Origin: a virus
DNA: 64,000 bases
Direction: 5' to 3' (one strand)
Virus record (IMG/VR): IMGVR_UViG_3300025097_002022
Span: 16,058 to 80,057 of that record
Positions 1 to 64,000 of the stretch are shown in pieces. The translations under genes were made by a program, and so were the position numbers. Within the stretch, counting starts at the first letter, position 1. Each line of letters opens with the position of its first letter. The notes under the pieces were generated by a model. That model was not told where the DNA came from, did no database searches, and was given only the letters and a program-made list of their open reading frames with translations.

Positions 1-1
1 C

Positions 2-3000
2 AGTAAGAAAGGGCAAGACAGAACTGTTCTTCAATATCACGAACCAGTTGTACAACAGAAATATAAGGCAATGGAGTTGAATGGAAAGGCGTCTGGACTT
101 CCAGTAGAAGTTAAAGCAACTTATGGAAATCAAAAGACATACTTTGTCAACTCTAAGTTGAATGAGAAGCTAAACATAAACGAGAATCAAAAAACATCAG
201 CAGACTCTATGATCGATGGCTTTCGAGATGAAGAGAATCGCCTCGTCAATATCAAGTATTCTGAAAGTGTCTACCCAAGCGATGTAAACGTCTATCGTCC
301 ATACATCCGACAAAGAACCTCTTACGTCTCCTCATTTTGGCGAGATGATAGAGGGGACAGAAATCAGGTAAATGTCACAGGCGGCATGGGTATTGTTATT
401 CCAAGACGAAGCATGTGGCCCCTTGATGCCAGAACTGGATTCACAAGCAGTGCTTCTCCTGGAATTACCGTTGGCGTTCAAGATGATGTTGGATTCGAGG
501 GAACTCTTCAAAATCCGTACACCACTGTTCATAGCTATTATCCGGGCTGCGGCCCAGCACTTGGACCGTTTGTTCCAGGGGGATCAATCGCAAACATTAC
601 GGCATCTGCCATATATGCCAGGAGACACACTCTTGTTACAGGTTCGAGTGCAAGGGCAACTTCAACTGCATTTGAATTTCTGAATAGTGATCTTGTTCCG
701 TTCTCTGGAGATGCTCCGTGGGACGCAGGAGAGCAGTCTGGCAAGTATCCGTTCTATGATTCCTATAATGATTATGTCAGCGAGATGAGGACAATCGGAA
801 AGGATTATTCCATATTGCCTGAGTATCGTATGAGTGACAGAATCGACTATGTCGTAAAAGAAGGCGGAGATATCTTTGATGATATTTCCATGTTCTGCTT
901 AACTGGTGCCCTTGCGAATACAACGTCAAGCAATCAAGATAGCTTCTATAAGGTTTATAGTCATTCTGACTTTATGAAATACTTCAATGTGATTAAGAAT
1001 GATGTAACAGTGTCTTCAAGTCTATCTGGAAATCCAACTGAATTGACTATCCGCTGCAAAGCTCTTTTGAAACTGTTGCCATATGATGGATTCTACCCGG
1101 CAAGCAGAACTCTGCAAATGGCATCTTTATTCTCTCAATCGTATGGAAGCAATGTAGATTATGTAGCAGGTGCAAGTAATCCAGCAGGAGCTTTCCGTCC
1201 ATTTTTAACCCCATTGTTCGCGCCAGGAATTGTATTTAATACGATTAAGTCTGGAATTGCTGTGGATTTCCCCGTGCTAACTGACAAACTGTTCATTTCT
1301 GCCTCGGCAGACGCACAAAACTATTATATCAGTAACGAAATTTTTGATTACCGCGTTCCGTTCGAAGCGACGGTAGAACCTCAAAATTACTTAAAAAACC
1401 TCGCACTTATTGATATGGAGCCCCACCCATCGTGTTCTATAAATGCAACTGCATCGTGGAACGGAGACGGAGATTCGAGATATAGGCTTGCAATGCACAA
1501 CTTCTTGGCGGAAACCCCAGAATTCTTCTTGGAGAATCAATCATTTTCATCATTCATATCATCCCCCGAGGATAAGTTTAAGGAAGTAGAGGCAGGAAAG
1601 AAATATCATATGAGAGTAAGGGTGAGAAAATCTTTCCATGCGGAAGGCATATCGACTATCCAGCGACAAGCTTTCCCTCAAATCACGTCGGGTTCTGAGA
1701 CAATTTGCATGTATAGCAGACCTTCTGCCTTTGGACCACCCGTCCTTGGCGCGATAACAGGCGTTCCGATATTTGATTTAGTATCAGGATCTTATTTTGG
1801 AGGAAGTAATCTTGGAAACAATGGACCATTCACTCCTCCATATTACAACGGATCCGGAGAAGTCATATTCGAATTCAATCCAACTGAAAGCAAGAGATAT
1901 ACTCTACAAGAAATTCAGTCACAAATCACTTCATCTTACAGGAGATTCTTCGGCTGGAACATTATGACTTCCGGCTCAGGTCCTATGGGCAGCAACGGAC
2001 ACATTCGCCCGGAAACCAATTCTACTCAGATTTCAGCGTCTGTCAACTTGTTTGGAAAAGTATCATCGAAAGATTTATTCCAGTTTCAGAATGTTGAACT
2101 AACAGATAGAGATCAATGGGTAATTCAGACTAAATTCGAAACCCCAATATTGAACTTCATTGACGCATCTTCCAGCGCAACACCGATTGTTGATTCTGGT
2201 TTCTGTTCCGGCGGCGCAGAGACTCGCCCATACGGAATGTGGCATCAATACGGACGCCTTCCGACAGTCAATGAGGGCATTTATTTGGAGATAGACGATA
2301 TCCCATCTATTGTCGCTACTGATTACGGTGGTTCAGATGGCTCAATAGCGGATATCGTAGGATTTAACAAGACTTCTCAAAAATTGGGTAACGTTGCCCC
2401 ATCCAAGACAATTAGAGAAGCCGTCGTTGTTGTTCCTTTCGTGGAGCGCGACGGACAGAGAGTGTTCTTCTCGATAGATAAGAGAAAGATCGACACAGCT
2501 ATTAATGGATTTGAATCTGGACCATCTGCTAACTTATCCGAAGCCCCAATTCTCGCCGGAGACTCCATAAGACAGATGGTTGACTCAATGCAGCGATATG
2601 TTTTCCCACCAAGTATGGATTTCATCACATATCGCGACAATGTTGATCCATTTTCAATGTATGTGTTTGAATTCGAACACAAGCTAAATCAACAAGATTT
2701 GGTTGATATCTGGCAAAACTTGCCTCCCCGAATTGGAAGAGCATTCGACAAGGATGCTAAATTATCTACAAGCGAAATTATGCAAACTAAGGAAATAACA
2801 CATAGACTGAATGATGAACAGTTGCTATCAGACATTGATTCAAAACTCCAGTGGATGGTTTTCAAGGTTAAGCAGAAAGCTGAAAGAAATTATTGGAGAA
2901 AAACTGTCTTAAATAATATAAATACATCAATCCCGACAGAGCTAAGCAGCCAAGGCGGCTTGGCGAACACTCTTAATAAGAGCAGCGCATCTGACTTCCT

Positions 3001-3457
3001 GGCAGGCGGCTCCGCTAAGGGAACTATTTCAAAGGATGAGGAATTGTCAGTATCATATAACTGGCCATATGACTTCTTTTCACTTGTCGAATTGGCAAAA
3101 GTAGACGAAGAAGTCATTTTCGGATCACCAGTATCCGTCACAGTTGATAGAGACATTCCAGTTGGAACCAATCTTACTCAAGATGGCGTTACTGACTTCG
3201 TCGTATCCCCACCAGTCGCGGATACTATTGATAAGAATATCCCAGTTGGAACCAATTTGGACACATCGGGCATTCAGAATTCACCCACTGCACCCCAATC
3301 TGTGAATAAAAATGTGTCCACAACAACACTTTCTCAAGATGGAGTCTCTAAGGTTACAACAACATCTGTTAATCAAAGCGATGGCTTTGGGAGCAATCTA
3401 CAACAAGATGGAATCACAACTAATACCTCTTCAAAGAAGTCTGGTATTAAAAAATGA
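2..3457 (+). CDS. Large virion structural protein, 5' end cut by window edge
   Basis: The reading frame is open from base 2, so the true start lies outside the window; the first internal ATG is at 71. About 1,151 residues are visible. I recognise no enzymatic domain. The body is rich in Ser, Asn, Phe and Pro, typical of phage tail or appendage proteins. The last ~110 residues form a Ser/Thr-rich tail with repeated short motifs: IPVGTNL occurs twice (DNA around 3155-3256) and QDG(V/I) three times. A related kind of repetitive tail ends the protein two genes downstream. It heads a run of structural genes, so a virion role is inferred from position and composition. Being an internal scaffold or fibre-connector protein is equally possible. 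Confidence 0.75.
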   Translation, partial: SKKGQDRTVLQYHEPVVQQKYKAMELNGKASGLPVEVKATYGNQKTYFVNSKLNEKLNINENQKTSADSMIDGFRDEENRLVNIKYSESVYPSDVNVYRPYIRQRTSYVSSFWRDDRGDRNQVNVTGGMGIVIPRRSMWPLDARTGFTSSASPGITVGVQDDVGFEGTLQNPYTTVHSYYPGCGPALGPFVPGGSIANITASAIYARRHTLVTGSSARATSTAFEFLNSDLVPFSGDAPWDAGEQSGKYPFYDSYNDYVSEMRTIGKDYSILPEYRMSDRIDYVVKEGGDIFDDISMFCLTGALANTTSSNQDSFYKVYSHSDFMKYFNVIKNDVTVSSSLSGNPTELTIRCKALLKLLPYDGFYPASRTLQMASLFSQSYGSNVDYVAGASNPAGAFRPFLTPLFAPGIVFNTIKSGIAVDFPVLTDKLFISASADAQNYYISNEIFDYRVPFEATVEPQNYLKNLALIDMEPHPSCSINATASWNGDGDSRYRLAMHNFLAETPEFFLENQSFSSFISSPEDKFKEVEAGKKYHMRVRVRKSFHAEGISTIQRQAFPQITSGSETICMYSRPSAFGPPVLGAITGVPIFDLVSGSYFGGSNLGNNGPFTPPYYNGSGEVIFEFNPTESKRYTLQEIQSQITSSYRRFFGWNIMTSGSGPMGSNGHIRPETNSTQISASVNLFGKVSSKDLFQFQNVELTDRDQWVIQTKFETPILNFIDASSSATPIVDSGFCSGGAETRPYGMWHQYGRLPTVNEGIYLEIDDIPSIVATDYGGSDGSIADIVGFNKTSQKLGNVAPSKTIREAVVVVPFVERDGQRVFFSIDKRKIDTAINGFESGPSANLSEAPILAGDSIRQMVDSMQRYVFPPSMDFITYRDNVDPFSMYVFEFEHKLNQQDLVDIWQNLPPRIGRAFDKDAKLSTSEIMQTKEITHRLNDEQLLSDIDSKLQWMVFKVKQKAERNYWRKTVLNNINTSIPTELSSQGGLANTLNKSSASDFLAGGSAKGTISKDEELSVSYNWPYDFFSLVELAKVDEEVIFGSPVSVTVDRDIPVGTNLTQDGVTDFVVSPPVADTIDKNIPVGTNLDTSGIQNSPTAPQSVNKNVSTTTLSQDGVSKVTTTSVNQSDGFGSNLQQDGITTNTSSKKSGIKK

Positions 3458-3477
3458 TTAATAAATGAGATAGGTTA

Positions 3478-3485
3478 TTATTTAC
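3478..3485 (+). promoter_or_regulatory. Putative late-type element (TTATTTAC variant)
   Basis: TTATTTAC lies 7 bases before the ATG at 3493. It differs from the window's recurrent CTATTTAC element only at the first base. Assignment rests on the family of similar sites before virion genes. Confidence 0.4.
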
Positions 3486-3492
3486 TATAGAT

Positions 3493-4566
3493 ATGGAATT
3501 TTTTAATAAAAAAGAAGAAGTCTTAGACTTACAGCTTACTCAATACGGCAAATACCTTTTGTCTCTTGGGAAACTGAAGCCTGTTTACTATGCATTTTAC
3601 GACGACGGTATTGTCTATGACTCGAAATACGCAGGATTTACAGAGAATCAGAATAATGCATCTTCTCGAATTCAAGAAGACTCCCCAAACCTGAAGACAT
3701 TTCATAACTTCCACAGCATCGAAGACGATATCTCAAAAGCGGTAAAAGAAAAGAACTCCGGCAACGAAGATCTCGCTCAATTAATGCTTCAACAAACTCC
3801 TGAAAAGTCACAAATCCTAATCAATCCACTTTCAAATTCCGATTTGGCAACTGATAAGATTCCATCATGGAACATTTCATTATTGAGCGGAGAGATATTA
3901 ACTGGAAGCACAACTTCAACTCTCACTCTTAGTGGTTCTGGAACAGTTCTCGATATTCCTCAAATCGAAGTCGAAGTAAAATATACTGTCAACGTTGAGA
4001 TGGGTGAACCTTTCTCTCAGCAAGAAATAGACGAGATTGCAAGAGGCGATGTCGATGGAGTCCCACAAGGTGTTTTGGAAAATACTCTACTCCCAGAAGA
4101 AGTCGTTAATTCTCCATCTAGTGAACGAATTTTTGATGACGGATCTTTTTTCACAATCAGTATGGATGATTTAATATTTCAAATTATTGAAGAAAATGTT
4201 TCACAAGGCAATGACAATTTTGAAGTAGAGTTGTTCGAGATAGAAGAAACCTCAAATACAACCGAGATAAAGCAACTACGCCTCTTGGTAGACTCAGATA
4301 ATATTGTGAACGACATCCTATTAGATGAAGAAGAGAGAAACAATCTACCAGTGTCCGAAATAGATAGCAGCTTCGCTGATTATTATTTTGAAATTGAGGC
4401 AGATGATGAAATAGATGCTGCCACAATCTGTAGACTAATTAAAAATGGAGATAAGGATGATTACAAGTTCGCCAGAAAGGACTTTGAATGTCCTGACAAC
4501 GAGCCAAACTATCAGTTCCTTAATCCATATTCACAAAAGAGCGATTCAGATGCTTGCAAGGATTAA
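3493..4566 (+). CDS. Conserved phage structural protein, 357 aa
   Basis: It starts MEFFNKKEEVLDLQLTQYGK, a type of N-terminus I associate with virion-gene clusters of marine T4-like phages, although no molecular function is known to me. The N-terminal ~75 residues look globular and aromatic-rich (YYAFYDDGIVYD). The remainder is acidic and Ser/Asn-rich. No catalytic motif or membrane segment is visible. It sits between two large structural genes and overlaps the next transcription unit closely, with TAATG at its end. A virion component is the inference; assembly factor is the alternative. Confidence 0.7.
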   Translation: MEFFNKKEEVLDLQLTQYGKYLLSLGKLKPVYYAFYDDGIVYDSKYAGFTENQNNASSRIQEDSPNLKTFHNFHSIEDDISKAVKEKNSGNEDLAQLMLQQTPEKSQILINPLSNSDLATDKIPSWNISLLSGEILTGSTTSTLTLSGSGTVLDIPQIEVEVKYTVNVEMGEPFSQQEIDEIARGDVDGVPQGVLENTLLPEEVVNSPSSERIFDDGSFFTISMDDLIFQIIEENVSQGNDNFEVELFEIEETSNTTEIKQLRLLVDSDNIVNDILLDEEERNNLPVSEIDSSFADYYFEIEADDEIDAATICRLIKNGDKDDYKFARKDFECPDNEPNYQFLNPYSQKSDSDACKD

Positions 4567-4571
4567 TGTTT

Positions 4572-7193
4572 ATGGCAAATAGTTGCGAACTATTCGGCGG
4601 CATCGTACCAGATGTTTTTGTTGATAGAGTATTTTTGGAATCAAGTTCAAAAGTCACTGTGAATCTGAAGCTGATTGATGTTCTTAAGTCCAATCAGTCT
4701 TTTTCTCTTCTCTCCGATGCTTTGGAAATAAAAACTAATTCTGAAACCATAAATCTTAGAAAGTATTTTAAGATTTGGTGCATTGCAATATATGATCAGG
4801 ATACAGCAAAAGGATTTGAAATGTTCGGCGCGGCTTTCGAGAACTCTCAATATATTTCAAAAACACTGGAAGATTTTACATCTCCCTATATCAATGCTGA
4901 TGGAAACGTCGAGTTAATACATTCTTTCGAATTCGGAATAGACAATCTTGAGCACTTAACCGTGTTCGCATACGTTCAACTTGATACAGAGACTTTACAG
5001 CGCGATTTCGATTTAGATCTTCCGGAATCCCTGTTGGGAATGCATGGCACAATAAGTCAATCATTAATAATTCAAGATTCTCAAGCCATTTCGCCTATTG
5101 TCCAAGATTTTAGAATCAGAGAAGAAATTACGGCGCTTGTAGCAGAGTTGGACGAACTAAGAGCAGAGCAGAGCACTTTCCCAGAACAGAGGGATATACT
5201 AAATCAATCATTTTCGAACAACTCCTATTTCTCAGAGTTCTTTGTAACAAAAGATAAGGATAGGAAATCTCGTTTTTATTTTGCCTTTGATTACGGAAAG
5301 TATGTTTTAGAAAAATCGAAATACTCCGCACTAATTGTAAACATGAGCGAGACTGCAAGAAAAGAAATAACAAATGAATCCGAAATACTTCAATTCATTG
5401 TCAGCAGAAAACAAGTATCAGGGAAACCAGCCAGAAACAGCCTTGGTTCTCCAGTGAGAAATTCCACATTATCTAATGAGACAGCAGAGGTTCCAGTTAT
5501 CTTATCACTTGACGATAGCAGGCTTAATGAAATAAGCTTAATACTATCAGATCAGCCAAGCACTTCTGATTCCTTTATAAGACACTTCACGGGATTAGAT
5601 ACTGGAATGGAAGTTCTTACCGATGGATATTACCAGTATTCAGTGAACATCGAAGTGATGGATGGATATGTTCCAGTTGTTAGGCGTGTGTTGAGTTCCT
5701 TAGCCACTGCAGTGGCAGATTATGAGAAATACGTCGCACTAACACAAATTCCCGGAGTTTACGATGAGAAGGTTAGGAAGTTTACAATAGATGGACAGAC
5801 AGTGATGAAAGGCTTGCGCCCTATAGAGTTCGGACAGGGTCAGGAGGAACAGCATCCTATAGATCTTGAGTCAATAGTTGACATATATATGAAATCACTT
5901 GGTTACTTTGTTGATGTTGACAATACTCCAACTACAAAATACGGCGGTATTACACAAAAACAATTCTATAAACTTAAAATACTAAATCTCATATCTCCGA
6001 CAACTGGCTCCATTGATGGAGTTCTTCTCTTCAGTAACTTATTGAATCAGCTTTTGGGACAAATCAGTGATGTATTAAGTGTTGGAAGTAATTCTGTCGG
6101 AGTAGAAGCGACAAGATCGAATAGAGCAGCAGATAGTATATCATCATTTAAGCTAAACACTTCTCAGACGAGAGAAGTATTTGATAATACAATTGGTGCA
6201 AGATTTATCAATGAGATATATATTGATAAAATTACTCCAGGTTTTGGACAAAAGTTTGATGGATTGTCAATATATACGACAACAGACTTGTCAAATGCAA
6301 TAGTTACTGAGGTTTCTCCCTTCAATTCTATTAGAGAGGGCAGTGAAGAATCTATGGAATCGAAAGGAATTGTTTTTAAGTTGGCACAGGATATTCCAGC
6401 TTTGTCCGGTGAGAGGCTTAAGGACTCTTCAAACTATCTTGGAAGTAATAGCCCCGGTGCAGAGAGTAATCTAAACACTACTGTTCTCAGCGCAGCAGAT
6501 CAGGCGGATTTAAATATAAATGATTTCCAATCAGTCCCTCCAGAAATTATAGCATCCTTTTCAGCCAGGCAAAAACCAACAAAGGACCAGCTAAAAACAG
6601 AAGTCGATGTCTTGGTTGGATTTATAGTTCCGGAGGTTGTTACTTCTGCGGAACGAGGAACAAACTTGTTTAACAAGCTTATGATTCGCGAACCAAAATT
6701 TGAAACAAAGCAGTTGGGAGAATTAACAACATCGTTTTCTACAGGGAGAGATACGTTCTATCTTTGCCGCCAGGATAGACAAGGAGACAAGGAGGTTATC
6801 AATAGCTTCTTTTTCATCCGTCCTTCTGCAACATTTGAACAGAATATCACGGTAGAGGCAGCACCAACAGTTACCAATCTGAGCACAGGATTCCAGGGCA
6901 ATATCACGGTAGAGGCAGCACCAACAGTTACCAATCTGAGCACAGGATTCCAGGGCAATATCACGCAGGCAGGAATAGGAGCACAAGTAGGCACAACGCT
7001 GCAGGACAATATTCCAAGAATAGAAACAAAAGCAAGAACAACGCTGCAGGACAATATTCCGACAGAGGTTATATTGAAGTCCACAACAGGTGCAGAAGCG
7101 CAGTTGGGTAATATTTCTAGAATAGATATCACTGTCCCTAAAGATACTACGGGACTAAGAGAAAAGCTTGCAAAGAACAGGGGAAGTAAATAA
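4572..7193 (+). CDS. Virion structural protein with duplicated C-terminal repeats, 873 aa
   Basis: The start is chosen at ATG 4572, nine bases after an AAGGA; an upstream ATG at 4566 overlaps the previous stop and is possible. The N-terminal two thirds has no recognised domain. The C-terminal region (~residues 755-840) contains a perfectly duplicated 19-residue unit starting NITVEAAPTVTNL and a second repeated motif TTLQDNIP. Such low-complexity repeated tails are common in appendage proteins. It belongs to the structural run 1-12 kb. Function is not recognised. Confidence 0.7.
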   Translation: MANSCELFGGIVPDVFVDRVFLESSSKVTVNLKLIDVLKSNQSFSLLSDALEIKTNSETINLRKYFKIWCIAIYDQDTAKGFEMFGAAFENSQYISKTLEDFTSPYINADGNVELIHSFEFGIDNLEHLTVFAYVQLDTETLQRDFDLDLPESLLGMHGTISQSLIIQDSQAISPIVQDFRIREEITALVAELDELRAEQSTFPEQRDILNQSFSNNSYFSEFFVTKDKDRKSRFYFAFDYGKYVLEKSKYSALIVNMSETARKEITNESEILQFIVSRKQVSGKPARNSLGSPVRNSTLSNETAEVPVILSLDDSRLNEISLILSDQPSTSDSFIRHFTGLDTGMEVLTDGYYQYSVNIEVMDGYVPVVRRVLSSLATAVADYEKYVALTQIPGVYDEKVRKFTIDGQTVMKGLRPIEFGQGQEEQHPIDLESIVDIYMKSLGYFVDVDNTPTTKYGGITQKQFYKLKILNLISPTTGSIDGVLLFSNLLNQLLGQISDVLSVGSNSVGVEATRSNRAADSISSFKLNTSQTREVFDNTIGARFINEIYIDKITPGFGQKFDGLSIYTTTDLSNAIVTEVSPFNSIREGSEESMESKGIVFKLAQDIPALSGERLKDSSNYLGSNSPGAESNLNTTVLSAADQADLNINDFQSVPPEIIASFSARQKPTKDQLKTEVDVLVGFIVPEVVTSAERGTNLFNKLMIREPKFETKQLGELTTSFSTGRDTFYLCRQDRQGDKEVINSFFFIRPSATFEQNITVEAAPTVTNLSTGFQGNITVEAAPTVTNLSTGFQGNITQAGIGAQVGTTLQDNIPRIETKARTTLQDNIPTEVILKSTTGAEAQLGNISRIDITVPKDTTGLREKLAKNRGSK
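6843..6956 (+). repeat. Perfect 57-bp tandem duplication
   Basis: Two identical 57-base units (6843-6899 and 6900-6956), followed by a partial third beginning AATATCACG at 6957. Each unit encodes 19 residues, so frame is kept. Confidence 0.95.
6993..7060 (+). repeat. 23-bp direct repeat pair, 45 bases apart
   Basis: The sequence starting ACAACGCTGCAGGAC and ending AATATTCC occurs at 6993-7015 and again at 7038-7060. It encodes the repeated TTLQDNIP motif in frame. Confidence 0.9.
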
Positions 7194-7194
7194 A

Positions 7195-10011
7195 ATGCCT
7201 ATTAAGAAATGTAATGATGTTTCCGAGGAACCTCCGGTCACCGACCCCGACACTGAACCCGGAAGCGATTCAGCGGTAGAACAGAATGAGGCGTCAAAAG
7301 TTAAGGAACTGTCCTATATCGGCAAGACATTAAAGATGGCAGAAAATGAAGTCTATGAGACTACCACAGCTAACTCATTCCTAAAATCACTGCTACCAGT
7401 AACAACATTTGGAAATGGATATGTAAAGTCCACTAGACCTTCCGACATATCAGATCCTCTCAGAGCAGAGGCAAGAAAATTCTTCTCCTTAAATAAAGAT
7501 GGGCAATTGGTTTATGTCAATTCCGATCTAAATGAGCTTGGCGCAAATGCAGACACTATCGCATCTTATGGAACATCCATTATTAGTATCGACACCGACA
7601 CCGCTCATCCAACTGAGGTAGCTGGCGATGTTTTTAAGAAATACAAGCAAGAAATAATAGCATCCAGTAAGTTAATTCGCGATTCTGGAGAGTCCAGCGC
7701 TTGGCTTGTCATAACCGAAGGCATGACGCTCACCGTCAACGGTGCAAGTTTTAGCAGGACATCTCCACTGATTGATGTAGAATCAACTTTCACAGATCAT
7801 CACACAGATATTACGATACCCTTTTCTAAAAAGGAATTGGAGAGATTTGCAAATAATGTTAATAATCCATCTTATGCGAATGTCGAATCGAAGTATAATT
7901 TCTTTTCACCGGGATATGAGGACTATATTAGTTCCGGAGACATAAAAGAATATCAATTGCAGAATCAATTTTCCAACATCACAAGAGAAGCATCTTATAT
8001 TCAAAAAGGACTCTTCAGTCAAGGAACTGACTTGACTTATGTGAAAGGAGTCCAGGCACTTCACGAATCTTCCTCTCCACCTTTTGATATTACTGAAAAA
8101 TACCAAAACATTGGAATCCCATCATCACAAGTTGTAGAATTGAACAAGGTTTTAGATACCGACGACTTGTATCCAATGATAAATTCAATTGAAATGAATA
8201 CAGACAGGGCTGGAAAACTATTATCATCAGCGGATAAATCAGGACTAACAGACAGCTTGCTCCAGCATGTAATGGATCAGACGATAATTTACCCTGACCA
8301 AAGAGTTTCGGCAGCCTCAAATAACGGCTTGGACTTTGTGATATCAGAAGAACAAATAGTCTTCACTGACGAACAAGTTTCCGTCGAGACAAAACAGAAG
8401 ACACAAATCATTCCACTCATTGATTTGGAAGAATGGATCATTTCTTATTTTTCCAAAGCTGGTGCGCTCTCTCTTGATAGTGGATTTAGCGACATATCCA
8501 TACTTCTTGGAGTTGATCCGAATTCAGTTGAGGAATCCGATGACTGTAGCCGTTTCACAAATACATTGAAGGCACTAATCTTGTCAGGAAAGATAAATCA
8601 GATTGTCGATGATAATTTCAGAACATTCGAAGAGATGCTGGAGGGGAAAGAAGCATATAACGAAACTGTCATCTACGAAATCAAAAAGACATCAACAGAT
8701 TTAAGCTCCACACAGAGAGTGTTCATTCCAAATACAGAGAACTTGGATGTGTTAAAGTATGTCGATACACAGGTTAAGTATAACAAAGGCTATACATATG
8801 AAGTGTTTGTACATCAATTAATAGTCGGAACGAAATATTCATACTCTACTGAAGGATTTTCTTCCGATTCCGAAAATGCCACAATGGACTTCGCTGTCAA
8901 CTACGAGCCTTCTCTCAAGATCGCCCGCATTCCAATCTATTCTCAGAAGACTTTAATATTGGACTCCGCCCCCGTGTTTCCAAATGTCAACATTATTCCA
9001 TACAAAGGAATTTCAGATCGCATTTTGATAAACATAAATTCAAATGTCGGAGATTACGAATTGAATCCAATTATCATAGATGATAGCGATGAACAGTTTG
9101 CAAAGAGCTATAGAGAATCGAGAAATATCGAACCATCTGATCCTATTAGATTTAAATCAGATGATCCCGTAAGCCGATTCGAGATATACAAGATGACTGT
9201 TCCTCCAATGTCCTATCAGGATTTCAGTGGCAAGTTGCTGGCAATAGTATCTACCAATGGCGCAACCTCTACCTCGTTTGTTGATGATGTCGAGCCAAAT
9301 ACCAAGTATTATTATACATTTAGATCTATTGATATTCATGGAAATCGCTCAAATCCAACCGATGTATACGTCGCTGAACTGGTTAAATTTGAAGGAATGA
9401 TATTTTTCAACACGAGAGTTTACAATTTTGAAGACATCTCATATGACAATGTCAAAGTATCCCGAGACTTCAGAAGATATTTAAAAATCAATCCAAACTT
9501 AGTACAATCTCTAATCAACTATGATCAGAGTCTCCCAGAAACCGCAACTTCTGCCTTTGATGCAACAAGCGTTTCTCTTGGCGCAGCGGGAGAGTCAGTG
9601 TGGAATAAGCGATTCAAGATGAGAGTTACTTCTAAGAACTCCGGAAAGAAGTTCGATATCAACTTTACCTGCAAGGCAGAATATAATCGCCCATCAGATA
9701 ATCCAGTAAGTCCACCCACCCGCGTTGTGTCGATTCCCAAAGTACTCACTGCCGACAACGTCAATAACGACTGGAGAAATGATAGTGGAGACAACGGCAA
9801 AACCGCCAGCGCTATCACCAAATCAACCGGAGAGGGGTTCAGTCTGAACGGAGCCAGCGGAAAGTCGCAGTCTGAAGACACTAAGTTCTCGGGCACATCA
9901 GCATCATCAGGAGCAAGTGCGGCAAAGGGAGATATTAGTGGCGACAAGTCTTCGGACACATCGACATCATCAGGGGCAGGCGCAGCACGAGGACACTTCA
10001 CCGCCAAATAA
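7195..10011 (+). CDS. Virion structural protein with fibronectin-III-like segment, 938 aa
   Basis: ATG 7195 follows the previous stop by one base and has a GGGGAAG upstream; an earlier in-frame start at 7168 would overlap the preceding gene. Residues ~680-745 resemble a fibronectin type III strand pattern, with VEPNTKYYYTFRSIDIHGNR followed by a terminal V-Y-V-A strand. FnIII domains are frequent in tail and baseplate appendages, where they bind carbohydrate or space domains. The C-terminus is a Ser/Gly/Ala repeat region (GTSASSGASAAKG, later STSSGAGAARG). No enzyme motif is seen. A tail or baseplate-associated protein is inferred. Confidence 0.7.
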   Translation: MPIKKCNDVSEEPPVTDPDTEPGSDSAVEQNEASKVKELSYIGKTLKMAENEVYETTTANSFLKSLLPVTTFGNGYVKSTRPSDISDPLRAEARKFFSLNKDGQLVYVNSDLNELGANADTIASYGTSIISIDTDTAHPTEVAGDVFKKYKQEIIASSKLIRDSGESSAWLVITEGMTLTVNGASFSRTSPLIDVESTFTDHHTDITIPFSKKELERFANNVNNPSYANVESKYNFFSPGYEDYISSGDIKEYQLQNQFSNITREASYIQKGLFSQGTDLTYVKGVQALHESSSPPFDITEKYQNIGIPSSQVVELNKVLDTDDLYPMINSIEMNTDRAGKLLSSADKSGLTDSLLQHVMDQTIIYPDQRVSAASNNGLDFVISEEQIVFTDEQVSVETKQKTQIIPLIDLEEWIISYFSKAGALSLDSGFSDISILLGVDPNSVEESDDCSRFTNTLKALILSGKINQIVDDNFRTFEEMLEGKEAYNETVIYEIKKTSTDLSSTQRVFIPNTENLDVLKYVDTQVKYNKGYTYEVFVHQLIVGTKYSYSTEGFSSDSENATMDFAVNYEPSLKIARIPIYSQKTLILDSAPVFPNVNIIPYKGISDRILININSNVGDYELNPIIIDDSDEQFAKSYRESRNIEPSDPIRFKSDDPVSRFEIYKMTVPPMSYQDFSGKLLAIVSTNGATSTSFVDDVEPNTKYYYTFRSIDIHGNRSNPTDVYVAELVKFEGMIFFNTRVYNFEDISYDNVKVSRDFRRYLKINPNLVQSLINYDQSLPETATSAFDATSVSLGAAGESVWNKRFKMRVTSKNSGKKFDINFTCKAEYNRPSDNPVSPPTRVVSIPKVLTADNVNNDWRNDSGDNGKTASAITKSTGEGFSLNGASGKSQSEDTKFSGTSASSGASAAKGDISGDKSSDTSTSSGAGAARGHFTAK

Positions 10012-10036
10012 TTTGGTGTTTTATTGTTTCTGATAA

Positions 10037-10044
10037 CTATTTAC
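10037..10044 (+). promoter_or_regulatory. Putative late promoter element CTATTTAC
   Basis: aaCTATTTAC sits 21 bases before ATG 10066 in a short non-coding gap between structural genes, followed by a GGAGA ribosome binding site. It matches the recurrent element consensus. Confidence 0.55.
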
Positions 10045-10065
10045 AACAACATGGAGAATATATAA

Positions 10066-10977
10066 ATGGCATTTCTTGATAACTCAGGCGATATTATCCT
10101 TGACGCAGTCTTGACAGATACTGGAAGACTCCGTCTTGCCAAGGGCGACGGCTCTTTTAATATCGTGAAATTCGCTTTTGGAGACGACGAAGTAAACTAC
10201 GAACTCTACAACAAGAATCATGCAAGTGGTTCCGCATATTACGATATCGAGATTCTACAGACGCCAGTTCTCGAAGCGTTTACGAACAACACTTCAACAT
10301 TAAAGTCAAAGCTGCTTTCTATCTCAAGAACCAACTTGCTTTATTTACCCGAGATCAGAAACAACTCCACAGACGGCATCGCCCCCAACACTACAAATAA
10401 CATAGTAACAGTTGCAGTAGATGCAACAACCGTAGATACCTTAAACGGTTCAGAAAATTCACTCCCCGCTGGAATCATAGATGGTTCAGTTCTCGATTCA
10501 AATGCGACTGATAATCGTAGACTCCTATTCGATCAAGGAATCGTAAGTAACGCACTCGGCGCAACCGGAAAGGTTGATCTCGATTCAGATCTCGTAGAAA
10601 CTCAATATATTATAGAGTTAGATAATCGATTGGGATTTCTTGCAAACCCCGATGGAACGCAGGCGACACCATCCTTCATTGATGATGACAACATCGCCTC
10701 CTATTATTTGTCTCTAACTACAAACTCGGACTTCTTTGGAAGTTCCAAGCTTGGAGAAAACGGAAGTCCGGTAATCAAAGGACCAGCAGGATATCGACTA
10801 AGCTTTTTAGTGGGACCATCCACCGATCTGCAATCAAGCACCTTCCTATTCACTCAACTTGGAGGAACAAGCACTCTCGTTGCTGCTGTCTATCATATCG
10901 ATACAACTGTTCGAATCACAGGCGCGACAACTGGATATAGAGTCGATTTACCAATTAGATTTGTGAAGAAGCAATAA
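10066..10977 (+). CDS. Conserved virion structural protein, 303 aa
   Basis: The N-terminus MAFLDNSGDIILDAVLTDTG is of a kind I associate with structural-gene clusters of marine T4-like phages; biochemical function is unknown to me. The protein is mixed alpha/beta in composition with many Asn, Ser and Thr residues and no catalytic motif, signal peptide or membrane segment. A GGAGA site precedes the ATG and a late-type element lies 21 bases upstream. The next gene follows after 10 bases, so the two are probably co-translated. Virion role inferred from context. Confidence 0.7.
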   Translation: MAFLDNSGDIILDAVLTDTGRLRLAKGDGSFNIVKFAFGDDEVNYELYNKNHASGSAYYDIEILQTPVLEAFTNNTSTLKSKLLSISRTNLLYLPEIRNNSTDGIAPNTTNNIVTVAVDATTVDTLNGSENSLPAGIIDGSVLDSNATDNRRLLFDQGIVSNALGATGKVDLDSDLVETQYIIELDNRLGFLANPDGTQATPSFIDDDNIASYYLSLTTNSDFFGSSKLGENGSPVIKGPAGYRLSFLVGPSTDLQSSTFLFTQLGGTSTLVAAVYHIDTTVRITGATTGYRVDLPIRFVKKQ

Positions 10978-10987
10978 GGATATAAAC

Positions 10988-12061
10988 ATGGCTACAACTT
11001 TTAAGACACTTACTGCAAATGACATTGCTAATACGAGAACTCTTCTTCATGAAGCCATTCCCCTAACGGGCACAATCGCTTCTGGAACATACACTGAAAA
11101 CTACGTGGCGACAAATGTCAAAACATATTCTCACGGAATGTTCGAGTCAACTTACGATTATCCATATCTGAGTTCCTCTGCAAACCATATCTTCGATCTC
11201 TCTATGGGCTATTCCACAGGATCCGCCCTCTCTTCCAGTGCAGGAACGGGCGTCCAGCAGTCCAAGAAAGTGAACATCTACAATCAGATGGCTCAGGTTC
11301 TTGTTGGACATAACGCTGAAGGCGCAATTCAAAGATTTGATCAAGATGGAAACCTTGCAGCAGGCGGAGAGAAGCTTGATGAAGTTATCTTTGTCAACTT
11401 TGCGAGACTCCTGACAAAGGACGAGATTAAAAAGGGAACCTTCTCCATTGCTTTCGCAACCGGAGGAACTCCTGACGCCCCAGATGACTTGTTGACAATC
11501 GGCGATCACGGCGCAGCAACCAGCTATCTTGTAAACTCCCCAGCCGGAGAGTATGGCATTCTCTATACTTCATCTGCTACTCCAAGGAGCCAGTCCGGTG
11601 TCGGCTTAGTATATTACCAAGCTGGTGTCGCTGTCTTAAGCAGTTCTGTTTTCGGCGCGAATTCGATGGATGGATGCACGTCGTCATGGACGGATCTTGG
11701 ACCAGGATTCAGTTCCGGCTCATTCGACTTTCTCGCAACTGGCTCAAACATCGATGTTATGTGTGATTCTTTCCGAAACAGACTAAGTAATATCTCTTTC
11801 AATAACACTATCGAGTTAAATTCCACCATCTACTTCTGTAGAGCGAATCATAACGAATTCAATTATAGTGCAAATCCAACCTATCTCTCTTCAAGTCAGA
11901 TTAGGGTGAAGAACACGACTTCAGACAACCCAATATCATACATCACTACAGTTGGATTGTACTCCTCGGACAACGAACTTCTTGCAGTAGCCAAACTATC
12001 GGAACCATTGAAGAAAGATCCGAACACAGAGCTTACCTTAAGAGTCCGACTCGACTATTAA
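10988..12061 (+). CDS. Virion structural protein, paralogue of gene at 12698, 357 aa
   Basis: AAGGA lies upstream of ATG 10988. The last ~75 residues match the end of the 12698 gene product: both have (E)FN-S-NPTY, then Y-I-(T/S)-(T/S)-V-(G/A)-(L/I)-Y, then (V/I)AK followed by P(L/I)(K/R)K and a terminal L-D-(Y/I). This implies a shared C-terminal domain from gene duplication, with a J-domain gene inserted between the copies. Composition is Ser/Ala/Gly-rich as in fibre or decoration proteins. No enzymatic motif seen. Confidence 0.7.
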   Translation: MATTFKTLTANDIANTRTLLHEAIPLTGTIASGTYTENYVATNVKTYSHGMFESTYDYPYLSSSANHIFDLSMGYSTGSALSSSAGTGVQQSKKVNIYNQMAQVLVGHNAEGAIQRFDQDGNLAAGGEKLDEVIFVNFARLLTKDEIKKGTFSIAFATGGTPDAPDDLLTIGDHGAATSYLVNSPAGEYGILYTSSATPRSQSGVGLVYYQAGVAVLSSSVFGANSMDGCTSSWTDLGPGFSSGSFDFLATGSNIDVMCDSFRNRLSNISFNNTIELNSTIYFCRANHNEFNYSANPTYLSSSQIRVKNTTSDNPISYITTVGLYSSDNELLAVAKLSEPLKKDPNTELTLRVRLDY

Positions 12062-12082
12062 TTCACAATACCGTCAAGTATC

Positions 12083-12679
12083 GTGAAGGAATACAGCAAT
12101 CTCTTTTTAAAACTCAAGTATTTGTATGCTAAAATAGACTATCAACAAGAAGTCTATGAGCAGGCAAAAATAGGGTTTGAAGAGTTTGCGACAAAGTTCT
12201 GCGAAGATAACGGTATTGAAATTAAGCAGCCCTCGTCTTTTTCGGAGGACACATCAGTTGAAATCCGAGGAGATGATGAAATATCCGACATCGACATCGA
12301 GAAGCAAAGCACTCACATTAAGCTCCTCTTTCGAAAGATTGCCATCAAAGCACATCCAGACAAGCTTGTCAAGTTTGGTGAAGAAGAGCGAGACAGAAAA
12401 ACAAAGCTTTTTCTTGAAGCGCGAGAGGCAGCCGAATCTGGACAGTGGTTCACCCTTGTGGACATCGCCCAAAGTCTGGGCATCACTCCTCCAAAGCCAG
12501 ACACCGAGCAGCTTGAATTACTTCAAGGAGAGTCTGAAAATATTGACAAGAGAATCCAGGACATTGAGTCAACCTATGCATGGATCCTCCACAATGCCCA
12601 GAGCGAGGAGCAAAGAAAGCTGATAATGATTGCTTATCTCAAGAATTTTGATATTGATTTGGCAAAAGATGACAACTGA
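12083..12679 (+). CDS. J-domain (DnaJ-like) protein, 198 aa
   Basis: It starts at GTG 12083. Residues ~78-125 hold a J-domain core: a basic helix LFRKIAIKA, the diagnostic HPD motif (AHPDKL), then a helix with E-R-D-R-K-T-K-L-F. J-domain proteins stimulate the ATPase of Hsp70 (DnaK) and bring clients to it. No Gly/Phe linker or zinc domain is present, so it is a type III J-protein. The flanks are helical and charged. Its place between two paralogous structural genes suggests a role in recruiting host DnaK for virion protein folding or assembly, which is inference. Confidence 0.75.
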   Translation: MKEYSNLFLKLKYLYAKIDYQQEVYEQAKIGFEEFATKFCEDNGIEIKQPSSFSEDTSVEIRGDDEISDIDIEKQSTHIKLLFRKIAIKAHPDKLVKFGEEERDRKTKLFLEAREAAESGQWFTLVDIAQSLGITPPKPDTEQLELLQGESENIDKRIQDIESTYAWILHNAQSEEQRKLIMIAYLKNFDIDLAKDDN

Positions 12680-12682
12680 CAG

Positions 12683-12691
12683 CTACTTATA
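12683..12691 (+). promoter_or_regulatory. Putative late promoter element CTACTTATA
   Basis: agCTACTTATA lies only 6 bases before ATG 12698, in the 18-base gap after the J-domain gene. It is a T-to-C variant of the recurrent element, shared with two other sites (60293 and 62019). Confidence 0.45.
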
Positions 12692-12697
12692 AGAGAA

Positions 12698-13885
12698 ATG
12701 GCATATAAGAAATTCAAAAGTAACGACATATTTCATAACACCATCGAAATGAATCCGGGTTATGATTTTGTCATTTATGACAGCAGTATCTACCTCAATA
12801 ACAAAGGTGCGATATCTGGCGCTCATGTTTCGAATGTTGGCGATGTTCCAACAGGACATGTTAGCCTCTACGAATTGAATATAGACAGAGCATCCGGCAA
12901 TAAGATATACCCATTCACCACCAAGAATGGATCTCTCAGTACATTTAAGACAATCACAACATCAAAGTTTAACTCAGACTATCTCTACGGCGCCACCATC
13001 ACAGGTTCTTACCCGATGTCTGCCAGTATCGTCCGCGAGTTCTTCGCATCCACGGTAATTTCCAGAACAGGAAGCGCCAATCACCTTAACTCATTGCGCA
13101 ACACTCTTAACTACTATCAACCACTCAGTAATCACTATGCCTTCAGTGGCTCTCTGGGCGACAAGGGCACGCAGGATGTAAATCTTGTGAGCATTCCCTC
13201 AATCATTTTCGGAGCCTCGGTTAAAAAGGGCTCTGTGGACTTGAAATTCTATGTTTCCGGTACTCTGATCGGGCAACTTAAGGACGAGAACCGCGATGGA
13301 GAGCTAATCCAAGTTGGTCCAGCAGGCTCCACTGACTCTGGCTCCGTCGCAGGCGTCGTGCTCTATAACGAAGGATTCGTTCTTCTGACAGGATCTTGGG
13401 ACATGGCAACCGGACCATACGCTGGCTTCGCAGGCGAATCATACACCGGAGCGCCAACTCTCAAGCCAAAATGGATTTACTTTGGAGCAGGAGCAAACGA
13501 CGGCATCGCTCCAGCAAGCGTTGTGTCATCCAGCTTTGGACTCAATTTCAAGGGAACGACAAAGAGTCAGACGATAACAATGCTTGCTCACGCTCAAAAG
13601 GGTGAGTTCAATCATTCGAATAACCCGACATATAAGACATTTAATCAGAACATAACTCCCCAAACAGGTTCCCAAAGTTATGTCGAGAGTCCAAACTTGT
13701 CGATAAAGAACATTGCATCCTCGTCCTATCCAGATCCAGTTGCTCCTTTCGAGAAGACAACGTATATCTCCTCCGTCGCTATTTATGATGAAAATAGAAA
13801 TCTAATTGGCATTGCAAAGGTGGCAACACCCATTCGCAAGACAGAGGGAAGAGAGTTCACCATTAAGATGAAGCTGGATATATAA
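12698..13885 (+). CDS. Virion structural protein, paralogue of gene at 10988, 395 aa
   Basis: The C-terminal ~90 residues share a domain with the 10988 product (EFNHSNNPTY, then YISSVAIYDENRNLIGIAK and a basic segment ending in LDI). The N-terminal part differs, so it is a diverged duplicate or a domain-swapped relative. The segment G-A-S-V-K-K-G-S-V-D-L-K-F-Y and repeated Gly-rich stretches suit a beta-rich trimeric or decoration protein. It ends in TAATG overlapping the next start. Function not recognised beyond probable virion component. Confidence 0.7.
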   Translation: MAYKKFKSNDIFHNTIEMNPGYDFVIYDSSIYLNNKGAISGAHVSNVGDVPTGHVSLYELNIDRASGNKIYPFTTKNGSLSTFKTITTSKFNSDYLYGATITGSYPMSASIVREFFASTVISRTGSANHLNSLRNTLNYYQPLSNHYAFSGSLGDKGTQDVNLVSIPSIIFGASVKKGSVDLKFYVSGTLIGQLKDENRDGELIQVGPAGSTDSGSVAGVVLYNEGFVLLTGSWDMATGPYAGFAGESYTGAPTLKPKWIYFGAGANDGIAPASVVSSSFGLNFKGTTKSQTITMLAHAQKGEFNHSNNPTYKTFNQNITPQTGSQSYVESPNLSIKNIASSSYPDPVAPFEKTTYISSVAIYDENRNLIGIAKVATPIRKTEGREFTIKMKLDI

Positions 13886-15972
13886 TGAATTCTATTTTTG
13901 AAAATTGGAATAGCTATATCCTCTCTGAAGAAGTATTGACAGAAGTCTCCTTCGCCGATGCTCAAAAGGTTCTTGATTCAAAGCGCACCGTGAAGATTAT
14001 TAAAGGCTGGCGTTATGACAAGAATCGCGAATTGGAAAAACGAGGATTTGAAGTTAGCGATGATAAGGGCGGAATCAGAGCCGACTTTGATCACAGGAAG
14101 TTAAAAGAAAGCATCCTCCACCTTATACCAAACGACATAGAGGACGGGCAAAAGGGAACCGCAATCTTGTGGATCTTGAAGATGATAAGGGAGGACGCAG
14201 GCATCGCCAACGATTTCATAACTGGAAGAATCGGAGATTATATGGGAGTCGAACGCGATTTGGAAACCTTCTTCCATCATCAGAATTTTATGCCTAAACC
14301 GGACTTGCTCTCAATTAAAACAATTCGTGATTTTGAAATGGTAGTGAGTTCTGCACAAGATGAGATAGAGAAGGCACAGCACAAGAAATTGTATCTCGAT
14401 GCCGAACAGGGAACTGAAATATTCCGAGACGATGCAGAGTGGAGAATATATGCTCTTCACAACAAGGGCGCATCTTGTCATTACGGAAAAGGAACTAAGT
14501 GGTGTACTGCTGCTCCTGGCTTGAAGTACTTCGAACAGTATTATAAGCCCGACGATCCGCTATTCTATTTTGAGAAAAAGAGCGGGAAAGAGGGCGAGAT
14601 AGGAGAACGATGGCAGTTTCACTATGGATCCAAGCAGTTTATGAATTCCCAGGACGAACGAATAGACAGAGAGGAAGTGATTGAATATAGCGAGATGCTT
14701 CTTGCGACACCGGCTGCGAGCAAGTATCCGATAATAGAGAAATACTTAAAACCAATCTTTGGCGGAGAGGCGACAACACCTCCTGAAGTACTTATAAAGC
14801 TCGCTTCAGATGAAGATGCTATTGTAAGAAAGGCTGTTGCTCGGAACCATGCTGCGCCACCGGAAGCTCTTGCAAAGCTTGCAATGGATGAGAGGCAGAT
14901 GACAATTGCCGACGTTGCTGAAAACCCCGCTGCCACAGCCGAGATCCTTGCACAGCTTGCAAGACATCCCAATGAAATTGTTCGACAAAAAGTCGCAGCC
15001 AATCCATCAACCACACCAGAGATACTTTCCAAGTTCTCTTTGAAAGACGAGGACATGGTACTCAAATCTGTTATAGATAATCAGAAAACCCCTCCAGAGT
15101 TCCTTGCGAAATTTATTTCACCCGAAACCGATTCATATCTCAAAAAAGCCGTCGCAGTCAATCCGAGAGCCACTCCTGAAGTTCTCGAAGTCCTTGCTTC
15201 GGATGAAGATCCATATGTCAGGGAGGCTGTCGCAAGTAATCCAAGTGCCTCCGCTGAGATGCTTTCAAGACTTGTATTCGATGATGAATGGCGCGTCTCC
15301 AATTCGGTATTGGGTAATTTGAACACGCCCTCAGACGCCCTTGCTAAGATTGCCAAACAAATAGGAATCCAAAACTCCACTGACAGACGCCTCATTCAAA
15401 TCGCCGATCATCCAAACACGCCCCCTGAGACTCTCGCAATTCTTGCTTGGAACCACGACTATCCTCGGGTTCAAAAATCCATCGGAAACAATCCAAATAC
15501 TCCCGTTGAAGTTCTTGTGAAGTTCGCCGAGGCTGAAGGTGATTCAAGTCATCTACAAGAATTTGTCGCAGCAAACCCGAATCTGCCCGTTGAATACATT
15601 ATGGACTTTCTCGAAGATAGTCGGCTACGCATTTGGGCAGTAAAGAATCCATCAATTCCAGAAGATATCGCTGTTGAAATCGCCTCCTCTGAGGATGATT
15701 ATTTGAAAAGACAGTTATCGTACAACGAATCACTGCCTGTCCAAGCTATTGAAGTACTCGCTAATTCCGATACCCCCCTCTTCAGAGAACTCATGGCAGT
15801 CAAGCCCACAACTCCAATAGAGATCCTCTTGAAGCTTCTTTCGGATCCAGAAAGACACATTCAAGGTGCGGTAGAAAGAAATCGAACATATAAGAGATAC
15901 CTCAAATCAAAGCAGATAACAGAGTCGATTCGAAAAAGAGTCAGAAAAATAATTACAGAGAGAACAAAATGA
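13885..15972 (+). CDS. Leucine-rich-repeat-variant protein with putative capsid-targeting leader, 695 aa
   Basis: Three parts are visible. The N-terminus MNSIFENWNSYILSEEVLTE is an amphipathic leader closely like that of the 54283 product and contains possible prohead-protease sites (LSE and LTE). Residues ~190-210 contain GTKWCTA in a small domain I have seen in other phage proteins without assigned chemistry. From ~293 to ~675 there are roughly 14 degenerate 24-residue helical repeats of the form TPPEVLxxLAxDExxxVRxAV, as in leucine-rich-repeat variant or HEAT-like folds, normally protein-binding surfaces. The basic C-terminus ends KRVRKIITER. Its stop overlaps the RuvC-like gene (ATGA). 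A packaged, injected effector is a hypothesis. Confidence 0.75.
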   Translation: MNSIFENWNSYILSEEVLTEVSFADAQKVLDSKRTVKIIKGWRYDKNRELEKRGFEVSDDKGGIRADFDHRKLKESILHLIPNDIEDGQKGTAILWILKMIREDAGIANDFITGRIGDYMGVERDLETFFHHQNFMPKPDLLSIKTIRDFEMVVSSAQDEIEKAQHKKLYLDAEQGTEIFRDDAEWRIYALHNKGASCHYGKGTKWCTAAPGLKYFEQYYKPDDPLFYFEKKSGKEGEIGERWQFHYGSKQFMNSQDERIDREEVIEYSEMLLATPAASKYPIIEKYLKPIFGGEATTPPEVLIKLASDEDAIVRKAVARNHAAPPEALAKLAMDERQMTIADVAENPAATAEILAQLARHPNEIVRQKVAANPSTTPEILSKFSLKDEDMVLKSVIDNQKTPPEFLAKFISPETDSYLKKAVAVNPRATPEVLEVLASDEDPYVREAVASNPSASAEMLSRLVFDDEWRVSNSVLGNLNTPSDALAKIAKQIGIQNSTDRRLIQIADHPNTPPETLAILAWNHDYPRVQKSIGNNPNTPVEVLVKFAEAEGDSSHLQEFVAANPNLPVEYIMDFLEDSRLRIWAVKNPSIPEDIAVEIASSEDDYLKRQLSYNESLPVQAIEVLANSDTPLFRELMAVKPTTPIEILLKLLSDPERHIQGAVERNRTYKRYLKSKQITESIRKRVRKIITERTK

Positions 15973-16496
15973 AAATATTGGGACTTGATGTGAGTTCCTC
16001 TAAAATTGGTATTGCACTCCTTAACAATGATGACATTGTAATAAGCGAAGTGTTGAAATTTAAGTCAAGCCAATCTTTGGAAGAGCGAGCAGAACAATTT
16101 GAAAGAAGAATGCGAGAGATAGAAGAGCTTCATGTCATCTATGATGTTTTTGTCGAACAACCGGCAATGATGTTCAAGGGCGGCAAGACAACAGCACACA
16201 CAATGGCGACACTTCAGAGATTCAACGGAATGTGTTGCTATGTCGTAAATAGCGTTTTTGAAATGGAAGCTGAACTTGTAAACCCCCTGTCCGCCCGTTC
16301 TGTCCTCGGAATAAAAGTGCCGAGAAAGATACCGAGCAAGGCGAAGAAGAAATTCATCATCGACAACATAACAGAGCGATTTGACGGACAGTTCAAATAC
16401 AACATGACTCGTCAGGAGAATCCTCAACCCGGAACTGACGACAGAGCAGATGCTTTAGTTGTTGCCCTCGCCGGTCCTTTATTATTTGACGACTGA
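15969..16496 (+). CDS. RuvC-like Holliday junction resolvase, 175 aa
   Basis: RuvC-family endonucleases cut four-way DNA junctions during recombination-dependent replication and before packaging. The RNase H-like fold is evident: the first catalytic Asp at residue 7 in GLDVSSSKIG, an acidic residue in VEQPAMM around residue 62, and the C-terminal GTDDRADAL near 155-163. Length fits the bacterial RuvC size of ~170. In T4 this job is done by the unrelated endonuclease VII. ATGA overlaps the preceding gene. The next gene, a primase, has its own promoter whose -35 lies inside this gene's 3' end. Confidence 0.85.
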   Translation: MKILGLDVSSSKIGIALLNNDDIVISEVLKFKSSQSLEERAEQFERRMREIEELHVIYDVFVEQPAMMFKGGKTTAHTMATLQRFNGMCCYVVNSVFEMEAELVNPLSARSVLGIKVPRKIPSKAKKKFIIDNITERFDGQFKYNMTRQENPQPGTDDRADALVVALAGPLLFDD

Positions 16497-16514
16497 TGTA
16501 AAGTGTGTTATATT
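16486..16514 (+). promoter_or_regulatory. Sigma70-type promoter for primase gene
   Basis: TTGACG at 16486-16491, a 17-base spacer, and TATATT at 16509-16514 preceded by TGT (extended -10). The predicted transcription start (16520-16522) coincides with the GTG start codon at 16522, suggesting a leaderless message. Confidence 0.7.
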
Positions 16515-16521
16515 ATAGTCT

Positions 16522-17454
16522 GTGAAGAAACTCAAGATTATATCCGAGATCCTCGGCAGCAGCTATCGTTCAAATAATGAACACTTATTCTTGTGCCCAT
16601 ACTGCAAGCACGACAAAAAGAAGCTCTCCGTAAATGTCGAGAAGAACCTTTTCAAATGCTGGATTTGTGAGTCCACAGGCAGGGACATCCGTCGCCTCGT
16701 CCGTCGCTTTGGAAACTTCAATCAACTTGCAGAGTGGGACAATCTCACAAACCGGACAAACATCAGTGATTTCGATGACTTGTTTGCAGAAACACAGTCC
16801 GAAACGGAACCCGCTCCATCTCTCGGCTTACCCGAGGGCTTTAATTCTCTTTGCAACAAGCCATCTCTCGCAGCCCTGCCCGCTCTTAACTATCTCAAAA
16901 ATCGAGAGATATCTGAGAAGGACATGCTCTATTGGAAGATGGGCTACACTCTATCTGGCAGGTTTTCAAATCGCGTTGTAATTCCATCCTTCGATATCAA
17001 CGGAGACTTGAATTACTTCATCGCGAGAACATTCTCTTCAGATTTCCGAAAATATCTCAACCCTCCCGTCTCAAAGGACATCATCTTCAATGAACTCTAT
17101 CTTGAGTGGGACTCGGACTTGGTGATAACGGAGGGTGTCTTCGATGCCATCGTTGCTGGTCCAAACGCCGTCCCCCTTCTTGGTTCGACTCTCCGCCAAA
17201 ACTCTAAACTGTTTAGACGAATCGCCCAGAGCGATACCTCCATCTTCCTTGCTCTCGATCCAGATGCAGCGAAAAAGGAAGAAAGGATCATTCGACTTTT
17301 TCTGAGCTACGGCTTGGAAGTGTTTAAGATAGATGTCAGCGGATATGAAGACATTTCAGAAATGGGACGAGAGGAGTTTTTGAAAAGAAAAGAGGACGCC
17401 ACTCTTATCCGAGAGACTGACTATTTATTGGAAACAGCAATAGCGGGAATTTAA
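16522..17454 (+). CDS. DnaG-type DNA primase, 310 aa
   Basis: Primases make RNA primers for lagging-strand synthesis. The N-terminal zinc-binding domain has CPYC (~residues 24-27) and CWIC (~46-49). A TOPRIM domain follows, with VITEGVFDAI (~201-210, catalytic Glu) and the metal-binding LALDPDA (~244-250). No helicase domain is fused, so the replicative helicase must be encoded elsewhere. The start is GTG 16522. There is no Shine-Dalgarno sequence; a promoter sits directly upstream. T4 uses gp61, which is also a DnaG-related primase. Function is confident; exact partner helicase unknown. Confidence 0.88.
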   Translation: MKKLKIISEILGSSYRSNNEHLFLCPYCKHDKKKLSVNVEKNLFKCWICESTGRDIRRLVRRFGNFNQLAEWDNLTNRTNISDFDDLFAETQSETEPAPSLGLPEGFNSLCNKPSLAALPALNYLKNREISEKDMLYWKMGYTLSGRFSNRVVIPSFDINGDLNYFIARTFSSDFRKYLNPPVSKDIIFNELYLEWDSDLVITEGVFDAIVAGPNAVPLLGSTLRQNSKLFRRIAQSDTSIFLALDPDAAKKEERIIRLFLSYGLEVFKIDVSGYEDISEMGREEFLKRKEDATLIRETDYLLETAIAGI

Positions 17455-17461
17455 AAAACTC

Positions 17462-17490
17462 TTGACACTCAACTCTAATTGTGCTATATT
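17462..17490 (+). promoter_or_regulatory. Strong sigma70-type promoter
   Basis: A consensus TTGACA at 17462-17467, a 17-base spacer, and TATATT at 17485-17490 with an extended -10 TGC. Only six bases separate the -10 from ATG 17497, so transcription should start at or next to the start codon. Confidence 0.8.
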
Positions 17491-17496
17491 GTCTAT

Positions 17497-17703
17497 ATGA
17501 GCGGGAAGTTCCAAGTCGGAGACATTGTTGTTTTTGATGAATCATACTTCAGCCACTACTATAGCTCACGCGAGCCCGCTAAACCAATGTTAGTTATGAA
17601 GACTCCACCTTTAGGATCAAAGATTTCAGTTGCATATGTTCTTCCAATTGGGGAAACGGAGTCCTTTCCAGTTTATATGAAGTATCTCAAGAAAATAGAG
17701 TAG
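17497..17703 (+). CDS. Small hypothetical protein, 68 aa
   Basis: The chosen start, ATG 17497, gives MSGKFQVGDIVVFDESYFSH. An earlier TTG at 17479 would lie inside the promoter. The sequence is beta-rich (VGDIVVFDE, MLVMKTPPLG, ISVAYVLPIG) and resembles a small SH3-like or KOW-like barrel, but I cannot assign a family. It has its own consensus promoter and sits between the primase and the Mre11-Rad50 gene, so an early role in host takeover or replication is plausible. No homologue recognised. Confidence 0.65.
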   Translation: MSGKFQVGDIVVFDESYFSHYYSSREPAKPMLVMKTPPLGSKISVAYVLPIGETESFPVYMKYLKKIE

Positions 17704-17719
17704 TTGAAAAAGAGGGCGT

Positions 17720-17748
17720 TTGATATTCACAGTCAAATGTGTTATAAT
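17720..17748 (+). promoter_or_regulatory. Sigma70-type promoter for Mre11-Rad50 gene
   Basis: TTGATA at 17720-17725, a 17-base spacer, and TATAAT at 17743-17748 with extended -10 TGT. An AGGGGA ribosome binding site follows before ATG 17773, so this transcript has a normal short leader. Confidence 0.8.
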
Positions 17749-17772
17749 ATAGTCGCTACATTAGGGGAATGA

Positions 17773-20700
17773 ATGAGTTCGAGTTATAAGATATGTCACG
17801 TAAGTGACATTCATATTCGCAAATTGAAATATCACACAGAATATCGAGAGGTATTTGAACAACTTTACGATAGTCTCCGCGCAGAGAAGCCGGATATCAT
17901 CCTGAACACTGGCGACACATTCCACACGAAGACAGATTTGTCAAGCGAGGCTGTGCAGATGATGAGCGAGTTATTTTCAAACCTCGCCGACATTGCTCCA
18001 TTTCACATGATTCTCGGCAATCATGATATGAATCTCCGTTCTCTCGGACGGCTGGACGCCATCTCTCCAATCGTGAACAACCTTGATCATCCAGATATTC
18101 ACTTTCACAAATTGTCAACCGTTGTATCTCTCACTGACGATATTGACATGCATGTTCTTTCTATTGTTGATCCGGACAATTGGCAGGAAGAGATAGACGA
18201 CAGCAAGACGAGCATTGCAGTCTATCACGGAGCCGTCAAGGGCGTCAAGACAGATATGGGGTGGGTAATGGAACACGGCGACATTGATGTCTCTACTTTG
18301 AACAAGTATGATTATGCAATGCTCGGAGATATTCATAAGACAAATCAGATGATTGGAGCCAATCCCAAGTTCCGCTACCCTGGCAGTTTGATACAACAGA
18401 ATCACGGCGAGACAAACGACAAGGGCTATCTCACTTGGGAGATATCTGGCAAAGACAGTTATGAAATTAGGCACACATCCCTTCAAAACCCACGAGCATT
18501 CGTTACCGTCGAGTTAACAAAGAAGGGACGAATGCCAAGGAACGCAACAGTCCCAGCAGGAGCACGTCTCCGTCTTGTTTCGAACAACAATTTATCCCTC
18601 GACAAGATGCGCCGCGCCGTCGATATTGCGAAACACAGATTTAAGCCCGAGAGCATTACCTTTCTCAATCGCGCCCTCGGTTCGCAATCTGGATCCGATG
18701 TAAATCCAGATGATTTCATCAAGGAAAATCTCCGAGACATCAGTGTTCAGAAGAGAATGATTCAGGATTTCTTAGAGGAATATGAGATTGAAGACGAGGT
18801 TTTGGAGAGAGTCTTGGAACTCAATTCAAAATATAACACAGCAGTTGAAAATAACGAAGAGGTAGCTCGAAATATTAATTGGAAGCTTAACTCGTTTGAG
18901 TGGGACAGTCTCTTCAACTATGGAGAATCCAATTCAATTGATTTCACAAACATCAGCGGAATCGTTGGAATCTTCGGAAAGAATTATTCAGGCAAGTCGA
19001 GCATCATTGACGCTGCTCTCTACACACTGTTTAATTCCACCTCGAAAAATGAACGAAAGAACCTCAATATCATTAATCAGAACAAGGACAGAGGGCAGGG
19101 GCGAATTGGAATTTCGATTGGAGACAGACAATTTGTAGTCGAAAGGAGTAGCGAAAAATATACAAAGAGGCTTAAAGGCGAAGAAACACTTGAGGCAAAA
19201 ACCAATGTTGATTTCCTCGAAATCAATGCCCTCGGAGATGAGGTGGTAAGTCACAACGGAATGACGAGAGCAGACACCGACAAGAACATTCGCAAGATGT
19301 TCGGAACCCTCGATGACTTTCTGTTGACATCCATGGCATCTCAGTTAGATAGTTTGACATTCATCAAAGAGGGTTCAACTCGGAGAAAAGAGATTCTTGC
19401 CAAGTTTCTTGATCTTGAAATATTTGATAAGAAATATAAAATGGCGAAAGAAGACGCCTCCGATCTACGAGGCGCCCTCAAGCGTCTTGAGGGGAAAGAA
19501 TTTGAGGGAGACATCGAGCAAGCCATGCGAGATACCATGCAGAGTTCCATTGATATACAGGAAAACGAGAAGAAGTGTCAGGAATATAATCAACAACTAA
19601 TTGATATCGCTGCATTCCTTTCTGAAGTTGAGGGTAAAATCGCCTCAATCCCTCTCAAGGTTATCGACATTGAAGCAGAGAGCGCTCTCTTGTCGTCAAA
19701 GAGAGGGGACATTCTATCCCTGACGGAGGAAAATAAAGAAATTCGAAAACAAAACAAGAGCAACGAAACATTGATTAGGAAGTTGTCAGATTTTCTCTCA
19801 GATTATGATATCGAGAATTTAAGAAATAAAAAGAAAGAAGTCTCAGATAAAAATGATAAATATTCTGAACTTACAAGTCTCTTGAGAGAGAAGAAGAGAG
19901 ATGTTGAAGATAATGAAAAGCGAGTGAAACTTCTCGAAGAGGTTCCTTGTGGAGATCAGTTTTCTTCTTGTAAGTTTATTTGCAACGCTCATAAGGCAAA
20001 TTTGGAACTTCCAGATATGTTGTCTGAAGTTAATGCAATACAGCAACAGGGTGTGAAGATTTTGAAAGATATCAACTCTCTTGATTCCAAAAAGTTGGAT
20101 GACTATTTGGATAAATACGACGCACTGGTGGACAGGAGAACACAGGTTGAACAAGAGATGTCTGTGTCTGAGCTTGAGTTGGCAAACAATCTAACACGAC
20201 TTGAAGTATTTAAACACGAGATTGAAGGAATTGTAGAGAGTATCAAAGTATATGAAGATAATCGAGACGCAATCGAGAACTTGGAGCAACTTGTTTCGAA
20301 AAGGAACGAACACGCTGCTTTGCTGAGCAGGACTGAAAAGAATTGCAAGCAATGCAAGCAAGATTTGAATGATTTGTATGTCTCACATGGATCTTACGAA
20401 AACAAGCTTCAGAATTTGATGGACCAGAAGAGTGAACTATCAGATTTGCGAGAGGACTATTCCGCATATGATTTATATATGAAATGTATGCACTCCAGCG
20501 GCATTTCATACGATATTATTAAAAAGAAGCTTCCGGCAATCAATGAGGAAATCGCAAAGGTATTAACGAATATTGTCAATTTTGAAGTTTTCTTTGAAAA
20601 CGATGGAAGGCGATTAAACGTCTACATTCGACATCCAAAACATGATCCTCGCCCAATCGAAATGGGATCTGGTGCAGAAAAGACAATTGCATCAATGGCT

Positions 20701-20937
20701 ATCCGACTTTCTCTTTTGCATGTTAGTAATTTACCCAAACCAAACATTTTCGTAATGGATGAGCCGGGCACAGCGCTGGACGCCGAGAATCTTGAAGGAT
20801 TCGTGAGAATACTGGAAATGGTGAAATCTTATTTCAAAACAGTTATCTTGATATCCCATCTTGATTCTCTGAAAGATTGTGTCGATGTCGTAATCAATGT
20901 AGATAAAAAGGATGGATTTGCATATGTCAGCCAATGA
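17773..20937 (+). CDS. Fused Mre11-Rad50 (SbcD-SbcC, gp47-gp46-like) nuclease-ATPase, 1054 aa
   Basis: This complex processes DNA ends for recombination and degrades host DNA. In T4 the two subunits are separate genes 47 and 46; here they are one chain. Residues ~1-350 are the metallophosphoesterase: VSDIHI, LNTGDTFH, ILGNHDMN, VYHGAV and MLGDIHK supply the metal ligands. From ~395 the ABC-ATPase begins with Walker A FGKNYSGKSS, then a long coiled coil with a Cys cluster (C-x6-C-x3-C near 723, a zinc-hook candidate) and a second CKQCK near 857. The signature GSGAEKT is near 963, and Walker B with D-loop FVMDEPGTALD near 993. The SHLD switch His follows. The chain appears intact. Confidence 0.9.
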   Translation: MSSSYKICHVSDIHIRKLKYHTEYREVFEQLYDSLRAEKPDIILNTGDTFHTKTDLSSEAVQMMSELFSNLADIAPFHMILGNHDMNLRSLGRLDAISPIVNNLDHPDIHFHKLSTVVSLTDDIDMHVLSIVDPDNWQEEIDDSKTSIAVYHGAVKGVKTDMGWVMEHGDIDVSTLNKYDYAMLGDIHKTNQMIGANPKFRYPGSLIQQNHGETNDKGYLTWEISGKDSYEIRHTSLQNPRAFVTVELTKKGRMPRNATVPAGARLRLVSNNNLSLDKMRRAVDIAKHRFKPESITFLNRALGSQSGSDVNPDDFIKENLRDISVQKRMIQDFLEEYEIEDEVLERVLELNSKYNTAVENNEEVARNINWKLNSFEWDSLFNYGESNSIDFTNISGIVGIFGKNYSGKSSIIDAALYTLFNSTSKNERKNLNIINQNKDRGQGRIGISIGDRQFVVERSSEKYTKRLKGEETLEAKTNVDFLEINALGDEVVSHNGMTRADTDKNIRKMFGTLDDFLLTSMASQLDSLTFIKEGSTRRKEILAKFLDLEIFDKKYKMAKEDASDLRGALKRLEGKEFEGDIEQAMRDTMQSSIDIQENEKKCQEYNQQLIDIAAFLSEVEGKIASIPLKVIDIEAESALLSSKRGDILSLTEENKEIRKQNKSNETLIRKLSDFLSDYDIENLRNKKKEVSDKNDKYSELTSLLREKKRDVEDNEKRVKLLEEVPCGDQFSSCKFICNAHKANLELPDMLSEVNAIQQQGVKILKDINSLDSKKLDDYLDKYDALVDRRTQVEQEMSVSELELANNLTRLEVFKHEIEGIVESIKVYEDNRDAIENLEQLVSKRNEHAALLSRTEKNCKQCKQDLNDLYVSHGSYENKLQNLMDQKSELSDLREDYSAYDLYMKCMHSSGISYDIIKKKLPAINEEIAKVLTNIVNFEVFFENDGRRLNVYIRHPKHDPRPIEMGSGAEKTIASMAIRLSLLHVSNLPKPNIFVMDEPGTALDAENLEGFVRILEMVKSYFKTVILISHLDSLKDCVDVVINVDKKDGFAYVSQ

Positions 20938-21190
20938 AGTGAGGTATATTGTTTTGCCATATGAGGGGCACTGCGAAAAGTTAGTCGATATCAGAGAGTC
21001 AGTCCCGCAGCATGAGTTCGATTACAAAAACGCTCGTAAATTTCTTGATTATGTCTATTTATTAGAAGAGATTGCCTTGTGTGTGAAGGTAGAAGATTAT
21101 GCCAAAGCATCCGATAAAATAGGTATTTTACAAAACGGCGAGTTTATAACTTTTAAAGCCGCAGTTAAAAAGGAAGATAAAAATGAGTAA
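20924..21190 (+). CDS. Small hypothetical protein, 88 aa
   Basis: ATG 20924 is preferred because AAGGA lies 11 bases upstream; an ATG at 20912 overlaps that site. It overlaps the end of the Mre11-Rad50 gene and the start of the next gene, so it is co-translated. The product is acidic and helical, with no cysteine cluster, signal peptide or membrane segment. No family recognised. Confidence 0.65.
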   Translation: MSANEVRYIVLPYEGHCEKLVDIRESVPQHEFDYKNARKFLDYVYLLEEIALCVKVEDYAKASDKIGILQNGEFITFKAAVKKEDKNE

Positions 21191-21374
21191 GCAAGCAGTA
21201 TTAGACAAGGTAATGTCAAAAGCGATTTCTCGCAAATTGTTCACATTTCTAACAGCAACAGGGCTAATGCTTTGGAGTGACTTATCCTCAGATACATGGG
21301 GCATGATCGCAATGTGCTATATAGGAACGCAGGGCGCAGTAGATGTTATGAAGACTTATAGGCACGGCGCATAG
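21183..21374 (+). CDS. Small membrane protein, holin candidate, 63 aa
   Basis: A good AAGGA precedes ATG 21183. Two hydrophobic stretches (LFTFLTATGLMLW around 19-31 and MIAMCYIGTQGAV around 40-53) follow a basic N-terminus, and the C-terminus is basic: a two-helix topology like small class II holins. The two following genes encode an inner-membrane coiled-coil protein and an exported protein, as in lysis cassettes. Holin assignment is inference from topology and context; no endolysin is adjacent. Confidence 0.6.
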   Translation: MSKQAVLDKVMSKAISRKLFTFLTATGLMLWSDLSSDTWGMIAMCYIGTQGAVDVMKTYRHGA

Positions 21375-21779
21375 ATGACTTGGTTGACTTTAGTGCTATA
21401 TTCTAAGAAAGCCTGGGTGTGGTGCAGACATCATTGGAAGATACTTGCCATTGCATTGTGGACTCTCGTTGTCTGGTTTGTCTCTCGCGGAAATGTAAAG
21501 GCATATAAGAGAGTGCTTGAGGCAACTATTGATAACTATAAGAAAGAAATTGAAGTTCTCGAAAATAGTCACGCCGATGAAATTGGAAAAAGAAATGAAG
21601 CCATTCAAGTTCACAATGAATCTATCGCTAAATTAGAGAGAGAATACAAGGGCTCCAAGAATGATCTGACTGTGGAGAAAAGAGCAAGGTATTTAGAGTT
21701 GTTAGAAATGCTCAACAAAGATCCCAAGTCGGCAAACGAGGCAATAGAGAAAGAGTTCGGATTCAAACATGTTGACTAA
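21375..21779 (+). CDS. Membrane-anchored coiled-coil protein, i-spanin-like, 134 aa
   Basis: It starts immediately after the previous stop. One N-terminal membrane segment (ILAIALWTLVVWFVS, ~25-39) with positive residues before it is followed by a long charged heptad-type helix (~45-120). This is the layout of inner-membrane spanins, which with a partner fuse inner and outer membranes at lysis. The next gene overlaps its end and encodes a signal-bearing protein, also typical of spanin pairs. No sequence family recognised. Confidence 0.6.
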   Translation: MTWLTLVLYSKKAWVWCRHHWKILAIALWTLVVWFVSRGNVKAYKRVLEATIDNYKKEIEVLENSHADEIGKRNEAIQVHNESIAKLEREYKGSKNDLTVEKRARYLELLEMLNKDPKSANEAIEKEFGFKHVD

Positions 21780-22227
21780 GTTAACCGCACAGTTGCTAAC
21801 AATTAGTTTGCTCTTCCCAGCTACTATTTTTGCCCAAGAGGTGGAAGATGCAAAGAAATATACCCATCTTCAGGAAGGCGAAGTAGCCCCGTTTTCGGGG
21901 ACACTGTTCAGTCCTGCTGCAACCGCGCAACTAATAGCCGAGCATCAATACTCTATGTCCGATTGCGACTTGAGGGTTGAATACGAAGTTTCAAAAGCGA
22001 GAGCGGGACTACAGTTGGAAATCGATAGCCTGCAGATAAGCTATGATGCTCTCGATGAGCGCCATAAGTTGCTAATGGATATCAAGAACGGTGAGATAGA
22101 GACATATAGAGAAATGGCACTTAAGCAGCCGAACAAGAATAACAACTGGTGGATGACAGGTGGTATCATCATCGGAATCGGGTTGTCTCTTGGGACATTC
22201 TATGCCGTTACGGAGATCCCAAAATGA
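21769..22227 (+). CDS. Exported protein with C-terminal membrane helix, 152 aa
   Basis: The N-terminus is a signal peptide (LLTISLLFPATIFAQE, with an AxA-like cleavage context at IFA-Q). A conserved-looking segment GEVAPFSGTLFSPAATA follows, then a helical stretch, and a C-terminal hydrophobic segment (GGIIIGIGLSLGTFYAV, ~131-147). There is no lipobox, so it is not a standard o-spanin lipoprotein. The gene overlaps the i-spanin-like gene by 11 bases. A lysis-accessory or envelope role is inferred. Confidence 0.65.
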   Translation: MLTKLTAQLLTISLLFPATIFAQEVEDAKKYTHLQEGEVAPFSGTLFSPAATAQLIAEHQYSMSDCDLRVEYEVSKARAGLQLEIDSLQISYDALDERHKLLMDIKNGEIETYREMALKQPNKNNNWWMTGGIIIGIGLSLGTFYAVTEIPK

Positions 22228-22616
22228 GTGATGCAAAAGAAGATCCAGATTACGCTCTAAAAATAGAGAAGGCGATAATTGACAAGTTTGGAGCGGACGC
22301 TGTCCAGCATCCAGCGAAGAATTGGACTCCCGAAAAGGAGAAAGAATATATCGAAGAACTCAAAAAGTTAACAGAGAAAATGAACAAACTATCAGAAAAG
22401 ACTGAAAAGATAGAAGTTCGGGGCGTTTTGATATCAAAAAAACTACTTAATAAAGATAGCAATAGAGTTTGTTCGGTTTGCGATGTCTACTCTTTTAATA
22501 CGAGGGATGATGTTTATGTAAATAAATATTCTTGTTGTTACGAGTGTTACATTCAATGGGTTGATGGGCGAGAAGAGCGTTGGGCAACCGGCTGGCGCCC
22601 CAATAAAGGAAAATAA
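22224..22616 (+). CDS. Cys-rich small protein, putative zinc-binding, 130 aa
   Basis: ATG 22224 overlaps the preceding stop (ATGA) with a GGAG upstream. Residues ~30-60 are a charged helix; the C-terminal half has CSVC and a later CCYEC, forming a likely four-Cys zinc site, followed by GREERWATGWRP. I associate this arrangement with a conserved unnamed protein upstream of terminase in marine T4-like phages. Small-terminase or packaging-regulator roles cannot be shown. Confidence 0.7.
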   Translation: MSDAKEDPDYALKIEKAIIDKFGADAVQHPAKNWTPEKEKEYIEELKKLTEKMNKLSEKTEKIEVRGVLISKKLLNKDSNRVCSVCDVYSFNTRDDVYVNKYSCCYECYIQWVDGREERWATGWRPNKGK

Positions 22617-22620
22617 ACAA

Positions 22621-23133
22621 ATGGCAACAGTTTTAGATATCGTAAGGGGAATTTCCCAAGCAGCGGCAAATGCAAGAGACGGAGCACATGACGAGAATCA
22701 AGTTCCAGAAGGCGAAACGAAAAAAGTCGGATTAAAAAGAGAAGAAGGGGATGCTATAATCGACTCTCGTGTGATTGACGGTTTCGGCGTAAACATTTCC
22801 GGAGACTTGCTTTGTATTAATTACCAAAGCGATATTAAGCTCAAAGATGTCTATGGCGGCGACATTGAGACAGAAGTCGAAGAGATGATAGAGAACGTTG
22901 CAGGCTTCCTAAAGAAGGAATATAAGAAATTGACAGGAGATGCCCTTTCTCTAAAAGCAGACGGCAACGTAGAGGTAATGGTTCAAAATACTTCTAAAGT
23001 CCGCGCTTTCGTTAATGGTAAAAGATACTATAAGGTTGGAAATCTTAGCGACGTAATTCCCGTCGGCGAGCCTTCTGAGGATCGTTTGGATAAATCAATT
23101 CGCGACTTCTTGTCTCTCGGAAAAAATAAGTGA
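22621..23133 (+). CDS. Conserved hypothetical protein upstream of terminase, 170 aa
   Basis: ATG 22621 has AAGGA nine or so bases upstream; longer in-frame starts would overlap the previous gene. The product is acidic with an N-terminal helix (TVLDIVRGISQAAANARDGA) and a mixed alpha/beta remainder (VRAFVNGKRYYKVGNLSDV). Position directly before the large terminase raises the possibility that it is a small terminase or DNA-packaging factor, but no DNA-binding motif is visible. Function not recognised. Confidence 0.65.
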   Translation: MATVLDIVRGISQAAANARDGAHDENQVPEGETKKVGLKREEGDAIIDSRVIDGFGVNISGDLLCINYQSDIKLKDVYGGDIETEVEEMIENVAGFLKKEYKKLTGDALSLKADGNVEVMVQNTSKVRAFVNGKRYYKVGNLSDVIPVGEPSEDRLDKSIRDFLSLGKNK

Positions 23134-23137
23134 TTGG

Positions 23138-24727
23138 ATGTCGTTTGAACTCACTAAACAAGAAATATTAAAAGAGATTCTGAAGAGCGGAAAAGATCCA
23201 GGATACTTCATTAACAATTATGCGAGAATCGCCCATCCTCTAAAGGGCTTGATTCCGTTCAAACTATATCCGTTCCAAGAAGAACTATTAAAAGATTTCA
23301 ATGATCATCGTTTCAATGTAATTTTGAAAGCGAGGCAGCTAGGGATATCCACAACAACTGCAGCATATGTTGTGTGGATGATGATGTTTCATAGAAACAA
23401 GAATATCCTTGTCATTGCAACCAAGTTCCAGACAGCGGCAAACCTTGTTAAGAAAGTAAAACATATAATTAAGAATCTCCCGCCGTGGATGCAGATAGCC
23501 AATATCACAATTGACAACCGCGCCTCATTCGTCCTATCGAATGGTTCCGAGATCAAGGCGTCTTCAACAACCGCAGACGCTGGTCGTTCCGAAGCCCTAT
23601 CTCTGCTCGTCATCGATGAGGCAGCACATGTCGAAGGGCTTGACGAATTGTGGACGGGCTTGTATCCTACGTTGTCAACAGGTGGACGCTGTATTGCACT
23701 GAGCACTCCAAACGGTGTTGGAAACTGGTTCCATCAAATTTATTCCGACTCAGAACAGGGGCAGAATGATTTCTTTCCAACAATACTTCAGTGGGATGTT
23801 CATCCCGATAGAGACAGAGCTTGGTTTGAAAAAGAAACAAAGAACATGTCTCAACGCCAAATCGCCCAAGAACTTCAGTGTAATTTCAATATGTCCGGTG
23901 AGACATTGGTGCATCCGGAAGATTTGGAATGGATAGAATCTCAAATAAGGGAGCCGAAATATCGAGTCGGATTTGATCGTAACTTTTGGATTTGGGAAAA
24001 GGCTCAGCAAGATGCTAACTACCTTTTGAGTGCAGATGTAGCCCGAGGAGATGGAAAGGACAGTTCCACCCTCCATGTTTTAAAACTGGAAACAATGGAA
24101 ATAGTTGCAGAATATCAAGGCAAGCCAACTCTCGATGCCTATGCGGACATGCTAAACGGAATCGGAAAAGACTATAATAACGGAATGATAGTCGTAGAAA
24201 ACAACTCAGTTGGATATGCAGTATTAACAAAATTGCAAGAATTGGGGTATAATAACATATACTTTTCAGTCAAGTCAACACATGAGTATGTATCACAAAT
24301 ACAGGGTGAAAACATGTCCAACGCCATCGCTGGCTTTTCGACAACATCTAAAACTCGTCCGTTGATTATCGCAAAGTTGGAAGAATTCATTAGAAATAAA
24401 CTAATTACTATATATTCATCAAGAACTCTTAATGAGTTGAAGACCTTTATTTGGAATAACGGACGCCCCGAGGCTATGAGAAGTTACAATGATGACTTGA
24501 CAATGGCACTCGCAATCGGCTGCTGGGTAAGGGATACGGCATTTGAGGTAGGGAAGTTGGAACAGCAGTATCGAGAATCCTTTGTTAATTCAATGTTTGT
24601 CGCATCGACAAAATTGAATACTCAAATAAGAGGGCAAGAGGGGCATAGTAATAGTATGAGTTTAAAAGACGAAGAACAAAAAGCAATCCAGATAGCTCAA
24701 CAATTTGGTTGGTTATACAAGGGATAA
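23138..24727 (+). CDS. terL: Large terminase subunit (gp17-like), 529 aa
   Basis: The ATP-driven motor and nuclease that packages concatemeric DNA into proheads. The ATPase half has the terminase-type Walker A ARQLGIST (~65-72) and Walker B LLVIDEA (~157-163) with an LSTPNG coupling motif. The RNase H-like nuclease has DVARGDGKDSS (~299-309), VVENNSVG (~350) and the C-terminal NDDLTMALA (~450). Length is near the usual 500-610. The portal gene follows after three bases, the usual order. Confident assignment. Confidence 0.95.
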   Translation: MSFELTKQEILKEILKSGKDPGYFINNYARIAHPLKGLIPFKLYPFQEELLKDFNDHRFNVILKARQLGISTTTAAYVVWMMMFHRNKNILVIATKFQTAANLVKKVKHIIKNLPPWMQIANITIDNRASFVLSNGSEIKASSTTADAGRSEALSLLVIDEAAHVEGLDELWTGLYPTLSTGGRCIALSTPNGVGNWFHQIYSDSEQGQNDFFPTILQWDVHPDRDRAWFEKETKNMSQRQIAQELQCNFNMSGETLVHPEDLEWIESQIREPKYRVGFDRNFWIWEKAQQDANYLLSADVARGDGKDSSTLHVLKLETMEIVAEYQGKPTLDAYADMLNGIGKDYNNGMIVVENNSVGYAVLTKLQELGYNNIYFSVKSTHEYVSQIQGENMSNAIAGFSTTSKTRPLIIAKLEEFIRNKLITIYSSRTLNELKTFIWNNGRPEAMRSYNDDLTMALAIGCWVRDTAFEVGKLEQQYRESFVNSMFVASTKLNTQIRGQEGHSNSMSLKDEEQKAIQIAQQFGWLYKG

Positions 24728-24730
24728 AAC

Positions 24731-26644
24731 ATGGCAAAAAAGAACAATCCAAAAAATAATGATTCCGCTCTCTTCAGGCAGTTAACTCGCCTGTTATCCG
24801 GACCACTTGTCAACTATAGAACGCAGACGAGCAGAAAGCTCTCCCGTGTTCAGTTGGACAAATTTAAGTTTCAGTCTGCATCTGGATTAAATTTCAAGAA
24901 GGCAAATTACAATCCATTCGAGCAACTCAGCACCGCTATTATGGCGAACCAAATGCGTGCCGAGCGCTACCAAGACTTCGAACAAATGGAGTACACTCCC
25001 GAGATTGCCTCCGCTCTTGACATTTATGCAGACGAGATGACAACCTCATCAGACTTGCAACCCCTTCTGTCAATCAAGTGTCCAAATGAGGAGATCAAGT
25101 CAGTTCTTGCTGAACTCTATCAAACTGTTTTAAATATCGAGTTCAACTTGTTCGGCTGGTGCCGCACGATGTGTAAGTATGGAGATTTCTTTCTCTATCT
25201 TGATATCGACGAAAGACTCGGAGTGCAATCCGTTGTTGGACTTCCAACTCACGAGATTGAGCGACTTGAAGGTGAAGACAAGACAAATCCAAAATATATT
25301 CAGTTTCAATGGAACTCTGGCGGACTTACATTTGAAAACTGGCAAATCGGACATTTCCGAATTCTCGGGAACGACAAATACGCTCCCTATGGGACATCTG
25401 TCCTCGAACCCGCCCGTCGTATCTTCCGCCAACTTATCCTACTCGAAGACGCTATGATGGCGTATCGTATTGTTAGGGCACCAGAACGCCGCGTATTCTA
25501 CATTGATGTCGGAAATGTATCCCCATCAGATGTAGAGCAGTACATGCAGAAAGTAATGACGCAGATGAAGCGCAACCAAGTTGTCGATTCATCTACCGGA
25601 AGAGTTGATCTACGATATAATCCAATGTCAACCGAGGAGGACTATTTCATTCCCGTCCGAGGTGGAGTGTCATCTAAAATTGATACCTTGGCTGGAGGTT
25701 CTTATACTGGAGACATCGACGATGTCAAGTACTTGAGAGACAAGCTGTTCTCAGCACTTAAGGTTCCCGCCTCCTATCTCTCTCGCTCAGAGGGCGCAGA
25801 AGAAGACAAAACAACTCTTGCTCAGAAAGACATTCGATTCGCCAGAACGATTCAAAGACTTCAAAGATCAGTTCTCGCCGAGTTGGAGAAGATTGGTATT
25901 ATTCACTTATACACTCTCGGATACAAAGGAGCAGATTTAATTAGCTTTAAGCTATCCCTGAACAATCCATCTAAAATCGCGGAACTCCAAGAGTTGGAGC
26001 ACTGGAACACCAAGTTCGACATCGCCGCGTCGGCAACAGATGGATTCTTCTCCCGTCGCTGGGTTGCCGACAACATCTTTAACCTATCAGAAGAAGAATT
26101 CCTACGCAACCAAAGAGAGATGTTCTACGACAGAAAGCTTGACGCCGAACTCGAAGCAGTCGCTGCCGCAACCGAAGCAGAAGGCGGCGGAGGTGCCGAC
26201 TTAGGCGGAGACTTGGGCGCCGATTTGGGCGGAGACTTAGGCGGAGACTTAGGTGGGGAAGAGGATTTTGAAGACACAAATATTGCAGATGATGTAACTG
26301 CCGGAGATGAAGATCCACTCCTCGCCGCACCTGGAAAGAGAGATGACCGCCGAACGGGACAAAGTGGTCCAAGAAAACGACGCACTCGAAGTAAAGCACG
26401 AGGCGTAGAAGTAAATACTCCTCGAAAGAATAACCCAGGAGGAGTGGGATACGAAACTTTACACCACCTATCTTCTGCCAGTGGAGAGTTTAGGAACGCT
26501 GGACTTTTTCAAGAAGAGGTTGATTTGGTTGATAAAGTTGAAGAAAGAAAGTTATTCGAGGTGAAACAGGAGATTAAGAAACTAATTACAGAGCTAGATA
26601 ATAGCAAGTTAGGTGGAACAGATGAAAAGAAACAAGCACAATAA
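24731..26644 (+). CDS. gp20: Portal protein (gp20-like), 637 aa
   Basis: The dodecameric portal forms the packaging channel and initiates prohead assembly. T4 gp20-type features include YTPEIASALDIYADEMTT near 90, the wing and stem region, and the DKTTLAQKDIRFARTIQRLQ helix near 355-375. The C-terminal part carries an acidic Gly repeat (GGDLG units, ~495-515) and a basic segment (RKRRTRSKARG), longer than T4 gp20 (524 aa). AAGGGA precedes ATG 24731. Directly downstream of terminase, as expected. Confidence 0.92.
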   Translation: MAKKNNPKNNDSALFRQLTRLLSGPLVNYRTQTSRKLSRVQLDKFKFQSASGLNFKKANYNPFEQLSTAIMANQMRAERYQDFEQMEYTPEIASALDIYADEMTTSSDLQPLLSIKCPNEEIKSVLAELYQTVLNIEFNLFGWCRTMCKYGDFFLYLDIDERLGVQSVVGLPTHEIERLEGEDKTNPKYIQFQWNSGGLTFENWQIGHFRILGNDKYAPYGTSVLEPARRIFRQLILLEDAMMAYRIVRAPERRVFYIDVGNVSPSDVEQYMQKVMTQMKRNQVVDSSTGRVDLRYNPMSTEEDYFIPVRGGVSSKIDTLAGGSYTGDIDDVKYLRDKLFSALKVPASYLSRSEGAEEDKTTLAQKDIRFARTIQRLQRSVLAELEKIGIIHLYTLGYKGADLISFKLSLNNPSKIAELQELEHWNTKFDIAASATDGFFSRRWVADNIFNLSEEEFLRNQREMFYDRKLDAELEAVAAATEAEGGGGADLGGDLGADLGGDLGGDLGGEEDFEDTNIADDVTAGDEDPLLAAPGKRDDRRTGQSGPRKRRTRSKARGVEVNTPRKNNPGGVGYETLHHLSSASGEFRNAGLFQEEVDLVDKVEERKLFEVKQEIKKLITELDNSKLGGTDEKKQAQ

Positions 26645-27458
26645 GAAAAGAAACACTGCCTTTTTATATGAGGCGCTCGTCAGAGAGATAACTAAAGCGG
26701 TTGTTTCCGGAGACAAATCCGCAAAAAAGACTGCAGTGATGATATTGAAAGAATCATTTTCTCCTCGAACAATTTTGTCAAAAGAGTTGGAGTTATTCAA
26801 TGCGCTTCTCGAAACAAATGATTTAGACACCCTGACGGCGGAAAAGTTAACATTTCAAGTCCGACAAGCCCACTCTGCAATGAATTCCGACGAGATTCAT
26901 GAAGCACAGAGTCATTTAATAAATCGAATCAATCGAGAACTTTCATCTGGAGTTTTTGGAAACTTTGTTCCAAATTACAAGAACATCGCAACTGTCGCAC
27001 AGCTATTTGGATCAGACTCGGATGTCACGAGTGTTAAATCCGCCGTCCTTCTTGAACAGGAGATTGTTTCATCTCTGACTTTGAAATCTGCAGTCAAAGA
27101 AGAGAAGACGATGAAACCAATCGATAACTTAGTGTTCAACACTTTTGTATCTAAATATAACGAAACATACTCCAGCGGAATTTTAAGCGAACAGAAAGAA
27201 TTGCTTAATAGATATATTTTATCATTTTCCGATAACGGAGTGGATGTAAGTATTTATCTTAATGAAGAGTTGGGAAGACTTCACGATGTTTTGAGAGCTT
27301 CTCTTGAGTCAGAAGAAATTGTGTCCGACAAGAGTATGGTGGAATCAACAAGAGAGGTTTTGCTAATGATTAATGGATTCAGAGAGACGCCAGTTGACAA
27401 GGCACTAATTGAGAAGGTTTTAAAGATTCAAAACTTAGCTCACGAGATTCAGATGTAA
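26622..27458 (+). CDS. Prohead-module protein of unknown function, 278 aa
   Basis: ATG 26622 is preferred over GTG 26613 because AGGTGGA lies just upstream; it overlaps the portal gene by 23 bases. The N-terminus is very basic (MKRNKHNKKRNTAFLYEALV) and the rest is alpha-helical without catalytic motifs. The position between portal and prohead protease, where T4 has small prohead core genes 67 and 68, suggests a core or assembly component. That equivalence is positional inference only. Confidence 0.7.
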   Translation: MKRNKHNKKRNTAFLYEALVREITKAVVSGDKSAKKTAVMILKESFSPRTILSKELELFNALLETNDLDTLTAEKLTFQVRQAHSAMNSDEIHEAQSHLINRINRELSSGVFGNFVPNYKNIATVAQLFGSDSDVTSVKSAVLLEQEIVSSLTLKSAVKEEKTMKPIDNLVFNTFVSKYNETYSSGILSEQKELLNRYILSFSDNGVDVSIYLNEELGRLHDVLRASLESEEIVSDKSMVESTREVLLMINGFRETPVDKALIEKVLKIQNLAHEIQM

Positions 27459-27997
27459 TGAGTATCAAAGTAACTATCCCACATGTCAAGAACAAACTCG
27501 GAATAAAAGAAGATATAAGTCTTGATGTTCGCAAGACACTTGGAAATCAGTTGGTTGTATTTGATCACCCTGATGTTGATATCGTGATATATCCCGAGAG
27601 CAAAAAGATTCTTGCCCTCGCAAAGCATATTACGAATGAAGAAGTTTACGACACTCAGGATAGGTTGTTTCTTCTCCTAAGAACCGAAGGGCTTATTGAA
27701 CCAGAGAGCGTCCGTTCAGGGTATGTTTATGGCTCCATGGAGGCTCAAATGTTTCTGAACGAAGAAATTGACATGGTTCAGGCAGCGCTTTATAGTATCA
27801 ACAAGTTCATTATCGAAGAGAAGCCATACTTCGAACACATCGAAGAGTTTGAGAGAGCAGTGAACGACTATCTAACAGAACCAGAAAGCAGCGACTCAAC
27901 CGAACTAGGCGAAGTCCCTCAAGAGCCAGTCAAGGGTTCCATCCGTCCAGGCTGGATACGAGGTCCATACGGCATGAGTATAATGAATCGGAACTAA
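27458..27997 (+). CDS. Prohead-module protein of unknown function, 179 aa
   Basis: TAATG couples it to the preceding gene. The product is acidic, mixed alpha/beta, ending in a Pro/Gly-rich tail (GSIRPGWIRGPYGMS). I recognise no family. Co-translation with portal and protease genes suggests a head-assembly role. Confidence 0.65.
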   Translation: MSIKVTIPHVKNKLGIKEDISLDVRKTLGNQLVVFDHPDVDIVIYPESKKILALAKHITNEEVYDTQDRLFLLLRTEGLIEPESVRSGYVYGSMEAQMFLNEEIDMVQAALYSINKFIIEEKPYFEHIEEFERAVNDYLTEPESSDSTELGEVPQEPVKGSIRPGWIRGPYGMSIMNRN

Positions 27998-27998
27998 T

Positions 27999-28298
27999 GT
28001 GGAACTCATCTACTTCGTTCTTGCCTCATTTGGCTTAACACAGATTCTTGCCTACGGCACAATATTTGACTCCATCCGTCCGACAAAGGGAAAGATAGGA
28101 GAACTATTCCAATGTTCAATGTGTTTAGGCACTTGGGTGGGAGCGTTTTTGTTCGGCATAAATGCTTTCACAGAACTATTTACATTTGACTATAATATCG
28201 CCAACCTGTTGATATTGAGTTCATTATCGTCTGGGACATCTTATGTTCTGGATAAAATGATTTCAGACGACGGAATACAAATAGGGAAGAACAAATGA
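27999..28298 (+). CDS. Small membrane protein, DUF1360-like, 99 aa
   Basis: It starts at GTG 27999. Hydrophobic segments occupy ~2-18, ~44-57 and ~66-82. The segment ELFQCSMCLGTWVGAFL with its CxxC resembles the DUF1360 family of small membrane proteins, whose function is unknown. It lies between head genes, which is unusual for a membrane protein; prohead assembly at the membrane is one explanation. Family match is from memory of the motif. Confidence 0.6.
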   Translation: MELIYFVLASFGLTQILAYGTIFDSIRPTKGKIGELFQCSMCLGTWVGAFLFGINAFTELFTFDYNIANLLILSSLSSGTSYVLDKMISDDGIQIGKNK

Positions 28299-28390
28299 AT
28301 AATTGGACAGATAGATGGATGTTGCAACCAGTAAGGCGATGCTGCAAAGGCAGTTGACTCACGCTGGTAACGCCAGCATAGGAAAATAAA
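28295..28390 (+). other. Gap before protease gene with hairpin and possible 20-codon ORF
   Basis: A short frame 28295-28357 starts in an ATGA overlap and reads MNNWTDRWMLQPVRRCCKGS before TGA. It is followed by a hairpin GCTGG-TAACG-CCAGC at 28363-28377, with no T-tract. Whether the peptide is made, or the hairpin affects protease expression, cannot be told. Confidence 0.3.
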
Positions 28391-28996
28391 ATGAGTGATA
28401 AACTACTAATAACCGAATACTACTCGCTTTGCGAAGGTGGAGTCTGTCAAGACTACCTAACTGAAAACGAGAAACGCATGGTTCGTGAGGACGGAGCAAT
28501 GTTTTTGACAGGTGTGATGCAAAGAGCAAACACCAAAAACGGAAACGGCAGACGCTACCCTTACAGCATCCTTGAACGAGAGATGAACAACTATCAGAAA
28601 CTCATTAAAGAGCGCAGAGCATTAGGCGAACTCGATCACCCCGACCAAGCAGTCATTAACCTCGCCAACGCATCACACTTAGTCGTAGAGGCTTGGTGGG
28701 AAGGTAACGATGTTATGGGCAAAATCCAAATTCTGAAAACGCCATCAGGAATGATACTCCGCTCATTGGTTGAGTCTGGCGTAACTCTCGGCATATCATC
28801 GAGAGGAATGGGTTCAGTAACAGAAACCGCCGATGGCACCATCGTTGAAGACGACTTCAACCTTGTATGCTACGACATGGTTTCCGAACCATCTACAACA
28901 GGAGCGTTTATGATGAAAGAGGGCAAGGAGCCCAACATCATAACCAAAGCAGATAGAATAAACCGAGCGTTGAATGACGTATTGAGGGATAAGTGA
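28391..28996 (+). CDS. gp21: Prohead protease (gp21-like), 201 aa
   Basis: This serine protease matures the prohead by cutting scaffold, capsid and core proteins, in T4 at (L/I)-x-E sites. The catalytic His is in GELDHPDQ (~79-86) and the nucleophile Ser in LGISSRGMG (~134-142), followed by a conserved VSEPSTTGA segment. Length matches gp21 (~212). Upstream and downstream genes are portal and scaffold/capsid. Its specificity supports reading LxE sites in the leaders of the 13885 and 54283 products. Confidence 0.92.
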   Translation: MSDKLLITEYYSLCEGGVCQDYLTENEKRMVREDGAMFLTGVMQRANTKNGNGRRYPYSILEREMNNYQKLIKERRALGELDHPDQAVINLANASHLVVEAWWEGNDVMGKIQILKTPSGMILRSLVESGVTLGISSRGMGSVTETADGTIVEDDFNLVCYDMVSEPSTTGAFMMKEGKEPNIITKADRINRALNDVLRDK

Positions 28997-29439
28997 AGAA
29001 ATCAGAACTAAAAACAGTCTTACGTCCATTGATAAAAGAGTGCGTAAAAGAAGTAATATTTGAAGATGGCGTCCTGTCCGGAATAATTTCAGAAGTGGTT
29101 CAAGGCTTGGGTAGTAAGTCACTTATAGAATCAAAACAATCTGCTTCCCCCACGACACAGACATCACAACGAAATGATGCAGAAGAAGCACGACAACAAC
29201 AGCTTGCCAAAATCAAAGCAATGGAAAAAGCGAAAGAAACTCGAAAGAAGATGCTCGATGCCATAGGCAAAGACGCCTTCGGCGGAGTTGATTTGTTCGA
29301 GGGCACCACTCCCGCCAAAGCATCAGTTGAGTCAAAGCAGGGAGACCCTCTTTCAGGAGTTTCTCCAAGTGACGCCGGCGTTGATATAAGTAATTTATTC
29401 GGAGGTGTTAATAAAACTTGGCATCGCCACAACAAATAA
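28993..29439 (+). CDS. Prohead-associated hypothetical protein, 148 aa
   Basis: GTG 28993 overlaps the protease stop. The N-terminus MKKSELKTVLRPLIKECVKE is a basic amphipathic helix, then VLSGIISEVVQGL, a Gln/Ala/Lys-rich helix and a disordered Gly/Ser tail. I associate this type of protein with the gene after the prohead protease in marine T4-like phages. It may be a core or accessory scaffold component. Function unknown. Confidence 0.65.
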   Translation: MKKSELKTVLRPLIKECVKEVIFEDGVLSGIISEVVQGLGSKSLIESKQSASPTTQTSQRNDAEEARQQQLAKIKAMEKAKETRKKMLDAIGKDAFGGVDLFEGTTPAKASVESKQGDPLSGVSPSDAGVDISNLFGGVNKTWHRHNK

Positions 29440-29448
29440 GAGAAGACA

Positions 29449-29673
29449 ATGAGTAAAATATCCAACCTTACAGTGAAGCCTTTGAAAAAAGGAAACGATA
29501 CTGAAGAAAAAATGATAAAGAGATTTATTCGTAAGGCAAAAAAGAGAGAGATAGTTAAGCAGGTCCGAGAGAGAAGGCATTTTAGAAAACCTTCTGAGAT
29601 TCGAAATGAAAGAAATATTCGAATTAAGAGAGAGTTGGCAAAAAATAAGAAGATAAGAGATAGTAATAACTAA
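29449..29673 (+). CDS. rpsU: Ribosomal protein bS21 homologue, 74 aa
   Basis: bS21 binds the 30S subunit near the anti-Shine-Dalgarno region and helps initiation. The segment EKMIKRFIRKAKKREIVKQV followed by RERRHFRKPSEIRNERN matches the bS21 pattern (LRRFKRxxxKxGIxxExRxRxxYEKPSxxRxRK), and the length matches. Phage-encoded bS21 is known from marine phages. Here it lies in the late head module, not with early genes. An AT-rich leader and the next structural gene follow. A role in biasing host ribosomes toward phage mRNAs is inference. Confidence 0.8.
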   Translation: MSKISNLTVKPLKKGNDTEEKMIKRFIRKAKKREIVKQVRERRHFRKPSEIRNERNIRIKRELAKNKKIRDSNN

Positions 29674-29678
29674 TTATA
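29670..29678 (+). promoter_or_regulatory. Divergent late-type element CTAATTATA
   Basis: aaCTAATTATA lies 25 bases before ATG 29704 and spans the bS21 stop codon. It departs from the consensus at one core base, so it is the weakest member of the set. Confidence 0.3.
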
Positions 29679-29703
29679 AAGAAATATTGGAGTTTAATAT
29701 ATT

Positions 29704-30123
29704 ATGGGATCTGGACCTTTCAACACATACCGAGTCGGATTAAGCAATGTCGGCTCATATCAAGTATCGGGTATGCCGTGGATTACTGGCTCGTCAGCAC
29801 TTGCCGCCGGGCAAGAAGTCAGCTACAGTTTTCCCATGGTTACAAAATCAATTACTGTAATTAACGGAAGCGGCGAAGATATCCGCGTACACTTTAATTC
29901 AACTGGTTCAGGAGATGTAGTCTCTGGTTTACATTATGTTCTTTTTGATTCAAAAGAGGATTCCTATACCTTCAATGTAAAAGCTAAAGAAATTTATGTA
30001 TCAGCACCAGCGACAAATGCTGGAAATGCAAGCTTCACTGTTGTGGCTGAGTTGACGCAAATTGGAGTTTCAAGCATGTATGCTTTGACTGGCTCTGGTT
30101 TAACGACTCTTGACGGGAGTTAA
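29704..30123 (+). CDS. Probable head decoration or small structural protein, 139 aa
   Basis: A compact beta-rich sequence (KSITVINGSGEDIRVHF, YTFNVKAKEIYVSAP, FTVVAELTQIGVSSM) with no membrane or catalytic features, typical of small decoration or tail-surface domains. ATG 29704 is preceded by TTGGAG. The next gene follows after two bases. Virion role is inferred from the beta-strand pattern and neighbours. Confidence 0.65.
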   Translation: MGSGPFNTYRVGLSNVGSYQVSGMPWITGSSALAAGQEVSYSFPMVTKSITVINGSGEDIRVHFNSTGSGDVVSGLHYVLFDSKEDSYTFNVKAKEIYVSAPATNAGNASFTVVAELTQIGVSSMYALTGSGLTTLDGS

Positions 30124-30125
30124 TA

Positions 30126-30881
30126 ATGGGATACGCCGGAAGCAATTATGAACCAGGCATGTCGCCCGAGAGTGGCTCCATCGCAGGACCAGGAAGTTAT
30201 GTCGGATTAAATACTGATGGAGAGTTCGTGTTGACTTCTTCCGCCGGAGGTGGAGGTGGAGGGTCAGCAGCAGGTGCAGATACTCAAATCCAATTCAACG
30301 ATGGAGGATCAGCTTTTGGCGCGTCAGGCGGGTTAACTTGGGACGATACTAATTTATTTGCAACTAAGGCGATATTGGGAGTCACAGCAGCGACACTGAC
30401 TCTTCACAAAGGTGAGTTGTCAAAGTTGATGGCAATTGATTCTGGATCAAGTAAATACACAACCCAGTATGACTCTATTCTCGGACTCCAAGGGGATGTC
30501 ATCTCCATTGGAGGAACTACAGTTGTTCAAGGAGGCTTATATTATCTCGCTTCAAATGGCGGCTGGGCACCTGCCAAGGGAGACGATGACGCAACCGGCG
30601 GAAATCAACTCCTCAGTATCGCCCTTGGGACGAATTCTACAACTCATGGAATGTTTTCAAAAGGAGTTGTCAGAATTACGGGCTCAGCAGTAGATGATGC
30701 AATGACAATTGGCGCCCCAGTATATTTATCCACTGGCTCAGCAGGAAAGCTTCAATTCACCACCCCCTCTACAACAGGAGACATAGTTCGTCAAGTTGGA
30801 TATTGTCTTGATATTAACGGATCTGATGTGGATATGTTGATTTTATTTGAACCGTCAGATACATTCATTGAAATAGCGTAA
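30126..30881 (+). CDS. Fibre-like structural protein, 251 aa
   Basis: After a poly-Gly linker (residues ~42-48) comes DTQIQFNDGGSAFGASGGLT, a motif common in phage fibre-related proteins just before repetitive or knob domains. The C-terminal half resembles a small beta domain (KGVVRITGS, GAPVYLSTGSAGKLQF, GDIVRQVGYCLD) of the type found in fibre tips or capsid fibres. No enzymatic motif. Located immediately before a longer fibre-like gene with similar repeats. Confidence 0.7.
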   Translation: MGYAGSNYEPGMSPESGSIAGPGSYVGLNTDGEFVLTSSAGGGGGGSAAGADTQIQFNDGGSAFGASGGLTWDDTNLFATKAILGVTAATLTLHKGELSKLMAIDSGSSKYTTQYDSILGLQGDVISIGGTTVVQGGLYYLASNGGWAPAKGDDDATGGNQLLSIALGTNSTTHGMFSKGVVRITGSAVDDAMTIGAPVYLSTGSAGKLQFTTPSTTGDIVRQVGYCLDINGSDVDMLILFEPSDTFIEIA

Positions 30882-30914
30882 ATAAATAAGGATGTATATA
30901 ACCCAATTTGCTCC

Positions 30915-30923
30915 CTATTTATA
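30915..30923 (+). promoter_or_regulatory. Putative late promoter element CTATTTATA
   Basis: ccCTATTTATA lies in a non-coding gap, 34 bases before ATG 30958; a clear AAGGAG ribosome binding site stands between them. Confidence 0.55.
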
Positions 30924-30957
30924 ATGAGCGTTTTTATATAAGGAGCATTGTTATAAA

Positions 30958-32880
30958 ATGGGCGAATTTTCCTGGGCATATATTAGTGGAGGAGGCATGT
31001 CCTCCAGTGGACCAACTGGTTCCCTCCAATTCAGAGTTCCTGATGCAGGTTCCAACACTTCAATAAGTGGCTCTTCCGAGTTGATGTGGCATACTGCATC
31101 GAGCATGCTTGCAATAACTGGTAGCGTCGAGATATCAGGAACTCTCACGGCTAACCAATACAATGTCAATGTTATCGACAAGACGGTAACAAACATTTCC
31201 GCAAGCGGCGACACCATCTTCGGCGATACTGCCGACGACACACATCAGTTCACTGGCTCTGTCTATGTTAATGGTCCTTTGTCCGCATCAGCGAACATAT
31301 CCGCCTCCGCCTACTACGGCGATGGCTCAACGCTAACAGGAATCTCACCCACTAGCATGTCTGGCGCATCGGGACAATTCAACACCCTCTCGGGACTGCT
31401 TATTACAAGCGGCAATGTATATTTGGGCGACGGAGCCTCTGATATTACAACGATTGCCGGTCAACTAACTGCATCGCAGGGCGCTCTTTTCGGCGAGCGA
31501 GTGATGATAGTTGATGACAAGAGCTTAGTTTTTGGCAATCAAGGCGATTCAATCATCAGATATGATGAAGCAGGTTCAGACGCATTAGTCGTCTCAGGCT
31601 CTTCCACAGGATTGTGGCTCGGCGGAGGCTCAGTCATTATAGACAGCGCTGTAACGCAGATAACAGGAGCGATAGAACTCACAGGTTCGGGACAATCATT
31701 ACTTACATTGCACGCTCGCGATGCAGATGCTCTAAAAGAAATCGTCTTCTTGAAAGATGGAGCAACCGCAGCAGCCATTCAGATTAACTCTAGCGAGCAT
31801 TTGTTTATCGAGAACGAGAATACTAAAGATATTATCCTGAGAACAAACAACCAGAACGCTCTTAGAGTTATTGGATCTCAAAGAAAGGTAATAGTCGGAG
31901 CAGTTTCAAAGACATCTGCGAATGCTGAACTTGATGTCGAGGGAAACGCCATTGTCTCTGGAACTCTTACTACTACTGATGACATCAATCTATTAAACGA
32001 CAAGAAGCTCAACTTGGGCGATTCCGCCGATGCTCTTATCGAATACGATTCAGGAATAGGCAGACTCGTTATTTCAGGCTCCGCCATAGGTATGGACCTA
32101 GTGGGTGGCAACATAGGTGTGGATTACCCAGGCGGAACAGTGGTTTCTGGTACTGCTGGCGGCGCAGGTAGTTTTCTCGCACTCAACAGTTCTCACCAAG
32201 TTGTAGTGGCAACGCCAGCAGGAGGAGGTTCGGCATTCCCGTATACAGGCGATGCACAGATAACAGGCGGATTGGCAGTAACAAGCGGTAGTACACAGGT
32301 TTTTGAAATAGACTCCAGCGATTCTGGACTCGGCGCAGTTCGCGGAAGAATGGTTCAACACATACGAAGCGGATTCACCCTTTCATCCGGCTCACCGGCA
32401 AACACAGGTCGCTGGATTTCCCTCGGCGGAAGCCCGGCAACTGTTGCCTCGGGGTTGTCCAACTCTAATGTTATGATAACTCCGTTTTCAGGACGACTTA
32501 TAAGTGTTACATATCATTTTCCAGCCGGTGCTAGTAAACAAGATCCGAGCAAGGGGCAACCACAGTGGGAGCTTTGGGTTGGAGACGTAAACGCTCTCAA
32601 AGGGCAGAGTCTTTCAAGTGCCGTATCTATTGTCGCTCAGGCTACAGCTTCATCATGGCCTGGTGAACTTATCGTCGGAGGATTTAATGTGCAATCCGGT
32701 CAGGGCACTCTCGGAGGAACAAATACAACTGGAAGCTGGTCATTTGGCACAGGCTCTGTCGTTGCTCTGAAATTCAAATCAGGAGACGCATCCAACAATA
32801 ATTACCCAGGACAGTCCGTCATGACAACTGTATGGGAGTTCGATCAGTTAGATCCTTATATCAGTGGTTCTGGCAACTAA
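30958..32880 (+). CDS. Tail-fibre-like protein, 640 aa
   Basis: Long Ser/Gly/Thr-rich beta-repeat protein: repeated units such as SVEISGTLTANQYN, GSVYVNGPLSASANI, YYGDGSTLTGIS, VEGNAIVSGTLTT. The YxGDGSxLTGI and 'expected value' style repeats are typical of trimeric beta-helical fibres in marine phages. The C-terminal ~190 residues (from SGSTQVFEIDS) lack these repeats and may form the distal domain. AAGGAG precedes the start. The next gene overlaps by TAATG. Host-recognition or capsid fibre role inferred. Confidence 0.75.
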   Translation: MGEFSWAYISGGGMSSSGPTGSLQFRVPDAGSNTSISGSSELMWHTASSMLAITGSVEISGTLTANQYNVNVIDKTVTNISASGDTIFGDTADDTHQFTGSVYVNGPLSASANISASAYYGDGSTLTGISPTSMSGASGQFNTLSGLLITSGNVYLGDGASDITTIAGQLTASQGALFGERVMIVDDKSLVFGNQGDSIIRYDEAGSDALVVSGSSTGLWLGGGSVIIDSAVTQITGAIELTGSGQSLLTLHARDADALKEIVFLKDGATAAAIQINSSEHLFIENENTKDIILRTNNQNALRVIGSQRKVIVGAVSKTSANAELDVEGNAIVSGTLTTTDDINLLNDKKLNLGDSADALIEYDSGIGRLVISGSAIGMDLVGGNIGVDYPGGTVVSGTAGGAGSFLALNSSHQVVVATPAGGGSAFPYTGDAQITGGLAVTSGSTQVFEIDSSDSGLGAVRGRMVQHIRSGFTLSSGSPANTGRWISLGGSPATVASGLSNSNVMITPFSGRLISVTYHFPAGASKQDPSKGQPQWELWVGDVNALKGQSLSSAVSIVAQATASSWPGELIVGGFNVQSGQGTLGGTNTTGSWSFGTGSVVALKFKSGDASNNNYPGQSVMTTVWEFDQLDPYISGSGN

Positions 32881-34049
32881 TGGCAAAGACTAAGAAGATA
32901 AACGGAATCGAACTTGCCTCTGTTAAGTCTGTTGGCAATGTAAGGAGGGCAAAGGTTGCAAAAATCGCAACCGATTCTTGCGCGGTTACTCAAAGAGCGA
33001 GCATGTGGTTGATACAATGGACTCCAGGTGCTTCCTTTTCATATCACACAGCGAGCAGTTTTCCAATTGCAGAATCCGACTATGCTCCAACAGGAGCTTG
33101 GTGTGGCTACAGCATCTCCCCCTGGAACGGAATGGCACCGGAGGCATACGGGGAAACTCAGGATGGCACAGGAATATTCGGATCAAACCGATATGCCGAT
33201 GGTTGGAGAGAGTTCATGCACGCATCTTCATCTCAGATATTTGCAAAAAGTTATCCTTGGACATCAGAATGGCTTGTCAATTCAGCTAATCAGAGAATGC
33301 AGAGGTGCGCTTATGGTTCAAGAGATAAGGTGTGGGTATTATCAAAGGGTCCAGTTAATGGTGACTCTCTGTATATTTCCTATAGCGATCCGACTTCTAC
33401 AAATGATCAGATGACGTGGGAGACTGTTTCAAATTTACAGTCTGGAGATAGCTCTCAAAATAGGATAGAATATTGCGGAGGGAGGAAATACGCAGTACAA
33501 GCCAATGCAAGATTTTGGATTAATACTGGCTCCTTGTCAAGCTCTGTTGCAAACTCTGCTGACTGGATTAAGACAACGGACAATATGGGGTTCTCTCCTT
33601 CTGACACGGGAAATCCTGCTGATTATTGTTATGGAAACACTCCAAATGATTCAGATGGAAGATTTGTCGCAGTAGGCGGATCCAACGTCATACGATATAG
33701 TACGGACAATGGCGTAACTTGGAGCGCTGCAACAGTTGATGGCACCAGTATAAACTATGCTTCTGTTTGCTATAACGCCCGAGAGGATGTCTTCATCGCC
33801 GTCGGCAATAGTTCAAGAATAGCAACAAGCTCTGACGGCGGCGAAACTTGGACCAGCTTCACAGTCGGTACAAATAATTTCTACTGGGTTGATACTGATG
33901 GATTTTCAACAGTCGCCGGAGGAAAGAACAATACATTATGGATTTGTACCGGCAGTTTGGATACTTGGGAATCCGCAACAGTACAGGGCTTCAATGGTAC
34001 AGAAGATGCAAATGCCCCATTTTGTTGCAATGTGATTAAGCCATTATAA
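32880..34049 (+). CDS. Asp-box (BNR) repeat beta-propeller protein, 389 aa
   Basis: ATG 32880 overlaps the previous stop (TAATG); a longer frame from 32832 would overlap needlessly. Asp-box motifs S-x-D-x-G-x-T-W are visible: STDNGVTW, then SSDGGETW, with weaker copies. These mark bladed propellers as in sialidases and glycan-binding proteins; no sialidase catalytic set is visible. The N-terminus is basic. Similar to, but distinct from, the protein at 60341. A receptor-binding or adhesin role next to the fibre gene is inferred. Confidence 0.72.
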   Translation: MAKTKKINGIELASVKSVGNVRRAKVAKIATDSCAVTQRASMWLIQWTPGASFSYHTASSFPIAESDYAPTGAWCGYSISPWNGMAPEAYGETQDGTGIFGSNRYADGWREFMHASSSQIFAKSYPWTSEWLVNSANQRMQRCAYGSRDKVWVLSKGPVNGDSLYISYSDPTSTNDQMTWETVSNLQSGDSSQNRIEYCGGRKYAVQANARFWINTGSLSSSVANSADWIKTTDNMGFSPSDTGNPADYCYGNTPNDSDGRFVAVGGSNVIRYSTDNGVTWSAATVDGTSINYASVCYNAREDVFIAVGNSSRIATSSDGGETWTSFTVGTNNFYWVDTDGFSTVAGGKNNTLWICTGSLDTWESATVQGFNGTEDANAPFCCNVIKPL

Positions 34050-34078
34050 CATAATCAGGCATTTACATTTTTAGAATA

Positions 34079-34086
34079 CTATTTAT
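34079..34086 (+). promoter_or_regulatory. Putative late promoter element CTATTTAT
   Basis: taCTATTTAT lies 34 bases before the scaffold ATG 34121. A second motif GACTAAATAC follows 8 bases on, so both orientations of the core appear here. Confidence 0.55.
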
Positions 34087-34120
34087 TTGTGACTAAATAC
34101 ATTTAACGGAGTCCATACTT

Positions 34121-35137
34121 ATGTCCACCTTGCTTGAACAGGCAATTATTGATGCTGAAGCCTTAAGAGAGGCTGCGATTAAAAACGCAGAAGCATCAAT
34201 TGTCGAGAAATACTCCACCGAAGTAAAAGCTGCTGTCGAATCACTTTTAAGTGAAGAATTTGAAGAAGAGCTTGATGATGCCGGTGGATTGGAAGGAGAG
34301 GCAGAGGAGAGCCCAGTGATGGATGAAATTCCTTATGCCACCGAGGGAGAAGATGAGCCAATTACTGTTCGTCTCGATCTTGAAGCACTAGAGCGAGCCC
34401 TTGATGAAGAGGGCTCCACCACCGCTGAAGAGACTCATGAGGATCTCGCAGAAGAAGTTCTTGACGAGAATCTTGAAGACTTAGATTCACCGACAGACGA
34501 AGAAGACTTAGAAGCTGCAGCGGCAGACGAAGAAGTTGAGCTTGACGAAGAGCTTCTCGCTGCAATCGCAGAAGAGTTGAAAGTCGATGTAGGCATGCCC
34601 TCACAGGGACTCGGCGGAAGGACAACTCCAACTTCTGCCGACTTGGACGGGCAAGAAGCAACTCTTGCAAATCTTAAAGACGATGAACTTGCTGAAGAGC
34701 ACGAAGCTCTCCAAAAAGCAAAAGAAGAAGCAGACATGTATCTGGAGCAAGTGAATACGCTTACAGTTACAAAGGCAAAGCTTCAGGAAACAATTTTACA
34801 ACTTAATGAGCGCATGGAAGAGGTGAACCTCTCCAACGCTCGACTACTTTACACAAACCGTGTCTTGAAAAGCAACTCCTTGAATGAGCGACAACGAACA
34901 AGAATTGTCGAGTCTATTTCAACTGCTGGTTCTGTAGAAGAGGCGAAGGTAATCTATGATACACTTCAAAGCGCAGTGGGAGGCACAAAGCGTGCCCCGC
35001 AATCACTAAGCGAAGCAGTTGACAGATCTTCTCCAACACTCCCTCGTAATTCTTCGAGGAAAACTAAACAACAAAATGCTCAAAATCCACAATATAACAG
35101 GATGAGAGCATTAGCAGGCATTAAAGGAGATAACTAA
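34121..35137 (+). CDS. gp22: Prohead core scaffold protein (gp22-like), 338 aa
   Basis: Scaffold proteins form the internal core on which the capsid assembles and are then destroyed by the prohead protease. The N-terminal half is extremely acidic (Glu/Asp-rich, Ala-rich helices). Residues ~190-240 are coiled coil, then the recognisable NARLLYTNRVLKSNSLNERQ segment and a helical tail ending with basic residues. The major capsid gene follows with no gap. Length is longer than T4 gp22 (269). Confidence 0.85.
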   Translation: MSTLLEQAIIDAEALREAAIKNAEASIVEKYSTEVKAAVESLLSEEFEEELDDAGGLEGEAEESPVMDEIPYATEGEDEPITVRLDLEALERALDEEGSTTAEETHEDLAEEVLDENLEDLDSPTDEEDLEAAAADEEVELDEELLAAIAEELKVDVGMPSQGLGGRTTPTSADLDGQEATLANLKDDELAEEHEALQKAKEEADMYLEQVNTLTVTKAKLQETILQLNERMEEVNLSNARLLYTNRVLKSNSLNERQRTRIVESISTAGSVEEAKVIYDTLQSAVGGTKRAPQSLSEAVDRSSPTLPRNSSRKTKQQNAQNPQYNRMRALAGIKGDN

Positions 35138-36847
35138 ATGTCAATCTTAGATAAATTAACAGAAGGCATCGTTGATCGTGATCTCTCCAAGGAAGGCGCA
35201 GCACTACTTAATAAGTGGGAACGCACCGGACTTTTAGAGGGCATCGATGGTGACCGCAAGAAGAACAGCATGGCTCGACTTCTTGAAAATCAAGCAAAGG
35301 AACTTCTTCGTGAGAGTTCCGCAATGGCAGGCGGAGACGTAGAAGGTTTCGCCGCTGTAGCATTCCCAATCGTTCGTCGTGTATTCGGTGGACTTATCGC
35401 TAACGATCTCGTAAGCGTTCAACCAATGAGCCTTCCATCAGGACTCATCTTCTTCCTCGACTTCACCGTTTCTAACGATACTGGTAGCCGTCTTGGAATG
35501 ATCTCTGCAGAATCACTTTACGGTGGTGGCGTAGTTGGTCAACAAATCACAGGCGGTGTTTCATTGTCTGGTTTGAATGCTGAGAACTCTTTCTACGCAC
35601 TCAACAACGGCTATTCTTCACCAACTCGCTCTGCAGGCTGCACAGTCACAGCTATTACCTCCGGTACTTTCGGTGGCACTGGTGATGCTCTCTGGGCATC
35701 CATCGGTGATCGCATCTGTCGCTACGATCCAGACTTAGTTTCTGGAACAACCAACGTCGTTATTGGTACAGCAACAGTTACAAGCATGGCTCAGTTGAAC
35801 TTGGACAACCTCGTTGCCATTTCTTCTTCTCAAGCCTTGGCAGGCGCACAGCAAGCTCGTCGTTTGAGTCAGCTTTCTGGTTCTGACAGTGGCTTGTGGC
35901 AAGCTGGTGATGCAAAAAGCAACGTGCTTTTGGTATGGACTTCCGATACAGCAACTCCAGTTGCTTTGTCAGCTTCATTCTGCGGCGTAGGCGAGACTCT
36001 CGTTTGGCCACAAGATGATCTCATGCAAGCCGGCGGAGGACTCGGTTCTGTCGTTGGTGATCCTCAATGGGGACTTGAAGCACAGACTGCTATCCCAGAA
36101 ATCGACATCAAAGTTGACTCTGTAAGCATCACTGCTATCACCAAAAAGCTGAAGGCTAAGTGGACTCCTGAGTTGGGACAAGATCTTAACGCATACCACA
36201 ACCTCGACGCAGAAGTAGAGCTTACCAGCATTCTCTCCGAGCAAATTGCTCTTGAGATCGACCGTGAGATCCTTGAAGATCTCGTTATGGGCGCAGCCGC
36301 TGGACGTTACTACTGGTCCCGCGCAGCAGGACGATTCGTAAACCGTCTCACTGGACAAGAAGTTGGCGCTACAACCGCTACTCCTGATTTCACTGGTACT
36401 GTTTCCGAGTGGTACGAGACTCTCGTTGAGACAATCAACGATGTCTCTGCACAGATCCATCGCAAGACTCTCCGTGGCGGAGCCAACTTCGTAGTGTGTT
36501 CACCTGAAGTTGCTAACGTCCTTGAGTTTACCGCTGGCTTCCGCGCAAACATCACTGCTGATGCAGATCGCGGCACCATCGGTGCAGTAAAAACTGGCTC
36601 ATTGAGCAAGAAGTGGGACGTATATGTCGATCCTTACTTCCCTCGCAACGTGATCCTTGTTGGTCGTAAGGGTGGTTCATTCCTCGAAAGTGGTTATGTA
36701 TACTCCCCATATGTCCCACTGCAGGTGACTCCCACCATCTTCGGAACCGAAGACTTCGTACCTCGCAAGGGTGTGATGACTCGCTACGGCAAAAAGATGG
36801 TACGTCCCGACATGTATGGACTCGTCATTGTTGTCGATCTTGTTTGA
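35138..36847 (+). CDS. gp23: Major capsid protein (gp23-like), 569 aa
   Basis: HK97-fold shell subunit of the T4 type. It starts one base after the scaffold stop. FPIVRRVFGGLIANDLVSVQ near 68-87 is a conserved gp23 region just after the expected pro-peptide cleavage. Candidate sites are LLRE (~residue 52) and GDVE (~residue 62). The C-terminal half contains SEQIALEIDREILEDL and ends with the conserved KMVRPDMYGLVIVVDL. Codon use shifts to a restricted set (CGT, GGT, CTC), as in very highly expressed genes. A strong terminator follows. Confidence 0.95.
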   Translation: MSILDKLTEGIVDRDLSKEGAALLNKWERTGLLEGIDGDRKKNSMARLLENQAKELLRESSAMAGGDVEGFAAVAFPIVRRVFGGLIANDLVSVQPMSLPSGLIFFLDFTVSNDTGSRLGMISAESLYGGGVVGQQITGGVSLSGLNAENSFYALNNGYSSPTRSAGCTVTAITSGTFGGTGDALWASIGDRICRYDPDLVSGTTNVVIGTATVTSMAQLNLDNLVAISSSQALAGAQQARRLSQLSGSDSGLWQAGDAKSNVLLVWTSDTATPVALSASFCGVGETLVWPQDDLMQAGGGLGSVVGDPQWGLEAQTAIPEIDIKVDSVSITAITKKLKAKWTPELGQDLNAYHNLDAEVELTSILSEQIALEIDREILEDLVMGAAAGRYYWSRAAGRFVNRLTGQEVGATTATPDFTGTVSEWYETLVETINDVSAQIHRKTLRGGANFVVCSPEVANVLEFTAGFRANITADADRGTIGAVKTGSLSKKWDVYVDPYFPRNVILVGRKGGSFLESGYVYSPYVPLQVTPTIFGTEDFVPRKGVMTRYGKKMVRPDMYGLVIVVDLV

Positions 36848-36888
36848 TAGATAATATCGCAATATAAAACGATAGCGTAAAAAGAATT

Positions 36889-36920
36889 CCCTCGTCATGC
36901 AGATGGCGGGGGTTTTCTTT
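36889..36920 (+). terminator. Rho-independent terminator after capsid gene
   Basis: CCCTCGTCAT pairs with ATGGCGGGGG through ten pairs (some G-T) around a GCAG loop at 36899-36902, then TTTTCTTT. It lies 42 bases after the capsid stop and before the next late-type element. Confidence 0.9.
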
Positions 36921-36930
36921 ATTCCGTCAA

Positions 36931-36938
36931 CTATTTAC
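36931..36938 (+). promoter_or_regulatory. Putative late promoter element CTATTTAC
   Basis: aaCTATTTAC is directly downstream of the capsid terminator and 20 bases before ATG 36959. A terminator followed by this element is the best positional argument that it restarts transcription. Confidence 0.65.
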
Positions 36939-36958
36939 ACTGAGGAGACTTATACTTA

Positions 36959-38248
36959 ATGGCAATCCCCACCCTTACCCCCGCTTCTACTGTCAGTGCA
37001 ATCGTTCTTCCTGCAACAGGATTAACTACCTCCGTCGCTGCAAATTGTCCGATTGGAGTTTATGCAGCGTCTACGGATTTCTTATCCGGCGCATCCGATC
37101 AAGTGGCATACACTTATCAGAAACTCGGCGGAGACATCTTAGACATCGAATTGACGACAGGTAGTGTCTATGCTGCATATGAAGAGGCAGTTCTCGAATA
37201 CTCATATATCATCAATCTCCATCAGTCAAAGAACGTACTGCCAGACTTCCTCGGCAACGTAACTGGAACATTTGATCATGATGGGAGTTTAAAATCCGGC
37301 ATACTATCTTCCAGCTTGAGCGGAACACATCTCGCTCTCAAGTTCCCGAAGATGACATTCTCTTATAATCAGAGAGTCACAGAAGGCTTTTCAACTCAGG
37401 CGGCAATGGGAGGCACAACTCCAATTTACTCTGCCTCGTTCGCCCGTGCTGAAACCCAGGACTATGATCTCCAAGCAATTTTGTCAAGCGCCTCTGTGAA
37501 CAACTTAGACGTAGCAACAGGCAACCCTGTCCCATACGCTGGCATGATAGCCGATAGAAAGGTAATCATTGAGGAGGTGTATTATAAGACACCCGGCGCA
37601 ATGTGGAGGTTCTTTGGATATTACGGAGGACTCAATACTGTTGGAAACCTTTCCAACTATGGACAGTATGCCGATGATTCAACATTTCAGCTAATTCCTG
37701 TCTGGCAAAACAAGGCACAGGCAATGGCATTCGAGGACTCAATCTACACCAGGAACTCTCATTATTCATATGAGTTGAAAGGAAGCAAACTTAGAATATT
37801 CCCCATGCCACCAGCCAGCATAAGTCCAGCCTATTATTGGTTCAATTTTAGATTGGCAGAAGATGCCTGGACTGAGACATCAGGTTCCGTATCTGGAGTC
37901 AATGGAATTAACAATATGAACACTCTCCCGTTTGCCAACATTCCATACGAGAATGTTAACTCAATCGGAAAGCAGTGGATTCGAAGATTCGCTCTTGCTC
38001 TTTGTAAGGAGACTCTTGGACAAACTCGTTCCAAGTTTGCTTCAATTCCTATCCCCGGAGAGTCAGTAACATTAAATGGTCCGGCATTAATTACAGAAGG
38101 AAGAGAAACTCAGGAGAAACTAAGAACAGAATTGAAGGACACTCTCGATCAGTTAACCTATCAAGCCTTAGCGGAGAAAGAATCGTCTATATCTGACTCT
38201 GTTGAGAATGTCACCAAGAAGGTTCCAACAGGTGTCTTTGTCGGATAA
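36959..38248 (+). CDS. Neck protein, gp13-like, 429 aa
   Basis: Neck proteins close the filled head and join it to the tail. The C-terminal part IGKQWIRRFALALCKETLGQ, then RSKFASIPIPGESVTLNGPAL and a charged terminal helix, matches what I recall of gp13-type neck proteins of marine T4-like phages. The N-terminal ~300 residues are larger than in T4 gp13 (309 aa total). Placement directly after the capsid gene and before gp14/gp15-like genes fits the T4 order. Moderate confidence. Confidence 0.65.
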   Translation: MAIPTLTPASTVSAIVLPATGLTTSVAANCPIGVYAASTDFLSGASDQVAYTYQKLGGDILDIELTTGSVYAAYEEAVLEYSYIINLHQSKNVLPDFLGNVTGTFDHDGSLKSGILSSSLSGTHLALKFPKMTFSYNQRVTEGFSTQAAMGGTTPIYSASFARAETQDYDLQAILSSASVNNLDVATGNPVPYAGMIADRKVIIEEVYYKTPGAMWRFFGYYGGLNTVGNLSNYGQYADDSTFQLIPVWQNKAQAMAFEDSIYTRNSHYSYELKGSKLRIFPMPPASISPAYYWFNFRLAEDAWTETSGSVSGVNGINNMNTLPFANIPYENVNSIGKQWIRRFALALCKETLGQTRSKFASIPIPGESVTLNGPALITEGRETQEKLRTELKDTLDQLTYQALAEKESSISDSVENVTKKVPTGVFVG

Positions 38249-38264
38249 AGGGGAGCGATAGAAC

Positions 38265-38759
38265 ATGTCAGATGAAAATGAATGGAGTCAACCTGCTCAG
38301 CCTCCTCCCCCTCTCTTTCTTGGAGAGAAGGAGCGCAATCTTGTTAAGCAAGTCAATGATGAACTTGTTGAGAGAGTCATTGGACAGCAAGTTGTATATT
38401 ACCCAATCGACAACTCGATTACTCAATACAATGACATCTACGGCGAAGCTATTGTGAAGACATTTCTCCCTCCAGTCAGAGTCTATGCTCTCGTGAACTA
38501 TGATAGCATCCAGACAAAAGCAGATGACGCTACGGGACTTGACAAGTCGAGCAAGATAACTGTCAACTTCCATAAGAGAAGATTAACAGAAGATCAAAAC
38601 CTATTTGTCCGCGAAGGCGACTTTGTCCTCTACGGCGGACTCTTTTACGAGATCACTTCCTTGTCTCAACCAAGAGAGCTATTCGGACAGATTGATCACA
38701 AATTTGAAATAACCGCAGCTTGCACAGTTTCGAGGGAGGGTTTGTTCGATGCCACATGA
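38265..38759 (+). CDS. Neck or head-completion protein, gp14-like, 164 aa
   Basis: An AGGGGAG site precedes the start. The region GEKERNLVKQVNDELVERVI followed by QQVVYYPID resembles the gp14-family start, in which a short helix precedes a Tyr-rich strand. A later VREGDFVLYGGLFYEITSL looks like a small beta-barrel. Shorter than T4 gp14 (256). It overlaps the next gene by 11 bases. The assignment depends mostly on order after the gp13-like gene. Confidence 0.55.
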   Translation: MSDENEWSQPAQPPPPLFLGEKERNLVKQVNDELVERVIGQQVVYYPIDNSITQYNDIYGEAIVKTFLPPVRVYALVNYDSIQTKADDATGLDKSSKITVNFHKRRLTEDQNLFVREGDFVLYGGLFYEITSLSQPRELFGQIDHKFEITAACTVSREGLFDAT

Positions 38760-39612
38760 TGATAAGTTGGGAGACATTACCTTTATGCCCTCTACTATCG
38801 AAACAATTGACAGAGCATTGTTCGATCACATTGATGATAGTCTCGACATCTTCTGCTCAACAAACAAGGGCTGGAAGAAAGTTCCTTTCTATTGGACAGG
38901 CGCGGAGAGAGCATTCCAGATAAAGCACGACAAAGACTTGCGAGATTCTAATGGAGTCTTAATATATCCTCTGATGACAATCGAGAGAGTATCTATTGCG
39001 AAGGACATCTCTAAGAGAGGGTCTGTTTACGCACCCATTCCAAATCGTGCAGATGCGAAAGGCGGAATAATGACTGTCGGAAGAGTTATCAAGCAAAATA
39101 AGACGGCAAACTTCGCCAACGCAGATGCAAAGAGAGTTGTTCTTAACGTCGGCAATGGGCAAAGCAATTTTCCAAAAAAGAATGACAAAGTGGTTTATGA
39201 AACATTGTCAATGCCAATCCCAGTCTATCTTGAGGTAGTCTATAAGCTCACAATTAAGACAGAGTATCAGCAACAAATGAATGAGATTATCACTCCATTC
39301 ATGACTTCTCCAGGCGGCGTTAATTACTTCAGCGCAGCAAAAGATGGACATCGATTTGAAGTCTTTGTTGATTCCGAATATTCTCTCGATAACAATTCAT
39401 CTGCCCTGAATGAAGATGAGCGAGGATATAGGACAGATATATCTTTCAGAGTCATTGGGTATATTATCGGAGCAGGCAAGAACGATGAGCAGCCAAAGAT
39501 TGTCAGAAGGGAAAATGCAGTCGAAATTAAGATGCCGAGAGAACACGTTATATTCGGTGATATCCCAGAGAACCTACATGTCAGCGGCAATGTTCCCTTT
39601 TATCGGGATTAG
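38749..39612 (+). CDS. gp15: Tail completion and sheath-stabilising protein, gp15-like, 287 aa
   Basis: gp15 caps the top of the sheath and tube and binds the neck. The pattern of T4 gp15 is present: WKKVPFYWTGAERAFQIK near the N-terminus, YPLMTIERVSI, then PIPVYLEVVYKLTIKTEYQQ and MNEIITPFMT. Length is near T4 gp15 (272). The gene lies directly before the sheath gene. A plausible alternative is a gp3-type terminator, less likely from the motif order. Confidence 0.72.
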   Translation: MPHDDKLGDITFMPSTIETIDRALFDHIDDSLDIFCSTNKGWKKVPFYWTGAERAFQIKHDKDLRDSNGVLIYPLMTIERVSIAKDISKRGSVYAPIPNRADAKGGIMTVGRVIKQNKTANFANADAKRVVLNVGNGQSNFPKKNDKVVYETLSMPIPVYLEVVYKLTIKTEYQQQMNEIITPFMTSPGGVNYFSAAKDGHRFEVFVDSEYSLDNNSSALNEDERGYRTDISFRVIGYIIGAGKNDEQPKIVRRENAVEIKMPREHVIFGDIPENLHVSGNVPFYRD

Positions 39613-39647
39613 TCCACAGTTATTTGTGCCTTTAGGCATTCGCTCAA

Positions 39648-39655
39648 CTATTTAC
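39648..39655 (+). promoter_or_regulatory. Putative late promoter element CTATTTAC (upstream of sheath)
   Basis: aaCTATTTAC lies 67 bases before ATG 39723 in a 110-base non-coding gap. Confidence 0.55.
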
Positions 39656-39672
39656 TAACGATAATACGAATA

Positions 39673-39680
39673 TATTTATA
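39673..39680 (+). promoter_or_regulatory. Second late-type element TATTTATA (upstream of sheath)
   Basis: TATTTATA lies 42 bases before the sheath start, 17 bases after the first element, within an imperfect inverted repeat CGAATATA...TATTTCG. The sheath is a high-copy protein, so tandem promoters are plausible. Confidence 0.4.
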
Positions 39681-39722
39681 TTTCGAAGATTATGTTGTAA
39701 CGCTGTAAGGAGACAATACATA

Positions 39723-42539
39723 ATGGCAGTCAAATCATTTAAGTTTATTTCACCGGGAATCTTTATCAACGAGATTGATAACTCCCAGTTACCTGCTCTT
39801 CCAGACGAGATAGGTCCAGTAGTCATCGGAAGAACCGAACGAGGACCAGCAATGCGTCCAGTTAAGGTTAGTTCATTTTCTGAGTTTGTCGAAGTCTTCG
39901 GCAATCCAATCCCTGGCGGACAAGGCGGCGATATCTGGCGCGATGGAAACTATACATCTCCAACATATGCTTCCTTTGCAGCACAAGCCTATCTCCGTAA
40001 CTCCAATTCAGTCACAATGGTTCGTCTCCTCGGAGCAGAACAGGATGGATTAGCAGACGGCGCTGCAGGAAAAGCAGGCTGGCAAACTTCTGGCTCAAAC
40101 ACCAATAGTGCAGCCTCAAACGGCGGCGCTTATGGACTCTTTGTGTTCAATTCCGCTTCTGCTGCAACTGCAGTAACCGGCGCACTTGCTGCTGTCTGGT
40201 ACATTAACGAGGGAACAATCGAGCTTTCTGGCACTCTTCGTGACGCAACGCTTAACTCTGGCTCTGCTGCTCTTTTTGATGTAAAGAGTTCTACTGACTA
40301 CAAGGCAATTATCAAAGACGAGAGTGGAAATAAAGTAAAAGAGACTTCCTTCAACTTTAGTCCGTCTTCTGCAAAATACATTCGAAAGGTTTTCAACACC
40401 AATCCAACATTGGTGAACACTTCCATCACTCAGACAGCGCAGCAAGAGAAGTATTGGCTCGGCGGAACTTTCGAGAGGCACTTGAATTCAGTTGTTTCTG
40501 GCGATTCATTCGCAACCATCCTCGGACTCGACAGCGGCTCTGGCGGGACCCAACAGAATTCTGCAAACTTCGAACAAGGCTTCCAAGCAGCCCAAACTCC
40601 TTGGATTATCTCACAGCACAATCAGTCTGCCTACTCCGGCTTCAGTGCATCAAGTATGCAGAAGCTATTCAAGTTCCACACACTTGACGCGGGTGAGGAC
40701 GAGATGAAGAAACTCAAAGTTTCAATCGCAGATGTCAAGGCTTCAACAAGTGACGCAGATCCTTATGGCTCATTCAGCGTCCTTGTTCGCGATGCCAGCG
40801 ACAGCGATACCGCCCCAGTCGTTTTGGAAAGGTTTAGTGCTGTGAACTTGAACCCTAACTCCTCTCGATACATCGGACGAGCAATTGGTGATCAATATCT
40901 CACCTGGAACGATACTTCAAGACGACATATCGTTCTTGGCAACTATCTCAATGCATCTAAGTTCATCCGAGTAGAAATGAATAGCGATGTCGATCAGGGT
41001 GTTACTGACGCCGCGCTCATCCCATTCGGCTCCTTCGGCCCAGTTCGTATGAAGCAATGGGAATACACCTCTGGTTCATTCGCAACGTTGCCTACCAACG
41101 CTTGGGCGCAAGGTGGATCTGCAAATATTCCATTAGCTCAATCCACTAACTTCATTGAATGTGGTGCGGAAGACTTTACAGGAAGGGTTCTTTATCCAGC
41201 GCTTTCTCTCCGAGTCAGTGCTTCCGATGGCGATATCCCAAATCCAAAGGACGCTTACTTCGGAGTTGATTCCACTCAAGCTACGAACAACAGACACGAA
41301 CAGAGTTATGGCGACATCGTTCGCATGCTCCCAGTAGCTGTTGATTCCTTCGCAACCACTAATTCAACCGAATACTCCTATGTCTTCACTCTTGATGACT
41401 TGAGTCCTTCAACAGTCGGCTCAGCAACCGCTGTAGCAGTCTGGGCTTCTGGTTCACGAGCAGCAGGTAATTCTTACACTGCAGTCAGCGGAACCTACGA
41501 AGAAGTTCTCAATCAAGGCTACGACAGATTCACCGTTCCTTTGAACGGCGGATTCGACGGACTTGACATTAAAGAGAAAGATCCATTCAACAACACTCGT
41601 GCCCTCGAAGGCACAGATTCGACTAGGTATGCTTACTATACCGTTCGCAGAGCAATCGACACTGTGGTTGACCCAGAAGTAATAGAGTACAATATTATGG
41701 CTGCACCCGGTATCTGGAAAGAGTCTCTCACTTCACACATGGTTGAAGTCTGCGAAGCTCGCGGCGACTCACTTGCAGTCATCGATTTGAAAACCGGCTA
41801 TGAGTCAGACTCCGAGGGAACAACGGCTGTAGCAGACAGACTCGGAAGCGTCTCCACTGCAATTTCTAACTTGAAGAGTCGCAGAATGAATTCCTCTTAC
41901 GGTTGTGCTTACTACCCTTGGATTCAAATCAACGATACTATCAGTGATAGTCTCTTGTGGGCACCACCTTCAATCGTTGCTCTTGGAACATTCTCAAGCT
42001 CACAGCGAAATAGTGAACTTTGGTTCGCCCCTGCGGGATTCACCCGTGGCGGACTTACCGAGGGTTCCGCTGGACTTCCAGTAATTCAAACTCGTGAGAG
42101 ATTGACTTCAAAGGATCGCGATGATCTTTACGAAGCAAATGTTAACCCAATTGCATCATTCCCAGCAGAGGGTATTGTAATCTTCGGACAGAAGACTCTA
42201 CAAGTAACTCCATCTGCTCTCGATAGAATTAACGTTCGTCGTCTGATGATTTATGTCAAGAAGGAAATCTCCCGAATGGCAGCAACTGTCCTCTTCGATC
42301 AGAACGTTGATGCGACTTGGAACAGGTTTACCTCACAAGCTGAGCCCTTCTTGAGAAGTGTTCAGGCAAGACTTGGACTCGAAGATTTCAAGATTGTCCT
42401 TGATGATACAACCACCACAGCAGACTTGATTGATCGGAATATTATGTATGCCAAGATCTTCCTCAAGCCAGCACGCTCAATCGAATTTATTGCACTTGAC
42501 TTTGTTATTACAAATAGTGGTGCTGGGTTCGAAGATTAA
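39723..42539 (+). CDS. gp18: Tail sheath protein (gp18-like), 938 aa
   Basis: The contractile sheath subunit. The N-terminus (SPGIFINEIDNSQLPALPDE, then GPVVIGRTERGP) and C-terminus (RRLMIYVKKEISRMAATVLF, later EPFLRSVQARLG and KPARSIEFIALDFVIT) are the conserved handles that interlock sheath rings. The middle is expanded relative to T4 gp18 (659 aa), consistent with extra surface domains. AAGGAG stands before the ATG. The tube gene follows, as in all T4-like phages. Confidence 0.95.
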   Translation: MAVKSFKFISPGIFINEIDNSQLPALPDEIGPVVIGRTERGPAMRPVKVSSFSEFVEVFGNPIPGGQGGDIWRDGNYTSPTYASFAAQAYLRNSNSVTMVRLLGAEQDGLADGAAGKAGWQTSGSNTNSAASNGGAYGLFVFNSASAATAVTGALAAVWYINEGTIELSGTLRDATLNSGSAALFDVKSSTDYKAIIKDESGNKVKETSFNFSPSSAKYIRKVFNTNPTLVNTSITQTAQQEKYWLGGTFERHLNSVVSGDSFATILGLDSGSGGTQQNSANFEQGFQAAQTPWIISQHNQSAYSGFSASSMQKLFKFHTLDAGEDEMKKLKVSIADVKASTSDADPYGSFSVLVRDASDSDTAPVVLERFSAVNLNPNSSRYIGRAIGDQYLTWNDTSRRHIVLGNYLNASKFIRVEMNSDVDQGVTDAALIPFGSFGPVRMKQWEYTSGSFATLPTNAWAQGGSANIPLAQSTNFIECGAEDFTGRVLYPALSLRVSASDGDIPNPKDAYFGVDSTQATNNRHEQSYGDIVRMLPVAVDSFATTNSTEYSYVFTLDDLSPSTVGSATAVAVWASGSRAAGNSYTAVSGTYEEVLNQGYDRFTVPLNGGFDGLDIKEKDPFNNTRALEGTDSTRYAYYTVRRAIDTVVDPEVIEYNIMAAPGIWKESLTSHMVEVCEARGDSLAVIDLKTGYESDSEGTTAVADRLGSVSTAISNLKSRRMNSSYGCAYYPWIQINDTISDSLLWAPPSIVALGTFSSSQRNSELWFAPAGFTRGGLTEGSAGLPVIQTRERLTSKDRDDLYEANVNPIASFPAEGIVIFGQKTLQVTPSALDRINVRRLMIYVKKEISRMAATVLFDQNVDATWNRFTSQAEPFLRSVQARLGLEDFKIVLDDTTTTADLIDRNIMYAKIFLKPARSIEFIALDFVITNSGAGFED

Positions 42540-42550
42540 TAATTAGATGA

Positions 42551-42558
42551 CTATTTAC
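42551..42558 (+). promoter_or_regulatory. Putative late promoter element CTATTTAC (tube gene)
   Basis: gaCTATTTAC lies 26 bases before ATG 42585, followed by a good AGGAG ribosome binding site. Confidence 0.55.
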
Positions 42559-42584
42559 TATAGCATCAACAGGAGAAATAAGTA

Positions 42585-43130
42585 ATGAGTTTTTGGTCAG
42601 ACAGAAATTTTGAACCCAAAAGACAGTTTAGATTTAAAGTGGAGTTCACGCCATTAAAGGGAGAAACATTATCTTTTCTTGCGAAGTCTGTGGATCGTCC
42701 ATCTTATACTGTTGGTTCAACCCCACACGCATTCTTCAACCACACTTTCCATTTCCCCGGAAGAGTGACTTGGAATACGATAAGTCTCACTCTTGTTGAT
42801 GCGGTAACTCCAGATGCATCAAGGACGTTGATGGATTACTTGGCGAATATTGGTTATGCAGATCCTACTTCAACGGCAGCGACTCCAAACTCAAAAGATG
42901 GGCAAACAATTACAAAACAAACTGCCACAAACTCTCTTGGAACCATCAAAATCATCGAATACGGAACTGAAGAGAAAACAGGAAGTAAGGCAAAAGCACA
43001 CGGAACTTGGGAATTAAAGAATGCATTTATCACAGATGCAGCATTCGGAAGCCTATCTTATGACTCTGAGGAGTTGGTAGATATCACTTTAACTCTTCAA
43101 TACGATTGGGCAACTTATTCAAGCAGATAA
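42585..43130 (+). CDS. gp19: Tail tube protein (gp19-like), 181 aa
   Basis: It forms the hexameric rings through which DNA passes. The start MSFWSDRNFEPKRQFRFKVE and the beta-sandwich pattern (VTWNTISLTLVDAVTP, WELKNAFITDAAFGSLSYDS, LVDITLTLQYDWA) are those of gp19-type tubes. Length is close to T4 gp19 (163). It directly follows the sheath gene. AGGAG precedes the ATG. Confidence 0.93.
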   Translation: MSFWSDRNFEPKRQFRFKVEFTPLKGETLSFLAKSVDRPSYTVGSTPHAFFNHTFHFPGRVTWNTISLTLVDAVTPDASRTLMDYLANIGYADPTSTAATPNSKDGQTITKQTATNSLGTIKIIEYGTEEKTGSKAKAHGTWELKNAFITDAAFGSLSYDSEELVDITLTLQYDWATYSSR

Positions 43131-43140
43131 GAAAGTATCA

Positions 43141-43169
43141 TTTAACTTTCCCCAGCATCATGCTATAAT
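43141..43169 (+). promoter_or_regulatory. Possible extended -10 promoter before gp26-like gene
   Basis: TGCTATAAT at 43161-43169 is a strong extended -10; the 17-base-spaced -35 (TTTAAC) is poor. A GAAAGT...ACTTTC hairpin at 43131-43150 overlaps the -35 region. Confidence 0.45.
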
Positions 43170-43206
43170 AAAGACATCCACAACACAAACCACACTTGAG
43201 GTGTAA

Positions 43207-44064
43207 ATGTCGAGAAATAAAGGACGCACGAAGTCTTCTTCCCCTGCGCCAGCACAAGCAGTCAAACAGACTGCTCCCACGTCACATGGACTATCTTATG
43301 TGACGCCCACGGAGTTCGTTGAACTTCCTTCACGAGGACAGTTCTATCCCCCAGAACATCCTCTTCATAATCAGGAGACAATCGAACTCCGATTCATGAC
43401 AGCAAAGGACGAGGACATTCTAACCTCTCCCTCCTTGCTCAAGAACGGATTAGCAATTGATCGTCTTGTGTCAAACTTAATTGTCGATTCAGACATTCAT
43501 ACCGATGACTTGCTCATTGGAGATAAGAATGCTCTCCTACTTGCAGCCCGAGTATCTGGATATGGTGCAGAGTATGTTGTTCAAATATCCTGCCCATCCT
43601 GTGGCGCTCGAAATGAACACACTTTTGATCTTGCGAACTTCGAGAACAATGAAGGCATCCACCCTGACGATGATTCTGAAGCTGATGTGTCTATAACTGA
43701 CAGAGGGACTTTCACTGCAAAGCTTCCCCGCTCCGGCTACACAGCGGAGTTCCGCCTACTAACGAGCGCAGATGAGACTTATCTCGAAAAAGCAACAACT
43801 AAGCTCAAGAAGCTTAATCTCCCAGATGCAACTTCAACGAATTTGCTTAAGCTCTTGATAGTCACGATAAATGGAGTTGACAATACCAACGAGGTTAGTG
43901 CCTTTGTGGACAACATGCCTGCACAAGATGCTCGCTTCCTGAGATCTTGCGTTCAGGTAGTTACTCCAAATGTTGACATGACTCAGGCTTGTGAGTGCTC
44001 AAGTTGCGGAACTGTATCCGACACGGAGGTGCCGTTTACTTCGGAGTTTTTTTGGCCTGAGTGA
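43207..44064 (+). CDS. gp26: Baseplate hub assembly protein (gp26-like), 285 aa
   Basis: After a disordered Ser/Pro/Ala N-terminus, the gp26-type core starts at ELPSRGQFYPPEHPLHNQET, then FMTAKDEDILTSPSLLKNGL and DDLLIGDKNALLLAARVSGY. A zinc site is likely from CPSC (~135) and the later CECSSC. It ends DTEVPFTSEFFWPE. T4 gp26 acts in hub assembly and is related to tail assembly chaperones of other phages. The last codons contain a run of seven T (44047-44053) and the frame of the next small gene is open across this region. Confidence 0.82.
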   Translation: MSRNKGRTKSSSPAPAQAVKQTAPTSHGLSYVTPTEFVELPSRGQFYPPEHPLHNQETIELRFMTAKDEDILTSPSLLKNGLAIDRLVSNLIVDSDIHTDDLLIGDKNALLLAARVSGYGAEYVVQISCPSCGARNEHTFDLANFENNEGIHPDDDSEADVSITDRGTFTAKLPRSGYTAEFRLLTSADETYLEKATTKLKKLNLPDATSTNLLKLLIVTINGVDNTNEVSAFVDNMPAQDARFLRSCVQVVTPNVDMTQACECSSCGTVSDTEVPFTSEFFWPE

Positions 44065-44071
44065 TGAATAT

Positions 44072-44242
44072 ATGAAGAACGTCTATGAACAGTTCTTCTA
44101 TCTCAAGCATCACGGAGGATGGAGCTTCATCGAGGCTTATAATCTTCCAGTTGCCTTGCGAAATTGGTTCGTGAGGAGATTATCAAAACAATTTGAAGAC
44201 GAGCAGAAAGCAATGGACGATGCCAATAAGAAGGGCAGATAA
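44072..44242 (+). CDS. Small protein following gp26, possible frameshift partner, 56 aa
   Basis: ATG 44072 starts 8 bases after the gp26-like stop with no clear Shine-Dalgarno. The sequence YEQFFYLKHHGGWSFIEAYN followed by LPVALRNWFVRRL is aromatic and helical. It is open upstream in the +1 frame through the gp26 end, where TTT-TTT-TGG could allow a +1 slip to give FFGLSDEYM. This is the layout of G/GT-type tail assembly chaperones. Coupled initiation is the simpler alternative. Confidence 0.65.
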   Translation: MKNVYEQFFYLKHHGGWSFIEAYNLPVALRNWFVRRLSKQFEDEQKAMDDANKKGR

Positions 44243-44247
44243 ATTAG

Positions 44248-44273
44248 ACGGGCAAAAAGCCCGTTTTCTTTTT
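44248..44273 (+). terminator. Rho-independent terminator
   Basis: ACGGGC-AAAAA-GCCCGT, a perfect 6-bp stem, followed by TTTCTTTTT. It closes the gp26 unit just before the next late-type element. Confidence 0.9.
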
Positions 44274-44281
44274 ATGTGAGA

Positions 44282-44290
44282 CTATTTATA
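44282..44290 (+). promoter_or_regulatory. Putative late promoter element CTATTTATA
   Basis: gaCTATTTATA lies 8 bases past a terminator's T-tract and 29 bases before ATG 44320, with GGAGA between. This repeats the terminator-then-element arrangement seen after the capsid gene. Confidence 0.65.
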
Positions 44291-44319
44291 ACGAGACAGT
44301 TTTATGCGGAGAATACATT

Positions 44320-44652
44320 ATGAACAAAGATAACGACTTAATTTCAATTGATATCAATCTGAACGTCAAAGAAGAAGGCACTCTAAACGAGAGTTGGCTT
44401 GCAATGTTCGGCGGAGCAATTGAAACCATCATGGGAGGAATGTTTGGAGGATCAAGCATTCCCGTGAACGTAAGGGGAACCAGAAAGCAGGTTGACTCTT
44501 TTCAGAAGACACTTGGAAGCGAGGCGAGATATCTGAAAGCGATGAAGCGCCACGGATTAAAAGATCCGAGAGTCCTTATGGACAAAACGAAATTGGACAG
44601 AGCAATCAGAAACTTCGAGTCAGAGACAGGCATCGTTTGGCCATTCAAGTAG
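44320..44652 (+). CDS. Conserved small virion-module protein, 110 aa
   Basis: Hydrophobic Gly/Met-rich core (ESWLAMFGGAIETIMGGMFG) at ~24-43, then a basic helical half (RGTRKQVDSFQKTLG, EARYLKAMKRHGL). The glycine/methionine-rich segment could insert in membranes or a channel. It sits directly before the tape measure gene, where T4 has gene 28-type hub factors. Function not recognised. Confidence 0.65.
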   Translation: MNKDNDLISIDINLNVKEEGTLNESWLAMFGGAIETIMGGMFGGSSIPVNVRGTRKQVDSFQKTLGSEARYLKAMKRHGLKDPRVLMDKTKLDRAIRNFESETGIVWPFK

Positions 44653-44665
44653 GGGGTAGCTAAGA

Positions 44666-46906
44666 GTGGCAAAAAAGACACCAGCAGAATGGAAAGAAGA
44701 GATAGATAATCTCAAAGCCCAAGCTGACGCACTAAAGGTTCTTGAAGGAGAAACTCAGAAGTATTATGAACTTGAGGTAAAGCTTGCGAACGCTATCGCC
44801 GAAAGAGCCAAGGCAACCAAAAATTATGTCCACGGCGCTGAGACATATGAAAATAACATTAAGGGCGCCACCGCTGCTCTAGAGGAGCACACTGAAGCCA
44901 CAACCGCCGCAGAAAAAGCCGGTAAAGACTTCGACAACGCACTCAAGAAATCAATTAAAACCCTCACAGGGATAACCGACGCATCCGACACCCTTGTTGG
45001 CTCTTTTCACAAGATGGCAACGGGACAAAAAAACCTTGCCGGTGTTGTTGACAAAGTTAAAGAGAGTTTTGATGACGCACTGTCAGGTCAAAAAATTGGT
45101 ATCTCTATAGCTCAAAAGTTTACGGAAGGAACATTCGCGCTCGCCAAAGCAAACGACTCCGCTGCTGCGTCGTTCAATAAAGCAACGGGAGCCGGAGGAA
45201 GATTCAATAGTCAGATATTCGAATTAGAAAAACAAAACAGGAAGTTCGGAATCGGGGCAGCAGACTCCGCAGCGGCAATTGGGGATCTTCTTCAAGGACT
45301 GTCTGGCTTCGGGCTAATGGCGAGAGACACACAAATGGCTTTGGCAGATGAAGTTGCCGAATTGGAACGCCTTGGAGCCTCCGGTGGTGATGTGACTGGA
45401 GTTTTTCAAACGGCTACCAAAGCTTTCGGACTGAACACCGCCGCCGCAAAGAAATTAACAACTCAAGCAGAACAGCTTGGGCAAGAACTCGGAATCACCA
45501 CAGCGCAAGCAATCGGTGACTTGAATAGCACAATGCCGCACCTCGCTAACTTGACAGGAAATCAGGTTGCACCAGCATTTAAGAGACTTTCGGAACAGGC
45601 AATAGAAACAGGCATGTCAATCGATACGCTAACAGGTATCTCAGATCGCTTTATGACATTCGAAACCGCCTCCACAGCGGCTGGTAATCTAAACGCCGTC
45701 CTCGGCACACAGATGTTTGATACAATGGGACTGCTTGAGGCTCAACTCGAAGGTCCACAAGCTTTCATTGATAAGCTTAGAGCAGATCTTCAAGCATCTG
45801 TTGGAGATTTTGACTCACTAAACGTCTATCAGAAGCAATCAATCGCGAATGCTTCGGGAATGAGCACACTAGAGCTTAGCAAGTTAATGAATGCCAAAAA
45901 ATTGACAGCGGAAGAGAAGAAGCAAGCAGAGTCAAGAAAGAAGAATCTCAAAGCAACAATGGATTTAATGGCTGAGCTTAAAGCACTCGGAGCAGAACTA
46001 ACTGTTGCATTCGCGCCTGTCATCAAAGGACTTAAAAATGTTCTCAGTAAAATAGCACAACTCGTTGAAGGATCCGGCAAGCTGGGAGACAAGTTGGGAA
46101 TTGGATCAAACCTTGGAAAGATAGGCGGTGCAGGTGCCGCAGCGTTTCTCGCAACCAAGGCGAAAGATAAGATATCCGGCGCTTTGGGCTTCGCTTCCGG
46201 CAAGCTTGGCACCAAGAAAAACCCAATGTATATACAAGATGTGAACGACAAAAACAACAACAACAACAACAATTCGATTAAAGACAAGCTTATGAGCAAA
46301 GCAGGGAAGTGGTTTGGGAAAACTAAGTTGGGAAAAAAGGCTTCAGGACTGAAAGGCTTCCTTGGTAGAAAAATGGGAGGGGCACTGGGTGGTGGAATGC
46401 TCGGAGGTATGGCGAGAAAGTTTGGGGGAAAGGGACTCCTCAAAGGCTTGGCTCGATTTGGTGGAAAGAGCGCCTTGCGCTTTGTCCCAGGGGTTGGGCA
46501 GGCAATGATGGCATATGACGCCCTCAGTCTTGCCAAAAGGGGATTAACCGGAAAAGGCATGCCAGGAGCAATGTTTCATGACGGAACAAATAGCACTCCC
46601 GAAGGACCAATCATCGCTGGCGATGATCCGGGCAATCCCCGCGCAAAACCAGAGATGATTGTGCCGCCACCCGGCTCTGCAGTCATAAACAATAGCACAA
46701 TGACAAAACTCGCCAAGCAAGGCGGAGGAAACAATGCAGCAGTTGTTGCAGCAGTCCAAGCCCTCGGTGCCAAGATGGATCAAATGACGGCGGCAACCAA
46801 AGAGAATTCTGGAGACACGGTATTGGAGGTTGATAAGCGAGTATTCGCAAAACTGTCGAATGGATACTTCCAGCGAGGCGGAAGTTTCCCAGTAAGGGGA
46901 GTATGA
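44666..46906 (+). CDS. Tape measure protein, 746 aa
   Basis: It starts at GTG 44666 after a GGGGG-containing leader. The N-terminal ~110 residues are coiled coil. The middle is helical and Ala/Leu-rich with tape-measure-like repeats (QATKAF, AAAIGDLLQGLSGFG). Residues ~430-640 alternate basic helices with Gly-rich hydrophobic stretches (GGALGGGMLGGMARKFGG) that could cross a membrane. An Asn run (NNNNNNN) lies near 530. T4 uses gp29 as ruler. Its size would set tail length; position after tube and gp26 supports the call. Confidence 0.72.
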   Translation: MAKKTPAEWKEEIDNLKAQADALKVLEGETQKYYELEVKLANAIAERAKATKNYVHGAETYENNIKGATAALEEHTEATTAAEKAGKDFDNALKKSIKTLTGITDASDTLVGSFHKMATGQKNLAGVVDKVKESFDDALSGQKIGISIAQKFTEGTFALAKANDSAAASFNKATGAGGRFNSQIFELEKQNRKFGIGAADSAAAIGDLLQGLSGFGLMARDTQMALADEVAELERLGASGGDVTGVFQTATKAFGLNTAAAKKLTTQAEQLGQELGITTAQAIGDLNSTMPHLANLTGNQVAPAFKRLSEQAIETGMSIDTLTGISDRFMTFETASTAAGNLNAVLGTQMFDTMGLLEAQLEGPQAFIDKLRADLQASVGDFDSLNVYQKQSIANASGMSTLELSKLMNAKKLTAEEKKQAESRKKNLKATMDLMAELKALGAELTVAFAPVIKGLKNVLSKIAQLVEGSGKLGDKLGIGSNLGKIGGAGAAAFLATKAKDKISGALGFASGKLGTKKNPMYIQDVNDKNNNNNNNSIKDKLMSKAGKWFGKTKLGKKASGLKGFLGRKMGGALGGGMLGGMARKFGGKGLLKGLARFGGKSALRFVPGVGQAMMAYDALSLAKRGLTGKGMPGAMFHDGTNSTPEGPIIAGDDPGNPRAKPEMIVPPPGSAVINNSTMTKLAKQGGGNNAAVVAAVQALGAKMDQMTAATKENSGDTVLEVDKRVFAKLSNGYFQRGGSFPVRGV

Positions 46907-46909
46907 TAA

Positions 46910-47509
46910 GTGGCGAACCCTGAAATCGTTAGAAGAGGAATCTTCGCTGACACATATTCTATTGGCGGATTTGCTGCCAATAGAAACTACATCTTAACCT
47001 TCAAGCATGACGCAACCGAACATTCCGTTTCTTTTCCTTCAAATATTCAGACATTTAGTGATAGCCACTCTGCCGTAGCTTCCGAGAAAATGTTTGCAGG
47101 AAGAATGGACCCTCTCATTCAACAAGCATCAACGGGAAGAAAAATCAGCTTTAGTTTCGAAGTTTTAAACTCATCCGTTGAGGAAGCGAGATATAATGAG
47201 CAAAGCATTAATCTGCTTCTGCAGATGATGTATCCGGCATTAAATACAGAGGGGGGAGTAGAAGCTGGCTCCTATCTTGAGATAAGTGGACTTACTTTCC
47301 TAAGAGACACCGATAACAAAAGATCAACAACCTGCTTAGTAAATCAAATAAATTATAATCTAAATGTCGATAAAGGATTCATAACCCCAGAATCTGGAGA
47401 ATTGCATCCGATTAGCATAACTATAGATATCAGCGCTACTGCAATTATTCCAACCACTCGCCACGACGCGGACAACCCGATTCCATCCTCCTATCCGAGG
47501 TATAGATAA
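46910..47509 (+). CDS. Baseplate or tail-tube-initiator-like protein, 199 aa
   Basis: GTG start three bases after the tape measure stop. The beta-rich sequence has ILTFKHDATEHSVSFPSNIQ, then RKISFSFEVLNSSVEEARYN and NLLLQMMYPALN. This resembles the core of the next gene and of baseplate proteins that carry the tube-fold used to nucleate tail tubes (T4 gp48/gp54 role). No enzymatic motif. Function inferred from order and fold pattern. Confidence 0.65.
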   Translation: MANPEIVRRGIFADTYSIGGFAANRNYILTFKHDATEHSVSFPSNIQTFSDSHSAVASEKMFAGRMDPLIQQASTGRKISFSFEVLNSSVEEARYNEQSINLLLQMMYPALNTEGGVEAGSYLEISGLTFLRDTDNKRSTTCLVNQINYNLNVDKGFITPESGELHPISITIDISATAIIPTTRHDADNPIPSSYPRYR

Positions 47510-48466
47510 GTGGGATATCAATTTTCAGATATTAAACGCCTCGGAGATAATTTCTATTTTCCGTTAGGCGTGAGGGATATCTCAAAAGAAAGGAAGTTCA
47601 GTCCATTCTCAAGATATGTGTTTCTAAAATCTTATACGGAAGAGTTTAGTGCAGTTTGGAAAATCCCCGCCACCTCTTTCGGTCGCCTAAATTCAGATTT
47701 CAGATATAGTTCCACAAATAGAAAGGCGTCTATGTCATTTGCCCTCCCTGCTAAAAATGTTGCAGAGGCAAAACAAAATCTGGATTTTTGCACTAAACTG
47801 GCACAAATGACATATGGAAACTATTCAGAATCAGGAGAAGAGGACACAGTCCTCGGAGATAAGAGATATCGTTTTGATGGAGCAAAGTTGTCAACCAAAG
47901 TAAAATTTGGAAACTTAATAAGAGATGAGCTTTGTTTTTTCTCCGAATTCTCATTTTCTCCAAACTTTGAATCAGGCGTATTTGAATATGGTGGAAAAGA
48001 CATAAGCGTCTTTTCTGATATGAGGGTTGGCGAATTTCAGGAAAAAGCCTTCAGCCTCGGCACCGGACCAAATGCTTTAATACAGGAGGATGGATTTGTC
48101 TATCATGACGATTATGGTAACGTGTATCCGAAAGAGATAAATGTCACGATATCAATGATTATTGTTCATGATTATCCTCTTGGCTTCGGCGGACACCTTC
48201 GCGGTGAGAAGTACAAATTAAGATGGGCACAGAATAAGAATAAAGACTGGCCACATGGAACAGGTAAAGCTTACAAGGTTCCAAAATACATTGAAAGTAC
48301 TGCCGTCAATTTACCATCAAGCAACGTTCACTATGCGACAGCGCCTGAAGGTGGGAACGACTCTGCGAAGAAAAAAGAGCGAATGCTATTGAAAAGCCTT
48401 AGAGAACAGTTGGAAAAGTCTGGATTTGTCATTGACGAAAACGGAGTCCCTAAGAAGAGAGAATAA
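47510..48466 (+). CDS. Baseplate structural protein, 318 aa
   Basis: A GTG start abuts the previous stop. A similar layout to its upstream neighbour is seen: a strand-rich start, RKASMSFALPAKNVAEAKQN followed by LDFCTKLAQMTYG, and a later VYPKEINVTISMIIVHDYP. That common order suggests an old duplication. The C-terminus is basic and helical. Probable baseplate or tube-initiation component by position before the gp53-like gene. Confidence 0.65.
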   Translation: MGYQFSDIKRLGDNFYFPLGVRDISKERKFSPFSRYVFLKSYTEEFSAVWKIPATSFGRLNSDFRYSSTNRKASMSFALPAKNVAEAKQNLDFCTKLAQMTYGNYSESGEEDTVLGDKRYRFDGAKLSTKVKFGNLIRDELCFFSEFSFSPNFESGVFEYGGKDISVFSDMRVGEFQEKAFSLGTGPNALIQEDGFVYHDDYGNVYPKEINVTISMIIVHDYPLGFGGHLRGEKYKLRWAQNKNKDWPHGTGKAYKVPKYIESTAVNLPSSNVHYATAPEGGNDSAKKKERMLLKSLREQLEKSGFVIDENGVPKKRE

Positions 48467-48479
48467 ATCAAGTTCAAAA

Positions 48480-48488
48480 CTATTTATA
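48480..48488 (+). promoter_or_regulatory. Putative late promoter element CTATTTATA
   Basis: aaCTATTTATA lies 9 bases before ATG 48498, overlapping a short gap. Confidence 0.5.
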
Positions 48489-48497
48489 GGTAAGACA

Positions 48498-48842
48498 ATG
48501 GCATATTTAGACACAGCGGCAAGAAAACGGAGATTTGTATTTTTAAACAGTCGAGAAAAATACGAGGATATCTTACGTCGAAAAAGAATAAGGAGCATAA
48601 AACAATACTCCACAATATCTTTCAACATCTCTTCTTTGGAAAACTCGAACACCATCAAGGAAGTTGTCCACATTTGGAAGACAGGCGATAGATATTATAA
48701 GCTCGCCAATAGATATTATGGACGACCGAATTTGTGGTGGGTAATAGCTCTATATAATAAAAAACCAACAGAAGGGCATTTGAGAAGAGGGGATATCTTG
48801 CGAATTCCCGCTCCAATCGACATTGTTCTTTACTATCTATGA
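48498..48842 (+). CDS. gp53: Baseplate wedge protein, gp53/LysM-like, 114 aa
   Basis: The second half has a LysM-like fold: VHIWKTGDRYYKLANRYYGR, then WWVIALYNKKP and GDILRIPAP. T4 gp53 is a LysM-derived wedge protein that joins neighbouring wedges around the hub. The N-terminus is basic (RKRRFVFLNSREKYEDI). Shorter than T4 gp53 (196). A longer frame from 48426 would overlap the previous gene, so ATG 48498 is chosen. Confidence 0.75.
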   Translation: MAYLDTAARKRRFVFLNSREKYEDILRRKRIRSIKQYSTISFNISSLENSNTIKEVVHIWKTGDRYYKLANRYYGRPNLWWVIALYNKKPTEGHLRRGDILRIPAPIDIVLYYL

Positions 48843-48851
48843 GAAATAAAA

Positions 48852-51752
48852 ATGTCTACAACAGCCCCAGAAGAGTATAAGATTCAAGGATATCTCCTCG
48901 CCAACGCGGAGGAATTGATTAAGTTGACAGGCAGAAATCTGCCGAAGAGACGCGCCGTCTCTTCAAATCAAAAAATAAACAATATGTCAAAAGGTCAACG
49001 TTTTGCAGCCCAACAGCCAGTGTATGTAAAGAAGGTTGCAAGAGATCCCACTGCCGCAGGAGATAATTTTAGTGATTTGTTCAACAGCTTCAATCCAGTC
49101 GGATCTATTGAATTTGTAGACGATTTACCGGACGCTGCCCGCCGCAAATTAACGCCTACTTTTAGAGTATTTAAGACATTGAAGCAGCACGGCACGGGGA
49201 AAGAGGTGGACTTGGAGTTGAAGAGTGGTGTCCTCGAAAAACTCTGGGCGTCGACAGCGGCAGGCACGGCTGTGCAAGATGTTGAGATACTGCGCCTCGG
49301 AGGAAACCCGGAGGAAGTCGATACGAATATAAAAGTATCAATTACTCTCTACTCTACGCACCTCGGACACCTTTTTGCAAAACAGACTCCCGCTCCATTA
49401 CCAAATTGGAAAACCAGCAAAGAATCCCCCATTCCAGCGGAGTGGAAAGAAGTTATCGAATCAGGAGTTTCGTGGATTGATTTAATTAAAATGGATCTAG
49501 GCGAAACTGCCGAAGAAGAGGCAATTAGTCATCAATATGTCCGAGCAATTGGAAAAGAATCAAAGTCTTCTGTAATGGGGGGTGAAAAATCTCACTTAGA
49601 AATGGATGAGATATCACAGAGAATCAAGATTGAATTGGGATATAAAAGAATTAAAAAACTCGCAGAGTATACTCCAGAAGAAGTAGAGAAGATAAACAAT
49701 TGGTTATCTTCTCAAACGGAGGTGCTATATCTGTCCCTGCTTGAACATGAGATTGCATTCAATGAAGACGGAACATCAACAATGCGAATAAATTATATTG
49801 CTTCAGGAGGTACAAATACATTCTCAAGACATGACGACATCCTGTTTGAACCATATTTTTACGAATTAGAAAAGCGGTGGAACGATGATATTTGTAAATT
49901 AAACAAACTCTCACCCAACAAAGAAGGTGGCGTGGGTTTGGGGAGTTACGTTCTAACGGATAACCCCTTCCACAGTAGCAAATTGAAGAGTTGGGATGCA
50001 AAAGATGTAGAAAGGAGAAAGGACTTAATAGAAGAGAGGGAGAGGTGGATTGAGGAAATTAGAACAGCGCAGTCTCAATTGATGCTGTCGGGATTATATG
50101 GTTGGGTAAAGTATTTTTCCGACGTGGAAACACATTCTTTGGCCAGTTCACATTGGCGAGAAACACAATATCTCTCAAGAGTAAAATGTACTAAAATACT
50201 TTTGAAAGATACTCTCAAGATAACTTCTAAACTATCTCGCAACGAGAATGGACAGCCGTTTGGAGTTGAAAATTATTTAGACAGGTTTTGGAGAAAAAGT
50301 AAGGAGAACAGGAAAGAATGGAAAAAGTATCATGACGATTTATCCGGCGAAGTGGATGAAATGGCTGTTTTTTCAGACCTCCAAAACACCGGCGGCAATC
50401 CGGCAGTAATATCTCAGTTTGTATTCTTGGGCGACATTATAGAGACGGCAATAGAGGTTCTCGCTTCAAATAGGAGATTTGGATATTCTGAATCCGTTGA
50501 ATCAAAATATGCTAAACGGTCTCCCAGATTTAAAGTTTGGCATAAAGGAGATTCGTCTAAAGTCGTCGAAAATGCATTCATTTTGCCATTAAACAATTTG
50601 TTCTTACGCGGTAGAAATGTGAAAGAATTTTCCACCCAAACATCAAAGATGTCCCACGATGTCCCCAGCTTTGTACGCCAAGGCGATTGGATTATGAATA
50701 GAATATACGAAGAGTATGGAGAAATTCTTTTCTCAGATATTACATATCAGAATCCAGGCAATCCAAACGAAGACATAACTATCAACCTTGCAGATCTTCC
50801 GATTTCACTTTTTGACTATAAGAGATGGTATATCGAGAATTTTGTTGCCAAAAGAAGAAGCACACTGTATCTCAAACAATTTATCGAAATGCTTATTTCG
50901 AATTATGTTCCAAATTTAATTGCTAAAGCAAGAAGAAAGGCAGGAGAGACGACAGACAAGGAAAAGCCAGTCCTTTTGATAAACAGAGAGACATTGGCAG
51001 TCCCAGTTCGGGGTTTTCTCCAACACTCCAATACAGAGAGGAATGAGCCGTTGAATGCGCTGAGTCGAAACCGCCTCAGAAAAATCTTTAAAAAAAACCA
51101 GCCCCAAGCGCTCACCAATAGCGCAACAAAGTTGCAACAAATAACAATAATATCTCAAGCATCCGTTGTCAATATAAAGCCCCCGCCAAACCAAACCAGA
51201 AGGCAGCTTAATAAGGCGAAGAATATTCCAAATATTGTATTCAACAGCAAAGCTACTGGAATTTTAGATACCCTATCTTTTCAAAAGGAGGACATGCCTG
51301 GGCTCCGCGAAGCAAGACTGTTCGAAGGAAAGAACTTTGTTGGACCCGATATTATTAGAGAAAAATACAACTGCTCATTAAGGATGAAAGGGACAACATT
51401 TTTTAAGCCAGGCAACGTTCTCTACTTAGATCCGTCTCCTTTGGACCTAGGCTTTGCAGTGGATGGAAAGTCACCCGCCCGCCTTCTCGGCTTAGGTGGA
51501 TATTATGATGTCCTCCGTGTCACTCACAACATAAACCTTTCCGGAGACAATACTTGGGAAACAGACTTGGAAACAAAGTGGACTTCCTTCGGAGAAAACG
51601 ATGGACTCCGCAAGCGGAAGATGGAATCGTGCCAGACTTCCTATAAAGCTCGGCTTGAGAATTCCCTTGATCTTTCAGATCCGAAAGTCGTCATGTCCTT
51701 ATATTCCCCAGCAAACTTGGCAAAACACTATTTCTTCAAACCAAAGCCATGA
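48852..51752 (+). CDS. Large baseplate protein, 966 aa
   Basis: No enzyme domain recognised. The protein is charged, helical in its middle third, and ends with PGNVLYLDPSPLDLGFAVDG, then LGLGGYYDVLRVTHNINLSG and a W-T-S-F motif. This is a beta-domain type I associate with baseplate hub or wedge components of marine T4-like phages, where it may follow gp27/gp6 equivalents. The stop overlaps the next start (ATGA). Baseplate role inferred from neighbours gp53 and the tube-initiator-like proteins. Confidence 0.65.
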   Translation: MSTTAPEEYKIQGYLLANAEELIKLTGRNLPKRRAVSSNQKINNMSKGQRFAAQQPVYVKKVARDPTAAGDNFSDLFNSFNPVGSIEFVDDLPDAARRKLTPTFRVFKTLKQHGTGKEVDLELKSGVLEKLWASTAAGTAVQDVEILRLGGNPEEVDTNIKVSITLYSTHLGHLFAKQTPAPLPNWKTSKESPIPAEWKEVIESGVSWIDLIKMDLGETAEEEAISHQYVRAIGKESKSSVMGGEKSHLEMDEISQRIKIELGYKRIKKLAEYTPEEVEKINNWLSSQTEVLYLSLLEHEIAFNEDGTSTMRINYIASGGTNTFSRHDDILFEPYFYELEKRWNDDICKLNKLSPNKEGGVGLGSYVLTDNPFHSSKLKSWDAKDVERRKDLIEERERWIEEIRTAQSQLMLSGLYGWVKYFSDVETHSLASSHWRETQYLSRVKCTKILLKDTLKITSKLSRNENGQPFGVENYLDRFWRKSKENRKEWKKYHDDLSGEVDEMAVFSDLQNTGGNPAVISQFVFLGDIIETAIEVLASNRRFGYSESVESKYAKRSPRFKVWHKGDSSKVVENAFILPLNNLFLRGRNVKEFSTQTSKMSHDVPSFVRQGDWIMNRIYEEYGEILFSDITYQNPGNPNEDITINLADLPISLFDYKRWYIENFVAKRRSTLYLKQFIEMLISNYVPNLIAKARRKAGETTDKEKPVLLINRETLAVPVRGFLQHSNTERNEPLNALSRNRLRKIFKKNQPQALTNSATKLQQITIISQASVVNIKPPPNQTRRQLNKAKNIPNIVFNSKATGILDTLSFQKEDMPGLREARLFEGKNFVGPDIIREKYNCSLRMKGTTFFKPGNVLYLDPSPLDLGFAVDGKSPARLLGLGGYYDVLRVTHNINLSGDNTWETDLETKWTSFGENDGLRKRKMESCQTSYKARLENSLDLSDPKVVMSLYSPANLAKHYFFKPKP

Positions 51753-53044
51753 CAACCAATTTATTAAATCGAAGTGTAGGCACAAAAGAGACATTCGATC
51801 TTCGAAAGGTGTATCTATCAGACATTGTTCCGTCCTCCAAATATACTAATTTCTATGACTCCTCTCTGGTTCACTTCTACGGTAAAGTCGATTTAGACGG
51901 AAACATTATCTATCCTTCTGAAAAGTTCTTATCAACCCTTCCGAATCCAAATAAGAAATCCGGCAGAACTTATTATGCCCTCAATTTCGTCGCAAAAGCT
52001 TTCTCAGATTTCAGAGACTATTATCTCAATGGCATCGTCTCCGGCATCACGAAGGGTGCCTCACCCATGCAGGTAATCGAGCCTATCCGAGGGTGGGAGA
52101 GTATGCACGATATATATGCTGCAAATATAGATTCTCTCTACTCAGTGCTCATCAACTCTTATTTACAGAACCCAGGACGAATAGCTGGAATAGAAAGTGC
52201 TTATCCGAAGGATTTTGATAACTTCATCCGTTCCACGAAACATCTCTTCAAGGCAAAGGGTGGTGTCGTCAAGTTAAGTCGCTCTTCTTTTATCCTCTCC
52301 ACTCATTGTCCTCTGTCCACAACTGGGCTCGCCATCGAGATTAATCCGAAAATAGACTATTCAAGCGACAAAGACAAAAATATTAACTTTTACGATAATC
52401 CGAACTTCGACTTCTACATGGAGGCTCTTAAGAAGTTTGGATTTATGGCAGACATCGATTACCCAGGGAGGCTCATCGCAGACGTTGGTTCCCCAGCGAT
52501 GCAAGAATATATGAGTGAATTTGGATTAACACTTGACACTTTGTTCGAGACGTATTATTATAAAGCAGAGAATTCCGATTATGATCTCATCAGAATCTAT
52601 CTCGCTCAGTTCTATAACAGTTATGTTACCGACTATCCGGTTAAATCCATTGTCAAGAAAAGAGGCTCAGTTCACTTGAATAAATACTCTCTCGAATCCC
52701 AAGGGCTTTTGACAAACAATAAGCCAATCCCAGTTTCCGCAACCAAAGTCATTTGCGAGAAATCAGAGCGAGATGTTATTCAGAGAAACAAGATTGACCC
52801 AGCAAACTACAGCGATAGTTATTGGTTGACAACTTGTATTGAGATGTTAAATTATGAACTTAGAAATCCTCTAAATGAGCATAATCTAAGCAAAGTGATA
52901 AAAAATGCACAAGATTTGAAAAAAAGCATTGACATCGATAGAGCCAAGTGTTATATTAATGAGGTGTTCAACAAGTTTCGATATCCAGCGAATATCACTC
53001 AGTTGGCAAATTACAAGTACGATACCAAAACTAAAACAAAATAG
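51749..53044 (+). CDS. Virion-module protein of unknown function, 431 aa
   Basis: ATGA overlap with the large baseplate gene. Tyr- and Asp-rich alpha/beta protein with segments such as EPIRGWESMHDIYAANIDSL and RSSFILSTHCPLSTTGLAIE. No catalytic or binding motif stands out. The gene closes the structural run before the polymerase gene. I associate proteins of this kind with baseplate clusters of marine T4-like phages, without a known role. Confidence 0.62.
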   Translation: MTTNLLNRSVGTKETFDLRKVYLSDIVPSSKYTNFYDSSLVHFYGKVDLDGNIIYPSEKFLSTLPNPNKKSGRTYYALNFVAKAFSDFRDYYLNGIVSGITKGASPMQVIEPIRGWESMHDIYAANIDSLYSVLINSYLQNPGRIAGIESAYPKDFDNFIRSTKHLFKAKGGVVKLSRSSFILSTHCPLSTTGLAIEINPKIDYSSDKDKNINFYDNPNFDFYMEALKKFGFMADIDYPGRLIADVGSPAMQEYMSEFGLTLDTLFETYYYKAENSDYDLIRIYLAQFYNSYVTDYPVKSIVKKRGSVHLNKYSLESQGLLTNNKPIPVSATKVICEKSERDVIQRNKIDPANYSDSYWLTTCIEMLNYELRNPLNEHNLSKVIKNAQDLKKSIDIDRAKCYINEVFNKFRYPANITQLANYKYDTKTKTK

Positions 53045-53050
53045 ACATAA

Positions 53051-54247
53051 TTGATAGTCCAAACATTAGACGATAAGAAGCACTGTCTTGGTGTATATCA
53101 TGACGGAAGGCTAATTTACGAATGCGAAGAGTTCGATTTCGACTCTGTAAGTGCGACTTGGAATTACAATCCTGTTTTTTCTAAAAATGACACTCTCATA
53201 GCCTCTCTGTTCGTCGGAAATAAATCTATTGATGAAGTTTGTCCCGACTTTATCAAAGCCCGCTGGGAGGTAATCTCCGCCCGTCTGAGGGCATTCCACA
53301 AATCATTCTCGACAGCAAAGATATCCCTCGACATCAATTGCTTTTATGACATCGTTCCTCAACGGTTCCTTCTCGAATATTGTGAGGTTAAGAACAGGGT
53401 TACAAAACACGTCATTGAGAGCGAGATCAAGCCAGCCAATTATGATTTCATGCGAAGTATGTCCGAGTTCGCGTATGAGATTTCCCAGCAAAGACTGAAT
53501 CTTGATTATACATCTCTCGCACGAGACAGTCACAAGTTGAAGGTTCGCAACTTTCTCAAAAAAAGCAAACAATATAAGCCATTTATCTCATATAATATCT
53601 TTGGAACAAAGACAGGCAGACTCACAGCCAACAAGGGCTATTTTCCGATAATGACATTGGATTCAGATTACCGGAAAATTCTCAAGCCATCGAACGACTA
53701 TTTCGTTGAATTGGATTATAACGCTGCAGAGCTTAGGGTATTGCTTGCCCTCGGCGGCAAGGAACAGCCGCAGATGGACATCCACCAGTGGAATATAGAT
53801 AATGTCTACGCCGGCGCTGTAACCCGAGAGCAGGCAAAGAAGCGTGTATTTTCATGGCTTTATGGCTCAAGGACAAGAGAATTCTCGGCTGAGAGAGCAT
53901 ATGATAGAGAAGGTGTCTTAAGGAAGTTCTGGAACGGACAACATGTCGCGACACCATACAAGAGACTCATCCCAGCAGACAGACACCACGCTCTCAACTA
54001 TTTAATACAAAGCACGACAAGCGATTTGGTTCTCACAAAGGCAATGAACATCGCCGAGACTCTAAAAAGCAGAAAGTCCTTTATTTCTTTCACACTTCAT
54101 GATAGTATAGTTATTGACTTTGCCGACGAGGACAGAGAACTCATAGGAGAACTCATCTCCATCTTCTCTGAAACAAAGTTCGGAACATTCCAAGTAAATC
54201 TAAGTGGCGGGAAATCATTCGGAGAAATGAAGAGGATAAGGCAGTAG
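53051..54247 (+). CDS. Family A (PolI-type) DNA polymerase domain, 398 aa
   Basis: Motif A is ELDYNAAELRVLLA (~219-232), motif B REQAKKRVFSWLYG (~259-272) with the O-helix Arg and Lys, and motif C LHDSIVIDF (~349-357). Motif C has HDS where most family members have HDE. No 3'-5' exonuclease domain is evident in the N-terminal ~190 residues, so it is a minimal polymerase; a separate 5'-3' exonuclease is encoded at 59319. T4 itself uses a family B enzyme. The start is taken as TTG 53051, right after an in-frame stop, with no Shine-Dalgarno. Confidence 0.82.
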   Translation: MIVQTLDDKKHCLGVYHDGRLIYECEEFDFDSVSATWNYNPVFSKNDTLIASLFVGNKSIDEVCPDFIKARWEVISARLRAFHKSFSTAKISLDINCFYDIVPQRFLLEYCEVKNRVTKHVIESEIKPANYDFMRSMSEFAYEISQQRLNLDYTSLARDSHKLKVRNFLKKSKQYKPFISYNIFGTKTGRLTANKGYFPIMTLDSDYRKILKPSNDYFVELDYNAAELRVLLALGGKEQPQMDIHQWNIDNVYAGAVTREQAKKRVFSWLYGSRTREFSAERAYDREGVLRKFWNGQHVATPYKRLIPADRHHALNYLIQSTTSDLVLTKAMNIAETLKSRKSFISFTLHDSIVIDFADEDRELIGELISIFSETKFGTFQVNLSGGKSFGEMKRIRQ

Positions 54248-54260
54248 ATGGTTCAGCGAA

Positions 54261-54269
54261 CTATTTATA
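54261..54269 (+). promoter_or_regulatory. Putative late promoter element CTATTTATA inside replication region
   Basis: aaCTATTTATA lies 13 bases before ATG 54283, between the polymerase gene and the leader-bearing gene, the only such element found in this replication block. Confidence 0.6.
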
Positions 54270-54282
54270 AGCGAGGCAAATT

Positions 54283-54990
54283 ATGAAAAGCATTATAGAC
54301 AACTGGAATAAATACACAAACGAAGTTCTAAACGAATCTTCCTTCTCTCGCATGAAGAGAATGGTGGACGAAGGGAAACAGCCTTTCATCGTCATCTCGG
54401 CAGCAAGAGATGACTTGGGCGAAGACGAGGCAGGCAACCAGAAGCGCGGCAAGATGCTAAAGAGCGACTTGAAGGCAGCGGGATACCCGTTCACTCAAGT
54501 TCTTGGTGCAGGACAGGAAGAGCCAGTTGAAGATCCAGATACAGGTGAAAAAAGCATCAAAAGAGTACTCGAAGTAACGCAGATAGTCACCACTCATCAG
54601 CGAGGAGATGTTCCTCGCGAAGAGGTGGAAGACGAAGCAGCCGCCCTATTTGAGTTGGGAAGAAGTCTATCCGCCAAATACGATCAGTTCGCCTTCATCT
54701 TTGGATATCCGATTGAAGACAAGTTCGGCAACACTGTAATGGCTATTGCTGCCTACAATGCCGACGCTCCCGCTTACGGAATGCAATATCGCATCAAGGA
54801 CGACTGGGCTGGACCTTGGCATACTATTCGCCAAGCAATCGAGAGCGATCAGTATTGGACAAAGATAGCAGGAACTAAGGGCGTCTTCATCGAAGAGAAG
54901 ATACGAGAGTTGGAAGAGATGGACACTGGGCATTATGTTCAAAAGGGATGGAAGACATCTCAAATCCTGAAATGGAAAAGTCTCTTATAG
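54283..54990 (+). CDS. Putative packaged head protein with capsid-targeting leader, 235 aa
   Basis: The start MKSIIDNWNKYTNEVLNESS matches the 13885 product's leader (M-x-S-I-x-(E/D)-N-W-N-x-Y...E-V-L-x-E-x-S-F). It ends in a possible prohead-protease site LNE at residues 16-18. The body begins PFIVISAARDDLGEDEAGNQ, then LKAAGYPFTQVLGAGQE, reminiscent of DUF3293-type proteins of unknown function. A late-type element is upstream though neighbours are replication genes. Packaging into the head and injection is a hypothesis. Confidence 0.7.
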   Translation: MKSIIDNWNKYTNEVLNESSFSRMKRMVDEGKQPFIVISAARDDLGEDEAGNQKRGKMLKSDLKAAGYPFTQVLGAGQEEPVEDPDTGEKSIKRVLEVTQIVTTHQRGDVPREEVEDEAAALFELGRSLSAKYDQFAFIFGYPIEDKFGNTVMAIAAYNADAPAYGMQYRIKDDWAGPWHTIRQAIESDQYWTKIAGTKGVFIEEKIRELEEMDTGHYVQKGWKTSQILKWKSLL

Positions 54991-55003
54991 ATACGGAAGA
55001 TAA

Positions 55004-55849
55004 ATGGACACAGTGATAGGACTGGGGAAGGCAGGATGCGCCATCGCAGACAAGTTCTCCCAATATCCGCAATACAGGATATTTAAAATTGACTCCGAGG
55101 ATTTAAGTAAAGACGCCAAGAGGTCAAAGCTCCTTAAAAGGCTCTCATCTCCAGAAATGTATGAAAGTGCAGTCCCGTCAATGAAGACTTTCTTCAAATC
55201 TGCGACAAACGATGTCCTGTTCGTTGTTTCTGGATCAGGGATGATATCCGGAGCAACTTTAAGAATTCTCGAACAGTTATCAAAAATGAAAAAGAACATC
55301 AACGTTCTCTATGTCAAGCCCGATGTCGAGTTTCTTGGTTCTGTCAATAGAGAACAAGAACGTCTTGTGAGAAATGTCCTTCAGGAGTACGCCCGCTCAG
55401 CAGTGATAAAAAGGCTCTATCTCATTGACAATAAAATCGTTGAATCAGTTCTTGGAGACGTTCCGGTTTTCGGATATTATGATAAACTTAATGACTTGAT
55501 TGTCTCAACATTCCACATGATAAATGTTTATGACCACCAGAAGGCAGTCCACGACACTCCGTTTGAGTCCAGTGATATTACCAAGATAAGTACCGTTGGA
55601 GTTGTTAATGTGGACACTGGAGAAGAAAAATTGCTCTTTCCTCTTGAAAACGTTTCCGAAAAGTGTTATTATTATGCTGTTAATCGGAAAGTTCTTGAGA
55701 CAGATGGAACTCTCCTGAGAAAACTAACTGACGGGATAAGCAAGAACGTCGGAGAAGAAGATATCAAGACAGCATTTCAGATTCACTCGACAACATATGA
55801 GCAGAGCTATGGATATCTCGTTGTCAACACCAGCAAAACAAATAATTGA
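55004..55849 (+). CDS. Tubulin/FtsZ-like protein candidate, 281 aa
   Basis: The N-terminus TVIGLGKAGCAIADKF parallels the FtsZ opening strand and loop (VIGVGGAGxNAV). Near residues 64-85, DVLFVVSGSGMISGATLRIL sits where tubulin/FtsZ have the GGGTGTG signature, here degenerate (GSGMISG). Later PVFGYYDKLNDLIVSTFHMI is helical. Phage tubulins (PhuZ, TubZ) build filaments that position DNA or capsids; PhuZ is about 315 aa. GTP binding is not assured given the altered loop. A Rossmann-like enzyme is the alternative. Confidence 0.5.
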   Translation: MDTVIGLGKAGCAIADKFSQYPQYRIFKIDSEDLSKDAKRSKLLKRLSSPEMYESAVPSMKTFFKSATNDVLFVVSGSGMISGATLRILEQLSKMKKNINVLYVKPDVEFLGSVNREQERLVRNVLQEYARSAVIKRLYLIDNKIVESVLGDVPVFGYYDKLNDLIVSTFHMINVYDHQKAVHDTPFESSDITKISTVGVVNVDTGEEKLLFPLENVSEKCYYYAVNRKVLETDGTLLRKLTDGISKNVGEEDIKTAFQIHSTTYEQSYGYLVVNTSKTNN

Positions 55850-55857
55850 GAGATAAA

Positions 55858-56136
55858 ATGATACTAAGAGCCCTCGGAACAATTTTGAGCTTCACAAAAA
55901 ACCACTGGAGACGGGTGATGGGAGTGGTAATCTTCTCCGCTATCGGAACCCTTGCAGCGCTTAAGGTATTCGAGAACGGCGTCGATATGGGAAGAATGGT
56001 TGGACACTGCGAACTCTCATGCCGGGTTCTTGGGACAGAATTTGTCGCCCTCGACACAGACACAAGTTGTCAATGTGAGTCCCCAGGTGGATTCATCATC
56101 GGCATTCCGATGGATCACAGTTATTTCGACAGATAA
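55858..56136 (+). CDS. Small membrane protein with Cys-rich C-terminus, 92 aa
   Basis: ATG 55858 is preferred to TTG 55846. One hydrophobic segment (VMGVVIFSAIGTLAALKVF, ~20-38) follows a basic start. The remainder has four Cys (CELSC and CQC) that suggest a zinc site or disulfides in the periplasm. No family recognised; superinfection exclusion or a phage membrane factor are possible roles without direct support. Confidence 0.6.
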   Translation: MILRALGTILSFTKNHWRRVMGVVIFSAIGTLAALKVFENGVDMGRMVGHCELSCRVLGTEFVALDTDTSCQCESPGGFIIGIPMDHSYFDR

Positions 56137-56155
56137 ATAAAAGCCAAAAAAAGGC

Positions 56156-56184
56156 TTGAAAGGACTTGTAGTCCATGTTATAAT
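56156..56184 (+). promoter_or_regulatory. Sigma70-type promoter for gp32-like gene
   Basis: TTGAAA at 56156-56161, a 17-base spacer, and TATAAT at 56179-56184 with extended -10 TGT. A ~75-base untranslated leader with AAGGAAGAG follows. Confidence 0.8.
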
Positions 56185-56263
56185 GAGTTTAGCAAGGTGA
56201 GAGATTTATCATCTTGACTATAGGCAAACCAGCCACAACAAAACTAAAAGGAAGAGAACAACA

Positions 56264-57040
56264 ATGGCAATTGATATTAATAAAATGAAGGCTCGTAAGC
56301 AAGCCTTGGAGAACCGAGGCGGCAACAGTAGCTCGTTCTGGCGTCCACAAGACGGAGAGCAAACTATCCGAATCGTCCCCACAGCGGACGGAGATCCTTT
56401 CAAAGATTACTGGTTCCACTATAACGTGGGCAAGAATCCCGGATTTCTCTCTCCAAAGAAGAACTTTGGCGAAGACGATCCTCTTGACACTTTCGTTCGC
56501 AAGCTTTTCAACGAGGGAACCGAGGAGTCAATCAAGGCTGCAAAGAACCTTATGGCTCGCCAACGATTCTTTTCTCCTGTCCTTGTCCGAGGTGAGGAAG
56601 AGAAGGGTGTCCGTATCTGGGGATATGGAAAGACGGTATATGAGCAATTGCTCAATCTTGTCTTAAATCCAGAATATGGCGATATCACTGATGTCGATTC
56701 TGGAACGGATCTCGTCCTTCATTATGGAAAGCCCGCAGGAGCAAGTTTCCCACAAACAAAACTTACTCCACGACGCCGGAATTCCGTCTTATGCGACGAA
56801 GCTGTCGGTGGCGACGAAAAGTGTACGGAACTCCTTGAAGCAATTCCTGAGTTCGACACCTTGTTCGAGCGCAAGACACCAGAAGAAGTTGGCACCTTAT
56901 TGGATGCATATCTTCTTGGCGACAACGCGGAAACTGGAGAATCAGGAGACACTGATGCTGCTCCTACCACCACCACTACATCGACAACCGATGCTGTGTC
57001 CTCCGTCGATGCCGCCTTCAATGATCTAATGGGAGCCTGA
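56264..57040 (+). CDS. gp32: Single-stranded DNA-binding protein (gp32-like), 258 aa
   Basis: gp32 coats single strands for replication and recombination. The basic N-terminus (INKMKARKQALENRGGN) resembles the cooperativity region. The core has SFWRPQDGEQTIRIVP, then KDYWFHYNVGKNPGFLSPKK. The C-terminus is acidic and flexible with a Thr run, ending VDAAFNDLMGA, the expected protein-binding tail. No T4-type zinc ligand cluster is evident. Its own promoter and long leader agree with high expression. UvsX follows. Confidence 0.87.
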   Translation: MAIDINKMKARKQALENRGGNSSSFWRPQDGEQTIRIVPTADGDPFKDYWFHYNVGKNPGFLSPKKNFGEDDPLDTFVRKLFNEGTEESIKAAKNLMARQRFFSPVLVRGEEEKGVRIWGYGKTVYEQLLNLVLNPEYGDITDVDSGTDLVLHYGKPAGASFPQTKLTPRRRNSVLCDEAVGGDEKCTELLEAIPEFDTLFERKTPEEVGTLLDAYLLGDNAETGESGDTDAAPTTTTTSTTDAVSSVDAAFNDLMGA

Positions 57041-57153
57041 TCCACTCCATCGAACTGAGTAGCGGGACATAAATGCCCTTTGTCAGAAGACGCTATTCAC
57101 CCACGGGGGGGCACAGGGATATCAGGTGCCTCACACTTTATTCGGAGAGTAAT

Positions 57154-58287
57154 ATGGCGCGAGCTAAAAACAAAGCAAAAGCAGGCAAACTTAGCATGGC
57201 AGATATGCGTGCCCTCGTTAACAAGCGAGCAGGTATTAATGTTGCCCATAATTTAACCGAGGAGAATCCAACAGAAGTAAAAGATTGGATACCAACTGGC
57301 TCTCGTTGGTTAGATTCTATAATCTGTCGAGGAAAACTCTCAGGTATTCCTGTTGGTAAAATTGTTGAGATAGCTGGATTAGAGGCAACAGGTAAATCCT
57401 ATATGGCTGCTCAGATCGCAGCCAATGCTCAAAAGATGGGAGTTGATGTCATTTATTTCGACTCAGAGTCCGCAATTGATCCTGCTTTTCTTGAAAAGAT
57501 CGGATGTGATTTGAGTCGTCTTCTCTATGTGCAAGCTGCGTCTGTAGAGTTCGTCTTGGAGACAATTGAGGACTTACTTGCAAATAATGAAAATCGAATG
57601 TTATTTATTTGGGACTCTTTGGCATTGACGCCCGCTATTTCCGATATCGAAGGGGATTTTAACCCTCAGTCATCAATGGCAGTGAAGCCTCGTATCCTTG
57701 CAAAGGCGATGTCGAAATTAACTGTGCCAATTGCAAATGCTCAATGCACTTTCCTCGTCCTCAATCAATTGAAGACGAACATTACCCGCTCTCCCTCCGA
57801 GGCAATGACTACACCATATGTCACACCCGGCGGCAAAGCGATGATCTACGCTTATTCTTTACGAATCTGGCTAACTGGTCGAAAAGCCAAGGCATCCTTT
57901 GTTTTGGACAATAATGGATTCCGTATCGGCTCAGAAGTTAAGGTAAGGTTGGAGAAATCCCGTTTTGGAACCCAAGGTAGGCAGTGTAATTTCCAGATTT
58001 TATGGGGCGACGATACCATCGGCATTATGGACGATGAGAGTCTGTTCGATGCCATCGGAGGATCAAATAGTCTGCAGCGCTCCGGCGCATGGTATTCTCT
58101 TCTTGACTCCAATGGAAATGTTCTTGGAAACAAATTTCAATCTGCAACATGGCTTGATCGAATAAAAGACGATGTGTTTCGTCAAAGAGTATACGACATT
58201 ATGGACGAGGAAGTCATCCATAAGTTTGATAAACGGGAAGGCAACGCTTCCGACTTTTACGAAGACGAAGAAGGAGTAGAAAACTAA
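57154..58287 (+). CDS. uvsX: UvsX/RecA-like recombinase, 377 aa
   Basis: Strand-exchange ATPase that drives recombination-dependent replication with gp32 and the Mre11-Rad50 protein. ATG 57154 has GGAGAG upstream; an in-frame start at 57073 is unlikely. Walker A is GLEATGKS (~73-80), the Glu-bearing strand FDSESAIDP (~108-116), Walker B MLFIWDSLA (~149-157), and VLNQLKTN resembles the loop-1 region. Length is close to T4 UvsX (391). Confidence 0.93.
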   Translation: MARAKNKAKAGKLSMADMRALVNKRAGINVAHNLTEENPTEVKDWIPTGSRWLDSIICRGKLSGIPVGKIVEIAGLEATGKSYMAAQIAANAQKMGVDVIYFDSESAIDPAFLEKIGCDLSRLLYVQAASVEFVLETIEDLLANNENRMLFIWDSLALTPAISDIEGDFNPQSSMAVKPRILAKAMSKLTVPIANAQCTFLVLNQLKTNITRSPSEAMTTPYVTPGGKAMIYAYSLRIWLTGRKAKASFVLDNNGFRIGSEVKVRLEKSRFGTQGRQCNFQILWGDDTIGIMDDESLFDAIGGSNSLQRSGAWYSLLDSNGNVLGNKFQSATWLDRIKDDVFRQRVYDIMDEEVIHKFDKREGNASDFYEDEEGVEN

Positions 58288-58631
58288 TGAAAAGAATCAC
58301 TACAGCAACTCTATTTGTGGCATTTTTAACGAGTTGTATTGCACAGGCTCACCCGAACCCACCCGTTCGTGCCCATGCTCACAAATCTTACACCACTCAT
58401 CAAGCGCACCACTCGCCCCACGCGACACCTCATGTTATGGTACGGGCTTGGGTTTGGAAACCAGGGCACTATCGAAGCAATGGCGTCTGGATCCGGGGAA
58501 CTTGGGAGATCCAAACGGTTGAGCGATATTTGCTCTCCCGACATCCATCGACTTATAAGCGTTGGATAAAGGGCAGGCGCCGTCCTGCTCGTCCCGCCAA
58601 ACGCCATAATCACAAACGGCGCCATCGATAA
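58287..58631 (+). CDS. Exported His-rich protein, possible lipoprotein, 114 aa
   Basis: TAATG couples it to uvsX. The signal peptide has TTATLFVAFLTSCIA, where LTSC fits a lipobox (Cys ~17). The mature part is His-rich, with VWKPGHYRSNGVWIRGTWEI like the W-x-x-G-x-(Y/W) repeats of secreted proteins of unknown role, and a very basic Arg/Lys C-terminus. An outer-membrane or periplasmic role such as o-spanin, adhesin or exclusion is possible. Composition is unlike its neighbours. Confidence 0.6.
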   Translation: MKRITTATLFVAFLTSCIAQAHPNPPVRAHAHKSYTTHQAHHSPHATPHVMVRAWVWKPGHYRSNGVWIRGTWEIQTVERYLLSRHPSTYKRWIKGRRRPARPAKRHNHKRRHR

Positions 58632-58637
58632 AAGCGC

Positions 58638-58666
58638 TTGACAGGGCTTTGCGTCTGTGTTATATT
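58638..58666 (+). promoter_or_regulatory. Strong sigma70-type promoter
   Basis: Consensus TTGACA at 58638-58643, a 17-base spacer, and TATATT at 58661-58666 with extended -10 TGT. Six bases separate it from ATG 58673, so the transcript probably begins at the start codon. Confidence 0.82.
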
Positions 58667-58672
58667 ATATAC

Positions 58673-59068
58673 ATGGACATAATTGGCAGAAAGAAAAGAT
58701 TCGTTGAGCTTGCACAGAGAGTGGCATTGAGTTCTCCTGAGCACATGCACCGCCACGGCGCAGTCCTTGTTCGTGGGAATAATGTCATAAATGTGAGTTC
58801 TAATAGGAACGCTCACGCTCGCTTCGGGCAACGCTTCCGCCGCCGAGATAAGGGGCATGCAACGCAGCATGCGGAACTTGGATGTCTTCTCGGTTTAGAT
58901 AGAGCGGTAACTTCTGGCTCAACGATGTACGTTGTGAGAGTGAATAGAGTCGGAGAGCTAAGAAATTCCAAGCCTTGTCACATGTGCCTCTCAGCCATGG
59001 AACACTGTGGAGTTCGAAAAGTGTATTATACAACAAATGACGGAACTTTAGAGAGACTGAAGATATGA
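58673..59068 (+). CDS. Zinc-dependent nucleotide or cytidine deaminase, 131 aa
   Basis: The start is set at ATG 58673; a TTG at 58649 lies inside the promoter. The deaminase zinc site is complete: HAE in QHAELG (~66-68) and PCHMC (~101-105), with a conserved strand TMYVVRVN between. The family includes dCMP deaminases (T4 cd, 193 aa) and cytidine deaminases. Substrate cannot be set. Arg-rich insertion RFRRRDKG precedes the site. ATGA overlaps the next gene. Confidence 0.78.
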   Translation: MDIIGRKKRFVELAQRVALSSPEHMHRHGAVLVRGNNVINVSSNRNAHARFGQRFRRRDKGHATQHAELGCLLGLDRAVTSGSTMYVVRVNRVGELRNSKPCHMCLSAMEHCGVRKVYYTTNDGTLERLKI

Positions 59069-59322
59069 GCAAGAAGATTAAGCTAAAGCTCGGTGACTTG
59101 GTTATCAATTATTATGATAAGGAGAGACCATCCGGCGTTGACGGAATCTTGCACAAGCGATTCGAGTCTTATTATGATGAGGGACTGGGGAGACAAGTTC
59201 CTGTTTTCTGGGAAGTGTTTGGCTGGACAAATCCAAAGAGAATTATGGATTCGTTTTTGAAGAATGAGATTAAGAAGGGATATGTGGATCACTATCCAAT
59301 GAAAAAATGGACAAAGAAATGA
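59065..59322 (+). CDS. Small hypothetical protein, 85 aa
   Basis: ATGA overlaps on both sides put it in the deaminase-exonuclease operon. The product is basic, with a possible beta-hairpin (LGDLVINYYDKER) and aromatic residues around WEVFGWTNPKRIMD. No family recognised. Confidence 0.62.
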   Translation: MSKKIKLKLGDLVINYYDKERPSGVDGILHKRFESYYDEGLGRQVPVFWEVFGWTNPKRIMDSFLKNEIKKGYVDHYPMKKWTKK

Positions 59323-60290
59323 AAAGAAAAAGAGTTATGGTAGTGGATGCGTTGTGTTCACTGTATATCCGAAATTTTATTGTAAATCCGAGTCTATCGA
59401 CAAACGGAATGCCCATAGGCGGCGTCAAGGGAGGTGTCCAAACTTTACAAAAGCTTGTCAGAGATATCAAACCGGATTCTGTAATAATCTGCTGGGATGG
59501 ACAGGGAGGTTCTCAGAGGCGAAAGACTCAGAATAAGGATTACAAAGCAGGGCGAAAGCCGATCCGCATCAATCGAGATGTGAGCAATATGTCGGAGAAG
59601 GAGCAAGTCGCCAATAAGATATGGCAGCAAACTCGTCTATTCGAGTATCTCAATGAACTTCCCATTATCCAACTCATGCTCCCTGCCGTCGAAGCGGACG
59701 ACATTGTCAGCGCAGTTGTCCAACATCCCAATTATGATGGATGGCAAAAGGTAATCGTATCTTCTGACAAAGACTTTTACCAATTGTGTGACAGTGAGAC
59801 TGTCGTCTTCCGCCCCGTTCAGAAGGAAGTGGTTAATAAGAAGTCTTTGATCGAGAACTTTGGAATCCATCCTAAGAACTTTGCCCTCGCCCGCGCCATT
59901 GTCGGAGATAAATCTGATAATCTCGCTGGAGTCGGCGGCGTTGGACTTCCGACTGTTAAGAAGAGATTTCCATTCTTGTCTGAGGATAAGGAATTCGATA
60001 TTAACAGTATTCTGGAGCATTGCGAGAACTCTGAGAGCAAAGTAAAGGCATATTCGAACATTATTGAGAAGCAAGATGTTGTTCGAGAGAATTATCGCCT
60101 AATGCAACTCTATGTCCCCTCTTTGAGCATTCAAGGTAAAAATAAGATTAACTTTGCTCTTGACAGTTTTGAGCCAGAGTTCGCAAAAACGAACTTCAAG
60201 ACAATGATGGTTGAGGACGGATTTGGAGTAACGAATTTCACTGACTTATTTGCTGCGATGAACAAAATCGTCGCCGATTCAAAGTTGTAA
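59319..60290 (+). CDS. 5'-3' exonuclease / flap endonuclease (RNase H-type), 323 aa
   Basis: Removes RNA primers and 5' flaps; equivalent to T4 RNase H or the N-terminal domain of PolI. Metal-binding Asp residues are in VMVVDALCSLY, ICWDGQG, AVEADDIVSAVV and VSSDKDFYQL, and the helix-hairpin-helix region is GDKSDNLAGVGGVGLPTVKK. ATG 59319 overlaps the previous stop (ATGA); a start at 59307 is possible. With the exonuclease-free polymerase at 53051 this restores PolI-like functions in separate genes. Confidence 0.87.
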   Translation: MKRKRVMVVDALCSLYIRNFIVNPSLSTNGMPIGGVKGGVQTLQKLVRDIKPDSVIICWDGQGGSQRRKTQNKDYKAGRKPIRINRDVSNMSEKEQVANKIWQQTRLFEYLNELPIIQLMLPAVEADDIVSAVVQHPNYDGWQKVIVSSDKDFYQLCDSETVVFRPVQKEVVNKKSLIENFGIHPKNFALARAIVGDKSDNLAGVGGVGLPTVKKRFPFLSEDKEFDINSILEHCENSESKVKAYSNIIEKQDVVRENYRLMQLYVPSLSIQGKNKINFALDSFEPEFAKTNFKTMMVEDGFGVTNFTDLFAAMNKIVADSKL

Positions 60291-60292
60291 AA

Positions 60293-60300
60293 CTACTTAT
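60293..60300 (+). promoter_or_regulatory. Putative late promoter element CTACTTAT
   Basis: aaCTACTTAT begins two bases after the exonuclease stop and 40 bases before ATG 60341. A perfect hairpin CAAAGC-ACGTC-GCTTTG at 60304-60320 lies between, without a T-tract. Confidence 0.5.
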
Positions 60301-60340
60301 TGCCAAAGCACGTCGCTTTGTATTATAAGGAAGAAATAAA

Positions 60341-62011
60341 ATGGCTAACGACTGGACAATTGGAGTAGAGATAACTGACATCGTGGGTGTAGTCGAAGGA
60401 TCGGCAGCTAACGGTTCCGCTATGGTAGCAGTGGTTACCAAATCTGGCATCTGGAGTGGAACAGACGTTAGCGTATTCGCAACACTGTCATTTGCCCCAG
60501 TCGCTCATGGAGGAAGTTTCAGCAAAGTCGCATATATGGGTTCAGGTAAGTTTGCTGCCGTTACTGACAACGGCAAGCTCTACAGTCTCCACTTTAGCAC
60601 TGCTTCATCTGCACCAACTGCAACTTTGATGCACACCGATGCTGGTGCCAATCCAATCACAGCCCTCGCACATGCAGAGGCAGACGGCTCTGTCGGTTTT
60701 GCCTGTGGCAATAAAGTATACACGATTCCAGTCGGCGGAGGAGACGCAACCGAGAGAATGGATTCCGAATCCGTCATCGAAGCTGGTTCGAAAGTATACG
60801 ATCTTGACTATAGCTCAAAAGGTTGGGTACTCCTTGTCTCTAAAGCTGATAGCACCTCTGCATCAGTGATCGCAACGGCAAACTGGTCCTCCACCGTCAC
60901 TGCCGATTTTGCAGACGACTTCTCCAGTTCTTTGCCTCGTGAAGTAAACTACTATGAAAACATAGCTGGTGGAACCTGGATGATCGGTAGGGAAGATGGA
61001 GAGGTTAAACAGACAACAGATCTTGATACTTGGCGCCCACCAGCGGGATCTCCTCCTCTTTGGGTTGCAATTGGTGGAGAGAGAGTATCTTATTCAACAG
61101 ATAGTGTCTCATGGACAGATTATCAGATTTCGTCTGCCGTTACTATGCAGACAGCGAACTCTTTAACGTTCGGAAAGGATGGAAGCGGAAACGATTTATG
61201 GATGTGCTCCACTGTTCCATCTGGCGGAAACTCCATCAACAGCCTTGTTAAAACATCAGATCCAACCGATGCAAATAGTTGGACAGTTGTTTCTGATCTC
61301 GGCGGCGACGGAACGCAGAACATGAGAGACGTGAAATACGGAAACGGAGTTTGGGCAACCATCAGTAACGGAGGAATTGACAGATCTACTGATGGCGGAA
61401 CGACATGGCAAAACACAACAGGCTTCGGAGGCTGGCCTTATGTAGGAGACTTATCGCTCGCTACGGACGGAGCCGGAAACTGGGTTGCCTGTGGGCATAG
61501 TGGAAATGACTTTCAAATATACAAATCATTAGATGATGCACAGACATGGACGCTTTCAACCACAATTTCAGCAAGTCCACAGAGCGCTCAGAATTACAAC
61601 AAGGAAGTTGAATATGCAAACGGCATATGGATGGTGATCACCCCTTGGGGTGGCACTCGATGCACTTCTATTAATCTAGATAACGACGGATGGGTTGCAA
61701 TCGCTGGCGCAGCACTGCTAAACCCAACTGACTTTCAATATGGCGGCAATGACACTTGGGTTGCGGTAACAAGCCAATCTGGACGCAACTACACAAGCAC
61801 TGATAATGGAGCCACATGGACTCAGAATTCTGGAATAGCAGGAGTGACTACTCCTATGAGCATCGCATACTCAAATGGAGTATGGCTTGTATCATCAAAC
61901 CAGTTCATTCATAAGTCAACCGACAACGGTACAACTTGGACACAGGCTCACAGTAAATATCAATATGGATACGCTTCCATCGCTTATAGCTCGGTATTAC
62001 CGAATAGTTAA
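60341..62011 (+). CDS. Asp-box (BNR) repeat propeller protein, 556 aa
   Basis: Repeated Asp-box motifs are clear: STDGGTTW, STDNGATW, STDNGTTW and YSTDSVSW, with intervening NGVWVAV-like strands. The number and spacing fit a 6-7-bladed propeller, as in sialidases and in phage receptor-binding proteins. No sialidase catalytic triad was found. Late-type element upstream and an AAGGAAG site support a virion protein. Distantly like the 32880 protein. Function as a glycan-binding tail or capsid fibre is inferred. Confidence 0.75.
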   Translation: MANDWTIGVEITDIVGVVEGSAANGSAMVAVVTKSGIWSGTDVSVFATLSFAPVAHGGSFSKVAYMGSGKFAAVTDNGKLYSLHFSTASSAPTATLMHTDAGANPITALAHAEADGSVGFACGNKVYTIPVGGGDATERMDSESVIEAGSKVYDLDYSSKGWVLLVSKADSTSASVIATANWSSTVTADFADDFSSSLPREVNYYENIAGGTWMIGREDGEVKQTTDLDTWRPPAGSPPLWVAIGGERVSYSTDSVSWTDYQISSAVTMQTANSLTFGKDGSGNDLWMCSTVPSGGNSINSLVKTSDPTDANSWTVVSDLGGDGTQNMRDVKYGNGVWATISNGGIDRSTDGGTTWQNTTGFGGWPYVGDLSLATDGAGNWVACGHSGNDFQIYKSLDDAQTWTLSTTISASPQSAQNYNKEVEYANGIWMVITPWGGTRCTSINLDNDGWVAIAGAALLNPTDFQYGGNDTWVAVTSQSGRNYTSTDNGATWTQNSGIAGVTTPMSIAYSNGVWLVSSNQFIHKSTDNGTTWTQAHSKYQYGYASIAYSSVLPNS

Positions 62012-62018
62012 TAGAGAA

Positions 62019-62027
62019 CTACTTATA
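62019..62027 (+). promoter_or_regulatory. Putative late promoter element CTACTTATA
   Basis: aaCTACTTATA lies only two bases before ATG 62030, so if it is a -10 element this mRNA would start inside or at the gene's start codon. Confidence 0.45.
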
Positions 62028-62029
62028 GT

Positions 62030-62863
62030 ATGGATCAGTTTGCTAAATGGGCGAATATGTTCGGAGAATCCGCTGCAAGCACTCCAAATTCGGAAATGCT
62101 TGTCGCTGGACTCCGCGCCGTCACAGAAAAAGTTGATCCCGAGAGCGTAGATGTATCCAGCTTTGAAGTCCACGACGAAATAAACAAAGACTTCTGGAAC
62201 CAACCAGAGGATAGACTTGATCCCGAGATAAGGGAGAAACTCCTTGTCATAGCTCAAGACTTCTACAACTCTTTGGAAGTTGGAGACGCTCAGTTTTCCG
62301 ACATCACTTTCACAGGCTCACTTGCAGCATTGAATTACTCAAAGTTCTCCGATGTTGATCTTCATATTCTTCTTGATTTCACAGATGTTGATGACAAGAC
62401 AGAGCTTGTCCGAGAATACTTCAATGCAATGAAGTCCATTTGGAACAGGCTTCACGATATTCGAATCAAGGGATATGAAGTCGAAGTGTATGTTCAGGAT
62501 ATAAATGATCCGCATGAAGCTCAAGGCTTATACTCCGTCCTAAATGACGAATGGATAAAATTCCCATCTTCAGAAAAATCAGATTTTGACAAAGCGAATG
62601 TTAAGAAGAAAGCAGCATCCTTAATGGATCAGATTGATCGCATTGACGGACTTGTTGAAGATAAAAAGTATGAAGAGGCTGAGCAGTATGCCGACAAGCT
62701 AAAAGATAAGATTCGAAAGATGCGAAAAGCAGGACTTGAGTCCGTTGGAGCGTTTTCTGTCGAGAATCTCGCATTCAAAGTATTGAGAAGAAATGGTTAT
62801 CTTGAGAAGCTATCTGACGCAAAAAGATTGGCATATGATAGAGCACAATCTTTGAAAGAATAG
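62030..62863 (+). CDS. Nucleotidyltransferase-like protein, 277 aa
   Basis: Residues ~93-112 carry the nucleotidyltransferase-fold signature: FTGSLAALNY, then SKFSDVDLHILL (GSx...DxD with metal-binding Asp). A later EVEVYVQD supplies the third acidic position. The family ranges from tRNA CCA-adding enzymes to antitoxins and aminoglycoside modifiers; substrate unknown. The C-terminus is helical and charged. Its start MDQFAKWANMFGE could be a short head-targeting leader, but is weaker than those at 13885 and 54283. Late element upstream. Confidence 0.7.
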   Translation: MDQFAKWANMFGESAASTPNSEMLVAGLRAVTEKVDPESVDVSSFEVHDEINKDFWNQPEDRLDPEIREKLLVIAQDFYNSLEVGDAQFSDITFTGSLAALNYSKFSDVDLHILLDFTDVDDKTELVREYFNAMKSIWNRLHDIRIKGYEVEVYVQDINDPHEAQGLYSVLNDEWIKFPSSEKSDFDKANVKKKAASLMDQIDRIDGLVEDKKYEEAEQYADKLKDKIRKMRKAGLESVGAFSVENLAFKVLRRNGYLEKLSDAKRLAYDRAQSLKE

Positions 62864-63048
62864 CAACATTAATAAGATACAAATCTGCTCTAAAAATACT
62901 GAAAAATAGATTGGATTTTCAAAAACATTATTCCTATATAAGGTTGGATGGAGAAGAAATTTATTGACTCACTGCTTATGCAGCAAGTCTTTAGGTGGAT
63001 ACCTTTATCTTATTAACTCTAAAACAAATATAGGAAAACATATAATTT
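62864..63048 (+). other. 185-base non-coding gap with hairpin
   Basis: An AT-rich gap contains a hairpin at 62966-62989: GACT-CA-CTGC-TTAT-GCAG-CA-AGTC, then TTT. The T-tract is too short for a confident terminator. No late-type element in standard form, gene or tRNA seen. Confidence 0.5.
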
Positions 63049-64000
63049 ATGTCTATTGATCCAAAAAATGTTCTCATGGGAAGAGACCTCGTTGCAGGTA
63101 CTCTCTCTGGAGAATTAAAAGTTGCAGACCTTGCTGGCGAAGCCGGTGGTTTGGGACTTGATGGCGCACTCGCTGCGATCATCTCAAAAATCGACGCAAG
63201 CTCTGTTGCTGACGCTGCTGCTCTCGCTGCTGAAGCTGCTATTGCTCGCGCTGCTGAAAGCGCAAACGCTGCTGCTGTTGCTGCAGAGCAAACTCGTGCT
63301 CTCGCTGCTGAAGCTGTTCAAGCAGGACGCATCGACGCTATGCTCTCTGGCTCTTCCGAGTCACTTGATCAGTTCGTAGAAGTTGTTGCTGCATACGAGG
63401 CTGCTGATGGTAACCTTCAGAGTTCAATCTCTGGACTTAGCACTGCTGCTTCTACCGACCGTGCTCTTATCCGTACTGAGATGGCTACTGAGTCTGGACT
63501 TCGTGTTGCTGCTGAAAATGCAATCCAAGCTGATGTTGATCAAAACGAAGCTGATTCTGACGCTGCTCACGCTGCTGCAACTGCTGCTCGTGGAGTAATG
63601 ATTGCTGCTGCTGCAACTGAGTCTGGACTTCGTGTTGCTGCTGAAAATGCAATCCAAGCTGATGTTGATCAGAACGAACTTGATTCTGTAGCATCTTTCG
63701 CTGCTGCTACAACTGATCGTGCTCTTATCCGTACTGAGATGGCTACTGAGTCTGGACTTCGTGTTGCTGCTGAAAATGCAATTAGCTCAACACACGGTAT
63801 TGACAAAGCTGCAGCCGACGCTGCTCGTTTGGTTCTTACCCAGGACTTGGCTGCTGAAGTTTCTCGCGCAACTGCTGCTGAAGCTGTTCAAGCAGGACGC
63901 ATCGACGCTATGCTCTCTGGCTCTTCCGAGTCACTTGATCAGTTCGTAGAAGTTGTTGCTGCATACGAGGCTGCTGATGGTAACCTTCAGAGTTCAATCT
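63049..64000 (+). CDS. Ala-rich repetitive structural protein, 3' end cut by window edge
   Basis: ATG 63049 opens MSIDPKNVLMGRDLVAGTLS and the frame stays open to the right edge (317 codons). Over a quarter of residues are Ala, with heptad-like repeats (AAEAVQAGRIDAML, TESGLRVAAENAIQAD, DQFVEVVAAYEAADGNL) predicting a long helical bundle or coiled coil. Two DNA segments of at least 127 bases are identical at 570-base spacing. Codon use is restricted (GCT, CTT, CGT), like the capsid gene, suggesting high expression. A fibre shaft or other fibrous virion protein is inferred. Confidence 0.7.
   Translation, partial: MSIDPKNVLMGRDLVAGTLSGELKVADLAGEAGGLGLDGALAAIISKIDASSVADAAALAAEAAIARAAESANAAAVAAEQTRALAAEAVQAGRIDAMLSGSSESLDQFVEVVAAYEAADGNLQSSISGLSTAASTDRALIRTEMATESGLRVAAENAIQADVDQNEADSDAAHAAATAARGVMIAAAATESGLRVAAENAIQADVDQNELDSVASFAAATTDRALIRTEMATESGLRVAAENAISSTHGIDKAAADAARLVLTQDLAAEVSRATAAEAVQAGRIDAMLSGSSESLDQFVEVVAAYEAADGNLQSSI
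63304..64000 (+). repeat. Long direct repeat in Ala-rich gene
   Basis: 63304-63430 is repeated exactly at 63874-64000, and the second copy runs into the window edge. Shorter near-identical blocks (for example TCTGGACTTCGTGTTGCTGC at about 63496, 63625 and 63754) lie between. Confidence 0.92.

Follow-up and report, generated by a model that had tools for sequence, protein, structure and literature searches.

The window analysed here, 64,000 nucleotides of an IMG/VR virus record (IMGVR_UViG_3300025097_002022), contains an open reading frame that raises two questions: whether a phage of the T4 type carries a diverged member of the tubulin superfamily and, if so, what such a protein does amid genes of DNA replication. 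The reading frame, hereafter TUB, is confirmed by its ATG at 55004 and by a stop codon ending at 55849, which gives a protein of 281 residues, and it is present in a single copy in the whole 80,057-base virus record. Phage tubulins described to date fall mainly into PhuZ-like and TubZ-like groups, both of which are filament-forming GTPases, and our survey of the open-licence literature gave no account of a tubulin in any marine phage of the T4 type. The original prediction took TUB for a possible divergent phage tubulin/FtsZ homologue, pointing to two segments, VIGLGKAGCAIADKF (residues 4–18) and VVSGSGMISGATLRILEQL (residues 74–92), that were said to occupy the positions and spacing of FtsZ motifs.

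Table 1. Features of the TUB gene and of its surroundings in the window.
Feature	Position	Strand	Basis or remark
gp23-type major capsid protein, T4 superfamily marker	35138..36847	+	PF07068 E 6e-61
P431, conserved protein upstream of POLA	51749..53044	+	80 loci
POLA, polymerase-domain-only family A DNA polymerase, 398 aa	53051..54247	+	PF00476 E 5e-14
H235, accessory ORF between POLA and TUB (235 aa)	54283..54990	+	Window's subclade only; 11 hits
TUB, predicted tubulin/FtsZ-fold protein, 281 aa	55004..55849	+	ORF reading, AlphaFold model, Foldseek, hhalign
T1-like loop, residues 6–16 (GLGKAGCAIAD)	55019..55051	+	Conservation; aligned to FtsZ GVGGAGGNA
T4/G-box position, residues 76–85 (SGSGMISGAT), degenerate	55229..55258	+	Conservation; aligned to FtsZ T4
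Asn143, T6 guanine-contact position	55430..55432	+	N in 126/133; aligned to the Asn of FtsZ 'IPN'
Central helix H7, residues 158–177, with Y158/Y159 and Asn163	55475..55534	+	DSSP on model; N163 126/133
Loop at the FtsZ T7/H8 site, residues 178–194; no helix, no conserved acid	55535..55585	+	DSSP, two models
C-terminal (activation-like) beta domain, S7–S10; H10 present, H9 absent	55586..55831	+	Two models
M96, small single-TM protein with Cys-rich tail	55846..56136	+	Window's subclade; 30 loci; ATG probably 55858
gp32-like ssDNA-binding protein	56264..57040	+	PF08804 E 7e-10, phrog_1192 E 2e-23; 90 loci
UvsX/RecA-like recombinase	57073..58287	+	phrog_97 E 8e-57; 71 loci; start probably downstream of 57073

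Predicted fold and profile homology of TUB

An AlphaFold prediction for the window TUB, made with 19 sequences, reaches a pLDDT of 88.8 and a pTM of 0.88. Because the pLDDT varied between 56 and 89 among its five models, the prediction was repeated on a relative, L290, which is 34% identical to the window TUB; with 44 sequences, its pLDDT is 94.2 and the five models lie between 93.4 and 94.2. Both predicted models contain the two-domain tubulin fold with the central helix H7. Foldseek against the PDB reveals that, for either model, the best 50 matches listed are all FtsZ or TubZ, with best E values of 3.9e-15 (window TUB) and 1.6e-11 (L290) and with a TM-score on the query of 0.61–0.75 for nearly all listed matches (outlier 7yop_B, 0.42). 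The FtsZ/tubulin chains that top the structure search align over approximately 310 columns, H7 and the C-terminal sheet included. In the viral library, the top match to the TUB model is A0A6J5RW92, a phage FtsZ recorded as 'FtsZ cell division GTPase' of an uncultured Caudovirales phage (E 1.6e-15, TM 0.80 on query), which differs from TUB in its length of 452 residues and is 15% identical to it; PhuZ and other phage tubulins follow. These comparisons, which start from predicted models, support a tubulin/FtsZ fold for TUB.

Comparison of profiles points in the same direction. The hhalign comparison profiles (FtsZ, PhuZ and two Rossmann enzymes) were built from genomes and isolates, because IMG/VR scans seeded with FtsZ and PhuZ gave no match. 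Against FtsZ, the first 86 TUB sequences yield a P value of 3.6e-4 over 154 columns, and the full set of 133 yields 5.3e-5 with a score of 41.2, the stretch from T1 to H7 being in register over 159 columns, whereas the match to PhuZ is weaker (score 32.9, P 9e-4, 94 columns). As controls, the two Rossmann enzymes score 21.2 and 24.3 over only 17–44 columns, the reversed profile scores 13.6 and 40 column-shuffled profiles score at most 29.8, so that the TUB–FtsZ signal appears modest, yet specific. The same register aligns the two segments of the original prediction with FtsZ T1 and T4, which bears out their positions but not their spacing: they are approximately 70 residues apart, closer than in FtsZ because the T2–T3 region is compressed. 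On the other hand, Pfam, PHROGs and NCBIfam give no significant match for TUB, and Pfam gives no hit at all, PF00091 included. The NCBIfam ftsZ model reaches at best E 0.016 and does so in only 4 of 44 members, phmmer against the PDB ranks FtsZ and TubZ first but at non-significant E values of 0.3–1.3, and PDB profile searches find no relative. Sequence homology to FtsZ seems detectable by profiles, and we regard it as borderline given the absent PF00091 match.

TUB begins with GxGxxG and single members give weak matches to dehydrogenase models (E 0.003–0.04), both of which would suit a Rossmann-type dinucleotide enzyme whose tubulin match is an artefact of shared topology. The structure search, however, ranks FtsZ/tubulin first over the whole two-domain length, H7 and C-terminal sheet included, and the Rossmann-enzyme profiles align across short stretches only. 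The identity of TUB as a Rossmann enzyme is rejected on these grounds, and we give it hardly any credence; between the two folds that the original prediction had set against each other, all 50 listed PDB matches of each model decide for tubulin.

In line with a T4-like genome, the record carries the gp23 capsid family and a portal, but its PolA consists of the polymerase domain only. With the fold matching FtsZ and TubZ and the gp23 family present, the proposal that a T4-like genome encodes a diverged phage homologue of tubulin and FtsZ holds. By capsid, the nearest named isolates are Flavobacterium phage immuto, Microcystis phage Mel-JY01 and Rhodothermus RM378; a polymerase-domain-only PolA of 398 residues in a T4-superfamily phage is itself reminiscent of RM378-type Far-T4 phages. 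The TUB family profile finds no TUB in immuto, Mel-JY01 or RM378 and none in four Far-T4 records, whereas seven TUB-bearing records do match. The corresponding block of phage immuto reads PolA, two small genes that take the place of TUB, SSB, RecA, exonuclease and DnaB; since the PolA–SSB–RecA order is kept there with no TUB, some replisomes of this type do without it.

Occurrence and gene neighbourhood

One-sequence searches of IMG/VR yield 27 relatives of TUB, and a scan with an alignment yields at least 581 confirmed members among at least 600 candidates. The records are all environmental and mostly fragments. From loci fetched via TUB and via the neighbouring polymerase, we assembled 133 distinct full-length sequences; grouped at 60% identity, they form 44 clusters, and the lowest identity is 30%. 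Across 44 sequences spanning 30–60% identity, eight residues are invariant. In two contigs, L024 and L026, TUB is broken into two ORFs, through either a sequencing error or a genuine disruption. With two queries and even at E 1 to 10, tblastn finds no TUB in 50,697 phage records, and in isolates phiKZ PhuZ (gp39) finds 179 records where the window TUB finds none. A search of 84,980 bacterial and archaeal genomes gives a single match, in a WOR-3 MAG, which we rejected as a cellular homologue because it has the same phage gene order and is a phage piece inside the bin. This piece of the TUB phage lineage (L107, CP070664.1 2243213-2260046) lies in a 2.8-Mb MAG chromosome with its gene order unchanged, as a result of either misassembly or integration. 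TUB is a large family, conserved in a big group of uncultured ocean phages.

The gene order across loci is P966 – P431 – POLA – TUB – (M96) – gp32 – UvsX, and TUB takes the same position in more than 100 contigs. Among 107 TUB loci, many of them on short contigs, POLA is a neighbour in 97, gp32 in 90, P431 in 80 and UvsX in 71. Conversely, TUB is present in all 69 new loci retrieved with the POLA alignment, and a scan seeded with the window POLA finds TUB in every locus having enough downstream sequence. In 54 of the 69, TUB starts between 15 bases before and 2 bases after the end of POLA. Approximately one fifth of the POLA loci, for example L239 and L253, instead have a gap of 250–310 bases, room for a small gene. 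Upstream, P431 has no match in Pfam, PHROGs or isolates, and the large conserved protein P966 (window 48852-51752; 60 loci) matches no PHROG family. Directly downstream of TUB, M96 is predicted to span the membrane with a single helix, is basic at its N-terminus and ends in a tail of the form HCExxC...CQC; it could be a membrane partner of TUB, or unrelated.

Putative nucleotide-pocket positions and the assembly face

Sites were assigned from the hhalign register together with the order of secondary-structure elements. In the T1 loop, G6 and G8 are found in 133/133 sequences, G11 in 132 and C12 in 125. Additionally, D30 at the T2 position is kept in 118/133, the pair E51-x-x-E54 in the compressed T3 region in 124 and 129, and the T6 and H7 asparagines are kept as listed in Table 1. 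Conservation across 133 distinct homologues, here and at the T4 position (below), shows that the two segments of the original prediction are not a matter of chance. We infer that TUB has kept its ability to bind a nucleotide, GTP or GDP being the likeliest, via T1 (GLGxAGC), D30, N143 and N163. The spacing of Y159 and N163 on H7 presumably recalls the guanine-stacking tyrosine and contact asparagine of tubulin, which we take as a lead only.

The T4 position, by contrast with the FtsZ motif, is degenerate: G77, G79 and S82 are kept in 110, 117 and 122 of the 133 sequences, respectively, while the GGGTG(S/T)G box occurs in 0/133 and GxGx(I/V)SGA stands in its place. No conserved T7 acid is found, an N..D pattern following H7 in just 33/133 sequences. 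Neither predicted model has a helix H8 or H9; in both, a loop of 17 residues runs from H7 straight into the C-terminal sheet. In protofilaments of phiKZ TubZ, tubulin and FtsZ, the contact between subunits is made by T7, the base of H8 and S9, with the catalytic aspartate located on T7 (PMC3678025). Since the T7 loop, H8 and the G-box are missing, canonical protofilament assembly and GTP hydrolysis by TUB are unlikely, and the earlier suggestion that GTPase activity may be lost gains support. TUB thus appears to retain the nucleotide pocket, as read from the alignment and not from geometry, while the assembly face is deleted. TUB also has conserved surfaces that are new: Q127-x-Y-x-R-S132 on H5, H171-M-x-N174 at the end of H7, E207-E-K and the tyrosines Y222, Y224, Y265, Y269 and Y271.

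Possible roles and relation to known tubulins

On balance, we lean towards TUB being a new and strongly diverged tubulin-superfamily family of the Far-T4 replication block that serves as a nucleotide-liganded scaffold or regulator and not as a PhuZ-like spindle. The family is fixed in the PolA – TUB – gp32 – UvsX block of a large marine Far-T4 lineage. In this proposal, a TUB subunit lacking the G-box, the T7 loop and H8 could not offer its neighbour's pocket a catalytic bottom face, and canonical GTP-hydrolysing protofilaments would not form. TUB would instead act within the phage replication machinery through its own conserved surfaces, namely Q127-x-Y-x-R-S132, H171-M-x-N174 and the Tyr-rich C-terminal sheet. 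The replication role is suggested by gene position alone. Computation establishes the predicted fold, the homology to FtsZ, the conservation and the linkage, whereas nucleotide binding, the loss of assembly and hydrolysis, and the part played in replication are deductions. More tentatively, and with considerable doubt, TUB might be a nucleotide-binding, non-polymerising tubulin fold that is a core part of the replisome, as partner of the polymerase or of the ssDNA-binding protein, in an abundant lineage of ocean phages. If true, a tubulin would have left the cytoskeleton and been recruited to a phage replisome.

The predicted fold and the place of the gene inside a replication block would also suit a cytomotive tubulin that, like PhuZ or TubZ, positions or segregates replicating phage DNA through a non-canonical polymer contact, and the longitudinal contact of PhuZ does vary between crystal forms (PMC3678025). 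We nevertheless consider such a filament unlikely: neither model has T7, H8 or H9 and no member retains the G-box, TUB is without a long acidic C-terminal tail of the PhuZ type, the phages have a family A polymerase and the usual size of T4 types (the longest contig of the lineage among those listed has 204 kb), and a search with phiKZ gp54 finds no chimallin relative in six TUB-bearing, possibly incomplete records, whereas the phiKZ control matches. TUB could instead be an accessory subunit dedicated to the exonuclease-less PolA, acting for instance in processivity or fidelity. This role would account for the unbroken POLA–TUB linkage (69/69), for the overlapping or abutting gene ends in most loci and for a POLA that consists of the polymerase domain only, 398 residues. 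Against it, the genes are separated by 250–310 bases in approximately one fifth of loci, with a 235-residue ORF there in the window, the related immuto PolA works without TUB, and operon conservation favours PolA no more than gp32; we judge this subunit role to be distinctly unlikely.

The combination of conserved top-face residues with a deleted bottom face is, on the other hand, the expected look of a one-sided cap, and FtsZ is commonly targeted by phages (T7 Gp0.4, lambda Kil, P1 Icd). TUB could accordingly be imagined as an FtsZ mimic whose nucleotide-loaded top face takes up the T7 loop of host FtsZ and, having no bottom face of its own, caps the filament and poisons division. However, TUB sits in the middle of a replication block and is lineage-wide at 30–60% identity, whereas genes for taking over the host tend to be small, early and patchily distributed, and the known phage inhibitors of FtsZ are short peptides and not tubulin-fold proteins; such mimicry strikes us as quite improbable. 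TUB is a third, numerous phage tubulin family, found in T4-superfamily phages and missed earlier since it escapes Pfam, PHROGs, NCBIfam and PDB profile searches. It is a naturally occurring example in which to ask what role is left to a tubulin that does not polymerise and whether the tubulin fold can serve DNA replication directly, and since the protein is short, needs no predicted membrane segment for its fold and is predicted with high confidence, this question is open to bench experiments.

Comparison with the known members of the superfamily places TUB closest to FtsZ, its best structural and profile match, with which it has in common the N-terminal nucleotide domain, the central H7, the C-terminal beta domain, the T1 glycines and the guanine-contact positions. 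It is only 8–16% identical to FtsZ, however, and differs in having no GGGTG(S/T)G, T7 acid or H8/H9, in its 281 residues with no linker or C-terminal peptide, and in its place in a phage replication block where ftsZ lies in the dcw cluster. With PhuZ of phiKZ-like jumbo phages it shares a phage-encoded tubulin fold (BFVD match to Noxifer PhuZ, E 1.6e-7), yet both fold and profile match PhuZ less well than FtsZ, and TUB is without the assembly face. TUB does not appear to be a PhuZ; with FtsZ the better match, no chimallin relative in the six possibly incomplete records and the bottom half required for protofilaments of the PhuZ type missing, the idea that TUB extends the biology of PhuZ and the phage nucleus is not supported. 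TubZ of plasmid and phage partition is matched in fold (4ei7, 4ei8 and 2xka, E about 1e-13 to 1e-10), but its polymerising elements and long C-terminal tail are not found in TUB, and no gene resembling that of its partner TubR stands out among the conserved neighbours. A precedent for strong divergence within the superfamily is provided by FtsZl1 and FtsZl2, the former without recognisable T6–H7 (Makarova and Koonin 2010, PMC2875224). These proteins are cellular, retain the GTP-binding box and possess coiled-coil or additional C-terminal domains (PMC2875224), whereas TUB is phage-borne, loses the GTP-binding box and keeps T6/H7 and the C-terminal sheet.
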